In this document: positions 1 to 57,942 of the stretch, in pieces
Layout: the number at the start of each line of letters is the position of its first letter
How positions within the stretch are numbered: position 1 is the first letter of the stretch
Origin: Opitutia bacterium
Lineage (GTDB): Bacteria; Verrucomicrobiota; Verrucomicrobiia; Opitutales; Opitutaceae
Direction of reading: 5' to 3'
Length of the DNA: 57,942 nucleotides
Assembly: GCA_947449835.1 (NCBI GenBank)
Contig: CANFSZ010000011.1
Coordinates: 1 to 57,942 of the forward strand
Translations under genes and position numbers: made by a program
The notes under the pieces: model-generated
What the model was told of the DNA's origin: nothing
Seen by the model: only the letters and a program-made list of their open reading frames with translations
Database searches by the model: none

Positions 1-642
1 CCCCAGGCGTTTCAATGAATCGCGGTTAAAAATAATGCCGTAGGCGCTCAACACACTGCCGATCCAACGCCCGACTTTGTCCCAATATTCCTCGCCGGCA
101 TACGTGCGTGGGATGACCGCATCGGTGAACCATTCGGGATGTAACTTCAAAATTCCGCTGTCCACGATGCGCCCCGCCTTCGCTTGTTTGTCGAAATCGT
201 AGGTGCCGCCGCCAAAAAAAAGATCAATGCCGCACGAGGCATCCGAGTTCAAAAACGCCGCCCGCGCCTCTTTTACCCAGGCGGGTGCGTCCGCGGGCAA
301 CTTCCCATTTTGAAAACCCGCCTGAATTTCCGCGCTCCATTTTTTGCCGAGTTTCTGCGTCCAGATATTCTGAAACGACGCGACATATTCACCTTCGAGA
401 AAGCGCGCGATCTCGCTCGTGCCGCCGAGCACGCGCCAGTCGATCGCTACGGTCTTGCCCGTGCGGGAGTGATACCAGTCGCGAAAGCCCCGCGCGTACT
501 CATGCCGGATCGCCTCATTGTGCGGCGTGACCAGCACCAGCGTGACGTCCGCCTTTTCCGACGTCGCCTGTTTGGGCCGCAAGGCAAAGGGCAGAGCCAC
601 CGTCGCGACTAACGCCAGAACAATGATGATCTGCCGCAGCAT
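1..642 (-). CDS. ABC transporter substrate-binding protein (C-terminus cut by window edge)
   Basis: The open frame runs from an ATG at 642 to the left edge without a stop, giving the first 214 residues. The N-terminus is MLRQ followed by a hydrophobic stretch (about residues 4-20), a signal peptide or membrane anchor. The mature part begins with VTLVLVTPHNEAIRHEYARG and continues with a G-G-x-S-E-type segment, as in family 1 extracellular solute-binding proteins of the iron(III)/polyamine type. It lies 8 bp downstream of a TOBE-containing ABC ATPase on the same strand, so the two form one transport operon; the permease must lie outside the window. The substrate (ferric iron is the usual one for this layout) is inferred from family resemblance only. 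Confidence 0.8.
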   Translation of the reverse strand, partial: MLRQIIIVLALVATVALPFALRPKQATSEKADVTLVLVTPHNEAIRHEYARGFRDWYHSRTGKTVAIDWRVLGGTSEIARFLEGEYVASFQNIWTQKLGKKWSAEIQAGFQNGKLPADAPAWVKEARAAFLNSDASCGIDLFFGGGTYDFDKQAKAGRIVDSGILKLHPEWFTDAVIPRTYAGEEYWDKVGRWIGSVLSAYGIIFNRDSLKRLG

Positions 643-650
643 GCGCTCGC

Positions 651-1724
651 TTAGCCCACCAAGATAACAACATCTTCCGGCGCCACAGTCGCGAACAACT
701 CGCCGCGCGAGGCTCCGTCCACAAAACGCGGATTGCGCTCAAAAACTTTCAGCACCCGGTCACGCACCATCAAATCATACTGCGCCACTTCGCCGAGATA
801 GACAAAACCACCGATCGTGCCACGCACGGAGTTCTGCGGAGTCTGCTGCACATGACTGAGCTCCCAACATTCGGGCCGAATCGAAAGCGTCACTTCTTGA
901 CCCACCACAGGCGGGCACGTCGGATCGCCCAATACTCCGTCAAAACGACCGATCGCCGTCTCCACCGTAGCGGAATCCTTCAAAATTCCAGTGACCTTGC
1001 CGGCGATGAAATCCGTCTCACCGATGAAATGCGCGACCGTCTTACGCGTCGGCCGTTTATAAACTTCCCGGGGAGTGCCGACCTGCAAAATCCGTCCGCT
1101 TTCCAAAATCGCCATCCGGTCCGAAACTGAGAGCGCCTCTTTTTGATCATGCGTCACATAAACCGTCGTGAGCTTAAACTCTTTGCAGACGCGCCGAATC
1201 TCCGTGCGCATCTCGAGTCGCAATTTCGCATCTAAATTCGACAACGGTTCATCCAACAACAAACAACGCGGCCGGATCACCAACGCCCGCGCCAACGCCA
1301 CGCGTTGCTGCTGGCCACCGGAAAGTTGATTGGGTTTACGATCCGCGTAGTTGCCCATGCGCACGGACTCCAACGCCTCACCGACGCGCCGACGAATTTC
1401 GTCCTTCGGCACGCGCCTCTCCTCGAGACCGAACGCCACATTCTCTGCGACCGACATATGCGGCCAAAGCGCGTAGCTTTGAAACATCATGCCCGTGTTT
1501 CGCTTGTGCGGCGCGAGTCGCGTCACGTCCTCATCGCCAAACAAAATCTTACCTTCCTCCGGGATGTAAAAACCCGCCATGCTGCGCAACAGCGTCGTCT
1601 TGCCGCAGCCGCTCGGCCCGAGCAGGAAAAACAACTCACCCGGCTCAATCGTAAGATCGAGTTGATGCAACGCCGTGACGGCTCCGAAACGCTTCGTCAG
1701 TTGCTGGATTTTGATGGAAATCAT
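651..1724 (-). CDS. ABC transporter ATP-binding protein, Fe3+/polyamine type
   Basis: This cytoplasmic ATPase of 357 residues powers an importer. Walker A GPSGCGKTT lies near residues 36-44, the Q-loop is MMFQSYALWPH, the signature is LSGGQQQR, Walker B is CLLLDEP, and a switch histidine is in VTHDQKEA. About 120 residues follow the nucleotide-binding domain and look like the TOBE regulatory region of FbpC/PotA-type ATPases. An in-frame TTG at 1793 would add 23 residues, but ATG 1724 gives MISIKIQQLTKRFG, a normal ATPase N-terminus, so I prefer it. The substrate-binding protein gene begins 8 bp downstream. No hairpin that would mark a riboswitch is evident upstream. Confidence 0.92.
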   Translation of the reverse strand: MISIKIQQLTKRFGAVTALHQLDLTIEPGELFFLLGPSGCGKTTLLRSMAGFYIPEEGKILFGDEDVTRLAPHKRNTGMMFQSYALWPHMSVAENVAFGLEERRVPKDEIRRRVGEALESVRMGNYADRKPNQLSGGQQQRVALARALVIRPRCLLLDEPLSNLDAKLRLEMRTEIRRVCKEFKLTTVYVTHDQKEALSVSDRMAILESGRILQVGTPREVYKRPTRKTVAHFIGETDFIAGKVTGILKDSATVETAIGRFDGVLGDPTCPPVVGQEVTLSIRPECWELSHVQQTPQNSVRGTIGGFVYLGEVAQYDLMVRDRVLKVFERNPRFVDGASRGELFATVAPEDVVILVG

Positions 1725-1849
1725 GCCGGGCGTAGACAGCCGCGGAGGCAAGATTTCACCCCCCGCCAAGTCAAAGTAATAAACCTCAGCCAACCCTTGA
1801 GAACCGGTTGCCTCGCTGCCGCCGGTTTGTCTCGCTCCGTCTCAATTCC

Positions 1850-2419
1850 ATGCCGACCCGAACCAAGCGAAAGCCCGCCGCCATTCACCCGGACCTCGAA
1901 AGCGTCCTCTACACCGAAGCCCAGATTAAAAAACGCGTGCGCTCCATCGCGCAGGAACTCAAAGCCACGTACGGCGACGGCGAGTTCACGATCGTTTCCC
2001 TCATCAACGGCGCGATCATGTTTACCGCCGATCTCATGCGCGAGATCGACAACCCCGTGCGCCTCGACTGCATCCGCATTTCCAGCTACGGGGAAAAAAC
2101 AAAATCCGTCGGTACGCCCCAAGTCGTCGCCAGCCTGACTCTCGATATTCTCAACCGTCACGTGCTGATCGTGGACGACATTCTCGACACGGGGAAAACG
2201 CTCCAGCTCGTCGCCGGTCTCGTCCGCAAACTCAATCCCGCAAGTCTGCGGTCCTGCGTACTCCTCGACAAAGTCGGTCGTCGTGAGGTCGACTTCGAAG
2301 CTGATTTCGTGGGCTTCAAAATCCCCGACAAATTCGTTATCGGCTACGGCCTCGATTTCGCCGAGCGCTACCGCAATTTGCCGTGCATCGGAGTACTCAA
2401 CCCCGCCCGCGCCAAATAA
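1850..2419 (+). CDS. hpt: Hypoxanthine-type phosphoribosyltransferase
   Basis: The product transfers the phosphoribosyl group of PRPP to hypoxanthine or guanine in purine salvage, in the cytoplasm. The PRPP-binding motif VLIVDDILDTGKT is at residues 105-117 and is the family hallmark. The segment VSLINGAIMFTADLMR (about 49-64) matches the substrate loop region, and DKVGRREVDFEADFVGF with PDKFVIGYGLDF matches the purine-binding C-terminal part. The length of 189 residues is normal for bacterial Hpt. A TTG at 1808 would add 14 residues; ATG 1850 is favoured because the basic, Pro-rich N-terminus then starts at MPTRTKRKP. The gene is convergent with uvrB, with only 24 bp between them. Confidence 0.93.
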   Translation: MPTRTKRKPAAIHPDLESVLYTEAQIKKRVRSIAQELKATYGDGEFTIVSLINGAIMFTADLMREIDNPVRLDCIRISSYGEKTKSVGTPQVVASLTLDILNRHVLIVDDILDTGKTLQLVAGLVRKLNPASLRSCVLLDKVGRREVDFEADFVGFKIPDKFVIGYGLDFAERYRNLPCIGVLNPARAK

Positions 2420-2443
2420 ACCCGCGTGTCCGGCGCGGCTCGC

Positions 2444-4498
2444 TCACTTGCGCCGCGCGCTGAATTTAGCCGCCGCTGGCTTACCTGCTTTGCGCCCGCG
2501 CGTCGCGTAATCCTTGGCCTCGATCTTGGCCATTTTCCGATAATCGCCCGTGCGCAAGGCTTCGATCTGATCGCGCAACAACGCCGCGCGCTCAAACTCC
2601 AGCCGCCCCGATGCCGCCTGCATGTCTTCTTCGAGCTCGGCGATCACCGCTGCGACATCGTCCGCGTTTTCCACTACGGCCGGTTCCTCATCTTTGCGGC
2701 CCGATCCGTCGTAAAGATGCAGACTCGATTGCGCCGAGCGCTTCACGCTGCGCGGCGTGATGCCGTGTTCGAGATTATAGGCGATTTGTTTTTCGCGGCG
2801 GTAATTTGTGATGGCGATCGTCCGCTTGATAGAATCGGTCTCCTTGTCCGCGTAGAAAATCACCCGGCCTTTTTCGTGACGGGCCGCGCGTCCCGCCGTC
2901 TGCACAAGACTGGTTTCACTGCGCAAAAAACCTTCTTTATCGGCGTCGAGGATCGCCACCAAAGCCACCTCGGGCAAATCCAACCCTTCGCGCAGCAAGT
3001 TGATCCCGATAAGGACATCGAAATTTCCCAACCGCAGGTTTCGCAGAATTTCCACGCGCTCAATCGCGTCGATATCTGAGTGCAGGTATTCGACTTTGAT
3101 TTTCGATTCCCGCAGGTAACTCGTGAGGTCTTCCGAGAGACGCTTCGTCAACGTCGTGACGAGCACGCGTTCTCCCGCCGCCACGGCGAGGTTGATCTCG
3201 CTCTTGAGATTTTCGACTTGGCCCTTGGTTGTGCGAATCGTGATCACCGGATCCAAAAGACCCGTGGGCCGGATCAACTGCTCCGCGATCACGGCCGAAC
3301 ACTCCAATTCAAATTTCGCCGGCGTCGCCGACACATAAAGCGTCTGACCCGTGATCTGCTGGAACTCGGGGAAATTTTGCGGCCGGTTATCGAGCGCCGA
3401 GGGCAACCGGAAGCCGAAATTCACCAGCGTCGTCTTGCGCGCCAAGTCGCCGTTAAACATGCCTCCGATCTGAGAAACCGTCGCGTGACTCTCGTCGATC
3501 ATCAGCAGAAAATCCTTCGGAAAGAAATCGATGAGGCAAAACGGTCGCGACCCGGGTTTGCGCCCGGTTAATTGCAGCGAGTAGTTTTCGATGCCGTTGC
3601 AGAAGCCCATTTCCTGCAGCATCTCGAGGTCGTAGCTCACGCGCATCTTGATCCGCTGCGCTTCAAGATAGAGCCCCTTCGATTCGAAATAGGCTACGCG
3701 CTCCTCGAGCTCGGCCTTAATCGAGGCAATCGCGGGTTCGAGTTTGCCGCGCGTTGTCACGTATTGGTTCGCCGGGTAAAGATCGAATTGGTCGAGCGTG
3801 CGGATCACGTTGCCGCTGATCGGCTCAAACTCCGTGATCACATCCACGGCATCGCCAAAAAACTCCACCCGCAATCCGTGTTCGAGGTACGCCGGCATGA
3901 CATCGACCACATCGCCGCGCACGCGAAAGCAGCCGCGTTTCAGTTCGTAGTCGTTACGCTCGTAGCGGTTTTCCACGAGTCGCTCGAGAAACGCGTTGCG
4001 CCCCAATTCGTCGTGCATGCGGATCGCGATGCGCATTTCGGAAAACGTCTCGGGTGAGCCGAGGCCGTAGATGCACGAAACACTCGCGATCACGATCACG
4101 TCTTTGCGCGACACGAGCGAACTCGTCGTCGCGATGCGCAAGCGCTCGATCTCCTGGTTGATCGACGAATCTTTCTCGATGTAGGTGTCGCTAGAAGGCA
4201 CGTAGGCCTCGGGCTGATAGTAATCGTAGTAACTGACGAAATACTCGACAGCGTTGTCGGGGAAAAAATTCTTAAACTCCGAGTAGAGCTGCGCCGCGAG
4301 CGTCTTGTTGTGCGAGATAATCAAGGTCGGCCGGTCGCACTGCGCGATGACGTTGGCCATCGTGAAGGTCTTACCCGAGCCGGTCACGCCGAGGAGCGTC
4401 TGATGTTTATTGCCCGCCTTGATCGATGCCACCAGCTGCGCGATCGCCTGCGGCTGATCGCCCTTCGGTTGGTAATCGGATGCGAGCTTGAAAAGCAT
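2444..4498 (-). CDS. uvrB: Excinuclease ABC subunit B
   Basis: UvrB is the damage-verifying DNA helicase-like subunit of nucleotide excision repair. The protein of 684 residues has Walker A GVTGSGKTFT (about 37-46), the aromatic beta-hairpin region YYDYYQPEAYVPSSDTYIEK, the helicase motif DESH, TAGRAAR and a C-terminal UVR motif (EFERAALLRDQIEAL) used for UvrC contact. A short Lys/Arg/Ala-rich tail follows. ATG 4498 begins 2 bp after the stop of the HAD gene; an overlapping TTG at 4504 is possible, and either way translation is likely coupled. It is the last gene of a three-gene minus-strand operon. Confidence 0.97.
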   Translation of the reverse strand: MLFKLASDYQPKGDQPQAIAQLVASIKAGNKHQTLLGVTGSGKTFTMANVIAQCDRPTLIISHNKTLAAQLYSEFKNFFPDNAVEYFVSYYDYYQPEAYVPSSDTYIEKDSSINQEIERLRIATTSSLVSRKDVIVIASVSCIYGLGSPETFSEMRIAIRMHDELGRNAFLERLVENRYERNDYELKRGCFRVRGDVVDVMPAYLEHGLRVEFFGDAVDVITEFEPISGNVIRTLDQFDLYPANQYVTTRGKLEPAIASIKAELEERVAYFESKGLYLEAQRIKMRVSYDLEMLQEMGFCNGIENYSLQLTGRKPGSRPFCLIDFFPKDFLLMIDESHATVSQIGGMFNGDLARKTTLVNFGFRLPSALDNRPQNFPEFQQITGQTLYVSATPAKFELECSAVIAEQLIRPTGLLDPVITIRTTKGQVENLKSEINLAVAAGERVLVTTLTKRLSEDLTSYLRESKIKVEYLHSDIDAIERVEILRNLRLGNFDVLIGINLLREGLDLPEVALVAILDADKEGFLRSETSLVQTAGRAARHEKGRVIFYADKETDSIKRTIAITNYRREKQIAYNLEHGITPRSVKRSAQSSLHLYDGSGRKDEEPAVVENADDVAAVIAELEEDMQAASGRLEFERAALLRDQIEALRTGDYRKMAKIEAKDYATRGRKAGKPAAAKFSARRK

Positions 4499-4500
4499 GT

Positions 4501-5184
4501 TCAACCGGAAACCAACGCCCGCAAATCCGCAACTGTCAGCTCATCCAAGCGCGTCACGACGCGATGAACTTTTCCGTGCAACACCTCCGCCGGATGCGTC
4601 GTCGCCACGCCCACCACCTTCATTCCACCCGCGTGGCCCGCTTCGATGCCGGGCAACGCATCCTCAAACACCACGCAACGCGCCGGTGGCACGCCCGTCT
4701 TGGCGGCTGCTTTCAAGAAAACATCCGGATGCGGCTTGCCGTACGTCACGTCTTCCGAAGTCACCATCCCGCCAAACAAGCCTTCAAACCCGAGCACGCC
4801 CAAAATCGTCGTGATATTTTCCCGATGCGTCGACGAGCCGATGCAATTCGGCACGCCCGCCGACTTCAAGCGCGCGAGAAAATCGTGCACGCCGGGCAAC
4901 GCCTTCAATCCACGCTCCACGATGATTTCCCGATACAGCGCTTCCTTGCGCAACGACAGTCGTTTCACCTGCGCCCCATCGTCGGGCGCAGTCCAGCGCA
5001 ACAGATGCGGAATAATCCACTCGTTCTTCTTCCCGAATCCGACCGTAAAATGATCGCTCGGCAGCGTCTTTTTTTCCTCCGCGGCGAGGCGTTCCCAGCT
5101 CTCTTCATGGGGGCGCGAAGAATCGATGATCACGCCATCCCAATCGAACAACACCGCGATTTGATCGTCTGCCTGCATCGACAT
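4501..5184 (-). CDS. HAD-superfamily hydrolase, beta-phosphoglucomutase-like
   Basis: The protein of 227 residues is a cytoplasmic haloacid dehalogenase-type phosphatase or phosphomutase. Motif I is DWDGVIIDSS with Asp14 and Asp16, motif II is the Ser of CIGSSTH, and the motif III/IV region is YGKPHPDVFLKAA followed by CVVFEDALPGIEAGHAGG, which is the beta-PGM/CbbY subgroup pattern. The alpha-helical cap lies between motifs I and II. The start at 5184 is chosen because GGTGGAG and GGGGG stretches precede it; the longer reading frame upstream would overlap the preceding gene. It ends 2 bp before uvrB. The substrate cannot be read from the sequence. Confidence 0.88.
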   Translation of the reverse strand: MSMQADDQIAVLFDWDGVIIDSSRPHEESWERLAAEEKKTLPSDHFTVGFGKKNEWIIPHLLRWTAPDDGAQVKRLSLRKEALYREIIVERGLKALPGVHDFLARLKSAGVPNCIGSSTHRENITTILGVLGFEGLFGGMVTSEDVTYGKPHPDVFLKAAAKTGVPPARCVVFEDALPGIEAGHAGGMKVVGVATTHPAEVLHGKVHRVVTRLDELTVADLRALVSG

Positions 5185-5216
5185 ATTCCCCCACTCCACC
5201 GCCCCGCGACGACGAG

Positions 5217-6626
5217 TCAAAGCCCGAAGATTTTCGTCAATGCGCCCCAAAGCCCACTCCAAAAATGCCGCGCCCGGCTCGCATCGCCTTCGGCCGAAAT
5301 CTCCTGACACAAAAATACCCCGCGTCCGGCAAACAGATCATCAAACAATGGATTCACGCCGCGATAATAACTCCAAAACGTCTCCGCGCGCACGGGCCGG
5401 TAGTCGAGATTCGGCGTGAAGCCGACCGTCGCATCTTGATTGGCGCGACGAGCCGGCATCGCCTGGCCTTCGCGCTCGGCCAAGCGCTCCGCGCGCACCC
5501 CGCGGCTGCCCGCGACAATCAAGCGACAGGGTCCAACAAATTCAAAAAAACGAAACTGCAACGTCACCCAGGCCTGCCAGCGCCAGAGTTGCCAGCGACG
5601 ACGCATCTCCAGCTTTTCGCCTTCCGGCACGATGACTCCCGCCAAAAAACTCGGCCGCAACACAATCGCCGCACCCGGCGGCAACGTCAGCACCGCCAAC
5701 TCGCTCTGTGGATTGGCTTGGTTGGAGAGCGTTACGCGTTGCTCGCCGCGCCCCGCCCGCGCCTTGATTTCAAGCAGCTCAATCAATCCGGTCGCCAAGC
5801 ACGTAAAGGGAATCCGCCAATCCAACAAAAACTTCGTCGTACGTTCCACGCCTTCATCGGATGCTTGCAAAAACCGACTCTTCACCCACAGACGCTCGCC
5901 CGGCTGCAAGGCGATTTCCGCCGACACTCGACTCGTCGCCACTTCGGGCAACTCGGCCAGTTCCGGCGTGAGTCGCACGGCGCGACCACCTGCAATCAAC
6001 GGCGCGACCCCGAAATACAGCACCAGTTTACCCACCGTCGGCCCGAGAAAATAGAGCGCCAGCGCGAGGTAAACCCAATGACGCGAACGAGCCCACGCGT
6101 CTTCCAAATAATGCTGCACTTTAGATTTCTTGGCTTCGGCTGCTTTTAGCTCCGCGGTTTTTTTACCGAGCGCAACTTCCAGACCGTCGCGTTCCCAGGT
6201 CGTCCGCGTGTAGTCCTTCTGCAACGTCTCCACGCGGGCCATCGCCGCGGCGCGCAACGCGACCATTTTTGCGCGTTGCTCGGCATTGGCGCGCTGTTGC
6301 TCCGGGTTGCCCACCCAGCGATCCCAAGTGCTTTCGAGCGCTTTAAGTTGCTCGATGATTTTGCCGGCCTGCTCGGCCTTGGCGCGCTCAGCCGCGATCT
6401 CAATTTTCATCCGCTCCAGCCGTTGCTCCACATCGCCGAGGGCAGACTGAATGTGCGCCCGCTCGCCCATAATCGTCCGGATCACGTCGCGACGCCAGTC
6501 CTCGAAATTCACGTTGTCCCTCAGAAACAACCACAGCCCACCTGCGCCCAGCCCGAGCGCCAGGATGAGGCCCGCCGCCGCGGTTTTTCCCACCAACCAG
6601 CGCCCGAAATTTAGTAGAATTCCCAT
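5217..6626 (-). CDS. Membrane protein with long coiled coil and AIM24-like beta-rich C-terminus
   Basis: The protein of 469 residues has a hydrophobic N-terminal segment (about 12-37), a long charged Ala/Glu/Arg/Lys-rich helix of coiled-coil character (about 50-180), a second hydrophobic segment (WVYLALALYFLGPTVGKLVLYF, about 190-213) and a beta-rich C-terminal half. The C-terminal half contains LAVLTLPPGAAIVLRPSFLAGVIV, reminiscent of the AIM24/TerD-like beta sandwich. Two membrane segments with the coiled coil between them suggest an envelope-spanning scaffold. It is first in an operon with the HAD hydrolase (32 bp gap) and uvrB. The AIM24 relationship is a motif-level impression and the function is unknown. 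Confidence 0.75.
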   Translation of the reverse strand: MGILLNFGRWLVGKTAAAGLILALGLGAGGLWLFLRDNVNFEDWRRDVIRTIMGERAHIQSALGDVEQRLERMKIEIAAERAKAEQAGKIIEQLKALESTWDRWVGNPEQQRANAEQRAKMVALRAAAMARVETLQKDYTRTTWERDGLEVALGKKTAELKAAEAKKSKVQHYLEDAWARSRHWVYLALALYFLGPTVGKLVLYFGVAPLIAGGRAVRLTPELAELPEVATSRVSAEIALQPGERLWVKSRFLQASDEGVERTTKFLLDWRIPFTCLATGLIELLEIKARAGRGEQRVTLSNQANPQSELAVLTLPPGAAIVLRPSFLAGVIVPEGEKLEMRRRWQLWRWQAWVTLQFRFFEFVGPCRLIVAGSRGVRAERLAEREGQAMPARRANQDATVGFTPNLDYRPVRAETFWSYYRGVNPLFDDLFAGRGVFLCQEISAEGDASRARHFWSGLWGALTKIFGL

Positions 6627-6771
6627 GTTAGCAACGCACCGCTTAAGCGCGATGAGTTGCGGTCATACAAGGTTTTCAAACGCCCGATGCCAATTGCTAA
6701 ACCCGACACTCTGCTCAGACTATCGGCATAAACAAATCGCCGCCGAGCGCGGCAAAACCACCCCTGATCCC

Positions 6772-8046
6772 ATGTCCAAAGCAATTGTCTCCACCCTGTA
6801 TGATTCGGAGGTCTTCAAAATGGCTTGCCGGCAATTCGACCAAGCCGCCGATGCCATCAACCTCCCCGACGATATCCGTGACCGCACTAAATACCCACGG
6901 CGCTGCCTCGCCGTCGCCCTGCCCGTCAAGCGCGACAACGGCAGCGTCACGGTCTTCGAGGGCTACCGCGTCCAACACAATCTCTCCACTGGCCCCTCCA
7001 AAGGCGGCATACGTTTTCATCAAAACGTCACCCTCGGCGAAGTCGCAGCCCTCGCGATGTGGATGAGCTGGAAATGCTCCCTCGTCGGCCTGCCCTACGG
7101 CGGCGCCAAGGGCGGCGTCATCGTCGATCCCAATCAACTTTCCCTCAACGAACTCGAACATCTCTCGCGCCGCTACATGCAGGAGATGGTCAACTTCCTC
7201 GGGCCTCACGTCGACGTCCCCGCTCCCGATGTCGGCACCAATGAGCGCATCATGGGCTGGATGATGGACACGTATTCCAACCACGTCGGCCACGTCGAAC
7301 CCGGCATCGTCACCGGCAAACCGATCGCCCTCGGCGGTTCGCAAGGCCGACGCGAAGCCACGGGCGCCGGCGTCGCGTATCTGATTAAGCAATACCTGCA
7401 CGACCTCAAAATCCCCATCAAGAAATCCACCGTCGCCATCCAAGGCTTCGGCAATGTCGGCAGCGAGACCGCGCTCGCCCTCGATGCCTACGGCGCCAAA
7501 ATCATCGCGATTTCCGATTACACCGGCGCCTACTACAACTCCAAGGGCATCAATCTCAAAAAAGCCCTCAAATACGTCCAATACCAAAAGACGCTCCGTG
7601 ATTTCGACGGCGGTGAAGCCATCACCAACGAGCAACTCCTCGAGTTGAAATGCACCGTGCTCGTGCCCGCCGCCCTTGAACGCGTGATCACCGAGGTCAA
7701 CGCCCCCAAGCTCCGTTGCCGCGTCCTCGCCGAAGCCGCCAACGGCCCGACGACCAACGCCGCCGATAAAATCATCGAGCAACGCGGCGACATCGAGATC
7801 ATCCCCGACGTCCTCTGCAACTCCGGCGGCGTCATCGTCTCCTACTTCGAATGGCTCCAAAATCTTTCCAACTTCTATTGGAGCCGCGAAGAGGTAATCA
7901 CGAAACTCTTCGGCATCCTCGATAAGGCCAAGGCCTCCGTCGATGCGCAGAAGAACAAATTCCAATTCAGCCGCCGCCTCGCCGCGCTCACGCTCGGCAT
8001 CCAGCGCGTGGCCGATGCCAAAGCCGCGCGCGGGCTTTTTCCGTAA
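6772..8046 (+). CDS. gdhA: Glutamate dehydrogenase (Glu/Leu/Phe/Val family)
   Basis: The enzyme reversibly converts glutamate to 2-oxoglutarate and ammonia using NAD(P). The 424-residue length fits the hexameric small GDH class. The substrate-site segment GPSKGGIRFH (about 74-83) and the catalytic-lysine motif LPYGGAKGGV (Lys113) are intact, as is PAPDVGTN. The dinucleotide fold begins at IQGFGNVGS. ATG 6772 was chosen over the long upstream extension, which has no family similarity. The 145-bp gap upstream is shared with a divergent membrane protein gene. A strong terminator follows at 8062-8094. Confidence 0.95.
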   Translation: MSKAIVSTLYDSEVFKMACRQFDQAADAINLPDDIRDRTKYPRRCLAVALPVKRDNGSVTVFEGYRVQHNLSTGPSKGGIRFHQNVTLGEVAALAMWMSWKCSLVGLPYGGAKGGVIVDPNQLSLNELEHLSRRYMQEMVNFLGPHVDVPAPDVGTNERIMGWMMDTYSNHVGHVEPGIVTGKPIALGGSQGRREATGAGVAYLIKQYLHDLKIPIKKSTVAIQGFGNVGSETALALDAYGAKIIAISDYTGAYYNSKGINLKKALKYVQYQKTLRDFDGGEAITNEQLLELKCTVLVPAALERVITEVNAPKLRCRVLAEAANGPTTNAADKIIEQRGDIEIIPDVLCNSGGVIVSYFEWLQNLSNFYWSREEVITKLFGILDKAKASVDAQKNKFQFSRRLAALTLGIQRVADAKAARGLFP

Positions 8047-8061
8047 ACAGATTCCGACTCC

Positions 8062-8094
8062 AAGCGGCGCGCGCATCCGCGCCGCTTTCGTTTT
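8062..8094 (+). terminator. Intrinsic terminator after gdhA
   Basis: The 10-bp perfect stem AAGCGGCGCG / CGCGCCGCTT (8062-8071 with 8078-8087) has a 6-nt loop and is followed by TCGTTTT. It lies 15 bp after the gdhA stop and its tail touches the stop of the convergent S4-domain gene. Confidence 0.85.
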
Positions 8095-8335
8095 AACCGA
8101 CGCGCACGAGCAACGTCTCTGCGCCGTAAGTCACGCGATCGCCCGCGCGCACTTTCTTGCGCTTCTGCGTTTCAACGACGCCGTTGAGCCGCACTTGGCC
8201 CTCGGCGATCACTTGCTTCGCGTCGCCGCCCGAATCGGTCAGGCCCGCAAATTTGAGCAACTGACACAATTCAATCGGTTCTGCGCGCACGGTCACCACC
8301 GTCGGTTCGGCGTCGTTTTTAGAGGGAGTCGGCAT
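8093..8335 (-). CDS. Small S4-domain RNA-binding protein (YbcJ-like)
   Basis: The protein of 80 residues consists mainly of an S4 RNA-binding fold: IELCQLLKFAGLTDSGGDAKQVIAEGQVRLNGVVETQKRKKVRAGD, where the pattern G-x-A-K-x-x-I-x-x-G-x-V-x-x-N-G is diagnostic. Stand-alone S4 proteins of this size (YbcJ/RqcH-associated type) bind rRNA or tRNA-like helices. It lies 18 bp downstream of the FKBP isomerase gene on the same strand, so the two are probably co-transcribed. Confidence 0.88.
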   Translation of the reverse strand: MPTPSKNDAEPTVVTVRAEPIELCQLLKFAGLTDSGGDAKQVIAEGQVRLNGVVETQKRKKVRAGDRVTYGAETLLVRVG

Positions 8336-8353
8336 ATTAGGAAAAACCGCCGC

Positions 8354-8686
8354 TCAACCCACCGCGAGCAACTCGACCACGAAAATCAACGTCGCGCTCG
8401 GCGGGATCGCCCCGGGATAACCGTGTTCGCCGTAAGCGAGGTGAGGCGGCAGCGTCATCTTCACTTTGTCGCCGACTTTCATCGTCGCGACGCCGACATC
8501 CCAGCCCTCGATCACCTGACCGGCGCCGAGCACAAAGGTGAAGGGCTCGTTGCGATCCACCGAGCTGTCGAACTTCGAGCCGTCTTCAAACGTGCCCGTG
8601 TAATGCACCGTGACTGGGCGACCCTTTTTGGGCGCGGCGCCGGTGCCGGTTTTGAGAACTTCGATTTTGATTTCTGGGAGTGCCAT
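8354..8686 (-). CDS. FKBP-type peptidyl-prolyl cis-trans isomerase
   Basis: The 110-residue single-domain FKBP shows VTVHYTGTFEDGSKFDSSVDRNEPFTFVLGAGQVIEGWDVGVATMKVGDK in segments, including the active-site pattern Y-T-G, F-D-S-S, V-I-x-G-W and the C-terminal LAYGEHGYPGAIPPSATLIFVVELL. No signal peptide is present, so it acts in the cytoplasm, unlike the Mip or FkpA types. It is upstream of the S4 gene with an 18-bp gap. Confidence 0.95.
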   Translation of the reverse strand: MALPEIKIEVLKTGTGAAPKKGRPVTVHYTGTFEDGSKFDSSVDRNEPFTFVLGAGQVIEGWDVGVATMKVGDKVKMTLPPHLAYGEHGYPGAIPPSATLIFVVELLAVG

Positions 8687-8790
8687 CTCCCGATTCCCGC
8701 CAAACGCTCTCCCGCGTCAATCCCGCATCACTGCCACCGCGGCGCCCGCGCCATTGACGCCGCCCCGCAATCCGACCAGCACCAACTTCG

Positions 8791-9855
8791 ATGAAGCTCC
8801 CCCAACTCCTCGCCCTCGTCTCGTTCTGCGTCCTCATTTCCCACGCCTCACTCTCCGCTGCCCCGATGACTTCGATCACCTACCCCGCCGCCGCCGGCCC
8901 CGGCCAAGCCAAACATCTCGTCTTCCTCACCGGCGACGAAGAATACCGCTCCGAAGAGGGCCTGCCGATGTTGGCCAAGATCCTCAGCCAGCGCTACGGC
9001 TTCACTTGCACCGTCCTCTTCGCCCTCGATCCCGACGGCACGATCAATCCCGACAACAACACCAGCCTCTCCGACCCCGCCGCGCTCGACCGCGCCGACG
9101 GCATCGTGATGGGTCTCCGCTTCCGCCAGTGGCCCGACGCCGCGATGCAGCACTTCGCCGCCGCCGTCGCCCGCGGCGTCCCGATCGTCGCCCTGCGCAC
9201 CAGCACTCACGCCTTCAACTTCCCCGCCAAAAGCCCCAGCGCCTACAAATCGTTCAACAACTTCGGCCGCGAGGTCCTCGGCGAAAACTGGGTCAGCCAT
9301 TGGGGCGCCAACCGCCGCGGCGCCACCCGCGGCATTATCGAACCCGGCGCGGAGAGCGATCCGTTGCTCCGCGGCGTCACCGCGATTTTCGGCGACTCGG
9401 GTGTCTATGAAACTCATCCCGTCGCCGACGCCAAAATCCTCGTCCGCGGCCAGGTGCTCACCGGCATGAGTCCCACCGATGCGCCCGACACTTACCTCAA
9501 GAAACGCAAATCCGACGGCGTCGAACAACCCATCAACGACCCGCTCATGCCGCTCGCGTGGACGCGCCTCAATCACAACGCCAACGGCACCACCAACCGC
9601 GTCTTCTGCACCACCATGGGCGCCGCCACCGATCTCGCCAACGAAGACTTCCGCCGCCTCGTCATCAACGCCGTGCTCGCCGGTTTTGCCCTCGAGATTC
9701 CCGCGCGCGCCGATGTTCGCTACATCGACGCGTATGTGCCCACGCCCTACGCTTTCAAAGGCTACCGTCGCGGCCTCACGCCTGCCGATCACGCCCTCGG
9801 CCAAGTCCTCCGCGCGGGCACGCCTCCGCCTCCCGCCCCCGCGAAAAAAGACTGA
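8791..9855 (+). CDS. Secreted ThuA-domain-like protein
   Basis: The protein of 354 residues has a signal peptide (MKLPQLLALVSFCVLISHASLSA) and then the segment HLVFLTGDEEYRSEEGLPMLAKIL typical of ThuA-like (trehalose utilisation) proteins with a glutamine amidotransferase-like fold. It continues with VPIVALRTSTHAF and HWGANRRG. The C-terminal tail is Pro/Lys-rich (TPPPPAPAKKD). ThuA-like proteins are greatly expanded in Planctomycetes and Verrucomicrobia and are linked to sugar oxidation, but the reaction is generally unproven. trmO begins 11 bp after its stop. Confidence 0.85.
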   Translation: MKLPQLLALVSFCVLISHASLSAAPMTSITYPAAAGPGQAKHLVFLTGDEEYRSEEGLPMLAKILSQRYGFTCTVLFALDPDGTINPDNNTSLSDPAALDRADGIVMGLRFRQWPDAAMQHFAAAVARGVPIVALRTSTHAFNFPAKSPSAYKSFNNFGREVLGENWVSHWGANRRGATRGIIEPGAESDPLLRGVTAIFGDSGVYETHPVADAKILVRGQVLTGMSPTDAPDTYLKKRKSDGVEQPINDPLMPLAWTRLNHNANGTTNRVFCTTMGAATDLANEDFRRLVINAVLAGFALEIPARADVRYIDAYVPTPYAFKGYRRGLTPADHALGQVLRAGTPPPPAPAKKD

Positions 9856-9866
9856 GCTACCCCGCG

Positions 9867-10691
9867 ATGTCCGAAACTCCCGCCACACTTTCGCTCGAGC
9901 CCATCGGCTACATCCGCACGGGAAAACAGGTCAAGTTCCAGGCGCTCCATCAACCGTCCGAGCAACAGCCCGAGCGCAACGTGCTCGAGCTCGTCCCCGG
10001 CCACAATTACGAGCAAGCCCTCCGCGATCTCGCCGGTTTTTCCCGCGTCTGGCTCATCTGGTGGTTTCATCGCAACACCACGTGGCGCCCCCAAGTCATC
10101 CCGCCCCGCGGTCCCGCGCAAAGGCGCGGGGTCTTCGCCACGCGTTCGCCGCATCGCCCCAATCCCCTCGGGCTTACGCCCGTGCAACTCATCGCGATCG
10201 AGGGTCGTCGCCTCATCCTCGGTGAATGTGATCTCGTCGAGGGCACGCCGGTCTTCGATCTCAAACCTTACGTCCCAGCTTACGATAGTTTCCCCGATGC
10301 CCGCGCCGGTTGGATCGAAGAAGTCGACGCGCTCACGCGCCAAGCCCCGCAGTTCAAAGTCCACTATGCGCCGACGGCGACCGCGCAGGCCGAATGGCTC
10401 GTCGCTCATTGGCAGATCGATTTTCGCGCGCGGCTCGAAGAACTCCTCGCCCGCGATCCCACGCCGCACCGCACGCGTCGCATTCGTCGCCGCAGCGCCG
10501 ACCAACTCGAAATCGGTTGCGGCGCTTGGCGCGCGTTTTTCCACGTCGAGGGTTTTGACGTGACCGTGACCGCCCTCGACGCCGGTTTTCCCCTGCGCTT
10601 CTTGCACGACCCGCAACGCGTCGGCTTGCCCGATTGCGCTGCTCAAGTCGCCTTCCTCGCGGTCTGGCCCGAAGCGCCGCGCGCGGTTTAA
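9867..10691 (+). CDS. trmO: tRNA (N6-threonylcarbamoyladenosine37-N6)-methyltransferase TrmO
   Basis: TrmO methylates t6A37 in tRNA-Thr using S-adenosylmethionine. The 274-residue protein opens with LEPIGYIRTG, has the family signature GVFATRSPHRPNPLGLT near residue 90, and then the GTPVFDLKPYVPAYDS motif. The C-terminal region of about 120 residues includes the conserved FHVEGFDVTVT-like beta element. The ATG at 9867 lies 11 bp after the thuA-like gene. The stop overlaps that of the convergent methyltransferase gene (GTTTAAAC at the junction). Confidence 0.92.
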   Translation: MSETPATLSLEPIGYIRTGKQVKFQALHQPSEQQPERNVLELVPGHNYEQALRDLAGFSRVWLIWWFHRNTTWRPQVIPPRGPAQRRGVFATRSPHRPNPLGLTPVQLIAIEGRRLILGECDLVEGTPVFDLKPYVPAYDSFPDARAGWIEEVDALTRQAPQFKVHYAPTATAQAEWLVAHWQIDFRARLEELLARDPTPHRTRRIRRRSADQLEIGCGAWRAFFHVEGFDVTVTALDAGFPLRFLHDPQRVGLPDCAAQVAFLAVWPEAPRAV

Positions 10692-11803
10692 ACCGCCGCG
10701 CTCACCGGGCGTTTCTCGTGGCTCCAACGCCACGTATCAATGTCCGTCCAGCGGCCCACCGTTAGGCGCACCTCAATCACGTCGCCCACCGCAAAGTCCG
10801 CGCGATCCGTCCGCAGGATGCGATAGCCCCAGTGCGGCGCGCGCCCGGCATCCTTCGGTCCCGAGCTCAGTTTGAGATCCGCATCCACGCGCGCCCGGAA
10901 ATACACCGCGTAGCCATCAAGCCGCCCCGCGTTCACCACCGTGCGCGAAAAGTTAATTTCCCCCGGCAGGTCCGCCTCGTTTAAGGTGTGTAAATCTACC
11001 GAGAGCACCGGCTCCGGCTCGCCTAAAAAGTGATCCACAAACTCCGGATCACTGCTGCGCAGGTGATAATAATCGGGCTCCTGCGGGCGTTGCCGTCCCA
11101 TGCAGGCATAGTCGTAGCCATGCACGTTGAGTTCCCAGATGAACGGCACGTGCCGCGCGTCGTTCAACTTTATGGGCTCGCAGTAAAAATCGAAACAGCT
11201 CGGTAAGATCAGCCCGCCCCGCTTCAGCAGGCGATCCCGCAGGTCACACACGTTGGTCACCATCGCTTCGTCGAAGAGACAGTCGCCCATCTGTTCATGC
11301 AAAATCACGTCCACGGACTCATCCGTCGTAAACTCCGAACTGTGCGCCGCGATGAACTCCACATTCTGAATCCCATTGGCCGCCGCCAGGGTCTTCGCGT
11401 GGCGCAAAATCTCCGAATGATCCACCGCGTACACGTGAGCCGCCCCGCGTCGCGCCGCAAACGCCGCCAAGATGCCCGTGCCGGTCCCGAGATCGATCAC
11501 GCGATCCCCCGGCTGGATGTGCCGGGTGATCGCCGCGTGGTAAAACGCCATCCGCGGTTTGTCCGCCAACATCTTCTCCTGTTCGTAGAAATTGGCAAAG
11601 TACCAGCCGTTGTACTCTCGGTAACGCGACTCCGGCGATCCATCGCCCTCGGGGAAAAACCACGCCGCCAACCGCGGTCGCGCCACGATCCAGCGCCGCC
11701 CTCGGCCGATCACGCGGCTCCCCGCCGAGATCAGGCTCACACTGCAACGCTGCAAAAAAGAAGTTAACATACGGTTGGGCGGAAACCCCTCCGCTCGCGC
11801 CAC
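10688..11803 (-). CDS. Protein arginine methyltransferase-like SAM-dependent methyltransferase
   Basis: The 371-residue protein carries the class I motif VIDLGTGTGILAAFAARRGA (103-121), acidic post-I residue Asp128, and HEQMGDCLFDEAM (169-181), which matches the PRMT double-E loop with Glu170 and Glu179. APHWGYR (322-328) matches the THW loop with Thr replaced by Pro. The N-terminal YFANFYEQEKMLADKPRMAFY matches the PRMT alpha-X region. The C-terminal 180 residues look like the PRMT beta-barrel. The GTG start at 11803 is supported by an AAGGAG ribosome binding site 8 nt upstream; ATG 11770 is the alternative. By family knowledge it should methylate a guanidino nitrogen, in protein or a small molecule; the substrate is unknown. 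It is transcribed divergently from xseB-dxs. Confidence 0.85.
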   Translation of the reverse strand: MARAEGFPPNRMLTSFLQRCSVSLISAGSRVIGRGRRWIVARPRLAAWFFPEGDGSPESRYREYNGWYFANFYEQEKMLADKPRMAFYHAAITRHIQPGDRVIDLGTGTGILAAFAARRGAAHVYAVDHSEILRHAKTLAAANGIQNVEFIAAHSSEFTTDESVDVILHEQMGDCLFDEAMVTNVCDLRDRLLKRGGLILPSCFDFYCEPIKLNDARHVPFIWELNVHGYDYACMGRQRPQEPDYYHLRSSDPEFVDHFLGEPEPVLSVDLHTLNEADLPGEINFSRTVVNAGRLDGYAVYFRARVDADLKLSSGPKDAGRAPHWGYRILRTDRADFAVGDVIEVRLTVGRWTDIDTWRWSHEKRPVSAAV

Positions 11804-11811
11804 GGTGCCCG

Positions 11812-11817
11812 CTCCTT
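11812..11817 (-). promoter_or_regulatory. Ribosome binding site fixing the GTG start of the PRMT-like gene
   Basis: AAGGAG on the minus strand sits 8 nt before GTG 11803. The alternative ATG at 11770 has no such site, so this element decides the start. Confidence 0.7.
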
Positions 11818-11834
11818 CCCGCAGCGCAACCTCA

Positions 11835-11849
11835 GCTTATGCCATAAGC
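11835..11849. promoter_or_regulatory. 15-bp inverted repeat in the PRMT-like/xseB divergent promoter region
   Basis: GCTTATG-C-CATAAGC is a perfect 7-bp inverted repeat around one base. It sits in the 93-bp gap between two divergent genes, so a protein bound here could affect both. No matching regulator gene is nearby. Confidence 0.4.
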
Positions 11850-11896
11850 CCTTAAAGATTGTTTGAAACCGTCGCCCGCCCACCCATCTTCCCCTC

Positions 11897-12139
11897 GTGG
11901 AAACTAAGGAAAGCAAACTCTCATTCGAGACCGCCCTCAATCAGCTGGAGTCCATCGTCGAGACGATGGAGTCCGGCGACGTGCCTTTGGCCGACCTCCT
12001 CGCCAAGTTCGAGCAGGGCTCCAAACTCCTGAAAGTCTGCGAATCCCGCCTCAAAGACGCCGAGCTCAAGATCGAGTTGCTCAAAAAACAAAAAGACGGC
12101 GCTTCATTCTCCAGCTTCGAGCCCGAGCGCGGCGCCTGA
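11897..12139 (+). CDS. xseB: Exodeoxyribonuclease VII small subunit
   Basis: The 80-residue protein matches XseB throughout: LSFETALNQLESIVETMESGDVPLADLLAKFEQGSKLLKVCESRL, followed by a charged coiled-coil end with ELKIELLKK. The small subunit stabilises the XseA nuclease in a single-strand DNA exonuclease. xseA is not in the window. The start is GTG at 11897. It is followed after 56 bp by dxs; in many bacteria ispA lies between them, but not here. Confidence 0.92.
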   Translation: METKESKLSFETALNQLESIVETMESGDVPLADLLAKFEQGSKLLKVCESRLKDAELKIELLKKQKDGASFSSFEPERGA

Positions 12140-12195
12140 GTCGCATCGGCCTCCTGTACTTTTCACCACCTCCGCCTTTCCTGCTTCCGCTTCTG

Positions 12196-14121
12196 ATGAA
12201 CGTTTCTCCCGCTCGCCTTCTCGAGACCATCCACGGCCCCGCCGACGTCAAAGCCCTCGCGCCCGGCCAACTGCCCCAACTCGCGCAGGAAATCCGCGAC
12301 GAAATCATCGCCGTCACCGCCAAGAACGGCGGCCACGTCGGGCCCAACCTCGGCGTCGTCGAGCTCACGCTCGCCCTGCACCGCGTCTTTGATACGCCCA
12401 ACGACCAATTCGTCTTCGACGTCGCCCACCAAGGCTACGTCCACAAGCTCCTCACCGGCCGCCAAGGCGCGTTCTTCCGCGGCCTCCGCCAATCCGGCGG
12501 CACCAGCGGTTTCCTTTACCGCGCCGAGAGTCCGCACGATAGTTTCGGCGCCGGCCACGCCGGCACCGCCTTGAGCGCCGCCCTCGGTATGGCCACCGCC
12601 CGCGATCTCCGCGGCAGCTCCGAACACGTGGTCGCCGTCTGCGGCGACGGCGCGTTCACCTGCGGCGTCACGCTCGAAGCCCTCAACAACATCGTCGGCT
12701 CCACCAAGCGCCTCATCGTCATCCTCAACGACAACGAGTGGTCCATCGCCAAAAACGTCGGCGCCATCTCCACCTACCTCAACCGCCTCAGCACGAGCAA
12801 AACTTACAACAAGCTCCACCACGACATCGAGGGCTTCTTTAAGAGTTTCCCCACCGGCGAGAGCCTGAACCGCGTTTACCACAAATGGAAACGCGAGACG
12901 AAGGACTTCTTCGTCGAATCCTCCCTCTTCGAGAAATTCGGCCTGCGCTACCTCGGTCCCGTCGACGGCCACGACCTCGACGCGCTCCAGAAAAACCTCG
13001 AGTTCGCCCGCCACGCCGATGTGCCCGTGCTCATCCACGTGCTCACCAAAAAAGGCAAAGGCCTCGAAGCCGCCCTTGCCCAACCCGAGAAATTCCACGG
13101 CCTCGGCTCCTTCGATCCCTCCACCGGCGAGAGCAAAGCCGCCGCCCCCGGCACCCCGCCCAATCTCCAAGACGTCTTCGGCCACGCCCTCGTCCGCTTC
13201 GCCAAGGCCAACCCCAAGATCCTCGGCATCACCGGCGCCATGCCCAGCGGCACGGGCTTGATCCACCTCGCCAACGAGGTTCCTAAACAATTCTTCGACG
13301 TCGGCATCGCCGAGGAGCACGCCGTGCTCTTCGCCGCCGGTCTCGCCACCAAGGGCTTCCGCCCCGTCTGCGCGATTTACTCCACCTTCCTCCAGCGCGC
13401 CTACGACCAGGTCATCCACGACGTCGCCCTGCAAAACCTCCCCGTCACTTTCTGCATGGACCGCGCCGGCCTCTCCCCCGCCGATGGCCCCACGCATCAC
13501 GGTCTCTTCGACATCGCTTACCTCCGCTGCGTCCCCGGCGCCACGGTCATGCAGCCCAAAGACGAGGACGAACTCGTCGACATGCTCCACACCAGCCTGC
13601 AACTCCCCGGCCCCGGCTTCATCCGCTACCCGCGCGGCGCCGGCACGGGCGCCAAGATCAAAGCCCAACCCGTCGCCCTCCCCCTCGGCCAAGCCGAGGT
13701 CTTGCGCGACGGTACCCAAATCATGATCTGGGCCCTCGGCCCCATGATCGCCGACGCCCTCGCTCTCGCCGAACGCCTCGCCCGCGAGGAACACCTCTCC
13801 GTCGGCGTCGTCAACGCCCGCTTCATCAAGCCTCTCGACCGCACGCTCCTCCTCCGCCAGGCCAAGCTCGTACCGCTCATCGTCACCATGGAAGACCACG
13901 TGCTCGCCGGCGGCTTCGGCAGCGCCGTGCTCGAAACCTTGCAAGACGCCGCCTGCCCCACCGCCGTCGAACGCATCGGCTGGCCCGATAAATTTGTCGA
14001 ACACGGCTCGAGCAACGCGATCTTGCGCAGCTCCTACGGACTCGCACCCGACGACATCCACCGTCGCGTCCTCGCCCGCTGGCGCAACCTCCGCGCCGAG
14101 CCCGCCCCCAACGACGCCTAA
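12196..14121 (+). CDS. dxs: 1-deoxy-D-xylulose-5-phosphate synthase
   Basis: Dxs makes DXP from pyruvate and glyceraldehyde 3-phosphate with thiamine diphosphate, the entry step of the MEP isoprenoid pathway. The 641-residue length is normal. Seen motifs: GHVGPNLGVVELTLALH with the conserved His, VCGDGAFTCGVTLEALNN (ThDP-binding GDG...N), HVLTKKGKGLEAA, DVGIAEEHAVLFAAGLA with the catalytic Glu, and YSTFLQRAYDQVIHDVALQ with DRAGLSPADGPTHHG. It belongs to a two-gene xseB-dxs unit. Confidence 0.96.
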   Translation: MNVSPARLLETIHGPADVKALAPGQLPQLAQEIRDEIIAVTAKNGGHVGPNLGVVELTLALHRVFDTPNDQFVFDVAHQGYVHKLLTGRQGAFFRGLRQSGGTSGFLYRAESPHDSFGAGHAGTALSAALGMATARDLRGSSEHVVAVCGDGAFTCGVTLEALNNIVGSTKRLIVILNDNEWSIAKNVGAISTYLNRLSTSKTYNKLHHDIEGFFKSFPTGESLNRVYHKWKRETKDFFVESSLFEKFGLRYLGPVDGHDLDALQKNLEFARHADVPVLIHVLTKKGKGLEAALAQPEKFHGLGSFDPSTGESKAAAPGTPPNLQDVFGHALVRFAKANPKILGITGAMPSGTGLIHLANEVPKQFFDVGIAEEHAVLFAAGLATKGFRPVCAIYSTFLQRAYDQVIHDVALQNLPVTFCMDRAGLSPADGPTHHGLFDIAYLRCVPGATVMQPKDEDELVDMLHTSLQLPGPGFIRYPRGAGTGAKIKAQPVALPLGQAEVLRDGTQIMIWALGPMIADALALAERLAREEHLSVGVVNARFIKPLDRTLLLRQAKLVPLIVTMEDHVLAGGFGSAVLETLQDAACPTAVERIGWPDKFVEHGSSNAILRSSYGLAPDDIHRRVLARWRNLRAEPAPNDA

Positions 14122-14169
14122 GTCCGTCGGTTAAGATCAGCGTCAGAAGCGCTCCGGTGCGCTTGCCCT

Positions 14170-15156
14170 ATGTCTCTCCCCACTAACATGCGTCTTTTGC
14201 AGATCGTCGCGCCCGGCCGCGCGGAATGGCGCGAGGCGCCCGTGCCTGTTCCCGGTCCCGGCGAAGTCCTCGTCCGCATCCGCGCCGTAGCCACATGTCC
14301 GCATTGGGACCTCCATATCTTCGGCGGCCAACCGATGTTTCCCGGCGCCCCGCTCGATTACCCTTATCTCCCCGGACAACCCGGCCACGAGGCCGTCGGC
14401 GAGATCGTCGCCCTCGGGCCTGAGGTCACTTCATTTCGCGTCGGCGCGCGTGTCGCTGTCTGGCGCGACACCGGGCGACGCCCGCAAGGCTGTTACGCGC
14501 AGTTCAACGTGCTCCGCGCCGACGATCTTCTCGAGGTCCCCGCGCACTTGCCCGCAGCCGCGCTCGCTTCGCTCGAACTCGCGATGTGCGTCGAGGTTTC
14601 CTTTCAACAACTCGCAACGCTCGGCGGCGTCGCTGGTCGTCGGCTCGGGCTCTCCGGCCTCGGCCCCGCCGGTCTCGTCGCCGTGCAACTCGCCCGCGCT
14701 CACGAGGCCGCCGAAATCATCGGCTTCGATGTCGTCGCCGAGCGTCGCGCCCTCGCCTCTCGCCTCGGCGCGCACCGCACCCTCGCGCCCGATGCCGTCA
14801 CTTGGCCGCCCGCGCGTGATGACTCCGCTCTCGACGACGCGATTGACCTCACCGGCTTGCCCGCGTCGATCGAGTTTCTCATGGATCGCACGCGCCGCTG
14901 CGTGACGCTCTTCGGCGTGCTGCGCGAAGACGTGCACTTTAAGCCGCGCCACCTCTTCGGTCCCGGCCTCATGCTCATGGGCTACGGCGAACACCATCGC
15001 GCCGCCGCCGAGACCGCCCTGCGCTGCATCGTCGCGGGTCAACTCCAGTTGGCTCCGCTCATCACGCACACGTTGCCCTTCACGCGGTACGCCGAGGGCG
15101 TGGAGTTGTTGCGCACGAAACAAGCCGTCAAAATCCTCTTCGATCCGTGGCTCTGA
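14170..15156 (+). CDS. Medium-chain dehydrogenase/reductase, zinc-poor type
   Basis: The protein of 328 residues is an MDR-family oxidoreductase: GRAEWREAPVPVPGPGEVLVRI, a GHEAVGEIVALG segment and a Rossmann core LSGLGPAGLVAVQLAR. It keeps C-P-H-W-D-L-H near the usual catalytic zinc site (ATCPHWDLH) and GHE, but has no four-cysteine structural-zinc loop, so it resembles threonine dehydrogenase-like enzymes lacking the structural zinc. ATG 14170 is used; ATG 14188 (MRLLQIV) is equally plausible. The gap to dxs is 48 bp. The substrate is unknown. Confidence 0.8.
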   Translation: MSLPTNMRLLQIVAPGRAEWREAPVPVPGPGEVLVRIRAVATCPHWDLHIFGGQPMFPGAPLDYPYLPGQPGHEAVGEIVALGPEVTSFRVGARVAVWRDTGRRPQGCYAQFNVLRADDLLEVPAHLPAAALASLELAMCVEVSFQQLATLGGVAGRRLGLSGLGPAGLVAVQLARAHEAAEIIGFDVVAERRALASRLGAHRTLAPDAVTWPPARDDSALDDAIDLTGLPASIEFLMDRTRRCVTLFGVLREDVHFKPRHLFGPGLMLMGYGEHHRAAAETALRCIVAGQLQLAPLITHTLPFTRYAEGVELLRTKQAVKILFDPWL

Positions 15157-15186
15157 TCGCGCAGCCGCGCCGTCGCATCGGGGCGT

Positions 15187-15219
15187 AAAAAAAAGCCACC
15201 CCAGTAAAGGAGCGGCTTT
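15187..15219 (-). terminator. Intrinsic terminator of the tRNA-Gly/cysteine-repeat gene unit
   Basis: Read on the minus strand, AAAGCCGCTCC pairs over 11 bp (two G-U pairs) with GGGGTGGCTTT around a 6-nt loop and runs straight into eight T. It lies 27 bp after the stop of the small cysteine-rich gene. On the plus strand it lies 31 bp after the convergent dehydrogenase gene. Confidence 0.85.
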
Positions 15220-15245
15220 CGTAAAGGCTAACTGAGCCAGACAGC

Positions 15246-15473
15246 TTAGTGCTTGGCGGCCGCGGGGGCGTTGGTGCCGCCGCATTTTTCGCAGTTCTTG
15301 TGTTCTTTGGCGGCGGCGACGCAGCACTCATGAGCGCAGGTCTTGCCTTCTTTTTCAGCTTTCACGCAGCACTTGCCCTTGTGAGGAGCGGCATCTTTGG
15401 CAGCGTCGGCCGCGAAGGCAAACGAGGCGGAGATGAGGGCGGCAACGACGAACAGGATCTTGGAGGACTTCAT
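15246..15473 (-). CDS. Small secreted protein with tandem cysteine repeat
   Basis: The 75-residue precursor has a clear signal peptide (MKSSKILFVVAALISASFAFA, cut before ADAAK), leaving about 54 residues. The mature part contains two copies of a 12-residue unit, CCVKAEKEGKTC and CCVAAAKEHKNC, sharing C-C-V-x-A-x-K-E-x-K-x-C. Each copy is followed by further metal-type ligands (AHE, EKCGG). There are seven Cys and several His in the mature part, and the ends are Ala/Lys-rich. This composition suggests a periplasmic metal- or thiol-binding protein; no known family was recognised. tRNA-Gly lies 31 nt upstream on the same strand and a strong terminator lies downstream. Confidence 0.75.
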   Translation of the reverse strand: MKSSKILFVVAALISASFAFAADAAKDAAPHKGKCCVKAEKEGKTCAHECCVAAAKEHKNCEKCGGTNAPAAAKH

Positions 15474-15504
15474 GGTATTTTATTTTTGGTTGTGGGGGAC
15501 TAAT

Positions 15505-15578
15505 TGGTGCGGGCGGAGGGAATCGAACCCTCCTCTCATGCTTGGGAAGCACACATATTACCGATATACTACGCCCGC
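15505..15578 (-). tRNA. tRNA-Gly (anticodon CCC)
   Basis: A full cloverleaf of 74 nt folds on the minus strand: acceptor GCGGGCG/CGCCCGC, D stem GTAT/ATAT, anticodon stem TGTGC/GCATG with loop TTCCCAA, T arm GAGGG-TTCGATT-CCCTC, discriminator A and an encoded CCA. Anticodon CCC reads GGG. Its first 19 nt are duplicated at 15878-15896. The small cysteine-repeat gene starts 31 nt downstream with no terminator between. Confidence 0.95.
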
Positions 15579-15595
15579 ATCTCTGAAAAAAGGAC

Positions 15596-15623
15596 AAAAT
15601 ATGCCAGTGTGATGTGCCACTAA
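15596..15623 (-). promoter_or_regulatory. Candidate promoter for tRNA-Gly
   Basis: On the minus strand TTAGTG (15623-15618), a 16-bp spacer and TATTTT (15601-15596) precede the mature tRNA 5' end by 17 nt. The match to sigma-70 boxes is modest, but it lies in the AT-rich spacer at the right distance. Confidence 0.35.
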
Positions 15624-15695
15624 GCTGATTTTTGCTTATCGGCCTAGTCAATCGTAGACATTGGCATAATTAGAAAATCCGAACTCAAAAATACA

Positions 15696-15726
15696 TTAAT
15701 GCAAATATTTAAGTTTTAATGCAAAT
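15696..15726. repeat. Direct repeat pair TTAATGCAAAT
   Basis: Two identical 11-bp copies (15696-15706 and 15716-15726) start 20 bp apart, about two helical turns, inside the AT-rich spacer. Confidence 0.7.
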
Positions 15727-15740
15727 TTTATCTGAAATCA

Positions 15741-15766
15741 TATGCCACCCGCGTATGCCACCCGCG
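15741..15766. repeat. Perfect 13-bp tandem repeat TATGCCACCCGCG
   Basis: Two abutting identical copies occupy 15741-15753 and 15754-15766. The core GCCACC recurs in looser form further right (GATACGCCACC and CTACGCCACC around 15907-15943). Confidence 0.8.
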
Positions 15767-15804
15767 TCGTTTTTTATTAACTAAAGGCGAGAAAAGAGGG
15801 ACGT

Positions 15805-15842
15805 AATTTTGCCATTCTCCCTCTCAGAGAGCAATTTTGCCA
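15805..15842. repeat. Direct repeat pair AATTTTGCCA
   Basis: Two identical 10-bp copies (15805-15814 and 15833-15842) flank one arm of a 7-bp inverted repeat in the AT-rich spacer. Confidence 0.65.
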
Positions 15843-15877
15843 CAAATGTTGTACATGGCTAGACGATCAGGGGCTCC

Positions 15878-15896
15878 ACCGATATACTACGCCCGC
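15878..15896. repeat. 19-bp copy of the tRNA-Gly 5' end (att-like)
   Basis: ACCGATATACTACGCCCGC here is identical to 15560-15578, the first 19 nt of tRNA-Gly read on the minus strand. The identity stops sharply on both sides. The two copies are in the same orientation and 318 bp apart. It can be an attachment-site scar of an element that used the tRNA 5' end, or the stub of a lost second tRNA copy. Confidence 0.75.
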
Positions 15897-16160
15897 GCTG
15901 GCGGGATACGCCACCAGGAGGACTCTCGGCTACGCCACCGTTTCGGGTTTTGTAAGTTCAAGCGTGCTTCCGGAAACATATCTACTTCCAGTAAAGCACA
16001 GGCGTCCGAGAGCTCAACCTGAAAAACACTTACGTTCTGGGGCCGATACGATGGTTTCGATCCGCACCGCCGCGATCGACGCACCTAGGCCGCTCACATG
16101 CGAGCGCGTTGCGGCCGGTTCAGCATAGATTTCGCCCAGTTCACAACTTTTAGCTTATCA

Positions 16161-16174
16161 AGCGAGCGCTCGCT
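16161..16174. promoter_or_regulatory. 14-bp perfect palindrome upstream of the small RHH-like gene
   Basis: AGCGAGCGCTCGCT is its own reverse complement and ends 15 bp before the GTG start at 16190. Small ribbon-helix-helix proteins commonly autoregulate by binding such sites, so it is a candidate operator. Confidence 0.45.
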
Positions 16175-16189
16175 CATGACGATTTTCCC

Positions 16190-16426
16190 GTGAGCTCGAA
16201 ACCGATCCCAATCCGCATGTACACGTCCTTGTTAAAGGATCTTAAAGCGACGGCCGCCGCCTTGGAGATGACGGACCAAGACGCCATGCGCTTCAGTATG
16301 CGACTGGGCTTAAAACTCATCGAGCTTGGTCAATTCGATGCCGTGCAGCCGGTCGTGGAAAAGGCCTTAGCGCAGAGCGGAAAATCCGCTATTGAAGTGA
16401 TCAAAGCCGTACGCGAGCAGGCGTAA
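16190..16426 (+). CDS. Small ribbon-helix-helix-like protein
   Basis: The 78-residue protein begins SSKPIPIRMYTSLLKDL, a short basic strand followed by a helix, then a turn (EMTDQDAMRFSMRLGLKLIEL) and a second helix. This is the beta-alpha-alpha pattern of RHH/CopG DNA-binding proteins. A C-terminal helical part of about 30 residues follows (VQPVVEKALAQSGKSAIEVIKAV). The start is GTG and no clear ribosome binding site is visible. A palindrome lies just upstream and a hairpin just after the stop, so it stands as its own small transcription unit. No toxin partner is adjacent. Assignment to RHH is by pattern only. Confidence 0.55.
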   Translation: MSSKPIPIRMYTSLLKDLKATAAALEMTDQDAMRFSMRLGLKLIELGQFDAVQPVVEKALAQSGKSAIEVIKAVREQA

Positions 16427-16440
16427 CCCAAGTCAACTGC

Positions 16441-16458
16441 GACCGCGCCGCCGCGGTC
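16441..16458 (+). terminator. Hairpin after the RHH-like gene
   Basis: GACCGCG / CGCGGTC forms a 7-bp stem with a 4-nt loop, 14 bp after the stop at 16426, followed by ACGCTTTC. It is weak as an intrinsic terminator because the T run is short. Confidence 0.4.
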
Positions 16459-16609
16459 ACGCTTTCGGCCGGGACGCTGAGCCTATCGCAGAGCGCTGCA
16501 ATTGTTCGCCGGCTTTTGTGTGTTCATGCTCGAACGCGAATCCCGTGCCTGCAATCCGCGCGGCATCTTTTGTGTATCCGGTCTCGGCCGGGGCTGATAA
16601 GTAATCCGC

Positions 16610-17944
16610 ATGAGATTCACCCCACCTCTCCAAGCCCCACCTCCCTCCAGCTGGAGGCTTCGCCAACGGCACGTTGTTTCACTCCTGCTCGCGGTCAGTC
16701 TCAGCGCGTTCGCCGCTCCGCCAAATGTCGTCATGATCATCTCCGACGATCAACACTGGGGCGACTACGGCTTCATGGGCCACCCGCAGATTCAGACGCC
16801 GCACCTCGATCGCCTCGCGCGCGAGAGCCTCACCTTTCGCCACGGTTACGTCCCCTCCAGCCTGTGTTGTCCGAGCCTCGCGAGCATCATTACCGGTCGC
16901 TACCCGCACGAGCACCGCATCACTAGCAACGACCCGACCAAACCGGAGACGATGCCCCAAAACGAGTTCGTCAAAAGTCCCGCCTTCCAAGCTGGTCGCG
17001 CGCGCATGGTGCGTGATGTCTCGGCTTGGCCCACGCTCCCCAGCCTCTTGGGCCAAGCCGGCTACGTCAGTCTCCAGACCGGCAAGTGGTGGCTCGGAGA
17101 TTACACGCACGGCGGCTTCACCGCCGGCATGACCCGTGGCGGCCGCCACGGCGACGAAGGCCTCACCATCGGCCGCCAGACCCTGCAACCCATCACTGAT
17201 TTCATCACGGATGCGCAGCAGCAGCAGAAACCGTTCTTCATCTGGTACGCCCCGCTGATGCCGCACGACCCGCACAACCCACCCGAACGCCTCCTCGCCA
17301 AGTACCGCGCCCAAGCCCCCAGCGAACGCATCGCCAAATACTGGGCCATGGTCGAGTGGTTCGACGAAACCTGCGGCGAACTCCTCGCCCACCTTGATCG
17401 CGCCGGCCTCACGAAAAACACCCTCGTAGTCTACGTCGCCGACAACGGCTGGATCACCCAACCCCAAGCCGCCGGCTTTGCGCCGAAGTCCAAACAATCA
17501 CCCTACGACGGCGGTCTGCGCACGCCCCTCATGCTCCGCTGGCCAGGCACCCTCGCGCCCCACACCAGCGACACCCCGGTGAGCTCGCTCGATCTCTTCC
17601 CCACAATTCTCCAAGCCTGTGGCGTCCCCGCGCCACGTGACCTCCCCGGCATCAATCTCGCCGACCCTCGCGCCGTCGCTGCCCGCCCCGCGATCTTCGG
17701 CGAATGTTTCACGCACAACTTCGTCGATCAAAACGACCCCGCAACCAGCCTCCGCTGGCGCTGGATCCTCTCCGACGGCTGGAAACTGATCATCCCCGCG
17801 CCCCAAAACGAACCCGGCCAACCCGAACTCTACCACCTCCCCGCCGACCAGCACGAGATGCACAACCTCGCCGGACAAGAGAGCGTCCGCGTCAAAGCCC
17901 TCCACGCCCAACTCGATGCCCAGTGGCTCGGCACCCTGCGCTAG
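16610..17944 (+). CDS. Secreted sulfatase with CxPSL active-site variant
   Basis: The 444-residue protein is a type I sulfatase of the alkaline-phosphatase fold. A hydrophobic signal (HVVSLLLAVSLSAFA, about 21-35) follows a basic N-region, so it is exported. Metal ligands appear as IISDDQHWGD and VADNGW; the K-W of TGKWWLGDY is also kept. The formylglycine site reads LCCPSLASIITG, with Cys86, Pro88 and Ser89 but Leu90 where most have Arg. A Lys/Arg-free variant of this kind may still be matured or may be inactive. The C-terminal part has DLFPTILQACGVP and YHLPADQHEMHNLA. It is convergent with a second sulfatase. The natural substrate would be a sulfated glycan. Confidence 0.9.
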   Translation: MRFTPPLQAPPPSSWRLRQRHVVSLLLAVSLSAFAAPPNVVMIISDDQHWGDYGFMGHPQIQTPHLDRLARESLTFRHGYVPSSLCCPSLASIITGRYPHEHRITSNDPTKPETMPQNEFVKSPAFQAGRARMVRDVSAWPTLPSLLGQAGYVSLQTGKWWLGDYTHGGFTAGMTRGGRHGDEGLTIGRQTLQPITDFITDAQQQQKPFFIWYAPLMPHDPHNPPERLLAKYRAQAPSERIAKYWAMVEWFDETCGELLAHLDRAGLTKNTLVVYVADNGWITQPQAAGFAPKSKQSPYDGGLRTPLMLRWPGTLAPHTSDTPVSSLDLFPTILQACGVPAPRDLPGINLADPRAVAARPAIFGECFTHNFVDQNDPATSLRWRWILSDGWKLIIPAPQNEPGQPELYHLPADQHEMHNLAGQESVRVKALHAQLDAQWLGTLR

Positions 17945-18261
17945 CAAGGCCCGCGAACCCTATCAGGCTACTTTTGGGCTTTTGGGACGTTCCTAATATT
18001 TGATCCCGTGAACTTACCTTTTGATCGGACGAGCATATTTCGTCATTTTATGATCATACCTTTGCGAGGGACGAAGCCGTTAAGTCGGGTTGGGTTCATG
18101 CTTTGATGAAAGATGAACCTACTTCGTCGGGGGAAGACCGTGTTTACTTAAGGTACGAGGACGATTCAGCGAAAGCAGATGTGGTTTTCTCGGGGGATGA
18201 GGCGAATTTGCCGCTGGGCAGTCTCTCAAAACCACCCACGGCGGGGGGGGAGGGCGGGGCT
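17945..18261. other. Gene-free gap between convergent sulfatases, possible gene remnant
   Basis: No confident gene lies here. Base composition from about 17980 to 18200 is less GC-rich than the flanks. One plus-strand frame is open from 18025 and reads with acidic, protein-like composition (for example WVHALMKDEP and LRYEDDSAKADVVF) before running into antisense of the second sulfatase. It lacks a good start. A run of eight G is at about 18244-18251. Confidence 0.4.
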
Positions 18262-19656
18262 TCAGTTCTCTTCCTTGGCTTTGCCGTAGCCGTGGAGCAC
18301 TTCGGCGTCCATGCGCTTAAAATACGCCATGAGTTGCTCGTGGAGCACGCGGACGCGCTCGGGGCGGCGACTCGCGAGGTCGGTGCGTTCGCCGGGGTCG
18401 GCTTTGAGGTCGTAGAGCTCGAGGGCGCCGGTCTTCCAGATTTTCACGAGTTTCTCGTCGCCGACCCGGATGGCGGAATGGGGATAACCGCTGGCATAAC
18501 GGTGGAAAATGAGCGGCTCTTCTGCGCGGGCGACTTTCCCCTGCCCGGAGGCGAGGAGGGCGCGGAAACTGCCTCCATCGAGATCGGCGGGGAGCGGCGC
18601 GGGGTAGCCGGCGAGGTCAGCCAAGGTCGGGAGTAAGTCCCAGCCGACGACGGGCACATCGCATTGCGCGCCGGCTTTCACGCCGGGGCCGCGGACGATG
18701 AAGGGCACGCGGATGCCGCCTTCGTAGAGCACCCACTTGCCGCCGCGCAGGGGCGTGTTGCGGGGCGGGGTCGCAAAGGTGGAGGGATGATCGAGCTTGT
18801 TCTTCACGGGCGGGATGAACTCGGCGGCGCCGTTGTCGGCCATGAAGATGATGTAGGTCGTGCCGGTGAGGTCGAGGCGGTCAACCTCGTCGAGCAAGCG
18901 GCCAATGCCTGTGTCGAGATCGGCGAGCATGCCGGCCCAAGCGGCGTTGGCGTGGATGCGGCCCTTGGGTTTGGCGAGGAACTTATCGTAGGTGGCGGCG
19001 CGCGTCTGCATATCGACATGCGTGGCGTAATGCGAGAGTTGGAGGAAGAAAGGCGTGCCGGCGGCTTGGTTGCGGCGGATGAAACTCACGGCGCGGTCGG
19101 TCAGCGTGTCGATGCGCTTGGGGTCGTTGTTGAGGTCGAAGGCATCCCATTTCGAATCTTTGCCGAGGGCGACGTCGCCATGGCGGTTGCCGGTGTTGCC
19201 GTCGCTTTCATCGTAGCCGAGATCTTCCGGAAAGAGGCCGGAGCGGAGATCCCATTTGCCGTAATGCGCGGTGCGGTAGCGGGCATCAGCGGCCTTTAAC
19301 ATCCGGGGAATGGTGAGGCGCGCGGGCTGACCGAGGGCGTAGTTTTTAGGAAAACGTTCGTCGCCCTGGCGCGTGGGGGTCTGGCCAAACTGGATGCTGC
19401 GGCGCGTCGGGCAGCAGAGGGCGTCGGGCGCGTAGCCTTGGGCGAAACGCATACCGCTCTGCGCGAGCCGCGCGAGGGCGGGCGTCTCGTGGTAATCGCT
19501 ACGCGAGCCCGCGAGGTGGTCGTCCATCGCCTGCGAAAGACTCGTCCAGCCGAGGTCATCGGCGAGGATGAAGATGAAATTGGGCGCGGGGTTCGCGGCG
19601 TGCGCCCCGTGGCCGATAACTAAGGCGAGCAAGCAAAACAAAGGGCGGGAATACAT
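18262..19656 (-). CDS. Secreted sulfatase (CxPTR type)
   Basis: The 464-residue protein has a signal peptide (MYSRPLFCLLALVIGHGAHA) and a sulfatase core: FIFILADDLGW with metal-binding Asp pair, the formylglycine motif ALCCPTRRSIQFG (Cys81, Pro83, Arg85), HYGKWDLR, SHYATHVDMQ, and FMADNGAAEF. RNTPLRGGKWVLYEGGIRVPFIVRGPG marks the conserved C-terminal part of the catalytic domain, and YDLKADPGERTDLA the usual sulfatase C-terminal motif. The signature is canonical, unlike the neighbouring sulfatase. A formylglycine-generating enzyme must be encoded elsewhere. Confidence 0.93.
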   Translation of the reverse strand: MYSRPLFCLLALVIGHGAHAANPAPNFIFILADDLGWTSLSQAMDDHLAGSRSDYHETPALARLAQSGMRFAQGYAPDALCCPTRRSIQFGQTPTRQGDERFPKNYALGQPARLTIPRMLKAADARYRTAHYGKWDLRSGLFPEDLGYDESDGNTGNRHGDVALGKDSKWDAFDLNNDPKRIDTLTDRAVSFIRRNQAAGTPFFLQLSHYATHVDMQTRAATYDKFLAKPKGRIHANAAWAGMLADLDTGIGRLLDEVDRLDLTGTTYIIFMADNGAAEFIPPVKNKLDHPSTFATPPRNTPLRGGKWVLYEGGIRVPFIVRGPGVKAGAQCDVPVVGWDLLPTLADLAGYPAPLPADLDGGSFRALLASGQGKVARAEEPLIFHRYASGYPHSAIRVGDEKLVKIWKTGALELYDLKADPGERTDLASRRPERVRVLHEQLMAYFKRMDAEVLHGYGKAKEEN

Positions 19657-19737
19657 GGGGAAAAAGCAAGCGATGGAGACCGGAACGACGAAAACGCAGA
19701 GGCCGAGTTGAGGGGAAAAGAGCGGCCAGCCGCGGAC

Positions 19738-20334
19738 TCAGGAATACGAGCGCCGACCGTCGAGGGCGCTCTTGAGTGTGACGGAATCCGCGTAGAGTAC
19801 GCCGCCGCCGCTCGGCAGACCGAAGCCGATGCGCGTGACCTTCACCGCCTGCTCGGGTGGGAGTTGCTCGGTGAGGTAATGGCACGTCGCCTCTCCCTCG
19901 ACGTCGTTGGACAACGCCAAGATCAACTCCGCCACCTCGCCCGCCGCCAAGCGCGCTTGCAAGGCCGCGAGATTGAGTTGATCCGGCCCGACGCCGTGGA
20001 TCGGCGACAACTTGCCGTGCAAGACATGATACGAGCCGCGATACGCGCCGCTGCGCTCCAACGCGACGAGATCGGGCACGTGCTCGACGACGCACACCAC
20101 CGAACGGTCGCGGCGCTCATCGGCGCAGATGCCGCACACGTCGCCCTCGGCGAGATTGCCGCAACGCTCACAACGCCGCACGGAGCGCGACGCGGCTTCG
20201 AGAGCGGAGACGAGCGCCGTGAGTTGCGCGGGCTTTTCGACCAGCAGGTGCAACGCGATCCGCTCGGCCGAGCGATAACCCAGCCCCGGCAATTGCTTCA
20301 GCTGCTGCTGCAACTTCTCAAAGGCGGGCGTCAT
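19738..20334 (-). CDS. recR: Recombination protein RecR
   Basis: RecR loads RecA with RecO/RecF at gaps. The 198-residue protein begins MTPAFEKLQQQLKQLPGLGYRSAERIALHLL (helix-hairpin-helix), then a C4 zinc finger (C-x-x-C...C-x-x-C in RRCERCGNLAEGDVCGIC) and a Toprim domain (VVCVVEHVPDLVALERSGAYRG, then EVAELILALSNDVEGEAT). The C-terminal tail with IGFGLPSGGGVLYADSVTLKSALDGRR is the Walker B-like end. ATG 20334 was chosen; the longer frame adds only 11 non-conserved residues. It is downstream of ybaB. Confidence 0.96.
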   Translation of the reverse strand: MTPAFEKLQQQLKQLPGLGYRSAERIALHLLVEKPAQLTALVSALEAASRSVRRCERCGNLAEGDVCGICADERRDRSVVCVVEHVPDLVALERSGAYRGSYHVLHGKLSPIHGVGPDQLNLAALQARLAAGEVAELILALSNDVEGEATCHYLTEQLPPEQAVKVTRIGFGLPSGGGVLYADSVTLKSALDGRRSYS

Positions 20335-20416
20335 GAAATAAAAAAGGAGCCGCTCCGGCGGAGGCACCGCGACGCCGTGACCGGCGCCCGTCTCCGCCGC
20401 GAGCCGCCCGCCGGCC

Positions 20417-20725
20417 TTACATCATGCCGGGCATCTGGAAGGCCGAAGTGACCTTCTGCATTTCGGCGTCGTTGTAAGTCTTCGCTTGTTGGGCGGCATC
20501 TTGCACGGCGGCGAGGAGGGTTTCGCTCACGAGCTTCGCGTCTTCCTTCAAGAACTCCGCGTCGAGCGCGATGGAGAGGAACTGACCCGCGCCGTTGATC
20601 TTGATTTTGACCGCACCGCCGCCGGCCGCGACGTCGATCTCCTTCGCGGCGAGTTGGGACTGGAGCGACTCGATCGAGCGCTGCATTTTCTGAGCTTGTT
20701 TGAGGAGTTTGCCTACGCCGGCCAT
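20417..20725 (-). CDS. ybaB: YbaB/EbfC family nucleoid-associated protein
   Basis: The protein of 102 residues starts MAGVGKLLKQAQKMQRSIESLQSQLA, an Gln/Lys-rich helix, followed by EIDVAAGGGAVKIKINGAGQFLSIALDAE and a C-terminal helix ending in MPGMM. This is the YbaB fold, a dimeric DNA-binding tweezers protein. The ybaB-recR neighbourhood is widely conserved; dnaX, often found upstream, is replaced here by an SDR gene. ATG 20725 is used because the upstream extension is not family-like. Confidence 0.95.
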   Translation of the reverse strand: MAGVGKLLKQAQKMQRSIESLQSQLAAKEIDVAAGGGAVKIKINGAGQFLSIALDAEFLKEDAKLVSETLLAAVQDAAQQAKTYNDAEMQKVTSAFQMPGMM

Positions 20726-20787
20726 AGTGGGAGGAAAATTAAGGGTTGATGAGATGGAACGTGAAACGTCGAGAGACGCCCGCGCGC

Positions 20788-21684
20788 TTAAAGTGACAAG
20801 ATTTTTTCGTAGCCCTCGCGAAACGTCGGGCACGCCGGCCGCCAGCCCGTGACCGCCTTCAACGCGGTATTAAGGATAATCCGATCCGGCGTGACCGCGC
20901 GCCGCCCGCCCGCCGGCACGCCCGTAAACGCCGGCACCGGCAACCCGAGCCGCGCCGCGAGCCACGCCACCATCTCGCCCTTGGTCGCCGCGCCGTCGTC
21001 GGCGACATTGAAAACATGCGCGCCCGGCGCCAACGCGCTCACCGCCAGCACCGCGGCGACGATGTCGTCGCGATACGCGAGATTGAGATGCGCCTCGCCC
21101 CGCCCTGCCGCCGCGCCCGCGCGGACTTGCTCTAATAAATGATGCCGACCCGGCCCGTAAATCCCCGCCAAGCGCAACACCACGCGCGTCGCCGCCGCCT
21201 CGGTGGCGTGAAGTAAAAAATGTTCGGCCGCGAGCAACGTCTCCGCGCGTTCATCGCCGCCCGTCGGGGCTGTTTCATCGACGCGCGCGCCGCCGTCCTG
21301 CGGATAAACCGACGTGCTACTCGTATAAATCACCGTGCCCGCCCCACCCTGCGCGCGCAACCAAGCCACAAGGCTCGCCATCCCGTCGCGGTAACTGTGC
21401 CGATAGCCTTCGAGCCCGCCGCCGCCCGAGCTCACGCAATTGAGGACAACGTCGGCCCCGCCCGGAATGTCCGCGTGCCACGTGGCGCTCGCGAGATCAC
21501 CGAGCACGACGTCGCGCACGCCCTCGGCGCGCAGCGCGGCGGCTTTGTCGGCATTGCGGGTCAAAGCGGTCACGTTCATCCCCGCCGAGAGCGCGGCGTG
21601 GGCGACGGCGCGGCCGATGTAGCCGCAGCCGAAGATCACGAGCCGTTTACCGGCTAAAACATTGCCATGGGCAGGATCGCTCAT
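20788..21684 (-). CDS. NAD(P)-dependent epimerase/dehydratase-like SDR (YeeZ-type)
   Basis: The 298-residue protein has a Rossmann motif LVIFGCGYIGRAVAH near the N-terminus, the segment VIYTSSTSVYPQDGG with the active-site Ser and Tyr, and RVVLRLAGIYGPGRHHLL typical of extended SDRs. It resembles the YeeZ/YbjT group of sugar-nucleotide-type epimerases, with no firm substrate. ATG 21684 fits the family N-terminus and lies only 18 bp from the ATG of the divergent DJ-1/PfpI gene. ybaB follows 62 bp downstream. Confidence 0.82.
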   Translation of the reverse strand: MSDPAHGNVLAGKRLVIFGCGYIGRAVAHAALSAGMNVTALTRNADKAAALRAEGVRDVVLGDLASATWHADIPGGADVVLNCVSSGGGGLEGYRHSYRDGMASLVAWLRAQGGAGTVIYTSSTSVYPQDGGARVDETAPTGGDERAETLLAAEHFLLHATEAAATRVVLRLAGIYGPGRHHLLEQVRAGAAAGRGEAHLNLAYRDDIVAAVLAVSALAPGAHVFNVADDGAATKGEMVAWLAARLGLPVPAFTGVPAGGRRAVTPDRIILNTALKAVTGWRPACPTFREGYEKILSL

Positions 21685-21702
21685 TCCTTCCAACCTCACG
21701 CC

Positions 21703-22242
21703 ATGCCCCACGTTCTGGCAATCCTCGCCACCGGTTTTGAGGAAATTGAAACCGTCACTCCGATCGACCTCCTGCGCCGCGCCGGCGTCGAGGTCGTGGT
21801 CGCAGCGTTGACCGAAGACCTGCTCGTCACCGGCCGCAGCGGCCTCACGCTCCGCGCTGACACCACGCTCGCCGCCGTCGGTGATCGCGCCTTCGACTGC
21901 GTCTTTTTGCCCGGCGGGCCGGGTGTCGCGCTTTTGCGCGCCGATTCTCGCGTCCGCCCGCTCGTCCTCCGCCAACATGCCGCCGGTGGCTGGCTCGCCG
22001 CCATCTGCGCCGCGCCCACCGTGCTCAACGATGCGGGCTTGCTCACCGGCCGACGTTACACGGCGCACTTCTCCGTCGCGCCGGAATTGCCCGCGATCCT
22101 CGCCCATGAACGCACCGTGTGCGATGGTCGTCTCCTCACCAGCCGCGGCGCGGGCACGTCGCTCGACTTCGCGTTGTTGCTCGTGGAAAAACTCGTCTCT
22201 CCCGCCAAGGCCCAAGAAATCTCCGCCGCCATCGCCGCCTGA
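21703..22242 (+). CDS. DJ-1/PfpI family protein
   Basis: The 179-residue protein has the nucleophile elbow LAAICAAPTVL with Cys102 and an upstream ATGFEEIETVTPIDLLRRAG with the conserved Glu, both hallmarks of DJ-1/YajL proteins. FLPGGPG is also present. Such proteins act in oxidative stress and protein or nucleotide deglycation. The next gene, a flavin disulfide reductase, starts 23 bp after its stop, so the two may form a redox-protective unit. Confidence 0.93.
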   Translation: MPHVLAILATGFEEIETVTPIDLLRRAGVEVVVAALTEDLLVTGRSGLTLRADTTLAAVGDRAFDCVFLPGGPGVALLRADSRVRPLVLRQHAAGGWLAAICAAPTVLNDAGLLTGRRYTAHFSVAPELPAILAHERTVCDGRLLTSRGAGTSLDFALLLVEKLVSPAKAQEISAAIAA

Positions 22243-22265
22243 TCGTCGTTCGCCACCTCGTCCCC

Positions 22266-23669
22266 ATGTCAAAGTCTCGTCCCAAAACTTACGATTTCCT
22301 CGTTATCGGCGGTGGTAGCGCCGGCTTCAACGCCGCGCGTGTCGCCGTCGGCCTCGGCCTCAAGACCGCCATCGTGGACGGCGCGCAGGAGCTCGGCGGG
22401 CTGTGCATCTTGCGCGGCTGCATGCCGTCCAAGACGCTCCTCTACATGACGGAGGTCCTCCACCTCGCGCAACAAGGCCGCACCTTTGGCCTCAAGATTC
22501 CCTCGGCCCGCGCCGACATGAAGGCGATGCAGGCGCGAAAGAAAAAGATCATCCGCGAGTTTGCCTCGTACCGCGAAGCCGCGCTCGCGTCGGGCAAGTT
22601 CGACTTGATCCGCGCCCACGCGCGTTTCCTCGATGCGCATACCCTCGCGCTGTCCGATGGCCGCACCGTCCGCGCGCGTCACATCCTCCTCGGCACGGGC
22701 TCCAAAGTCAGCGTGCCGCCGATTCCTGGCCTCGCCGAATCGGGTTTCTGGACGAGCGACGACGTGCTCGATCTCGATTACATCCCCAAGAGCGTGATCG
22801 TGCTCGGCGGTGGCATCGTCGCCTGCGAACTCGCTCAGTTTCTCCACCGCATCGGCACGCGCGTCACGCTCATCCAACGCAGCGCTCAACTCTTGCGCGA
22901 ACACTCCGCGGACGCCGCCGCCGTGATTGAGAAAGCGCTCCGCGCCGAAGGCCTCGAGATCTTCACCGACACCGCGATTGAGCGCATAACCCGCGAGCAG
23001 CGTGGCGTGACCGTGCGTTTCCGCCACGGCGGCAAAACCCGCACGCGCCGCGCCGCTCATCTGTTCAACGCCCTCGGCCGCGAGCCCAACACCACTGCGC
23101 TCAACCTCGCCGCGGCCGGTGTTCGAACCCGCACCAACGGCCAAGTCATCATCAACCGCTGGCAACAATCCTCCGCGCCGCACATCTACGCCGCCGGTGA
23201 TTGCTCCGGCCCGCACGAGATTGTCCACACGGCGATTCTCCAAGGCGAACTCGCCGCCCGCCACGCCGCCAACGTCAAAAACCTCAAGCCCGTCGATTGG
23301 TCGCATTTGCTCACCGTCGTGTTCACCGATCCGCCGCTCGCCACGCTCGGCCGCCTCGAACGCGAACTCGACGCCGCCGGCGAGCCGTACGTGGTCGCGA
23401 GCTATCCGTTTAACGACCACGGCAAATCCATTCTCATGGACGCCAACGCCGGCTACGTAAAAGTCGTCGCCGAGCCCAAGCGCGGCCGCATCCTCGGCGC
23501 CGAAATCGTCGGCCCGCAAGCCGGCGAACTGATCCATGTGTTCAGCGGCCCGCTCGCGCTGCGCGCGACGGTCTTCGATCTCTTACGCGCGCCGTGGTAT
23601 CACCCGACGCTCGCCGAGATCGTCACCTACCCGCTCGAAGAGATCGCGGAGAAAATCGCGGCGCGTTGA
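22266..23669 (+). CDS. FAD-dependent pyridine nucleotide-disulfide oxidoreductase (MerA/Lpd-like)
   Basis: The 467-residue protein has an FAD-binding FLVIGGGSAGFNAAR, the redox motif GGLCILRGCMPSK (Cys47 and Cys52), an NAD(P) site VIVLGGGIVACELAQFL, and IYAAGDCSG. The C-terminal dimer domain carries WYHPTLAEIV with the catalytic His-Glu pair. No N-terminal metal-binding domain and no extra C-terminal cysteines are present, so it is neither a full mercuric reductase nor an obvious Lpd of a dehydrogenase complex, and no such complex genes are near. A general NAD(P)H-dependent disulfide or quinone reductase role is inferred. Confidence 0.88.
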   Translation: MSKSRPKTYDFLVIGGGSAGFNAARVAVGLGLKTAIVDGAQELGGLCILRGCMPSKTLLYMTEVLHLAQQGRTFGLKIPSARADMKAMQARKKKIIREFASYREAALASGKFDLIRAHARFLDAHTLALSDGRTVRARHILLGTGSKVSVPPIPGLAESGFWTSDDVLDLDYIPKSVIVLGGGIVACELAQFLHRIGTRVTLIQRSAQLLREHSADAAAVIEKALRAEGLEIFTDTAIERITREQRGVTVRFRHGGKTRTRRAAHLFNALGREPNTTALNLAAAGVRTRTNGQVIINRWQQSSAPHIYAAGDCSGPHEIVHTAILQGELAARHAANVKNLKPVDWSHLLTVVFTDPPLATLGRLERELDAAGEPYVVASYPFNDHGKSILMDANAGYVKVVAEPKRGRILGAEIVGPQAGELIHVFSGPLALRATVFDLLRAPWYHPTLAEIVTYPLEEIAEKIAAR

Positions 23670-23675
23670 TCGGCC

Positions 23676-24401
23676 TCAGCCGGCGATTTTCAAGAGATCA
23701 GGCAACTCCACGCGTTTCTCGTAAATCGCTTTGCCGACGATGACGCCGTCGAGATTCGCGTAACGCTGGCCGAGCTCGGCGAGTTTGACGACGTCTTCGC
23801 GTCGACTCACGCCACCACTAGCGATCACGCCAAACTTACCCGCTCGCAACATCGCTTCCTGCGCCGCGAAATTCGGCCCGGTCAACATCCCGTCCGTGCC
23901 AATGTCGGTGTAAATCAAAGTCCGCACACCGAGCGCGTCCATGCGCCGCGCGAGGTCGAGCGCGCCGGTGCCGGTGGTGTCGACCCAGCCTTTGACGGCG
24001 ACTTTGCCATCTTTGGCGTCGATGCCGACGGCGATTTTTTCCCCAAAGGCCTGCACGAGTTCGCCGACAAAGCTCTCGCTCTCGGCCGCGCGCGTGCCGA
24101 TCACGACGCGACTCACGCCGAAGCCGAGCGCTCGTTCGACGGCGGCGCGCGTGCGCAGACCGCCGCCGAGCTGCACCTTCATCCCGAGCGCCGCGATGCT
24201 TTGGACGACCGCCAGATTCTGCGGCTCGCCGGTGAACGCGCCGTCGAGATCCACCACATGTACCCACGTGCTCCCATCGGCTTTAAACTGCGCGGCGACG
24301 GCGGCGGGGTTTTCCCCGTAAACGGTTTCTTGGTCCGCGCGGCCTTGCAGGAGCCGCACGGCGCGGCCGCCCTTGATGTCGATGGCTGGATAAATGGTCA
24401 T
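23676..24401 (-). CDS. hisA: Phosphoribosylformimino-AICAR phosphate isomerase HisA
   Basis: HisA performs the Amadori rearrangement in histidine synthesis. The 241-residue TIM barrel begins MTIYPAIDIKGGRAVRLLQG (catalytic Asp9-type position in AIDIK), has VQLGGGLRT, GIDAKDGKVAVKGW, IYTDIGTDGMLTGPN with the second catalytic Asp, and VIASGGVS. No other his genes are adjacent, so the pathway is dispersed. It is convergent with the disulfide reductase gene (6 bp apart). Confidence 0.96.
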   Translation of the reverse strand: MTIYPAIDIKGGRAVRLLQGRADQETVYGENPAAVAAQFKADGSTWVHVVDLDGAFTGEPQNLAVVQSIAALGMKVQLGGGLRTRAAVERALGFGVSRVVIGTRAAESESFVGELVQAFGEKIAVGIDAKDGKVAVKGWVDTTGTGALDLARRMDALGVRTLIYTDIGTDGMLTGPNFAAQEAMLRAGKFGVIASGGVSRREDVVKLAELGQRYANLDGVIVGKAIYEKRVELPDLLKIAG

Positions 24402-24450
24402 GCTGTAAAAACGCTTTGCGCCCGCGCCCGACGGTGCGAGATTAAACCAC

Positions 24451-25518
24451 ATGTCGTCCTACCGTGTACCCGCCTTTCTTTCCGAACTGCTCCACGCCCG
24501 CTCGCCTTCCGGCTACGAGACCGAGGCCCAAGCCGTCTTCGATCACCACGTAAAGCCCGCCGCCGATCTCTACGCCCAAGACGCCCTCGGCAACCGCCTC
24601 GCCACGCTCAACCCCAAGGGCGACCCCGTCCTCATGCTCGCCGGCCACATGGACGAGCTCGGGCTCATTATCACCTACGTCAACGCCAACGGTTTCATCT
24701 ATTTCGACACCATCGGCGGCCACGATCGCACCATCATCTCGGGCCGCCGCGTCATCATCCAGACCGCCAACGGCCCCGTCAAAGGCGTCACCGGCAAGCG
24801 CGCCATCCATCTTATGGAAGACGCCGATCGCAAGAAAGTCCCCGAAATCCACGAAATCTGGATCGATATCGGCGCGCGCTCGAAAAAAGAAGCCCTGGAG
24901 CGCATCGCCATCGGCGACGCCGCGACCTACGACCACGAACTGGAAATGATCCACGGTAGCGTCGGCACGGCCCGCGCCTTCGACAACAAGGTCGGCGCCT
25001 ACATCGTCGGCGAAACCCTCATCCGTCTCGCCAAAGCGAAACGCAAGCTCGCCGCCAAGGTCGTGAGCGTCGCCACCTCGCAAGAAGAGATCGGCGTGCG
25101 CGGCGCGACCACCGCCGCTTACGCCGTCAACCCGCACATCGCCCTCGCCGTCGATGTCGGCCACGCCACCGATCATCCCGATTGCGACAACCGCAAATAC
25201 GGCGAAACCAAACTCGGCGGCGGCCCGATCCTCTGCCGCGGCGCCAACATCAACCCGAAGGTCTTCGCCCGCCTCGTCGCCGCCGCGAAGAAATTAAAAA
25301 TCCCGTATCAAGTCGAAGCCGACCCGCGCCCGACCGGCACCGATGCGCGCGCGATCCAGATGGGCCGCGGCGGCGTCGCCACCGGGCTCGTGAGCATCCC
25401 GCTCCGCTACATGCACACGCCGAGCGAAGTCGTGGACTTGGAAGACGTCGAACGCTGCGTCCAACTCTTTGTGGAATTCGCCCTCGAATTGGAAAAGGGC
25501 GACTACGCGCATTGGTAA
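24451..25518 (+). CDS. M42-family metallo-aminopeptidase
   Basis: The 355-residue cytoplasmic peptidase shows the two-metal site of the M42 family: LAGHMDELGLI (His and Asp), the bridging Asp in GTARAFDNKVGAYI, the catalytic Glu pair SQEEIGVRGA, VDVGHATDHPD and the final His in RYMHTPSEV. M42 enzymes are tetrahedral aminopeptidases or cellulase-associated FrvX-like proteins. ATG 24451 is divergent from hisA by 49 bp. A terminator downstream overlaps the end of clpX. Confidence 0.93.
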   Translation: MSSYRVPAFLSELLHARSPSGYETEAQAVFDHHVKPAADLYAQDALGNRLATLNPKGDPVLMLAGHMDELGLIITYVNANGFIYFDTIGGHDRTIISGRRVIIQTANGPVKGVTGKRAIHLMEDADRKKVPEIHEIWIDIGARSKKEALERIAIGDAATYDHELEMIHGSVGTARAFDNKVGAYIVGETLIRLAKAKRKLAAKVVSVATSQEEIGVRGATTAAYAVNPHIALAVDVGHATDHPDCDNRKYGETKLGGGPILCRGANINPKVFARLVAAAKKLKIPYQVEADPRPTGTDARAIQMGRGGVATGLVSIPLRYMHTPSEVVDLEDVERCVQLFVEFALELEKGDYAHW

Positions 25519-25591
25519 GCGCGACGCTCGCCATATCATTCGCCTTCGGTGCGTCGAAACGCGCCGAGGGCCACCTCGCCACGCCGCCCGC

Positions 25592-26884
<1,293 letters not shown>

Positions 26885-26995
26885 TAGACCAACTTGCCTC
26901 AGACCTAGGCGCTGAGTCCAGAGCAGACTTAGCCTCAAACTGTGACAAAATTGCACCCGCCCCGGCTAGGGCGAAGCCCCCGTTAACTTAGCTTT

Positions 26996-27625
26996 TTAAG
27001 CCGCGGCGCTGGGCACCACGATCTTCTGGGCCTCGCGGGTCGAAGCGATCACGTGGTCCACGATGCCGTAGGTCTTGGCCTCTTCGGCATCCATGTAGTA
27101 ATCGCGGTCGGCATTGCGCTCGACGTCGGCCACGGGCTTGCCGGTGTGCTTGGAGAGCACGCCGTTGAGCGTCGTGCGCCAGCGGATGATCTCGCGGGCC
27201 GCGATAGCGATGTCGGCCGTCTGGCCACCCGCGCCGCCGCTGGGTTGATGAATCATGACGCGGCTATTGGGGAGCGCGAAACGCTTACCCTTGCTGCCGG
27301 CGGCGAGGAGCACGGTGCTCATGCTGGCGACCATGCCGATGCAGTACGTGACGACGTCGTACTGCATGAAATTCATCGTGTCGTAGATCGCCATACCCGC
27401 CGTGACGCTGCCGCCCGGCGAGTTGATGTAAACGTGGACGTCTTTCTTCGCATCTTCCATCTGCAGATAGAGCATCTGCGCGATCACGAGGTTGGCGACG
27501 GCGTCGTCGATGGGAGTGCCGATGAAGATGATCCGGTCCTTTAAGAGGCGCGAATACACGTCCATGGCGCGCGTCTCGCGGCCGTTGCTGTCGTAGATGG
27601 TGGGATTGGGAAGATAGTAGCTCAC
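26996..27625 (-). CDS. clpP: ATP-dependent Clp protease proteolytic subunit
   Basis: The 209-residue serine protease has a catalytic triad Ser101 (GMVASMSTVLLAAG), His126 (VMIHQPSGGAGGQ) and Asp175 (NADRDYYMDAEEA). YINSPGGSVTAGMAIYDTM is the conserved oxyanion and substrate region. The start is GTG at 27625. It sits between tig (20 bp upstream) and clpX. Confidence 0.97.
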   Translation of the reverse strand: MSYYLPNPTIYDSNGRETRAMDVYSRLLKDRIIFIGTPIDDAVANLVIAQMLYLQMEDAKKDVHVYINSPGGSVTAGMAIYDTMNFMQYDVVTYCIGMVASMSTVLLAAGSKGKRFALPNSRVMIHQPSGGAGGQTADIAIAAREIIRWRTTLNGVLSKHTGKPVADVERNADRDYYMDAEEAKTYGIVDHVIASTREAQKIVVPSAAA

Positions 27626-27645
27626 GGTAGGATGTTAACGGCGAA

Positions 27646-28968
27646 TCAAGCCTTCGCTGGAGTCGTCGTAACCGTAGCCTTGGAGACGAGGAAATCAACC
27701 GCCTTGTCGAAAATGATATTCTGCTGGATGGCGCGGAGCTGGTCGCGATCCTTGGTGAGGTCCTTGACGAGCTTCTCGGGCTTCTGGCCGGAGCGGCTGG
27801 CCTCGCGGTAGATGAAGTTGTCGATGTCGCGCTCGCTGACGCTGATCTTCTCGGCGGTGGCGATCTTGGCGAGGATGAGCTGGACCTTGACGCGCTGTGT
27901 GGCGGCTTTTTGGGCGCCGGCGAAGAGCTCTTTCTTGTCCTTTTCAAACTGATCCTGCGGCACGCCGCGGCGCATGTTTTCCTCGATGAACTGGCGGAGC
28001 ACGCCTTGGGTCTCGGAATCCACGAGGCTCTGCGGCACAGGGAAATCAACCTTGGCGGCGATGGCCTCGGTGACTTGGCGGCGCTGCGCGGTCTGGTTCT
28101 CGTATTCTTTGCGGAGCTTGAGGTTGTTGCGGACGCTGCTCTTGAGCGCGTCGAGGTTGTCCACTTGCTGGGATTTAAAGAACTCTTCGTTGAGCTCGGG
28201 CAACACGCGCTCGCGGATCTCGAGGATCTCGACGGCGTAGGTGGCGACCTTGCCAGCCAACGCGGCGACGGGCGCGAAATCCGCGGGGAACGTGATCGTG
28301 ATGTCCTTCTTGTCGCCGGTCTTCACGCCAGCGAGGGCTTTGCCCAAGCCCGGGAGCACGCCGTCATTGGCGCCTTCGACTTCTTCCCAAGTCTGCGGGA
28401 CTTTGCCGTAGATTTGTTTCTCGGGGGCGAGCTCTGTGATGGCTTTGCCGTCAACGGTGCCTTCGTAGGAGAGTTTCACGTAGTCGCTCTTTTGAGCAGG
28501 ACGCTCGGCGACTTTGAAATCAGCGCGTTCGCCGCGGAGACCTTCGATCACGGTGTCGACTTCGGCGTCGGTCGCCTCGGTGCCGGCGATCTCGGTGGGC
28601 AAGCCCACGTAGTCCGGGAGCGCGAATTCGGGCTGCACATCGACCGTGACGGTGACGGCGGCCGAGAGGCCGGGCTCGATGGTGCCTTCCTCGACGTTCA
28701 CGAGGTTAAGGACTTCGAGTTTCTTCTCGTCGAGGGCGCTGCGGTAGGCCTTGGCGACGACCTTCTGCTTGAATTCGCCGAGGATGTCTTTGCCGTAGCG
28801 CTTCAAGACCAAGTTGGCCGGGGCTTTGCCGGGGCGGAAGCCGGGGAGTTGGGCGAACTTAGAGAATTCGCTCACGGTCGCTTGGTATTCGGCGTCGACT
28901 TCGCTCTTATCGAGGGTGACGACGATGCTTTTGCGCGTATCGGAGACGTTATTGAGTTGGATGTTCAC
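27646..28968 (-). CDS. tig: Trigger factor
   Basis: The 440-residue ribosome-associated chaperone begins with the ribosome-binding domain (SIVVTLDKSEVDAEYQATV and the signature LPGFRPGKAPANLVLKRYG), followed by a PPIase domain (SDYVKLSYEGTVDGK) and a helical C-terminal chaperone domain rich in Glu/Gln/Lys. GTG 28968 is chosen because family proteins start just before this strand; the longer frame upstream adds an unrelated Phe/Pro-rich tail. First gene of tig-clpP-clpX. Confidence 0.96.
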   Translation of the reverse strand: MNIQLNNVSDTRKSIVVTLDKSEVDAEYQATVSEFSKFAQLPGFRPGKAPANLVLKRYGKDILGEFKQKVVAKAYRSALDEKKLEVLNLVNVEEGTIEPGLSAAVTVTVDVQPEFALPDYVGLPTEIAGTEATDAEVDTVIEGLRGERADFKVAERPAQKSDYVKLSYEGTVDGKAITELAPEKQIYGKVPQTWEEVEGANDGVLPGLGKALAGVKTGDKKDITITFPADFAPVAALAGKVATYAVEILEIRERVLPELNEEFFKSQQVDNLDALKSSVRNNLKLRKEYENQTAQRRQVTEAIAAKVDFPVPQSLVDSETQGVLRQFIEENMRRGVPQDQFEKDKKELFAGAQKAATQRVKVQLILAKIATAEKISVSERDIDNFIYREASRSGQKPEKLVKDLTKDRDQLRAIQQNIIFDKAVDFLVSKATVTTTPAKA

Positions 28969-29097
28969 AGGTAAAAAAGTCGCGGACAGGTTTTCGTTAA
29001 AAGAATCGGGCAACCTACGCGACGCACCTGTCCGGTCAATGCCGGATTCGGCCGCGCCGCGCGTCCGGCGGTTGCGCGCTTGCCCCGCGCCCGCGGG

Positions 29098-29754
29098 ATG
29101 CGTTTGGTGGCCCCGATGCCGAGTTTATCCGAGCTCATCCGCGACCACGCCCCCGTCCTGCTTTTGGACGCGGCCTCGCTGCGCAGCCAAGTCGGCCTGT
29201 TCGCCGCCGACGGCACGGCTCGCTGGGAAACCCAGACCGGAGAAGCCGGCGTCGCGATCTTCCGCTGCGTTGATCGCCTCGGCGTCGACCTCGCCACCGT
29301 GCGCGCCTTCGTCTTCTGCGAAGGCCCCGGCTCGACCCTCGGCATCCGCAACGTCGCGATGGCTCTCCGCACCTGGCAAACCCTGAGCCCGCGCCCCGCC
29401 TTTGCTTACGGCAGCCTCGATCTCATCGCCCACGCCATCGGCGCGCCCGCGACCGCCATCATTGCCGATGCCCGCCGCGACACCTGGCATTATCAACGCC
29501 TCGGCCAACCTCTCCGCCGCGTCGCCACCGCCGAACTCGCCGCCCCACTCCTCACTCCCGCCGATTTCCGCAACTGGACGCCGCTGCCCGCCGATGTTGC
29601 CACGACGCCCTACGACGTCGTCGCCCTCCTCGCCCGCACGCCGGAGGCCGCGCTCTTCCGCGCCGTCGAAGCGCCCGAAGCTTTTCTGCACGAAGAACCG
29701 AGCTACGCGACTTGGAGCCCGCACATCCACCGCGCGCCCACGCCCGGCGCTTAA
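29098..29754 (+). CDS. tsaB: tRNA threonylcarbamoyladenosine biosynthesis protein TsaB
   Basis: TsaB is the scaffold partner of TsaD in making t6A37 of ANN-decoding tRNAs. The 218-residue protein reads PVLLLDAASLRSQVGLF (actin-like fold N-strand), then DLATVRAFVFCEGPGSTLGIRNVAMALRTW, which matches the family GPGSFTGLRIG region in degenerate form. ATG 29098 is used; ATG 29116 is an equal alternative. The functional neighbour trmO methylates the same t6A37, but it lies 18 kb away. It sits upstream of tRNA-Glu. Confidence 0.8.
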   Translation: MRLVAPMPSLSELIRDHAPVLLLDAASLRSQVGLFAADGTARWETQTGEAGVAIFRCVDRLGVDLATVRAFVFCEGPGSTLGIRNVAMALRTWQTLSPRPAFAYGSLDLIAHAIGAPATAIIADARRDTWHYQRLGQPLRRVATAELAAPLLTPADFRNWTPLPADVATTPYDVVALLARTPEAALFRAVEAPEAFLHEEPSYATWSPHIHRAPTPGA

Positions 29755-29803
29755 CGTGCGCCGCGATTCTGCGTCGAGGGAGCGCCCCGCGAAGAAACCG
29801 CGC

Positions 29804-29832
29804 TTGACCCGACGCGCGAAATCCAAAGTTTC
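29804..29832 (+). promoter_or_regulatory. Candidate promoter for tRNA-Glu
   Basis: A good -35 box TTGACC (29804-29809) precedes the tRNA by about 38 bp. The -10 position (around 29826-29832) is a weak AAGTTT/AGTTTC. Confidence 0.3.
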
Positions 29833-29847
29833 TCGCCTCCGTCAGAC

Positions 29848-29922
29848 GCCCCCATCGTCTATCGGCTAGGACGGGTGGTTCTCATCCACCAAAGCGGAGT
29901 TCGACTCTCCGTGGGGGCACCA
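29848..29922 (+). tRNA. tRNA-Glu (anticodon CTC)
   Basis: The 75-nt cloverleaf has acceptor GCCCCCA/TGGGGGC, anticodon stem GGTGG/CCACC with loop TTCTCAT (anticodon CTC, reading GAG), T arm CGGAG-TTCGACT-CTCCG, discriminator A and an encoded CCA. No copy of its 3' end is seen nearby, so there is no sign of an integrated element. Confidence 0.96.
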
Positions 29923-30066
29923 CTTTTTAGACGCTACAGAGCTCAGTCGGCTAAAATGACGATCCAACAAATGTTGACCTCCTACCAGTCCTGTAGGGCC
30001 GGGAGTAGCTGAATCGTATTCTCCCTTTGTCACCCTAGCTTGTTTCCTCCAATTAGGTAACACGCC

Positions 30067-30567
30067 TCAACGCGTGAGAAGTGCTTTCGCGGTTTGATCC
30101 GATTGCACCTTCACCTTCAATCCGACACGCCCGCCTGTTTTTAAAGCCGAAGGGCCAGAAACATATTCCCAGAAAACCGAGGAGAGCACGTAGTACTCCC
30201 CCGGGGGCAAATCCGTAAAATCGAAGTTACCTCCCGCATCTGCCATCGTCGTACGTGAAAATTCGATCGCGCGAGCATCGGGCGGCGCAAGCAAGACCGC
30301 CATGGGGCTCATCATCGCCTCAAACCATTCGGTCGAATGCGCGGTCACCGGATTTAGATATACCGCAGAACCTGCGCCCAATTTTACATCGCCGGACCGC
30401 GTCTTCATGAATACCTGGCCCACGATCCGGCCCGTACCCTTGGAGCGATACGGTAAATACTCGCTCTCCACAAACGCCGCACGTCGCGGCTGCACGGTCG
30501 GCGCAGGCGCGACACAACCGCCAAGCAGCAAAGCCATAGATAGTGTAGCGAGAAGCGACTTCATCAT
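30067..30567 (-). CDS. Putative lipoprotein with carboxypeptidase-regulatory-like domain
   Basis: The 166-residue precursor has a lipoprotein signal: MMKSLLATLSMALLLGGC with the lipobox LGGC. The mature part has a beta-rich pattern ending TMADAGGNFDFTDLPPGEYYVLSSVFWEYV, typical of carboxypeptidase-regulatory-like (CarboxypepD_reg-type) domains: G-x-F-x-F-x-x-L-P-P-G-x-Y. It probably sits in the outer membrane or periplasm. Of two adjacent ATGs (30567 and 30564) the first is taken. Function unknown. Confidence 0.75.
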   Translation of the reverse strand: MMKSLLATLSMALLLGGCVAPAPTVQPRRAAFVESEYLPYRSKGTGRIVGQVFMKTRSGDVKLGAGSAVYLNPVTAHSTEWFEAMMSPMAVLLAPPDARAIEFSRTTMADAGGNFDFTDLPPGEYYVLSSVFWEYVSGPSALKTGGRVGLKVKVQSDQTAKALLTR

Positions 30568-30703
30568 TTTGGCCACATTTCTTCGCCGCCACCACCAGTG
30601 CAATCGCAAACCTGCCCCCGTGCGCCCCACCCGCCGCCCCTTTCACCCCCAACCTCGTGCCCTGGCCCTACGATTGTCCCAAGCGCTCGGGTAACGTGCG
30701 CGG

Positions 30704-30922
30704 ATGGACCAAAACTTTCTCCGCGTTGATGACCGCGACTATCTTCTCTTGCACATCGAGCCCTGCGGGCCGGGGCGCTTGCGCCTCATCGCCGCCGAGC
30801 CTTTGCCGCGCTTGAGGGATCGCGTGCATTACCTTCTCACGCACGGCCAGACGCGCGAACCCGTCCGCGGCCACAGCTTCGCGCCCACCTGCCACCTCGA
30901 AGTCACCCGCGCTTATGGGTGA
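30704..30922 (+). CDS. Hypothetical small protein
   Basis: A 72-residue ORF starts at ATG 30704, divergent from the lipoprotein gene. It reads MDQNFLRVDDRDYLLLHIEPCGPGRLR in outline, with charged and Leu-rich composition and no signal peptide or known motif. A competing minus-strand frame covers the same bases. The next gene starts 58 bp downstream. No family recognised. Confidence 0.4.
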   Translation: MDQNFLRVDDRDYLLLHIEPCGPGRLRLIAAEPLPRLRDRVHYLLTHGQTREPVRGHSFAPTCHLEVTRAYG

Positions 30923-30980
30923 AACCACGCTCAGCGCGAGATTGCCCCGCGGGGTTGGATGCCTTTTTTCTGATCCACCC

Positions 30981-31958
30981 ATGAATCCTACCCCGCTCAG
31001 CCCTGCCCTTAGCCGTCGTCGTTTCCTCGCCACCTCGGCCTTGTTGCCCCTCGTCGCCGCGAGTGCTTCCTCCCTCCGCGCCGCCACGCAGCCCATCCCC
31101 CGCCACAGCGGTTCCCACCTGCGCACCTCCCTCAACGCCTACTCCTTCTCCGATCTCCTCACCGCTCACGCCAAAGACCCCAGCCAAGGCCTCGACCTCT
31201 TCCAAGTCTGCGACTTCGCCGCCAAGCTCGGCTTCGATGCCGTCGACCTCACCGGCTACTTCTTCGAAGGCTACCCGCAGCCCCCCGCCGATAACTACCT
31301 CTTCCGCCTCAAACGCCACGCCTTCAACCTCGGCCTCGACATCAGCGGCACCGGCGTGCGCAACGACTTCACCGCCGCCGATCCCGCCACCCGCGCCGAA
31401 GGCATCGCCCGCCTCAAAGCCTGGATTGAAGTCGCCGCCCGCCTCGGCGCTCCCACCGTCCGCGCCTTCGCCGATGCGCAACCACCCTTCAAGACCTGGC
31501 AACAAGCCTCCGCCAACACCCCGCGTGACCAAGTCGAGACCTGGATGGCCGACGCCCTCCGCGAATGTGCCGCGCACGGCCAGAAGTTTGGCGTCATCGT
31601 CGCCGTCCAGAATCACGGCGACTTCATCCGCACCGGCGCCGAACACCTCAGCCTCTTACGCCGCGTCGATCACGAGTGGTGCGCCGCGCTCGTCGACACC
31701 GGCAAATACCTCTCCGCCGATCCCTACGCCGACATCGCGCTCATGGCCCCGTACGCGGTCAACTGGCAGATCAAAGAAACGATGCAGAGTACGCTCAAGT
31801 CGCCCGCCGTCGATCTGAAGCGCCTCGTGGCGATCATCCGGGCGTCGGGCTACCGCGGCTACGTTCCCATCGAGACGCTCGCGATGGGCCGCAAAGACTA
31901 CGACCCCTACGCCGAAGTCACGAAGATGCACCAAAGCCTCCGCGCCGCTTTGAGTTAA
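30981..31958 (+). CDS. Tat-exported sugar phosphate isomerase/epimerase (xylose isomerase-like TIM barrel)
   Basis: The 325-residue protein begins with a twin-arginine signal (LSRRRFLATSALLPLVAA), so it is folded in the cytoplasm with its metal and exported. The rest is an AP endonuclease 2-type TIM barrel: LGFDAVDLTGYFFEGYP, VAVQNHGDFI (metal-ligand region), CAALVDTGKYL and GYRGYVPIETLAMG. Such Tat-dependent isomerases are common in Verrucomicrobia and Planctomycetes. ATG 30981 is set by the Tat motif. Substrate unknown. Confidence 0.88.
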   Translation: MNPTPLSPALSRRRFLATSALLPLVAASASSLRAATQPIPRHSGSHLRTSLNAYSFSDLLTAHAKDPSQGLDLFQVCDFAAKLGFDAVDLTGYFFEGYPQPPADNYLFRLKRHAFNLGLDISGTGVRNDFTAADPATRAEGIARLKAWIEVAARLGAPTVRAFADAQPPFKTWQQASANTPRDQVETWMADALRECAAHGQKFGVIVAVQNHGDFIRTGAEHLSLLRRVDHEWCAALVDTGKYLSADPYADIALMAPYAVNWQIKETMQSTLKSPAVDLKRLVAIIRASGYRGYVPIETLAMGRKDYDPYAEVTKMHQSLRAALS

Positions 31959-32097
31959 AGAATTGAGCAACCAATAACCCGCAATAGGTCTAAGAGTTTA
32001 ATGTCTACGCACGGTCTGACGGTCAGAGCGGCGGGGCTTTGCGTTCGGGGGTCGCGCGCACAGCGTCGACGAGAGTTAATCCCCTACTCTTTTTCCT

Positions 32098-33375
32098 ATG
32101 TCGTCTTCGCTTTCCGGCTTGGGCCGGGTTGTTTTGGTTGCTCTGTCGTTGCACTTGGCCTTGGCGGCAGCGCCAGCGCGGGCTTGGCGGTTTGCGCTGG
32201 GCGAAGCGCCTGCAGCGGCGGACGCGGTGCGCGTCGCCCCGGGCGATGTGTACGCGGCGGCGCGGGGTTATGGCTTTGAACCGGGCGCGACGCCAGCGCT
32301 CGCGACTAAAGGCGGCGGGCTGTCGAGTGAGCGGCCGTTTGTCTTCTCGGTACAGGTGCCGGAGGGCAGCTATCGCGTGACGGTGGTGTTGGGCGGCGGC
32401 GTGGCGGCGAGCGACACGACGATCAAGGCGGAGCTGCGGCGGTTGATGGTCGAGGGCGTGCGGACGGCACCGGGCGAGGTGGCGACGCGCACGTTTAACG
32501 TGAATGTGCGCACGCCACAATTCGGCGACGGGGCCAAGGTGCGCCTGAAGGAGCGCGAGCTCACGACGGAGTTTGTGAACTGGGATGATAAGCTCACCCT
32601 TGAGTTCAATGGGCCGCGGCCCGTGGTGCGCACGATCGAACTCACGCCGCTCACCGACGCGGTGACGGTGTACCTGCTGGGGGATTCGACGGTGTGCGAT
32701 CAACCGAAGGAGCCGTGGAACAGCTGGGGCCAGATGTTGCCGCGTTTCTTTGGTCCGGGCGTGGTGGTCGCGAATCACGCGGAGTCGGGCGAATCGCTGC
32801 GGAGCTCGCTCGGGGCGCGCCGGCTGGACAAAGTACTGAGCACGCTGCGGCCGGGGGATTATCTGTTTTTACAATACGGGCACAACGACATGAAGGAAAA
32901 GGGCGAAGGCGTGGGCGCGTTTACAACGTATCAGGCGGACCTGCGGCGCTTCGTGGTGGCGGCGCGTGCGGCGGGCGGGATTCCGGTGCTCGTGACCTCG
33001 ATGCACCGGAAGAGCTTGGATGCGGCGGGGAAGATCCAAAACACGCTCGGGGACTATCCGGCGGCGGTGCGGGCGCTGGCGGTGGCGGAGCACGTGGCGC
33101 TGATCGATCTGCACGCGATGAGTGGGCTCTTGTATGAAGCGCTGGGGCCGGCGCAGATCGGCGCGGCGTTTCAAGATGGGACGCACCACAACAACTATGG
33201 GAGCTACGAGCTGGCCAAGTGCATCGTAGCGGGCGTGCGGGCGGCGGGATTGCCGCTAGCGAAACATCTTGTGGCGGAGGTGCCGGAGCTTGATCCGGCG
33301 CGGCCGGATGCGGTGGCGAGCTTTGTGATGCCCGCAAGCCCGCAAGCGACGACGCTCAAGCCCGACGGAAGCTAA
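32098..33375 (+). CDS. Secreted SGNH esterase, rhamnogalacturonan acetylesterase-like (CE12-type)
   Basis: The 425-residue protein has a signal peptide (VVLVALSLHLALAAAPARA), an N-terminal beta-rich domain of about 160 residues (FSVQVPEGSYRVTVVLGG...), and a C-terminal SGNH hydrolase domain: block I LLGDSTVCD with Ser197, the NHAESGES glycine block, YGHNDMK with Asn263, and DGTHHNNYGSY with Asp360 and His363. CE12 enzymes remove acetyl groups from rhamnogalacturonan. Together with the sulfatases this suggests degradation of decorated plant or algal polysaccharide. No regulator is adjacent. Confidence 0.9.
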   Translation: MSSSLSGLGRVVLVALSLHLALAAAPARAWRFALGEAPAAADAVRVAPGDVYAAARGYGFEPGATPALATKGGGLSSERPFVFSVQVPEGSYRVTVVLGGGVAASDTTIKAELRRLMVEGVRTAPGEVATRTFNVNVRTPQFGDGAKVRLKERELTTEFVNWDDKLTLEFNGPRPVVRTIELTPLTDAVTVYLLGDSTVCDQPKEPWNSWGQMLPRFFGPGVVVANHAESGESLRSSLGARRLDKVLSTLRPGDYLFLQYGHNDMKEKGEGVGAFTTYQADLRRFVVAARAAGGIPVLVTSMHRKSLDAAGKIQNTLGDYPAAVRALAVAEHVALIDLHAMSGLLYEALGPAQIGAAFQDGTHHNNYGSYELAKCIVAGVRAAGLPLAKHLVAEVPELDPARPDAVASFVMPASPQATTLKPDGS

Positions 33376-33448
33376 GTCCCTCCGCCGCGCCAAGTCGGCG
33401 GGGACGCGAGGGTGGCGAGAGAAACCGCGGGAGGTGAAACGGGGGCGC

Positions 33449-33481
33449 AAAAAAAGCGCCGACCCTCGCGGGTGGCGCTTT
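33449..33481 (-). terminator. Intrinsic terminator after metK-ahcY
   Basis: On the minus strand AAAGCGCC-ACCC pairs with GGGT-C-GGCGCTTT around a 4-nt loop (33453-33481) and continues into a T run of seven. It lies 65 bp past the ahcY stop and also backs onto the SGNH esterase gene from the other side. Confidence 0.85.
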
Positions 33482-33545
33482 GGAAGCGGGACTCGTTCCC
33501 CTGCCCTCCGGTCGGCGCGCGGGGCGCCGGCGGAAGGTTGCTTGT

Positions 33546-34976
33546 TTAGTAGCGGTAGTGGTCGGCCTTGTACGGGCCGCTGACGGGAACGCCGAGGTAT
33601 TCGGCTTGCGACTTGGAGAGGACGGTGAGCTTGACGCCGATGCGCTCGAGGTGGAGGCGGGCGACTTCTTCGTCGAGGTGCTTGGGCAGGCGGTAAACGC
33701 CGACCTTGTAGGTGTCGCGGTTCTTCCAGAGATCGAGTTGAGCGAGCGTCTGGTTGGTGAAGCTGGCGGACATCACGAAGGACGGGTGGCCGGTCGCACA
33801 ACCGAGGTTCACGAGGCGGCCTTCGGCGAGCAGGTAGATGCTCTTGCCGTTGGGGAAGGTGAACAGGTCGTATTGCGGCTTGATGGTGACGCGCTTCACG
33901 CCCTTGGCGCTGTAGAGGCGGTCAACTTGAATCTCGTTGTCGAAGTGGCCAATGTTACAGACGATGGCCTGATCCTTCATCTTGGCCATGTGCTCGAGGG
34001 TGATGATGTCTTTGTTACCGGTGGTGGTGACGTAGATATCGGCGACGCCGAGGGTGCTCTCGAGGGTGTTGACCTCGAAGCCTTCCATGGCGGCCTGGAG
34101 GGCGTTGATGGGGTCGATCTCGGTAACGATGACGCGAGCGCCAAAGCCCTTGAGGGAGAAGGCGGAGCCTTTGCCCACATCGCCGTAACCGCAGACGCAG
34201 GCGACCTTGCCGGCGATCATGGTATCGGTGGCGCGCTTCAAGCCGTCGGCGAGGGATTCGCGGCAGCCGTAGAGGTTGTCGAACTTGGACTTGGTGACCG
34301 AGTCGTTGACGTTGATGGCGGGGACGAGGAGCTTGCCCTGCTCGTGGAGCTGGTAGAGGCGGTGGACGCCGGTGGTGGTCTCTTCGGAGACGCCGCGCCA
34401 TTCCTTGACCATCGCGGTGAAGATACCCTTTTGGGTCTTCGAGATTTTCTTGAGGAGGTTTTTGATGACCTGCTCTTCGTGGGAACCGGAGGCGGAGTTG
34501 ACCCAGTCACTGCCCTGCTCGAGTTCGTAGCCCTTGTGGAGGAGGAGCGTGACGTCGCCGCCGTCGTCGACGACCATTTGCGGGCCCTTGCCGCCGGGGA
34601 AGCTGACGGCTTTCCAGGTGAGGTCCCAATATTCTTCGAGGGTTTCACCCTTCCAAGCGAAGACCGGAACGCCGGCTTTGGCGATGGCCGCGGCGGCGTG
34701 GTCTTGGGTGGAGAAGATGTTGCAGGAGGCCCAGCGGACATCGGCACCGAGCTCGACGAGCGTCTCGATGAGGACGGCGGTCTGGATCGTCATGTGCAAC
34801 GAACCGGTGATGCGGACGCCCTTGAGGGGCTTCTTGGCGCCGTATTTTTTACGGAGCGAGATGAGGCCGGGCATTTCGTGCTCGGCGACGTTGAGTTCTT
34901 TGCGACCCCAATCGGCGAGGGTGATGTCTTTGACGTGGAAGTCGCCTTTGGATTTTGCGGGAGAGGATTTAGCCAT
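33546..34976 (-). CDS. ahcY: S-adenosyl-L-homocysteine hydrolase
   Basis: AhcY splits S-adenosylhomocysteine to adenosine and homocysteine with bound NAD. The 476-residue protein includes the insert found in many bacterial and plant enzymes. Motifs: [36 protein letters not shown] with the catalytic Lys/Asp, the NAD fold [15 protein letters not shown], and [12 protein letters not shown]. The C-terminal end KADHYRY is universal. It follows metK by 36 bp, so SAM synthesis and recycling are co-expressed. Confidence 0.97.
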
Positions 34977-35012
34977 GAAGAGTAAGCGCGGGAGCGCGAT
35001 GGATGAGGAGGA

Positions 35013-36233
35013 TTACTTGGTGAGAGCTTTGACGGCGGCTTTGAGGGCGGCCGCTTTGTTGGTGTTTTCCCAGGGCAGACCGGTCTTGCCGAAGTGACCG
35101 TAGTTGGTCGTCTCGCGGTAGATCGGACGGAGCAGGTTGAGCTGCTTAACGATGGCGGCGGGCTTGAAGCTGAACACCTGCTGGATGGCGGTGGTGATGA
35201 TCTCGTCGGAGACGACGCCGGTGCCGAACGTGTTGACGTAGACGCTCACGGGGTTCGGGTGGCCGATCGCGTAGGCGAACTGGACCTCGACCTGTTTGGC
35301 GAGCTTGGCGGCGACGATGTTCTTGGCGACCCAGCGGCCCATGTAGGCGGCGGAGCGATCGACCTTGGACGGATCTTTGCCGGAGAAAGCGCCGCCACCG
35401 TGGCGACCCCAACCGCCGTAGGAATCGACGATGATCTTGCGGCCGGTGAGGCCGGAGTCGCCTTGCGGGCCACCGATGACGAACTTGCCGGTGGGGTTGA
35501 TGAGGAACTCGGTGTTCTTGGTGAGGAGCTTGGCGGGGAGGACCTTCTTGATGACGTTCTTAATGAGGAACGACTCGATGGTCTTGTGCGCGACATCAGC
35601 GGTGTGCTGCGTGGAGATGACGACGTTGACGATCTCGGTGGCGACGCCGTCGACGTAGCGGACGGAGACTTGGGACTTCGCGTCGGGGCGGAGCCATTTC
35701 ACTTTGCCGCTCTTGCGGATCTTGGTGAGCTCGCGGCCGAGACGGTGAGCGAAGATGACCGGAGCGGGCATCAGTTCCTCGGTCTCGTCGGCAGCGAAGC
35801 CGAACATCAGACCTTGGTCGCCGGCGCCTTGCTCGGCGGTCTTTTTACCCTCGGCCTTCTTGGCGTCGACGCCTTGTGCGATGTCGGCGGACTGGGCAGT
35901 GAGGTAGTTATTAATGAAAACGGTGTCGGCGTGGAAGACGTCGTCGTCGTTGGTGTAGCCGATGTGGCGGATGGCGTCGCGGATGACCTTCTCGACGTTG
36001 AAAGCCTCGTCGATGGGCTTGGTCTTGCCGGTCTTTTTGTCCTGAAGCTTCGGGATGGTGATTTCACCCCCGATGACGACGACGTTGGACTTAACGAACG
36101 TTTCGCAGGCGACGCGGCTGGTCTTATCATAAGCCAAGCAAGCATCGAGGATGCTGTCGGAGATGAGATCGGCGACTTTGTCCGGGTGACCTTCGCCAAC
36201 GGACTCGGAGGAGAAAACAAATGTATTAGCCAT
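35013..36233 (-). CDS. metK: S-adenosylmethionine synthetase
   Basis: MetK makes SAM from methionine and ATP. The 406-residue protein has [27 protein letters not shown] at the N-terminus, [12 protein letters not shown] (the ATP-binding hexapeptide GAGDQG), and [23 protein letters not shown] (P-loop-like). ATG 36233 is set by the family N-terminus. ahcY lies 36 bp downstream. The 5' region (36234-36476) holds hairpins but none of the well-known SAM riboswitch signatures. Confidence 0.97.
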
Positions 36234-36476
36234 AGGGATTGAGGACGCGAACAAAGGCATTCCCGCTGGCTCACGCAAGCTGAATATCAACATATCTTGA
36301 TTTCCTGATACGAAGAGCCCCTGCCCGACCCGCTCCGAGCTAAAACGACCTCAACCACCGGTCCCCGGCGAGCTCAATAAGGCTCAAGCCGGGCTGGTTT
36401 TCTTTTAGCGGACCACGAACTTAAGCCTCCCTCTCCGCGCGGGCCAAAAGTGGCGCGGAGAGGCGGCGTGGTGCGA
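36234..36476 (-). promoter_or_regulatory. Leader region of metK with hairpins
   Basis: Between metK and the small gene upstream lie three potential structures: a long stem at 36353-36399 (AACCA/TGGTT enclosing CCCGGC/GCCGGG and GAGC/GCTC), a 5-bp stem at 36286-36301 (ATCAA/TTGAT), and the hairpin at 36430-36463. I could not fit SAM-I, SAM-II, SAM-III or SAH consensus patterns. Part of the stretch around 36285-36310 is AT-rich and could hold the metK promoter instead. Confidence 0.35.
36430..36463 (-). terminator. Strong hairpin after the 96-residue gene
   Basis: CCTCTCCGCGC / GCGCGGAGAGG is a perfect 11-bp stem with a 12-nt loop, starting 13 bp after the stop of the small gene. No T run follows on the minus strand, so it may act with a factor or as a 3' stabiliser. 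Confidence 0.5.
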
Positions 36477-36767
36477 TCAGGCGACGAAGCCGAAACGATG
36501 ACGCACCTCGTCGGCTTTGATATTGAGGGAATGACCGATGAGTTTGGCGGCGGCCTCGCTGGCGGCGATTTTAACCATGCGGTCGAAATCAACTTTGGGG
36601 AGATCGGCGCCCTCGTGCTTGATGGCGTGGAGGCCCATGCCGCGCTCGAGAAGTTCTTCGATGAATTCTTCGCACGCGACGGGATCATCGGTGAAATAAC
36701 TGTGATGTTCGGGCGGGTGATGTTTGCGGAACGTTTGGCTGTATTCGACGGTGTATTTTTTAAGCAT
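36477..36767 (-). CDS. Conserved-looking small protein, unknown
   Basis: The 96-residue protein reads MLKKYTVEYSQTFRKHHPPEHHSYFTDDPVACEEFI in segments, with a His/Pro-rich N-terminal patch and a helical C-terminal half (ELLERGMGLHAIKHEGADLPK, ASEAAAKLIGHSLNI). No signal peptide or known domain. An AGGAG ribosome binding site lies 9 nt before the ATG at 36767, and a strong hairpin follows the stop, so it is a real and well-translated gene. It stands alone between the fucose-type cluster and metK. Confidence 0.75.
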   Translation of the reverse strand: MLKKYTVEYSQTFRKHHPPEHHSYFTDDPVACEEFIEELLERGMGLHAIKHEGADLPKVDFDRMVKIAASEAAAKLIGHSLNIKADEVRHRFGFVA

Positions 36768-36964
36768 GTTGATTTTCTCCTAAGTTGGGGCGGTGAGCAT
36801 TCTCGCCGGACGAGGAGACCATACCCGCAAAGCGGCCGCGGGGCGCGGCGCATCTTGCTCAGGAATGAGCGTATCTTGGCGGAAACGCCGAAGGCTCGGA
36901 ACCAAACGAGCGCAGCAGAAGCCGGCGCGAATGAGGCGGCGCGGACGAGACCGCGCGGGCGAAC

Positions 36965-37993
36965 TCAGGTGAGCGAGACCATCGCTTTGATGACGCCGCT
37001 CTCGGGTTTTAACCACGAAGGAAAGGCGGCGATCATCTCGTCGAACGCGGCGCGGTGCGTGATCCAAGGCTTGGTGTCGATGGAGCCGTCCTCGATGAGC
37101 GCGATGATGCGGGCGAAGTCGCGGGAGTGGGCGTTGCGCGAGCCCATGATCGTGAGTTCGCGGCGATGCAGCGCGGGGGCTTGCGGAAACGAGAGCTCTT
37201 GTTGCGTGATGCCGACGAACACGAGCCGACCTCCGAAGGCGCAGTAGTTGAGCGCGTGGCTCATGGATTTATGGTTGCCGGTGGCGTCGATGACGACGTC
37301 GGCCAACTGGTCCTGCGTGAGAGCGGCGAGCGCGGTGAGCTCGGAGCCGTCGCCGCGGGCGACCAACGTGTGAGGCACGACGAGACGCTCGCGGCAAAAC
37401 GCGAGGCGGGCTTCGTTGGTGTCGAGGACGATGCACGTCGCACCGGCGACTTTCACGAACTCAATCGCGGAAAGCCCGATGGGACCGGCGCCGATGATGA
37501 GGACATTTTCCCCGGCTTGGACGCGGGCGCGATCAACGGCGTGACAACCGATGGCGAGCGTCTCGACGAGGGCGAGTTGATCGTAGCTGAGTTGGCGCGA
37601 GACATGGAGTTTGCGCGCGGGGAGAATCATGCGCTCGCAGAGACCGCCGTCGCACATGACGCCGAGCGTCTGATTGGTGGCGCAGCAATTGGTGAGACCG
37701 CGCCGGCAGGAGTAACATTTTTGGCAATTCAAGTACGGCTCGACCGCGCAACGATCACCGGGCTGCACGTTGACGACGCCCTCGCCCACCTGGAGCACCT
37801 CGACGCCGAGCTCATGACCGGGAATGCGCGGATAAGAATAGAACGGCATTTTCCCCAAATACCCGCCGAGATCCGTGCCGCAGATACCCACGCGATGGAT
37901 GCGCACCAAGACCTCGCCCGCGGCGGGGGCGGCCGGCTCGGGCATGTCGAGCGGGCGGAACGATTGGGGTTTTTCGAGCTGGATGGCTTTCAT
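36965..37993 (-). CDS. Zinc-dependent medium-chain alcohol/polyol dehydrogenase
   Basis: The 342-residue enzyme has catalytic-zinc residues VGICGTDLGGY and GHELGVEV, the structural-zinc loop NCQKCYSCRRGLTNCC with four Cys in C-x2-C-x2-C-x7-C spacing, and a Rossmann core VLIIGAGPIGLSAIEF. It resembles sorbitol, galactitol and threonine dehydrogenases. It is last in a four-gene minus-strand cluster with a TIM-barrel isomerase, fucU and an aldo/keto reductase, so oxidation of a fucose-derived intermediate is plausible. Confidence 0.88.
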   Translation of the reverse strand: MKAIQLEKPQSFRPLDMPEPAAPAAGEVLVRIHRVGICGTDLGGYLGKMPFYSYPRIPGHELGVEVLQVGEGVVNVQPGDRCAVEPYLNCQKCYSCRRGLTNCCATNQTLGVMCDGGLCERMILPARKLHVSRQLSYDQLALVETLAIGCHAVDRARVQAGENVLIIGAGPIGLSAIEFVKVAGATCIVLDTNEARLAFCRERLVVPHTLVARGDGSELTALAALTQDQLADVVIDATGNHKSMSHALNYCAFGGRLVFVGITQQELSFPQAPALHRRELTIMGSRNAHSRDFARIIALIEDGSIDTKPWITHRAAFDEMIAAFPSWLKPESGVIKAMVSLT

Positions 37994-38034
37994 GAGCGGG
38001 GCGTCGGAGCGGCGGGGCGGGATTGAAAAACGAG

Positions 38035-38967
38035 TTAGTTGTTTTCGGGCAGACCTTCGCGGTGGCCGAGATTGTGAACCGGCGCGAAGATCGCCTGCAC
38101 CTCGGCGAGCAACTGCGGATCAATCGGCGCGGCGGCCCATTTGGCCCAATTGCGAATGTTGGTGGGATTGGCGCTGCCGGAAACCGTCGTGGCGATATCG
38201 GAATGAGCGATGGAGAATTGCAGGGCGAGTTGGGCGATATCCACGCCCTTGCTGGCGCAGTGCGCGGCGGCGGCCCGAGCGGCGGCTTTCACGGACTCGG
38301 GTTCTTTCAACCACGCAGGCAACGGCGCCTGCGTGAGCAGACGCGCGCTGAAAGGTCCGGCATTCATGACGCCCACGCCTTTGACTTTTAAGTAAGGGAC
38401 GGCTTCGTCGAGGAAGCGCGTGTTTTGCAGCGTGTATTGGTTGTAGCTGAGCACGCAATCGACGTGGGTCTGCTCGAGGATGAATTTAAAAATCTTCATC
38501 GGGTAACCGCTGAAGCCGATGTAGCGGGCCTTGCCGGCTTGCTGGATTTTCCGCAAGGCCGGGAGTGTCTCGTCGACGATCTGCTGCATGGGCACGAACT
38601 CGATGTCGTGGCAGAGAATGATATCGAGGTGATCGGTGCCGAGACGATGCAGCGAAACATCGACGCTCTCGGCGACGCGTTTGGCCGAGAAATCGAAATG
38701 CGCCAAGTCGTAGCGACCGAGTTTGGTGCACAGCGTGTAGCTCTCGCGCGGCACGCCTTTGAGCGCGATGCCGAGGAGCACCTCGCTCATGCCGCGTCCG
38801 TAGAAAGGAGACGTATCGATAAAGTTGAGCCCGCACTCCAACGCGACGCGCACGCTGCTGAGTGCTTCGTCGAGAGTGACGTTTCGAAACTCAGCGCCGA
38901 GGGAGCTGGCGCCGAAACTAAGAACCGGCAGGTGAAGATCGGTGTTTCCGAGACGACGGGTTTGCAT
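38035..38967 (-). CDS. Aldo/keto reductase, L-fucose (aldose 1-) dehydrogenase-like
   Basis: The 310-residue protein begins MQTRRLGNTDLHLPVLSFGASSLG. The AKR tetrad is present: Asp and Tyr in NFIDTSPFYGRGMSE, Lys in LCTKLGRY, His in IILCHDIEF. The sequence resembles D-threo-aldose 1-dehydrogenase/L-galactose dehydrogenase, which oxidise L-fucose-type sugars to lactones. The overlap with fucU (29 bp separate the start from the fucU stop) supports that role. Confidence 0.88.
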   Translation of the reverse strand: MQTRRLGNTDLHLPVLSFGASSLGAEFRNVTLDEALSSVRVALECGLNFIDTSPFYGRGMSEVLLGIALKGVPRESYTLCTKLGRYDLAHFDFSAKRVAESVDVSLHRLGTDHLDIILCHDIEFVPMQQIVDETLPALRKIQQAGKARYIGFSGYPMKIFKFILEQTHVDCVLSYNQYTLQNTRFLDEAVPYLKVKGVGVMNAGPFSARLLTQAPLPAWLKEPESVKAAARAAAAHCASKGVDIAQLALQFSIAHSDIATTVSGSANPTNIRNWAKWAAAPIDPQLLAEVQAIFAPVHNLGHREGLPENN

Positions 38968-38996
38968 AGACGGAGTGAAAAGATGACGCGAACAAC

Positions 38997-39443
38997 TTAG
39001 ACCGTGCGGCAGCCCATCGTGAGCAGGACGTTGGCCCACAGAGATTGATCGGCAGTCTGGATCGTGAGCACGTGATCGGGACTTTCGACGTGTTGATAAA
39101 AATCCCATTTCAGAATCGGCTCAAGTTGCAGCGGCGAACCCGCCTCGGCGAGCACGGCGCGGAACTCCTGCCAAACGGGCGGTTCGCCTTTTTGCGCGTA
39201 GGAATCATCGGCGGGGATGCCCATCGTCTGGCAATGATCGACGGGGACCGCGCTCAAGATCGCGCGCAAGACCTGCGCGACCGTGACGACCCCAGGGGAA
39301 AGATTGAGCGAGATAATCTCGGCGTGCGGCCCGCGCTTGGTGGAGGCGGGGTAATTGCCATCGGCGATGAGGATTTTCGAGTGATGGCCCGCCCGCGCGA
39401 GGACGCGCAGGATGTCCGGATGAGTCAGGGTGGTCTTGAGCAT
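38997..39443 (-). CDS. fucU: RbsD/FucU family sugar mutarotase
   Basis: The 148-residue protein interconverts sugar anomers. It starts LTHPDILRVLARAGHHSKILIADGNYPAS, with the conserved His and Asp of the FucU active site, and contains MGIPADDSYAQKGEPPVWQEF and the family end region. FucU acts on L-fucose; RbsD proteins on ribose. The adjoining aldose dehydrogenase-like gene makes L-fucose the best guess. The TIM-barrel gene ends 11 bp upstream. Confidence 0.9.
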   Translation of the reverse strand: MLKTTLTHPDILRVLARAGHHSKILIADGNYPASTKRGPHAEIISLNLSPGVVTVAQVLRAILSAVPVDHCQTMGIPADDSYAQKGEPPVWQEFRAVLAEAGSPLQLEPILKWDFYQHVESPDHVLTIQTADQSLWANVLLTMGCRTV

Positions 39444-39454
39444 GATGCAGAATT

Positions 39455-40273
39455 TCAGGATGAAGCCAGGGCGCGTTGAAACGAACGTAAGGTCTGTCGG
39501 GCTGCCGTGGCGGCGTCGGGCAGCGGCAGAATTTCCGCCGAGAGCGCGCCCGTGTAACCGATCTCGCGCAGAGCAGCGATGACCGGCGCGATGGCCGTGT
39601 GACCGAAGCCGATGGCGCGACGATTGGAATCGGCGAAGTGCACATGACCTAACAGCGGACCGACTTCGCGCAACGCCGCAGGCAGATCCGACTCCTCGAT
39701 GTTCATGTGAAACAAATCGGCCAAGATGCGGATGTTGGTTGTGCGCAACGTCCGGAGCCACATGGCGGTTTCGCCGACCCGGTTGATGAGATTGGTCTCG
39801 TAGCGATTGAGCGGCTCATAAAACAACGGCACGCCGAGGTTCGCCGAGTGTGCGCCGAGATCTTCCAAGGCTTCGGCGAGCCAGGCCAAAGCTTGGGCCC
39901 GCGTCACATCGCCTTCCCAACGGCCCTGCATGGAACCGATAATCGCCGGCGCACCGAAAGCTCCAGCCAGATCAATGATACTCCGAATAAATTCCCGCGC
40001 GCGCAAACGAATAGCCGCATCGGCATGCGTGAGCGTAAGTTTGTGCACAACCCAACCGGCGCCCGTGCCCATGGCGACGAGTTTGAGCGAGTGTTGACGG
40101 AGCAATGCCGTCAGCCCAGCGCGATCAAACCCCTCGGCCCCGCGCGGGAAAATCTCGATCGCCGCAAAACCGAGCGCAGCGGCATCCGCGCAGGCCTCGG
40201 GCAAGCCCGACCCATAAACGAACGGGCCACCCTTGGCCTCGGGCACGAGTGAAACAGTGATGGCGGAGTACAT
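39455..40273 (-). CDS. Sugar phosphate isomerase/epimerase, TIM barrel
   Basis: The 272-residue cytoplasmic protein has the AP endonuclease 2-type barrel: LGFAAIEIFPRGAEG, IIGSMQGRWEGDV, GVPLFYEPLNRYETNLINR with metal-binding Glu, ILADLFHMNIEE with Asp and His, GHVHFADSNR and GALSAEILPLP. No signal peptide, unlike the isomerase at 30981. It is first in the fucU cluster. ATG 40273 begins MYSAITVSLV. Confidence 0.88.
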   Translation of the reverse strand: MYSAITVSLVPEAKGGPFVYGSGLPEACADAAALGFAAIEIFPRGAEGFDRAGLTALLRQHSLKLVAMGTGAGWVVHKLTLTHADAAIRLRAREFIRSIIDLAGAFGAPAIIGSMQGRWEGDVTRAQALAWLAEALEDLGAHSANLGVPLFYEPLNRYETNLINRVGETAMWLRTLRTTNIRILADLFHMNIEESDLPAALREVGPLLGHVHFADSNRRAIGFGHTAIAPVIAALREIGYTGALSAEILPLPDAATAARQTLRSFQRALASS

Positions 40274-40364
40274 CGTTACGGTGAAGGCGTGAGAGCAATC
40301 ACGGAGCCGCCCGACCGCGAGACTGAAAATCGGGTCGCCGACGCGCGCAGCCCGCGCGCAAGCT

Positions 40365-41729
40365 TCAACGATCAATGCGACCCGTGATGCGCAGGATAAA
40401 TTTAAGGGAGTAAAGATAAGAGCGCTCGCGCACGACGGCCGGATCGCCCGCGGTGCCTTGCACGCCCAAGTCGGCAATCGAATCGATCACATTGCCGTCC
40501 TCGGGATGTAGCACGATCCACGTTAAAATTTTAATCAATTTATCCTTGGGATAAACTTCCTGCAGGTGATTCAACACCACGGGCGGAAGATAACGCTCCA
40601 CCGGTTGTTGAATCGAATCTGGCACAGCTGCGACGCACACCAAATTACGCACGCGTTGCACATCGTCGCCCTCGAGTCCGGGGCGCCACGTCAACAAACC
40701 CTGCCGCACGGCCTCGACTTCATCCTTGGTGTAATCGGAGGCCTCTTCCTCCGGACCAGCAAACGGCGAAACCACGCCGCCATCCGAGGGCACGCGGAAA
40801 TCCAGCGCCGCGACATCCTTGGCGGTGATTTTCATCCAAGGCGGTAACGGTGCCGGCGCGGGCATCACCGGCACGGGTGCAGCGACGGTAGCGCCGTCAA
40901 TTGAAACGGCGATCCGGTCGCGCACCTCCGCCAACAAACCCACTGCCAGCCATGCGCCGAGCACGGGCACCAACCACAACTTGCCCGAGCTGGCCGCAAA
41001 GCGCTGCGCGGCATCCCAACGGAATAATTTGGCCCCCGCACTGCAACCCGCCACGCCGATCAAGGCCAACGCCAGCAGACAAAAACCAATCGACCCAAGG
41101 CCGCCGCCGGAGACGCACGCTTGCAACGCCTCGACCGCATAACGTCCCGGAAAAAAAGCCGACACATGTTGCGCCCACGTGGGCAGACTCGCCAATTGCA
41201 CCGCGACGCCGCCGATAATCAGCATCGGCAAAAAAATGCACTGCCCGAGCGCCTGCACCGCCGGCACGTTATCCGCCATCATCGCCAGCACGAGACCCAG
41301 CCCGATGAACGCAAACGACACCACGGTGAACGCGACCCAAAGATCCAACGGATGCGACGGCAGCGGCATACCCAAACTCAAAGCGAGCCCGAGCTGCAAC
41401 GCCCCGGCGCTCAAAATAATCACGTAGCGCGCGAGCGCCGTGCTCACCACGAACGCCCACGTCGGCAAAGGCGTGAGTCGGTACCGCCGCCACACGCCAC
41501 GTTCGCGCTCGCTCACCAACGTCGTCGGCAAACCAAAGCACGCGCCGCCGAGCACGCTCACCGTCAACAACTCGCCCATGTGGCGGATCAACGGAATCTT
41601 TTCGTGCCGATACAGCACCCAAAACGCCACGAGGAAAATCAGCGGAAACAAATAACCGTACAGCAGCGCCATCCGATTTCTAAAATGCAGTCGCAGCGAT
41701 TGCCCGAGATGTTCGCGTAGTCCGTTCAT
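40365..41729 (-). CDS. ABC-2 type permease with large C-terminal soluble extension
   Basis: The 454-residue protein has about six hydrophobic segments in its first 270 residues (for example YLFPLIFLVAFWVLY, VAFTVVSFAFIGLGLVLAMM and FLPMLIIGGVAVQLA), typical of ABC-2 exporters of the drug or Nod type. The tail of about 185 residues from 270 starts with an Ala/Pro linker (APVPVMPAPAPLPP) and then an alpha-rich, acidic domain of unknown kind. It overlaps the ATPase gene by ATGA. Family permeases usually stop after the last membrane segment. Confidence 0.85.
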   Translation of the reverse strand: MNGLREHLGQSLRLHFRNRMALLYGYLFPLIFLVAFWVLYRHEKIPLIRHMGELLTVSVLGGACFGLPTTLVSERERGVWRRYRLTPLPTWAFVVSTALARYVIILSAGALQLGLALSLGMPLPSHPLDLWVAFTVVSFAFIGLGLVLAMMADNVPAVQALGQCIFLPMLIIGGVAVQLASLPTWAQHVSAFFPGRYAVEALQACVSGGGLGSIGFCLLALALIGVAGCSAGAKLFRWDAAQRFAASSGKLWLVPVLGAWLAVGLLAEVRDRIAVSIDGATVAAPVPVMPAPAPLPPWMKITAKDVAALDFRVPSDGGVVSPFAGPEEEASDYTKDEVEAVRQGLLTWRPGLEGDDVQRVRNLVCVAAVPDSIQQPVERYLPPVVLNHLQEVYPKDKLIKILTWIVLHPEDGNVIDSIADLGVQGTAGDPAVVRERSYLYSLKFILRITGRIDR

Positions 41730-42658
41730 ACGGGAAGGTTCGCCGACTTATTTTCGGGACGCGTGAGTTTGAGGAAAACATCTTCGAGCGAGGAGCGTTT
41801 CACCTCGAGCTCCCACAACGTCGCACCTTGCGCCGCGAGCAACACCAGCAGCGCCGTCACGACGGGCGCCGCTTCATCAGTCTCGAAATACCCCGACAAT
41901 CCCTCGCAGCGCAATGCGCGTAGCCCGGGGAGCCGCGTCAGCGCCGCTGGATCGATGAGCTGAGAAGCTGTGAACCTGACGGTCTGGCCGCCTGCCGCGG
42001 TCGACACCAGTTCATGCGGCGTTCCAATCGCGACGATTCGCCCTTGGTCGATGATCGCGACGCGATCACACAACGCCGCAGCCTCATCCAACTGGTGCGT
42101 GGACAACAGCACCGTGTAGCCGTCGCGCTTCATGCGGCGGATCTCCTCGTGCAATTCGTGACGCGCCTGCGGATCGAGGCCCGTGGACGGTTCATCGAGA
42201 ATCACCACCTCGGGGCGATGCACAAACGCGAGAGCCAAGGCCAACCGTTGCCGTTGCCCGCCCGATAACGTCTCGAACGCCGCGTCCGCTTTGGCCACAA
42301 GATCGAAGCGTTCGAGCAGACGCAGCGTAGGCTCCCGCTCCGAGTAAAACGCGCCGAATAAGTCGAGGGCCTCGCGGGGCGTGATCTTGTCCTGCAACGC
42401 GGTCGCTTGCAGCGCGACGCCGAGTTTGCGTTTCACTTCCCGTGGAAACCGACGCGCATCCAGCCCGCAAATCTCCACGCTCCCCGCATCCGGTTCGCGC
42501 AAGCCCAACACGCACTCGAGGGTCGTGGTCTTGCCCGCGCCGTTGGGCCCGAGCAGGCCGAAAATCTCACCGGCTTGCAGCGTGAAATCGACGCCGCGCA
42601 ACGCTTCGTTTGCACCGTAGCGTTTACGCAAACCCGTGACGCGCACCTTAGTTTCCAT
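41726..42658 (-). CDS. ABC transporter ATP-binding protein (exporter)
   Basis: The 309-residue ATPase has Walker A GLLGPNGAGKTTTL, signature LSGGQRQRLALALA, Walker B VVILDEPSTGLDPQAR and switch His in LLSTHQLDEA. A DrrA/CcmA-like C-terminal region follows. It overlaps the downstream permease gene by 4 bp (ATGA), so both subunits are translationally coupled. A 7-bp inverted repeat (42687-42706) lies 28 bp upstream. Confidence 0.93.
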   Translation of the reverse strand: METKVRVTGLRKRYGANEALRGVDFTLQAGEIFGLLGPNGAGKTTTLECVLGLREPDAGSVEICGLDARRFPREVKRKLGVALQATALQDKITPREALDLFGAFYSEREPTLRLLERFDLVAKADAAFETLSGGQRQRLALALAFVHRPEVVILDEPSTGLDPQARHELHEEIRRMKRDGYTVLLSTHQLDEAAALCDRVAIIDQGRIVAIGTPHELVSTAAGGQTVRFTASQLIDPAALTRLPGLRALRCEGLSGYFETDEAAPVVTALLVLLAAQGATLWELEVKRSSLEDVFLKLTRPENKSANLPV

Positions 42659-42686
42659 AGCGAGACCTCCGGGCGCCGCTCGCACA

Positions 42687-42706
42687 CCTGCCGGTAAAAC
42701 GGCAGG
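42687..42706. promoter_or_regulatory. Inverted repeat upstream of the ABC exporter genes
   Basis: CCTGCCG-GTAAAA-CGGCAGG is a perfect 7-bp repeat with a 6-nt spacer, 28 bp before the ATPase start. No T run follows, so an operator or leader hairpin is more likely than a terminator of opgH. Confidence 0.4.
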
Positions 42707-42855
42707 CCCGAAACCTGCAGAAGAAAATCGACCAAGCGATCATCAAGAAGAGGGGGTGTTTTGAATGAGATAAACCGACAAAAGAGAAGCGAACTAGAAA
42801 GAAGGAAACCCCAGCGTCAACTCCTCGCCCTGCGCGCGGCCCGAGCGCCACGTTT

Positions 42856-45006
42856 TTAGCGGTACAACGCCGTCGTGGGCGCCAGCGTGAGCACGTTGTA
42901 TTGACGCATCGCGAGTCGCCACCACTCCGCGATAACATCCGCCGGCGAACTCCACAACTCGCGGTGGAGCCAAATCATCGATTCGGCGTCGAGCAGGAGC
43001 GCCATTTTTTCTTTGGCGGTAAATTTGGCCGGACCTTCATGCAACAAACGCAGACGCAAAACCGCGAACCATTCCCGCGCTTCCTCGCTCGGACGCCGTT
43101 GGCGCAACAAGGCGACGTGCATGGCATTCACATAAGGATCCAGCACCGCCTGCATCAGCCCATAATCCGCGCGCAGCGGTTCAAACGGCGGCAAATGCCG
43201 GTAACACTCGGCGAGGTTTTGTTGCAGACGCTTCAGCTCGTACGGCGGATGCGTTTCCTCTGGAGTGAGAAAAACGCCGAGCTCGCGGGCTTTGCGGCCG
43301 AAACTGGCCTTGCTCAGAAAAATCGAAAGCGGAATCGACGCCGCCAACCCAGCCAAGACCGGACTCAACCACCAAAAAAAGGCCGGCGAAATGATGTAAG
43401 AACTCACGCCCCAGATCAGACCAAAGGCCGTATGCCCCCCGTGCGTGATGATGGCCTCGCGCCAATCCGTGCCGTCTTCCTCGCCCGCGCGCTGTTGCGT
43501 CACCCAGCCGACGCCCTGCCCTAGCAACGTGAAGATCACGAATTTAGCATTAAACAACATGTTGATCGGAGCCAGCAAAGCCGAGACCGCTGTTTCGAAA
43601 ATAGCGCTGAACACCAACCGCACCGCCCCTCCGAAACGCACGAGCATCTCGGGATTACCCAAGGTGAGCACGACACTCACGACCTTGGGCAAAAACAACA
43701 GCAACATCGTAAATACGAACAACGACAACGCCTCCGGCACTTCTAACAAAAAGCCGAACACAGAAGTCATATCCTGTGGCCGGAGCCCACCGCCGGGCAA
43801 CGGGTGCGCCTGCAACCCAAACACATGAATCGTGCTCAACACCAAAAACAGCAGCCACAAAGGCGACGATGCATAACCCATCACGCCCATCAATAAATGA
43901 AATCGATTCGCCGGGCGAAAGCCGCGCGCCGTCAATAACCAGGCGTGCTGCATGTTGCCCTGACACCAGCGCCGATCGCGTTTGGCGCTATCAATCAACG
44001 TCGGCGGTCCTTCCTCGAAACTTCCTTCGATCTCCCCGGCGAGCCAAACTTCCCAGCCCGCGCGACGCATCAAAGCGGCTTCGACGAAATCGTGCGACAA
44101 GATCCGACCACCAAACGGCTCGCTGCCCGGTAAATCCGGCAATGCGCAATGGTCGATAAAAGGCTGTATGCGAATGATCGCATTATGCCCCCAATAGTTG
44201 CCGTCATGTTGCTGCCAGTAATTGAGCCCCGCGAGGAAGAGCGGACTGTAGAGTCGGCTCGCGAACGATTGGAGCCGCGCGTATAAGGTTTCGCCATACA
44301 CGATCCGCGGCGCGGTCTGGATGATGCCCACTTGCGCGTTTTTCTCCATCAACGCCACAAGTTGCACCAAGGCGCGCCCCGTCATGATCGAGTCCGCATC
44401 CAACACCACCATGTAACGGTAATTCTTACCCCAACGCCGGAGAAAATCCGCTACGTTACCGGCCTTTTTGTTAATTTGATGCCGGCGCTTGCGGTAAAAG
44501 ATTTTCCCAAAGCCGCCGACCTGTTTGCACAACTCGACCCAAGCTACCTCTTCCTGAATCCATTGGTTGGGCCGGTTGGAATCGCTCAGGATGAAAAAAT
44601 CAAAATGCTCGAGTTTCTTGGTCTCTTGCATCGAACGATAGATGACACGAAGTCCTTCGAACACGCGGCTCACATCTTCGTTAAACACCGGCATGACGAT
44701 GGCCGTCGAAGCGAGCGGCGGCTCTTCGCCGTCAGGAATCGTGGCCGTGATACGGCAACTATCGCCCCCGTGATTCAAGACGTAGAAACCGACGATCGCC
44801 GTGCAAAATCCCGTCGCGATGTGCGCAAACAAAACCACGAACAAGGCGAGCAGAACCATTTCCAAACCGCTGATGCCATCGCGCCACAGCAAGTCGGCCA
44901 TGAACCAGGTCGCCAAACTGGTGAGGAAGAAAATCGACGAGAAAAACACGAACCGCCGGCGATAAAGCCGCTGCGACGTCATCGGTTTCTTGAAAAAAAT
45001 AGGCAT
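42856..45006 (-). CDS. opgH: Osmoregulated periplasmic glucan glucosyltransferase OpgH/MdoH
   Basis: OpgH is the inner-membrane glucosyltransferase that builds the beta-1,2 backbone of periplasmic glucans. The 716-residue protein has two N-terminal membrane segments, a GT2 domain with STAIVMPVFNEDVSRVFEGLR, VVLDADSIMTG (DxD), SHDFVEAALMRRAGWEVW and RDRRWCQGN, then four or more further membrane segments. It lacks about 130 N-terminal residues present in the E. coli protein. It lies 6 bp after a small membrane-protein gene and ends the seven-gene run. Confidence 0.95.
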   Translation of the reverse strand: MPIFFKKPMTSQRLYRRRFVFFSSIFFLTSLATWFMADLLWRDGISGLEMVLLALFVVLFAHIATGFCTAIVGFYVLNHGGDSCRITATIPDGEEPPLASTAIVMPVFNEDVSRVFEGLRVIYRSMQETKKLEHFDFFILSDSNRPNQWIQEEVAWVELCKQVGGFGKIFYRKRRHQINKKAGNVADFLRRWGKNYRYMVVLDADSIMTGRALVQLVALMEKNAQVGIIQTAPRIVYGETLYARLQSFASRLYSPLFLAGLNYWQQHDGNYWGHNAIIRIQPFIDHCALPDLPGSEPFGGRILSHDFVEAALMRRAGWEVWLAGEIEGSFEEGPPTLIDSAKRDRRWCQGNMQHAWLLTARGFRPANRFHLLMGVMGYASSPLWLLFLVLSTIHVFGLQAHPLPGGGLRPQDMTSVFGFLLEVPEALSLFVFTMLLLFLPKVVSVVLTLGNPEMLVRFGGAVRLVFSAIFETAVSALLAPINMLFNAKFVIFTLLGQGVGWVTQQRAGEEDGTDWREAIITHGGHTAFGLIWGVSSYIISPAFFWWLSPVLAGLAASIPLSIFLSKASFGRKARELGVFLTPEETHPPYELKRLQQNLAECYRHLPPFEPLRADYGLMQAVLDPYVNAMHVALLRQRRPSEEAREWFAVLRLRLLHEGPAKFTAKEKMALLLDAESMIWLHRELWSSPADVIAEWWRLAMRQYNVLTLAPTTALYR

Positions 45007-45012
45007 GGGTGA

Positions 45013-45606
45013 TCAGCGCGTCGCGTAGAAAAGTCCGGATAAAATCGCTACAAAAACCAACCACAACAGCAGCGTGCGCAGGATCGGCCATTTCTCGAAA
45101 CGCTCCAGCGTCTCGCCCGCCGCTTCGGTGATAGGCCCGAGATCGATCGGGCGCGGCACCATGCTCGAAACCACCATGTCCGGCCCAGCCTGGATGGAAC
45201 TGGCGCGTAACGCCGCCGCGAATTCAGCGGGGATGTTTTGCTCGTCCAAAAAAGCGTACGGCCATTTCTGCGAACCATCGCTCAGCAGCAACGCCACCCG
45301 GCCCTCGATCGCGATGCGTTCGTGGGGAGCGCTGTTCTTGACCAGCACCTTGCCAAACCACGAATCCATCCACGCTTCCGTTTCTTCTGCGGCCAATGTC
45401 GTAGGATCGAGTGTCGGTTGCGCGGCGTGGCGGACGGCAGCGCGTTCTAGAATATCTTGAATGAGCCGACTCTGATGGAGGCGGTTGTGAATCCGATGCG
45501 CGCGCAGATAATCTTCCACGCGCACGTACGCGGCGTTCCACGACTCCATGGAGCCCGTCTTCGGACGAAACTCGCCCGGCAAAAGCATCGGTCGGGAATC
45601 ACTCAC
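45013..45606 (-). CDS. Unknown membrane protein between opgG and opgH
   Basis: The 197-residue protein has no signal peptide. It has a helical N-terminal part (VEDYLRAHRIHNRLHQSRLIQDILERA), an acidic middle, and one membrane segment at the extreme C-terminus (LRTLLLWLVFVAILSGLFYAT), the layout of a tail-anchored protein. GTG 45606 overlaps the opgG stop as GTGA, so it is translationally coupled to opgG; opgH follows after 6 bp. No family recognised. Position points to a partner of the OpgGH glucan machinery, perhaps taking the place of the missing OpgH N-terminal domain. Confidence 0.75.
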   Translation of the reverse strand: MSDSRPMLLPGEFRPKTGSMESWNAAYVRVEDYLRAHRIHNRLHQSRLIQDILERAAVRHAAQPTLDPTTLAAEETEAWMDSWFGKVLVKNSAPHERIAIEGRVALLLSDGSQKWPYAFLDEQNIPAEFAAALRASSIQAGPDMVVSSMVPRPIDLGPITEAAGETLERFEKWPILRTLLLWLVFVAILSGLFYATR

Positions 45607-47108
45607 GGTTGCCAGAGGTACGTCCACGTTTCGGTCAACACGTGTGGTGATTTGCGCAGAAAACACCGCAACTCCACCGGCCGGCCACTGCCATCGGGGC
45701 GCAAGCCGAACGCGACGCGCCACGTGCCGTTATGCGGATTTTTCTGCACGTTCGAGTACGTGACCTTGGCGCCTTCGCCGGCGGAAACAACCGCCTCGAT
45801 GTCAGGATCGGGACCGCGTTTACCGAGATACGGGCCGTCGAAATCGAGAATAAAACGCTCAAGATCGGGCTCGTGCGTTTTGGAACGACCGCGGCGGGTC
45901 GCCACCGTGAAACCAGCCGGCGGACGGATCTGGTCGAGCGCCCAATTGAGGCGATATTCAAACTCGATGGGCTCGCCGATGGGCGGCAAAACATCGGGCG
46001 CCCAGAAGGCCACGATGTTGTCATTCGTCTCGTCCGGCGTGGGCAACTCGACCAAGCGCACGGAGCCCGCGCCCCACGAGCCGACCGGCTCCACCCAAGC
46101 GGTGGGCCGCAAGTGATAATTGGCTTCGAGGTCTTCGTAGCTGGAAAATTTGCGATCACGCTGCAGCAGCCCGAAGCCGCGTGGGTTTTGATCACCGAAT
46201 GCCACAGTGCGAATTTTCTCGGGATTGGTGAGCGGTCGCCAGAGCCATTCGCCGCCACTGTGGTTCACCAGCAAACCGTCGGAATCATGTACTTCGGGGC
46301 GAAAATCACCGGTGGCGGTGGTCGTGTTTTCTCCGTGCCAAAACATGCTCGTGAGCGGCGCGATGCCTAGGGTCTTGATGGCGATGCGCGCGTAAAGCAC
46401 GGCTTTGACCTGCGCAACCGTCGTGGCGCCCGGGCGGATCACAAAACGGTAGGCGCCCGCGACGCTCGGGCTGTCGAGCAGCGCAAAGAGCACCAACTCT
46501 TTCGCCTCCGGGTCCGCGCGCTGCACCCAAAATTCCTCGAAGATCGGAAACTCCTCGCCGGCAGGATCGCCGGTGTTGATCGCCAGGCCGCGCGCGGAAA
46601 GACCGTAGACGGCTTTTTGACAGAGCAGCCGAAAATAACTCGCGCCCTGAAATGCTCCGAGTTCGTCGCTCGCGGTGTTGAGCGGATAAAGCACGCGAAA
46701 ACCAGTAAAGCCGATCGTGGCCGGAATATCCCCGAGACGATTTTTGCCGTAATCAAAAAACTGCGGCGAAAAAGCCACGGGCGTCTCGACGCCGTTTTTC
46801 AATTCCGAGACTTGGACGGTTTTATCGAAAATAAAACCCGGATGAAAAAACTGGAGTTGAAACGGCAAACCCTCGCGGAGCCCGAGCGACTGCGCCGGAT
46901 TAAAGCGGATGTCCCGGTATTGGTCGTACGTCAGCTGGCGGAGTTTTTCCGGCACCCGACTGGGGCGCGCGACGTACGGTTTCGCCGCGAGCATTTTGGC
47001 GCGGTACCGCAGCGCATCGAAGTCGAACGGCGCGTCACTCGCCGGCAAAGGCGACAGGATCGCAAGACTACTGAGCCAGAACCAAAAACGCAAAGCGCGT
47101 GGTTTCAT
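45603..47108 (-). CDS. opgG: Periplasmic glucan biosynthesis protein OpgG/MdoG
   Basis: OpgG acts in the periplasm on the branching or release of osmoregulated glucans. The 501-residue protein has a signal peptide (FWFWLSSLAILSPLPAS), an OpgG domain with FFDYGKNRLG, GFTGFRVLYPLN, ASYFRLLCQKAVYGLSARGLAINT, IAPLTSMFWHGEN and SDGLLVNHSGGEWLWRPL, and a C-terminal Ig-like region ending TETWTYLWQP. It starts 8 bp after the glycosylase-like gene. Confidence 0.95.
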   Translation of the reverse strand: MKPRALRFWFWLSSLAILSPLPASDAPFDFDALRYRAKMLAAKPYVARPSRVPEKLRQLTYDQYRDIRFNPAQSLGLREGLPFQLQFFHPGFIFDKTVQVSELKNGVETPVAFSPQFFDYGKNRLGDIPATIGFTGFRVLYPLNTASDELGAFQGASYFRLLCQKAVYGLSARGLAINTGDPAGEEFPIFEEFWVQRADPEAKELVLFALLDSPSVAGAYRFVIRPGATTVAQVKAVLYARIAIKTLGIAPLTSMFWHGENTTTATGDFRPEVHDSDGLLVNHSGGEWLWRPLTNPEKIRTVAFGDQNPRGFGLLQRDRKFSSYEDLEANYHLRPTAWVEPVGSWGAGSVRLVELPTPDETNDNIVAFWAPDVLPPIGEPIEFEYRLNWALDQIRPPAGFTVATRRGRSKTHEPDLERFILDFDGPYLGKRGPDPDIEAVVSAGEGAKVTYSNVQKNPHNGTWRVAFGLRPDGSGRPVELRCFLRKSPHVLTETWTYLWQP

Positions 47109-47116
47109 GTTAGTTT

Positions 47117-48004
47117 TTACAAAAAGAAAGCGCGTTGTTTTTCGGAGATCGGCAGCGCGGCGCGCTCCATCACTTTTAACAAATCTTCCCAGATCATGCG
47201 CTTCGAGCGGTTGCTCTGATTACGCAAAATGTAGCTCGGGTGGTACGTCACCATCAACGGACGGCCGGCAAATTCCCGCCATTCGCCGCGGACTTCGCCG
47301 AGGGCTTTGAAGGCGCTGCTCCCGAGCAAGCCTTGCGCCGCACTCGAGCCGAGCGCGACGAGCAAGGTCGGTTGCACAATCTCGATCTGCGCGCGCAAAT
47401 AAGGCAGGCAATAACGCATCTCTTCGTCGGTCGGCCCGCGATGACCAATTTGCCCCGCGGCGGCCGGCACCGTCGCATCCGGGCGCCAGGTCATCAGGCT
47501 AGCGAGGTACACCTCAGAGCGTTTGAGTCCCATCGCGCCGATCATTTTGGTGAGCAACTGGCCCGACGGACCGACGAAGGGTTCGCCTTCCGTCTCTTCT
47601 TCCAAGCCCGGGGCATCGCCGATAAGCAAAATCCGCGCATCGAGATCGCCCGTCCCGCATACGATTTTCTTGCCCGGCGGTACGTGAGCGAGCGCCACAG
47701 GGTCGCCCTGCGCGGCGGCCACCAACGCCGCCCAACGTCCGGCCTTGTCGCCGGCGGGCAACGTCACCACCGGCGGCGGGGGCAATTTGGGCTCCACGAC
47801 CTTGGGCTTGGCGACCGGCATCGGCGGAGCCGCGATCGGTCGCGCGGCTGAGGCAAGGTTGCCCACGACTGCGCTTGAGCTTTGCCGGCCACGAATCACC
47901 GCCCGCAAGGCCAACAAACCCGCCTCAGAGACGCTGACGGATTTGATCCCGGTCGTCTTGAGCCGGCGAAGCTCGTCGGTGAGGGCGTTAAGGGCGGTGC
48001 GCAT
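47117..48004 (-). CDS. Uracil-DNA glycosylase family-4-like protein without the Fe-S cysteine set
   Basis: The 295-residue protein has an N-terminal Pro/Ala-rich linker (about 50-85) and a UDG domain: LIGDAPGLEEETEGEPFVGPSGQLL (motif A region) and TYHPSYILRN (motif B). Family-4 enzymes hold a 4Fe-4S cluster with four Cys. Here only Cys116 and Cys199 exist. The N-terminal C-x-x-C is replaced by non-cysteines, and the third site reads MTWRPD with Trp173. Thus at most one ligand (Cys199 in RYCLPYL) is kept. DNA repair by base excision is the family role; activity without the cluster is uncertain. Confidence 0.85.
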   Translation of the reverse strand: MRTALNALTDELRRLKTTGIKSVSVSEAGLLALRAVIRGRQSSSAVVGNLASAARPIAAPPMPVAKPKVVEPKLPPPPVVTLPAGDKAGRWAALVAAAQGDPVALAHVPPGKKIVCGTGDLDARILLIGDAPGLEEETEGEPFVGPSGQLLTKMIGAMGLKRSEVYLASLMTWRPDATVPAAAGQIGHRGPTDEEMRYCLPYLRAQIEIVQPTLLVALGSSAAQGLLGSSAFKALGEVRGEWREFAGRPLMVTYHPSYILRNQSNRSKRMIWEDLLKVMERAALPISEKQRAFFL

Positions 48005-48013
48005 TAAGGCAGG

Positions 48014-48610
48014 TCAGCTTGAGCGAATATTCAGGAGTTTTTCCACGTACTTGCCAAGTAAGTCGAATTCCAAATTTATCCGCTCGCCGGCGCGCCGCGT
48101 CCGGATGTTGGTCAACGCCAAGGTCGTCGGAATGAGCCACACCGCGAAGCTATCGCCTGACACTTCGGCGACGGTCAACGACATGCCGTCGATGGCGATG
48201 CTACCTTTGTGGATAAGATAGCGGCCACCGCCCGCCGGCACGCGCACGCGCAGATAAGTGTCCTTGCCGCGCACTTCGAGGACCTCGATCTCGCCTTGGC
48301 CGTCGATGTGGCCGGAAACAAAATGTCCGCACATTTTTCCATCGAAGCGTAGGCTACGCTCAAGATTCACGAGTGCTCCCGCCGCCAGCGCGGCAAAGTT
48401 AGTGAGACGCCGCGTCTCTTCCAACACGTCAAAATAAAGATGCTGCGCGTCGTACTCGACGACGGTGAGACAACAACCATTGACCGCGATACTATCGCCC
48501 ATCGCTACGTCTTGGAGCGCAGCGCGCGCCGCGATTTGCAGCCGCCACGACGTGGCGTGCGGGGTGAAAGCCACGACGTGGCCGGTTTCTTCGACGATGC
48601 CGGTGAACAT
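48014..48610 (-). CDS. ribE: Riboflavin synthase alpha subunit
   Basis: The enzyme dismutates two 6,7-dimethyl-8-ribityllumazines to riboflavin. The 198-residue protein has two lumazine-binding barrels: MFTGIVEETGHV at the first start, GDSIAVNGCCLTVV, and the second with MCGHFVSGHIDG and KGSIAIDGMSLTVAEV. Length and both internal repeats are normal. No other rib genes are adjacent. It sits between the dead HtrA-like gene (17 bp) and the glycosylase gene (9 bp). Confidence 0.96.
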   Translation of the reverse strand: MFTGIVEETGHVVAFTPHATSWRLQIAARAALQDVAMGDSIAVNGCCLTVVEYDAQHLYFDVLEETRRLTNFAALAAGALVNLERSLRFDGKMCGHFVSGHIDGQGEIEVLEVRGKDTYLRVRVPAGGGRYLIHKGSIAIDGMSLTVAEVSGDSFAVWLIPTTLALTNIRTRRAGERINLEFDLLGKYVEKLLNIRSS

Positions 48611-48627
48611 GTTTTTTGAAAAATAAG

Positions 48628-50016
48628 TTATTTAAGTTTTACGCGGAGCACGGCGGTTTCGCCGCCGCGCCCGACGAGCAGGACAAACTCCGTGCGCGCC
48701 CCATCCGCTTGAATCGCGGCGAGTTTCTCCGCCGCCTCGGCAAACGACTTGGGCTCCACGCCGTCGATTTCCTTGATCCAATCATCCGTGCGCAAACCGG
48801 CGACGGAAACCGGACTGTTGCCTTTGACAAAATGCGCCACGACGCCCGCGGTGTCCGCGACTTTCAGCCGTCGCGCGATCGCATCGCCGTAGACAAACTC
48901 CCGCGCCGTGAACCCGAGGCGCTCGTAATACGTCCGGGCGGCCTCGCGCATTAATTTCGGTTCGTCGCCGAGCGTCACCTTCACGTCGACGCGCTCGGTG
49001 CCACGCAACACCGTCAGCGTGAGCGCATCGCCCGGCGCCCGACGTTCGACTTCGCGCTCCACATAACTCACGACGACGCGATCTGGTTTGAAGCGCGGCA
49101 ACGACCGACCATCGATCGCCAGCACGATATCGCGCGCCTGCATTCCGGCTTTTTCCGCCGGGCTGCCTTCAAGGACTTCGCTGACGACGGCGCCTGATTG
49201 CGCCTCGAGTTTGAGAAAGGCCGCGACCTCGCGATCCATCGGTTCAAAACCATAAGCGCCGAGCCACGCCAACGGCCGGCCAAATTCGTTGAGCGGCACC
49301 CGCGCGAGGTACGGCAACACTTCACTGGTGAGGTGGAACACGCTGCTCTCTTCGACGTTGATCAACATCGTCGGCGAGCCCCCGCGATCCGCGCGCGAGA
49401 ACTGCAAAAACGTCTGCCCAAACGAGCTCAGCGCCAAACCGACAAACCCGCCGTCGCGATTAAACACCGGCAACCCCGGACCCGCGACTTCCTGTTGAGC
49501 GATGCCGGTGCGTTGCGGCAGCGACTGGATCAGCGCCACGCGGCTCTGCAAAAAATACGGCATGAAATCCTCATCTTTGCCGCGCAGCGCGATTCCCCAG
49601 ACTTCCTCGGCGAGCGCCGGTTCGGTGGCGTTGCCCGGCGCGACAAATTGCGTGATGGGCACGAGCAACGGACGCAGCCGTTCCTCGACGCGCACGAAAT
49701 GCCAGCCCGTCAAAGCATCTTGTCCGAGATAAACGCCGGCGGCGCTCGCAGGATCACCGGGCCGGTAAACTTTGAATTCCTTTAATTGGGCCGGCACCAC
49801 GCGCGACTCGATGGCCGCCGCCGGCAAGATGATCGTGCCCTGCGTATCGACCACGACGCCAAACACCACATTGGGTCGGCGATCGACTTCCGTCTCGGTA
49901 AAAAATTCCACCGCGACGACGCACTTAAGTCGCTCGGTCCAGAGCGCGGGTAAATCCGCCGCGCGCAACGACGCGACCACGACCCAGAAGGCGAAAAACA
50001 AACGGAAACGTTTCAT
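48628..50016 (-). CDS. Catalytically dead HtrA-like PDZ protein
   Basis: The 462-residue protein has a signal peptide (MKRFRLFFAFWVVVASLRA), a degenerate trypsin-like domain, and two PDZ domains (VVSEVLEGSPAEKAGMQARDIVLAIDG and VVAHFVKGNSPVSVAGLRTDDWIKEIDG). All three catalytic positions are lost: the His region reads ILPAAAIE, the Asp region TGWHFVR, and GNSGGP is replaced by AGPGLPV. It overlaps the active htrA gene by ATGA. A binding or regulatory partner of HtrA in the periplasm is inferred. Confidence 0.85.
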   Translation of the reverse strand: MKRFRLFFAFWVVVASLRAADLPALWTERLKCVVAVEFFTETEVDRRPNVVFGVVVDTQGTIILPAAAIESRVVPAQLKEFKVYRPGDPASAAGVYLGQDALTGWHFVRVEERLRPLLVPITQFVAPGNATEPALAEEVWGIALRGKDEDFMPYFLQSRVALIQSLPQRTGIAQQEVAGPGLPVFNRDGGFVGLALSSFGQTFLQFSRADRGGSPTMLINVEESSVFHLTSEVLPYLARVPLNEFGRPLAWLGAYGFEPMDREVAAFLKLEAQSGAVVSEVLEGSPAEKAGMQARDIVLAIDGRSLPRFKPDRVVVSYVEREVERRAPGDALTLTVLRGTERVDVKVTLGDEPKLMREAARTYYERLGFTAREFVYGDAIARRLKVADTAGVVAHFVKGNSPVSVAGLRTDDWIKEIDGVEPKSFAEAAEKLAAIQADGARTEFVLLVGRGGETAVLRVKLK

Positions 50017-51374
50017 GGTTTGAGAATATAAAGCGAAACGCGCCGGTCGCGCTGCGCCTCGATCAACGTCGGGGCCGGCTTCGCCTCAAAGGCCGCGTGC
50101 GCCGCCTGCATCACCGCGAGCGCGTCCACGGGCTGACGATTGATTTTAGTAATAACATCGCCGCGCGAAAGCCCAGCCACTTCGGCCGGAAAGCCCGCCT
50201 GCACGCCGATCACGATCACACCGTTGTCGCTGGAGAGTTGATTCTCGCGGGCAAAGGTCCGCGACACCCGCCGCACACTCAGGCCCCATTTTTCAAAGGC
50301 CCATTCTTCGCCGACGCGGCTTTCGAGTTTTTCCGTGGTGACGGAAACCTCGGCGGTTTGCGCGCCGCGTTTATAAGTGAGCCGCAGCTTCGCGCCGACC
50401 GGTTGGTTGGCGATGAGGTTTTGAATCGGCGGCAATTGCTCAGGGAAACGTCCGTCGACCTTGACGCCGTCGATGGCGAGCAAGATATCGCCCCCGCGCA
50501 GACCGGCACGCGCAGCGGGCGAACCGAGCGCGACGCTGTTGATCAACACGCCGGTGTTGAGCGCGAGCGCGTAGAAATTTTCGAGATCTTGCAGAGCCCC
50601 CGGCACGAGGCCGATCGTGCTGCGCGTGATCGCGCCGTCGGCGACGAGTCCGTCCACGATGCGACGCGCGATCGCTGAGGGAATGGCGAAACCGAGATTG
50701 TTCGCGCCCAAATATCCCCGGGAACTGATGCCCACGACACGGCCATCCTCGGTCACCAGCGGACCGCCCGAGTTGCCCGGATTAATCGCGGCATCGGTCT
50801 GGAGCCACGTGTTGAAGGCTCCGGTTTCGTAGCCGTTCACGCCGTTGGTGTCTTCGAAATAGCGATTGTTATTAGAAATAATTCCGCGCGTGACGGTGCG
50901 CGTGAGGCCGTGCGGCGTGCCCACCGCAAACACGGTCTGACCGGGGAATAATTTCGCGCTGTCGCCGAACTCCGCGATGGCGAATTTCAACCCGCGGCGT
51001 TGGGCGTCGGCGACGTCGATCCGCAACAGAGCCAAATCCGTCCAGTGATCCCAGCCCACGAGCTTGGCGCTTACGCGCTCAAGATTGGACAACGTGATGG
51101 AAAGCTCGACGGCGCGCGGACTGGCGACGTGGGCGTTGGTCAACACGAGCCCATCGGCCGAAAGGATCACACCCGAGCCAATGCTCGAAGCGTAGCGCCG
51201 CGCGCCGGACTCGAAAGCGACCTCGCGCACGTCGATCCGCACGACGGCGTCGAGGAGACGATTAAAACCTCGGCTCATCGCGGCCTGCGCGGACGCGGCG
51301 AACACCAGCGCCAAGCCGAGGGCAAAGGCGAAGGTTGACCGAGCTGTTGAAAGACGAACTATGGAAGGTTTCAC
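50013..51374 (-). CDS. HtrA/Deg-type periplasmic serine protease
   Basis: The 453-residue protease has a signal peptide (STFAFALGLALVFAASAQA) and an intact triad: His82 in VLTNAHVA, Asp113 in WTDLALLRID, Ser202 in INPGNSGGPLV. Two PDZ domains follow (VLINSVALGSPAARAGLRGGDILLAIDG and VIVIGVQAGFPAEVAGLSRGDVITKIN). GTG 51374 is the only start that gives a proper signal peptide. That places it 3 bp from the divergent leuS ATG. It opens the seven-gene minus-strand run. Confidence 0.92.
   Translation of the reverse strand: MKPSIVRLSTARSTFAFALGLALVFAASAQAAMSRGFNRLLDAVVRIDVREVAFESGARRYASSIGSGVILSADGLVLTNAHVASPRAVELSITLSNLERVSAKLVGWDHWTDLALLRIDVADAQRRGLKFAIAEFGDSAKLFPGQTVFAVGTPHGLTRTVTRGIISNNNRYFEDTNGVNGYETGAFNTWLQTDAAINPGNSGGPLVTEDGRVVGISSRGYLGANNLGFAIPSAIARRIVDGLVADGAITRSTIGLVPGALQDLENFYALALNTGVLINSVALGSPAARAGLRGGDILLAIDGVKVDGRFPEQLPPIQNLIANQPVGAKLRLTYKRGAQTAEVSVTTEKLESRVGEEWAFEKWGLSVRRVSRTFARENQLSSDNGVIVIGVQAGFPAEVAGLSRGDVITKINRQPVDALAVMQAAHAAFEAKPAPTLIEAQRDRRVSLYILKP
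51363..51368 (+). promoter_or_regulatory. Ribosome binding site of leuS inside htrA
   Basis: GGAAGG lies 9 nt before ATG 51378 and is antisense to the first codons of htrA. It supports the leuS start and the 3-bp spacing. Confidence 0.65.
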
Positions 51375-51377
51375 GCG

Positions 51378-53969
51378 ATGGCTACCCAGTGCAAAGAATA
51401 CAACTTCCTAGAGATCGAGCCTCACTGGCAATCTTTCTGGGAGGAAAACCACACCGCTCGCGCCGAGCAAAACTCGTCGAAGCCGAAATACTACGTGCTG
51501 GACATGTTCCCCTACCCTTCGGGCGCAGGGCTCCACATCGGCCACCCCGAGGGCTACACCGCCACCGACATCATCGCGCGCTATAAACGCGCCAAGGGCT
51601 TCAACGTCCTCCACCCCATCGGCTGGGACGCCTTCGGCCTGCCCGCCGAACAACACGCGGTCAAAACCGGCACCCATCCCGCGTCCAACACCCAAAACAA
51701 TATCGCCAATTTCAAGCGGCAGATCAAAGCCCTCGGCTTTTCCTACGATTGGGACCGCGAGATCGACACGACCGACCCCAAGTATTTCCGCTGGACGCAG
51801 TGGATTTTCCTCCAGCTTTTTAAACGCGGCCTCGCCTATGTCGACGAACGCCCGGTGTGGTGGTGCCCCGAGCTCCGCACCGTGCTCGCCAACGAAGAAG
51901 TCGTCGACGGCAAGAGCGAGGTCGGCGGTTTCCCCGTCGAGCGCCGCAACCTTCGCCAATGGGTCCTTCGCATCACGGCCTACGCCGAGCGCCTGCTCGC
52001 AGACTTAAAAGACGTCGATTGGCCCGATTCCACCAAGCGCATGCAAGAGGCCTGGATCGGCCGCAGCGAAGGCGCGGAGATTTTGTTCAAGCTAGAGCAA
52101 GCCGCGCTCGGCCCGCTCAAGATTTTCACCACACGCCCCGACACGCTTTTTGGCTGCACTTATATGGTGCTCGCGCCGGAACACCCACTCGTCGACGCGC
52201 TCACGACGCCTGCGCAAAAATCCGCCGTCGAAGATTACCGCAAGAAATCCGCCGGCAAGAGCGACCTCGAGCGCACCGACCTCGCCAAAGATAAATCCGG
52301 TGTCTTCAGCGGCGCCTACGCGATCAACCCCATCAACGGCGCCCGCGTGCCGATCTGGGTCGCCGACTACGTGCTGATGGGCTACGGCACCGGCGCGATC
52401 ATGGCCGTCCCCGCGCACGACGAGCGCGATTATGAATTCGCCGTCAAATACGCGTTGCCCATCATCCAAGTCATCGAAGCCACCCCGTCCGCCGGCGATA
52501 CGAGCGAGACGAAGTTGCCCTACGTGGGCGACGGCCAGCTGATAAACTCCGCCGGCTACAACGGCCTCGCTTGGGCCGACGCCAAAAAGAAAATCACCGC
52601 CGCCCTCGCCGCTCAAGGCGTCGCAGCGGCCACGGTCAACTACAAGCTCCGCGATTGGTTGTTCTCCCGCCAACGTTACTGGGGCGAGCCCTTCCCCATC
52701 GTTTGGGTCAACGAAGCGGATTACCGCCGCGCCGCTGCGGCTCGTCCGGGCGACGTCCCGAGCGCGCCCGTAACCTACACGAGCGAAGGCGTCACGCACT
52801 ACGCGTTGCCGCTGCCGCCCGCCGCCTTGCCGTTGGAGTTGCCCGTCGTCGAGAGCTACTTACCGAGCGGCAATGGCGAGAGCCCGCTGGCCAACGTCGC
52901 CCCGTGGCTCGAGCTCTGGTTCAACGTCGAGACCGGTGCCGCCGTACCCGCCGCGCAACCGCGCCCCGCTGGCGAAGCGTGGGTCCGCGCCCGCCGCGAG
53001 ACCAACACCATGCCGCAATGGGCCGGCTCGTGCTGGTACTATCTACGTTTCACCGATCCGACCAACGCCTCCGCCTTCGCCGGCCCCGACGCGCTGGGCT
53101 ATTGGGGCGTGCCCGATCTCTATGTGGGCGGCGCTGAGCACGCGGTGTTGCACCTGCTCTACGCGCGTTTCTGGCATAAGGTCTTGTTCGATCTCGGCGT
53201 CGTGCCTCAAGTCGAGCCGTTCACGAAATTATTTCACCAAGGCATCATCCTCGGCGAAGACGGCGAAAAAATGTCCAAGAGCCGCGGCAACGTCGTCAGC
53301 CCCGACACGATCATCGCGTCGCACGGCACCGATACGTTGCGCCTCTACTTAATGTTCCTCGGGCCGCTCGAGGCCATGAAACCGTGGAGCATGCAACAGA
53401 TCGAGGGCGTCCATCGCTTCCTCCAAAAAATCTGGCGCGAGTGCCTCAACGTCGAGGGCATGATCCACCCGAAAATCATCGCCGATCCGGCCTTCACGGA
53501 TTCGAACGAACTCACCAAGCTCCTCCACGAAACGATCAAGAAAGTCGGCGACGACATCGAAGCGCTGCGTTTCAACACCGCGATTTCGCAGATGATGATC
53601 TTGGCCAATGCCGTGCAAAAAGCGCCGCAAGTGAGCCGCGGCTGCATGTTGGCCTTCCTGCGCATCTTGGCGCCGTTCGCCCCGCATCTCGCCGAGGAAC
53701 TTTGGGCTCGTCTCGGCGAACCCGCCTCGATTCAGCAAGCAAGTTGGCCCGCCTACGACCCGGCCAAACTCAACGTGACCGAGGTAAAGTTGGTTTTCCA
53801 AGTCAACGGCAAGCACCGCGGCGATCAACTCGTGCCCATCGGCCTCTCGCAGGACGACGCGGTCGCCATCGCGCACAGCCACGCCAAAGTCGCGCCGTAT
53901 CTCGATGGCAAAACGATCGCGCGCATCATCTACGTCCCGGGGAAAATCCTGAATCTCGTCGTCCCGTAA
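51378..53969 (+). CDS. leuS: Leucyl-tRNA synthetase
   Basis: LeuRS charges tRNA-Leu. The 863-residue class I synthetase has the HIGH-type motif GLHIGHPEGYT, KMSKS in GEKMSKSRGN, the CP1 editing domain (with TRPDTLFGCTYMVLAPEH and GYGTGAIMAVPAHDERD), and WIGRSEGAEI. NCxx zinc-knuckle cysteines of the ZN1 region are partly degenerate (WWCPELRTVLANEEVVDG). The N-terminal YNFLEIEPHWQSFWEE fits ATG 51378. A strong terminator follows. Confidence 0.97.
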   Translation: MATQCKEYNFLEIEPHWQSFWEENHTARAEQNSSKPKYYVLDMFPYPSGAGLHIGHPEGYTATDIIARYKRAKGFNVLHPIGWDAFGLPAEQHAVKTGTHPASNTQNNIANFKRQIKALGFSYDWDREIDTTDPKYFRWTQWIFLQLFKRGLAYVDERPVWWCPELRTVLANEEVVDGKSEVGGFPVERRNLRQWVLRITAYAERLLADLKDVDWPDSTKRMQEAWIGRSEGAEILFKLEQAALGPLKIFTTRPDTLFGCTYMVLAPEHPLVDALTTPAQKSAVEDYRKKSAGKSDLERTDLAKDKSGVFSGAYAINPINGARVPIWVADYVLMGYGTGAIMAVPAHDERDYEFAVKYALPIIQVIEATPSAGDTSETKLPYVGDGQLINSAGYNGLAWADAKKKITAALAAQGVAAATVNYKLRDWLFSRQRYWGEPFPIVWVNEADYRRAAAARPGDVPSAPVTYTSEGVTHYALPLPPAALPLELPVVESYLPSGNGESPLANVAPWLELWFNVETGAAVPAAQPRPAGEAWVRARRETNTMPQWAGSCWYYLRFTDPTNASAFAGPDALGYWGVPDLYVGGAEHAVLHLLYARFWHKVLFDLGVVPQVEPFTKLFHQGIILGEDGEKMSKSRGNVVSPDTIIASHGTDTLRLYLMFLGPLEAMKPWSMQQIEGVHRFLQKIWRECLNVEGMIHPKIIADPAFTDSNELTKLLHETIKKVGDDIEALRFNTAISQMMILANAVQKAPQVSRGCMLAFLRILAPFAPHLAEELWARLGEPASIQQASWPAYDPAKLNVTEVKLVFQVNGKHRGDQLVPIGLSQDDAVAIAHSHAKVAPYLDGKTIARIIYVPGKILNLVVP

Positions 53970-53994
53970 AGCGAACGCGATCGGTTTGATCTTC

Positions 53995-54023
53995 AACGCC
54001 GCGCCCTGAGCGCGGCGTTTTTA
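53995..54023 (+). terminator. Intrinsic terminator after leuS
   Basis: AACGCCGCGC / GCGCGGCGTT (53995-54004 with 54010-54019) is a perfect 10-bp stem with a 5-nt loop, followed by a T run. It lies 25 bp after the stop. Confidence 0.88.
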
Positions 54024-54081
54024 TGCCTGCGTATTTGGCTTCAATCCGCGGCCCGCCTCGCGCAACGTATCACCTTTCACC

Positions 54082-54933
54082 GTGCCCACCGCGCCCTCCG
54101 CTTTTCTTCCCGCCCACTTTGACGCCACGAAACCCGTCGTGCTCATCGCTGGTCAGGGACTTTATCCGCAGTTGGTGATCCAATCCATTCGCCGCGCCGG
54201 CATCCCCTTGCGCCTGATCGCCTTTGAGGAAGAAACCAGCCCCGAGCTCATCGCCGCGTTTCCACCCGAAGAGCGACGCACGTTGCTCGTCGGCCAAATT
54301 GGAAAAATGCTCCGCGCCCTCGAGGATTTTGGTGCGGGCAGCGCGTTCATGGCCGGCCAGATTTCTCCGCGCAAACTGTTTAAAGGGCTTCATCCCGACC
54401 TAAAAGCGATTCGCATCCTCGCGACGCTGAAACGGCGGAACGCCGAGACGATCTTCGGTGCCATCGCCGCCGAAATCTCCGCTATCGGGGTCACGTTGCT
54501 CGACGCCCGTTCTTTCTTGGACGACCAACTAGCCACCAGCGGCGCGATGACGGGGCGCTCGTTTCCCATCGAGCGCGACTACTTGGACCACGGGATTCAA
54601 ATCGCCCGCGAGTGCGCCCGGCTCGACATCGGTCAAGGCTGCGTCGTCCGCAAAGGCACGGTCCTCGCCGTCGAAGCTTACGAAGGTACCGACGCGATGC
54701 TCACCCGCGCCGGTACGCTCAAAACCGATCAGACGCTCTTCGTAAAAACCGTCAAAGCCCGCCAAGATTTTCGCTTCGATGTGCCCTGTTTCGGTCTGCG
54801 CACGCTCGAGACGATGCAAGCCGCCGGAATCACCGCCGCCGCGCTCGAGACGGGCCGCGTCATCATGCTCGATAAACCCGCGGTGCTCGCCGCCGCGAAA
54901 GCTGCCGGCATCAGCCTATTCGGTTTCGAATGA
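54082..54933 (+). CDS. lpxI: UDP-2,3-diacylglucosamine pyrophosphatase LpxI
   Basis: LpxI hydrolyses UDP-2,3-diacylglucosamine to lipid X in lipid A synthesis at the inner membrane surface. The 283-residue protein has an N-terminal domain (VVLIAGQGLYPQLVIQSIRRAGIPL, GQIGKMLRALEDFGAGSAFMAGQISP) and a C-terminal domain (GQGCVVRKGTVLAVEAYEGTDAMLTRAG, then FDVPCFGLRTLETMQAAGITAAALE and IMLDKP), all characteristic. LpxI replaces LpxH in many lineages. It shows that the host makes lipid A. GTG start. DUF151 gene follows after 61 bp. Confidence 0.93.
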   Translation: MPTAPSAFLPAHFDATKPVVLIAGQGLYPQLVIQSIRRAGIPLRLIAFEEETSPELIAAFPPEERRTLLVGQIGKMLRALEDFGAGSAFMAGQISPRKLFKGLHPDLKAIRILATLKRRNAETIFGAIAAEISAIGVTLLDARSFLDDQLATSGAMTGRSFPIERDYLDHGIQIARECARLDIGQGCVVRKGTVLAVEAYEGTDAMLTRAGTLKTDQTLFVKTVKARQDFRFDVPCFGLRTLETMQAAGITAAALETGRVIMLDKPAVLAAAKAAGISLFGFE

Positions 54934-54994
54934 ACGCCGTCGCAACTCCGTCCGCCGGCTTGCGCTTTGCGCCCGAGCCCAACACCGTTCGCCC

Positions 54995-55471
54995 ATGAAT
55001 CCAGACGTCGTCACCGTCGCCATCAAGGGCGTCATGCCCACCGCCAACGGCTGCGCCGTGTTCCTGGGCGACGACCACAAGACGTTCGTCATCTACGTCG
55101 ACCACTCCGTCGGCAACGCCATCCAGATGTCGCTCAAGGGCGAAAAAAAGGAACGCCCGCTCACGCACGACTTGATCGGCAGTATTCTCCTCGGCCTCGG
55201 CGCTCACTTAGAACACATTCTCATCAACGACGCCCGCGAGGGCACATTTTTTGCGCGTATCTTGCTCCGGATGGAAAACGAACTCGGTCGCAAAATCATC
55301 GAGATCGACGCGCGCCCGAGCGATTCCATCGTACTAGCCCTCCAACACAAACGCCCGCTTTACGTCGCCCGTGCCGTTTTTGATGGCGTGGAAGACATGT
55401 CCGAAGTGCTCGAGCGCGTGCTCAAGCAACAGGCCGACGAATCGGACGAGTCCTCCGACGAAGATAAGTGA
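54995..55471 (+). CDS. Bifunctional nuclease family (DUF151) protein
   Basis: The 158-residue protein reads VAIKGVMPTANGCAVFLGDDHKTFVIYVD, RPLTHDLIGSILLGLGAHLEHILINDAREGTFFARILLRM and IDARPSDSIVLALQHKRPLYVA, the DUF151/BFN pattern. A short acidic Ser/Asp/Glu tail (DESDESSDEDK) ends it. Plant and Thermotoga relatives have been reported as nucleases or structural unknowns; the function here is open. It overlaps dus by GTGA. Confidence 0.9.
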   Translation: MNPDVVTVAIKGVMPTANGCAVFLGDDHKTFVIYVDHSVGNAIQMSLKGEKKERPLTHDLIGSILLGLGAHLEHILINDAREGTFFARILLRMENELGRKIIEIDARPSDSIVLALQHKRPLYVARAVFDGVEDMSEVLERVLKQQADESDESSDEDK

Positions 55472-56562
55472 TCGTGGCCGGCTCGACTCTTACCGCCCTC
55501 CCTGCCGGCATCGTTCCGGGCCAGCCGCTCACCGCGCTCGCCCCGATGCAGGACGTGACCGACCTCGCCTTCATGGGCGTCGTCGCGCACTACGGCGCGC
55601 CTGACTATTTCTTCACGGAATTTCTGCGCGTCCACTCGATGTCGCGCCCGGAGAAACACATCCTCCGCTCGATCGATGAAAACGCCACCGGTCGCCCCGT
55701 CTTCGCGCAGCTCATCGGCGAAGACCTCACCCACCTCGCGCGCACCGTCGACGAACTTCTCCGCCATCCGATCGCCGGCATCGACCTCAACCTCGGTTGC
55801 CCCGCCCCGAAAGTTTACAAGAAAAACGTCGGCGGTGGCCTGTTGCGCGATCCGGAAAAAATCGCCGAAATTCTCGCCACCCTGCGCGCCGCCTCGCCCG
55901 GCTTGTTCACCGTCAAGATGCGCATCGGCTTCGAGGATACGCGTCACTTCGATCGCGTGCTAGATCTGGTGAACGAACACCGCGTCGATCTCCTCAGCGT
56001 TCACGGTCGCACGGTGAAAGAGATGTACCGCAGCGAAGTGCATTACGATTACATCGCCCACGCCGTCTCGCGCGTGCGCTGTCCTGTGCTCGCCAACGGC
56101 AACGTCACGTCGCCCGCCGCCGCCGCCCGCATCGTCGGCGACACTCGCGCCGCTGGTGTCATGATCGGCCGACACGCCATCCGTAACCCCTGGATCTTCC
56201 GCCAATGCCGTGAGATTTTCTCCGGCCAAACGGTCACCCCGCTTACGCTCGCCAATGTCCGCGACTACGTCGAACGCCTCTACCGCGCCACCCAGCGTCC
56301 TGATCTCGAGGAGCGTTACCACGTCAACAAGATGAAGAAGTACCTCAACTTCGTCGGCCAGAGCGTTGATGCCGACGGCGCGTTTCTCCACGCCATGCGG
56401 CGCACGGAAACCGAGCGCGATCTCTTCTCGGTCTGCGACCAACACTTGCTCGCCGACCCCGCCCGCCCCTTCGCCCCCGAGCCGTACCCTGGCGTGATCG
56501 CCCGCCCCAACTGCGAGACGCCCCACGCCGACGGTTGCTCGCTGGAGACGATCACGGCTTAA
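55468..56562 (+). CDS. dus: tRNA-dihydrouridine synthase
   Basis: Dus reduces uridines in the tRNA D loop with FMN and NADPH. The 364-residue protein has LAPMQDVTDLAF (FMN-binding start), IDLNLGCPAPKVYKKNVGGGLL with the catalytic Cys, TVKMRIGFED, LLSVHGRTVKEMY, CPVLANGNV and GVMIGRHAIRNPWIF. A tRNA-binding C-terminal helical region follows. GTG 55468 overlaps the upstream stop as GTGA. The subtype (DusA/B/C) is not resolved, although the MQDVTD/IGR pattern is DusB-like. Confidence 0.94.
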   Translation: MIVAGSTLTALPAGIVPGQPLTALAPMQDVTDLAFMGVVAHYGAPDYFFTEFLRVHSMSRPEKHILRSIDENATGRPVFAQLIGEDLTHLARTVDELLRHPIAGIDLNLGCPAPKVYKKNVGGGLLRDPEKIAEILATLRAASPGLFTVKMRIGFEDTRHFDRVLDLVNEHRVDLLSVHGRTVKEMYRSEVHYDYIAHAVSRVRCPVLANGNVTSPAAAARIVGDTRAAGVMIGRHAIRNPWIFRQCREIFSGQTVTPLTLANVRDYVERLYRATQRPDLEERYHVNKMKKYLNFVGQSVDADGAFLHAMRRTETERDLFSVCDQHLLADPARPFAPEPYPGVIARPNCETPHADGCSLETITA

Positions 56563-56625
56563 AAACCAGCCGCCCGACCGTCCGCGCTGTAGCAGCTTTT
56601 CGTATAATCTGCGCAGCAATTGCTT

Positions 56626-56654
56626 TTGACCGCAGCCTCGCGTGAAACTTAGCT
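56626..56654 (+). promoter_or_regulatory. Candidate promoter of icd
   Basis: TTGACC (56626-56631), a 17-bp spacer and TTAGCT (56649-56654) precede the icd ATG by 36 bp. A second, consensus TATAAT lies at 56603-56608 but lacks a good -35 box. Confidence 0.4.
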
Positions 56655-56690
56655 AGCCGACTGCTAATTTCACCCCTTTAATTTATACCC

Positions 56691-57942
56691 ATGTCCGCGA
56701 ATCCCACCATAATCTACACCATCACCGACGAGGCTCCCGCGCTCGCCACGTATTCGTTCCTGCCGATCGTGCAGACTTTCACGAAACACGCTGGCATCGC
56801 CGTGGAAACCCGCGACATCTCCGTCGCCGCCCGCATCCTCGCGGCCTTCTCCGACTTGCTCCCGCCCGCGCAGCGCGTGCCCGACGCCCTCGCCGAACTC
56901 GGCGCCCTCACCCTCAAGCCCGAGGCCAACATCATCAAGCTGCCCAACATCTCCGCCTCCGTGCCGCAGCTCAAGGCCGCCATCGCCGAACTCCAAGCCA
57001 AAGGCTACGCGCTGCCCGATTTCCCAGAAGTCCCCACCACCGACGCCGAGAAAGACGCCAAAGCCCGTTACGGCAAAGTCATGGGCTCCGCCGTGAATCC
57101 TGTCCTGCGCGAAGGCAACTCCGACCGCCGCGCCCCCAAAGCCGTCAAAGCCTACGCCCGCGCGCATCCCCACTCGATGGGCGCGTGGTCACCCACTTCA
57201 AAGACCGCCGTCAGCACAATGGGTAAAGATGATTTCTTCTCCAACGAGAAGTCCGTCACCGTTCCCGCCGCGACCACCGTGCGCATCGAATTCGTGCCCG
57301 CGCCCGCACCGGCTGGCGCCTCGCCCGAAACCATCGCCAAGGCCGCTCAAACTATCGTCCTCAAAGAAAAAACTCCACTCAAGGCCGGCGAAATTATCGA
57401 CGCCACCTTCATGAACCGGAAAGCGCTCGGCGCTTTTTATGCGCAACAAATCATGAAAGCGCAGAAAGACGGCACCTTGTTTTCGCTCCACCTCAAAGCC
57501 ACGATGATGAAGGTCTCCGACCCGATCATGTTCGGTCTCGCGGTGCGCGTCTTCTTCAAAGACCTATTCACCAAACACGGCCCCGCCCTCACTGCGCTCG
57601 GCGTTGATCTCAACAACGGTTTCGGCGACCTCCTCAGCAAAATCGCCACGCTGCCCGCCGACCAAAAAGCCGCCATCGAAGCCGACATCGCGGCCGTCTT
57701 CGCCGCGCGCCCCGCCGTCGCGATGGTCAACTCCGACAAGGGCATCACCAACCTTCACGTCCCGTCCGACGTCATCATCGACGCTTCCATGCCTGCGATG
57801 ATCCGCACCTCCGGCCAGATGTGGAACGCCGCTGGTAAAGGCCAAGACACCCTCTGCGTCATCCCCGACAGCTGCTACGCCGGCGTCTACGCCACCACGA
57901 TCGACTTCTGCAAAAAACACGGCGCCTTCGATCCCAAGACCA
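56691..57942 (+). CDS. icd: Isocitrate dehydrogenase, NADP-dependent, monomeric type (3' end outside window)
   Basis: The frame is open from ATG 56691 to the right edge, giving 417 residues of an enzyme normally about 740 long. It starts [24 protein letters not shown], has [63 protein letters not shown], and [22 protein letters not shown], all hallmarks of the monomeric IDH (IDH-II). It oxidises isocitrate to 2-oxoglutarate in the TCA cycle with NADP, feeding gdhA. The 128-bp gap before it holds candidate promoters. Confidence 0.96.

Follow-up and report, generated by a model that had tools for sequence, protein, structure and literature searches.

Protein arginine methyltransferases (PRMTs) are commonly regarded as a family of eukaryotic enzymes. 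The PRMT motif list in an excerpt of PMC12925635 comprises motif I (VLD/VGxGxG), post-I (V/I-x-G/A-x-D/E), motif II (E/K/VDII), the double-E loop (SExMGxxLxxExM), motif III (LKxxGxxxP) and THWxQ. In mouse PRMT2, as described in part of PMC8623767, the pocket for arginine is built from two tyrosines of helix X together with the THW loop, and two glutamates make salt bridges to the guanidinium. In bacteria, SznE/StzE is presented in an excerpt of PMC11705231 as an arginine-guanidino methyltransferase acting together with SznF. According to part of PMC12637814, the saskemycin cluster was discovered with the help of a distant SznE homologue. Judged by title and start of the abstract, the papers listed on bacterial PRMTs and bacterial arginine methylation contained no recognised bacterial family of the kind described here, and those listed on Verrucomicrobia and arginine methyltransferases contained no such enzyme.

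The window, that is, the whole stretch of DNA analysed (57,942 nucleotides of an Opitutaceae genome, contig CANFSZ010000011.1), encodes a protein which, judged by sequence and predicted fold, is a genuine relative of the eukaryotic arginine methyltransferases. The protein shares with type I PRMTs (PRMT1, PRMT2, PRMT3, PRMT6, PRMT8, Hmt1, CARM1 and Arabidopsis 3r0q) the domain order, motifs I, post-I and III, the double-E spacing, an HW loop and an arm-like insert. It differs from them in its identity, which was 22–28% in the listed Foldseek alignments (best 50 of 931), in a basic amphipathic N-terminal helix, and in several active-site residues. Compared by description, SznE/StzE and the window protein are alike in being bacterial and in having a guanidino acceptor, which is a proposed one for the window protein. 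SznE/StzE sits in a natural-product cluster, of which no sign was seen among the genes scanned near the window gene.

The gene and the predicted fold of its product

The preliminary description had reported an ORF on the reverse strand at 10688–11803, and this frame was indeed open for 371 codons from a GTG at 11803. Residues are counted here from that GTG, which keeps the numbers of the preliminary description. An in-frame ATG at 11770 corresponds to residue 12. Because the orthologue L004 (93% identical) has a stop at the third codon counted from the GTG position, and because Met occupies the position of the ATG in 30 of 31 aligned rows (most of them trimmed beforehand to begin there), the true start is probably this ATG, giving a coding sequence at 10688..11770 (−) and a protein of 360 aa; with the GTG as the alternative start, the protein would have 371 aa. 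The ORF is real, conserved and under purifying selection, with dN/dS of about 0.06–0.15 (Nei-Gojobori) when the window gene is compared with the seven relatives that follow it in the 31-row alignment. Promoter and terminator scans found nothing.

Among the best 60 of 115 phmmer matches to PDB sequences, arginine methyltransferase 3r0q was at the top (9.9e-27, residues 58–347), followed by PRMT2 (2.2e-26), PRMT8, and then PRMT2 and PRMT1. When the profile of the 31-member family was used, 3r0q was matched at 4.3e-38, and 59 of the 60 matches listed (of 70) were named arginine methyltransferases. The remaining one, 8rbk, carries a clone name only and scores beside PRMT9 when the verrucomicrobial protein L062 is the query. 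The AlphaFold2 monomer model, calculated with the 31 family sequences as input, had a pLDDT of 78.6 and a pTM of 0.72, and contained an N-terminal helix, a Rossmann domain and C-terminal strands at the position of the PRMT barrel, with residues 220–246 in the arm region at low confidence. Foldseek gave 931 matches at E 0.001 or better; the 50 listed were all PRMTs, the best of them at 1.6e-22 with a TM of 0.68 by query length. In profiles, model and Foldseek, the PRMT matches spanned the SAM domain, the arm region and the C-terminal barrel.

The barrel strands, interrupted by the arm region, were assigned to residues 203–365 (10709..11197, −) from the model, Foldseek and PF22528, so that the predicted structure, by model and Foldseek against the PDB, has the C-terminal beta-barrel after the SAM domain that marks PRMTs. 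The PRMT fold and the barrel position had been proposed from the letters alone, with structure prediction and comparison with PRMT folds as the check, and PDB sequence matches, model and Foldseek all agreed with them. The profile search with PRMT models, also suggested at that time, was positive for the family, as PF22528 matched 26 of 31 members at E 0.01 or better, but the window protein itself (9.5e-5, 22.8 bits) stayed under the 27-bit cut-off. Residues 220–262 (11018..11146, −) aligned with the PRMT dimerisation arm, where WELNVHGYDYAC resembles WWENVYGFDMSC of PRMT1.

The N-terminal helix, basic and amphipathic, covers residues 12–40 (11684..11770, −), and the model has a helix at 11–40. 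Of the 31 members, 30 had a hydrophobic moment above that of shuffled sequences (their mean) in the first 20–24 residues (mean z 1.76, one negative), a signal that is only modest because the 31 members are kin. The net charge of the helix ranged from +1 to +6 across the 31 members. This helix may serve as a surface or membrane anchor.

Conserved and altered residues of the active site

Motif I was present as VIDLGTGTG (residues 102–110, 11474..11500, −), with I for L and L for V, and its D104 and three glycines were invariant in 31 of 31 rows. Post-I was present as VYAVD (residues 124–128, 11420..11434, −), in agreement with the published motif and with A126 and D128 invariant. Motif II was VDVI, a conservative change, and motif III was LKRGGLILP (residues 193–201, 11201..11227, −). 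The alpha-X/alpha-Y region (residues 65–85, 11549..11611, −) has N65 and F69 at the position of YFxxY, followed by EKMLADKPRM, where R84 would be the arginine that binds the SAM carboxylate, by analogy with R133 of mouse PRMT2 (part of PMC8623767). Invariant in all 31 rows were E170, E179, M172, G173, H324, W325, R84, D104 and D128.

The double-E loop HEQMGDCLFDEAM (residues 169–181, 11261..11299, −) agrees with the DNA and has six of the seven fixed letters of the published motif, with H for S. E170 and E179 have a nine-residue spacing, as in type I PRMTs. The patterns HEQMGD.LFDE.M and RAPHW were present in 52 of 52 loci (51 checked by pattern, L053 by reading), and the E, M, G, L, E and M of the loop were thus kept in all of them. 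These loci, 39 from a contig scan and 13 from a profile scan, one being the window, represent 50 distinct proteins including that of the window, since two repeat others. The double-E in PRMT spacing, as first read in the window, therefore stood in alignments and in every locus. The HW motif, also read there, was confirmed as APHW (residues 322–325, 10829..10840, −), which agrees with the DNA and is the counterpart of the THW loop with T replaced by P. In all 52 loci, PHW was followed by GF, GY or AY, so that H and W of THWxQ were kept and T and Q were lost. PRMT9 departs at THW in the same alignment as well, with TCW.

Other positions of the pocket were altered. YFxxY of type I PRMTs was absent, with N65 and F69 invariant there in 31 of 31 rows, and the Trp and Tyr of SEWMGY were replaced by Q171 and D174, both invariant in 31 of 31 rows. 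The double-E loop contained extra invariant acids, D174 and D178, and the loop ahead of HW exceeded that of PRMT1, PRMT3 and Hmt1 by two residues. Two remarks of the preliminary description did not survive the alignments. Asp128 had been listed as a departure from the ribose-binding Glu, a remark that falls because PRMT3 (GVDQSEIL) and yeast Hmt1 (GVDMSS) have an aligned Asp, and the YFANFY/YFANF stretch taken as an alpha-X match was three residues out of register with YFxxY, N65 and F69 being the truly aligned positions. As read from the alignments, the clamp glutamates are retained and the pocket wall is altered uniformly across the family (N65/F69, Q171/D174 and P323). Since every aligned member lacks YFxxY and has PHW for THW, the pocket appears unlike that of type I PRMTs, and for the missing YFxxY and Thr the protein is not filed as a type I PRMT. 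With THWxQ absent, the family is named a PRMT-fold variant and not a standard member; by the features listed it is a divergent one.

Distribution, phylogeny and other bacterial lineages

A contig scan of 84,980 species, in which exact-pattern seeding detects close relatives only, found 39 loci, all from records titled Opitutae, Opitutia, Opitutaceae, Opitutus, Rariglobus or Verrucomicrobia MAG. In a profile scan that scored five candidates per genome, 13 of 37 listed genomes of the window's taxonomic family matched at E 1.1e-150 or better, and no match at that level came from the 350 further genomes sampled from the phylum. Next in rank stood other PRMT-like proteins (1.4e-47 to about 1e-16); matches at 1e-11 or weaker covered short SAM-domain stretches and resembled generic methyltransferases. 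The gene was present at E 1e-90 or better in 32 of 120 sampled genomes of the family, once as a fragment, and five of the 120 had only more distant PRMT-like proteins. The window protein had no match in the plasmid and phage collections. Within the collections searched, close relatives were seen only in Opitutaceae, as judged by record titles.

A PRMT_C match above the cut-off was obtained in 6 of the 288 genomes scanned from the phylum, in two cases through the window's protein family, and in none of 14 control genomes. The view that PRMT-like enzymes are rare in bacteria was therefore right as to degree, but several other bacterial PRMT-like lineages were found.

One of these lineages, here called OpiB (L056 and L080–L083, with L086 as the longer stretch around L056), is a second PRMT-like family in Opitutaceae. 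OpiB keeps YFxSY or YFxTY, SEWLG...E and THW, has 311–321 aa where the start is clear, and by its sequence resembles the textbook type I PRMTs more than the window gene does. Both OpiB and the window protein are from Opitutaceae, are PRMT relatives by sequence and have a double-E, but L056 is only 33% identical to the window protein, and OpiB has THW and forms a separate clade (L056, L080, L082 and L083). THW is also present in L057 and L058, which belong to other families of the phylum, and the best PDB match of L057 was PRMT8 (8.5e-54). L061 (463–2529, +) and L062 (520–2595, +) encode proteins of about 690 aa in Verrucomicrobiota outside the window's family. L062 matched 8rbk at 5.7e-39 and PRMT9, its best named PDB match, at 5.6e-38, and PRMT_C was found in it twice. 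L059 (1351–2592, −) and L060 (1045–2244, −) are PRMT-like and extended at the N terminus by about 110 residues, which had no Pfam match at E 0.05 and might bind a peptide or partner; their double-E loop is SEIIGNDPL.

A tblastn search with L057 found relatives in 12 of 72,556 plasmid records; six of the twelve carry the label L11 methyltransferase, and four were read in detail. Plasmid PRMT-like proteins came from Tistrella, Pantoea and Tropicibacter. On the Pantoea plasmid, the PRMT-like gene labelled L11 methyltransferase (L090, 5935–6900, +) stands in a row with genes for a Rieske protein, an iron-containing redox enzyme, an MFS transporter and ATP-grasp proteins, which looks like a small biosynthetic operon. 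L057, L058, L061, L062 and these plasmid proteins are PRMT relatives like the window protein, with a double-E-like loop in those aligned, but were placed elsewhere in the tree than the window's family.

The phylogeny against bacterial and eukaryotic PRMTs that had been suggested at the outset was run with 33 rows, ten from the window's family and eight eukaryotic (partial PDB segments), with CARM1, PRMT5 and PRMT6 outside the set and several rows showing long branches or odd composition. The window's family formed one clade (100/100) with a stem of 1.9 changes per column, separate from the eukaryotic type I rows used. The six type I rows formed a clade (98/99) that left out the window's family. 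A recent transfer from inside the eukaryotic type I group is thus disfavoured and was unsupported in this tree, which gives no date. L061, L062 and the three plasmid proteins fell on the PRMT7/9 side, and the split from that side was weak (72/81). The placement of the window's family relative to OpiB, L057/L058 and the type I clade had no clear support in the 33-row tree.

Gene neighbourhood and the probable acceptor

In the window, the PRMT-like gene lies in divergent orientation to xseB and dxs. With a TrmO-type tRNA methyltransferase gene (9558–10691, +; PF01980, 1.4e-35) it is convergent and shares four bases, and genes for FKBP and glutamate dehydrogenase lie further out. In a search with the window's own proteins as queries, which diverged neighbours may escape, the arrangement between xseB–dxs and trmO, with FKBP, was seen in the nearest relatives only, and neighbours differed elsewhere. 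No neighbour was common to all 32 loci compared (of 39). As judged by eye, a response-regulator-like gene was upstream in 10 loci, a gene like those for DTW-type tRNA modification was near the PRMT-like gene in L013, L019 and L028, and an argA/argB-like gene was found in L009, L014, L031 and L033 at a distance of 0.4–4.7 kb on the opposite strand, possibly by chance. No SznF-like or other natural-product gene was present among the neighbours scanned at window 6451–15156. Since the neighbours change beyond the nearest relatives, the gene behaves as that of a stand-alone enzyme, and this is more in keeping with an independent modifier than with an enzyme of a gene cluster.

The window's genome encodes RG-rich proteins, which are candidate acceptors. 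In this genome, a family search for DEAD-box helicases turned up two with an RG-rich region, which is N-terminal in one and C-terminal in the other (L094, 949–2637, +; L095, 77–1516, +). An HtrA-like protease, so named by eye (L101, 1159–2706, +), has an RGGRGNRGGRG stretch ahead of the protease domain; it was one of 30 loci read from 58 matches of an RG pattern. No RRM protein was found in this genome, which is 86.7% complete. The helicase tails were compared as a marker of the substrate by taking the best L095 match, which may be a non-orthologous helicase, from each of 12 chosen genomes with the gene and 12 chosen genomes without it, absence being called from the five-candidate profile scan. 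The mean RG count was 2.2 with the gene and 1.75 without it (Mann-Whitney p 0.25), and the RGG count was 0.4 with and 0.8 without it (p 0.86). The tails showed no association with the gene, and four carriers had one RG or none, so this marker was rejected.

The best explanation, which we hold with moderate confidence, is that the protein is a PRMT-fold, SAM-dependent N-methyltransferase whose acceptor would most likely be an arginine of a protein or peptide. Protein or peptide arginine is ranked first because the gene is stand-alone. A small guanidino molecule, such as free arginine or agmatine, is ranked second because the bacterial SznE acts on arginine in streptozotocin biosynthesis. The altered double-E loop, with its additional acids, could fit another acceptor, and the argA/argB-like gene, as named by eye, was near 4 of the 32 loci examined for shared neighbours (of 39); this gene may be chance synteny, however, and no sign of a biosynthetic cluster was seen among the neighbours scanned at window 6451–15156, so that we regard a small-molecule acceptor as unlikely.

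It is considerably less probable that the protein, though PRMT in fold, now acts on another nucleophile or is an inactive scaffold, with the double-E as a relic. The long stem branch is consistent with such a change, as is the loss of YFxxY, of the T of THW and of the W and Y of the double-E loop, the last two now Q and D. However, proteins with 59–96% identity to that of the window share, without exception, the Glu pair, H, W and the aligned residues that bind SAM, which a relic is not expected to keep, and the low dN/dS likewise argues against it. Very improbable is a ribosomal protein L11 methyltransferase (PrmA) or another generic methyltransferase, as the L11 name on half of the plasmid relatives of L057 would have it. 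In all 31 members, the SAM domain was matched by PrmA and generic methyltransferase Pfam models (E 0.01 or better), and some of these models were above the cut-off for the window protein. The PrmA match was limited to residues 91–169, the best NCBIfam PrmA model reached 39.7 bits against a cut-off of 188, and the longest and best matches were PRMTs. As the models match the SAM domain only and the equivalog models are far under their cut-off, the L11 and generic readings were rejected.

Taking the window protein as an arginine methyltransferase of the PRMT fold, we propose that it probably acts as a dimer and binds SAM in the Rossmann domain. At the interface of SAM domain and barrel, Glu170 and Glu179 would clamp the guanidinium, His324 and Trp325 would close the pocket, and the methyl group would be moved from SAM to a guanidino nitrogen. 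The acceptor would most likely be an arginine in a cell protein or peptide, perhaps at the membrane, where the basic amphipathic N-terminal helix may hold the enzyme. From alignments and model, the family is probably a divergent bacterial PRMT-fold subfamily of guanidino N-methyltransferases. The preliminary description was correct in its main points, and the bacterial arginine or guanidino methyltransferase that it suggested is still the preferred reading. More tentatively, and with somewhat less confidence than we give to the enzyme activity itself, Opitutaceae may own a membrane-held protein-arginine methylation enzyme that belongs to a PRMT-fold subfamily with a rebuilt pocket (HEQMGD for SEWMGY and PHW for THW) and does not come from within the eukaryotic type I clade.

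The family is a natural variant in which PRMT product and substrate choice can be studied, being conserved, under purifying selection and consistently altered in its active site, and it provides outgroup sequences for tracing how eukaryotic PRMTs arose. Annotation as "L11 methyltransferase" can hide such genes, as with several plasmid-borne relatives of the PRMT fold. The gene in the window is a concrete one for asking whether bacteria use arginine methylation, and if the proposal for Opitutaceae is true, arginine methylation would be a regulatory protein mark native to bacteria.
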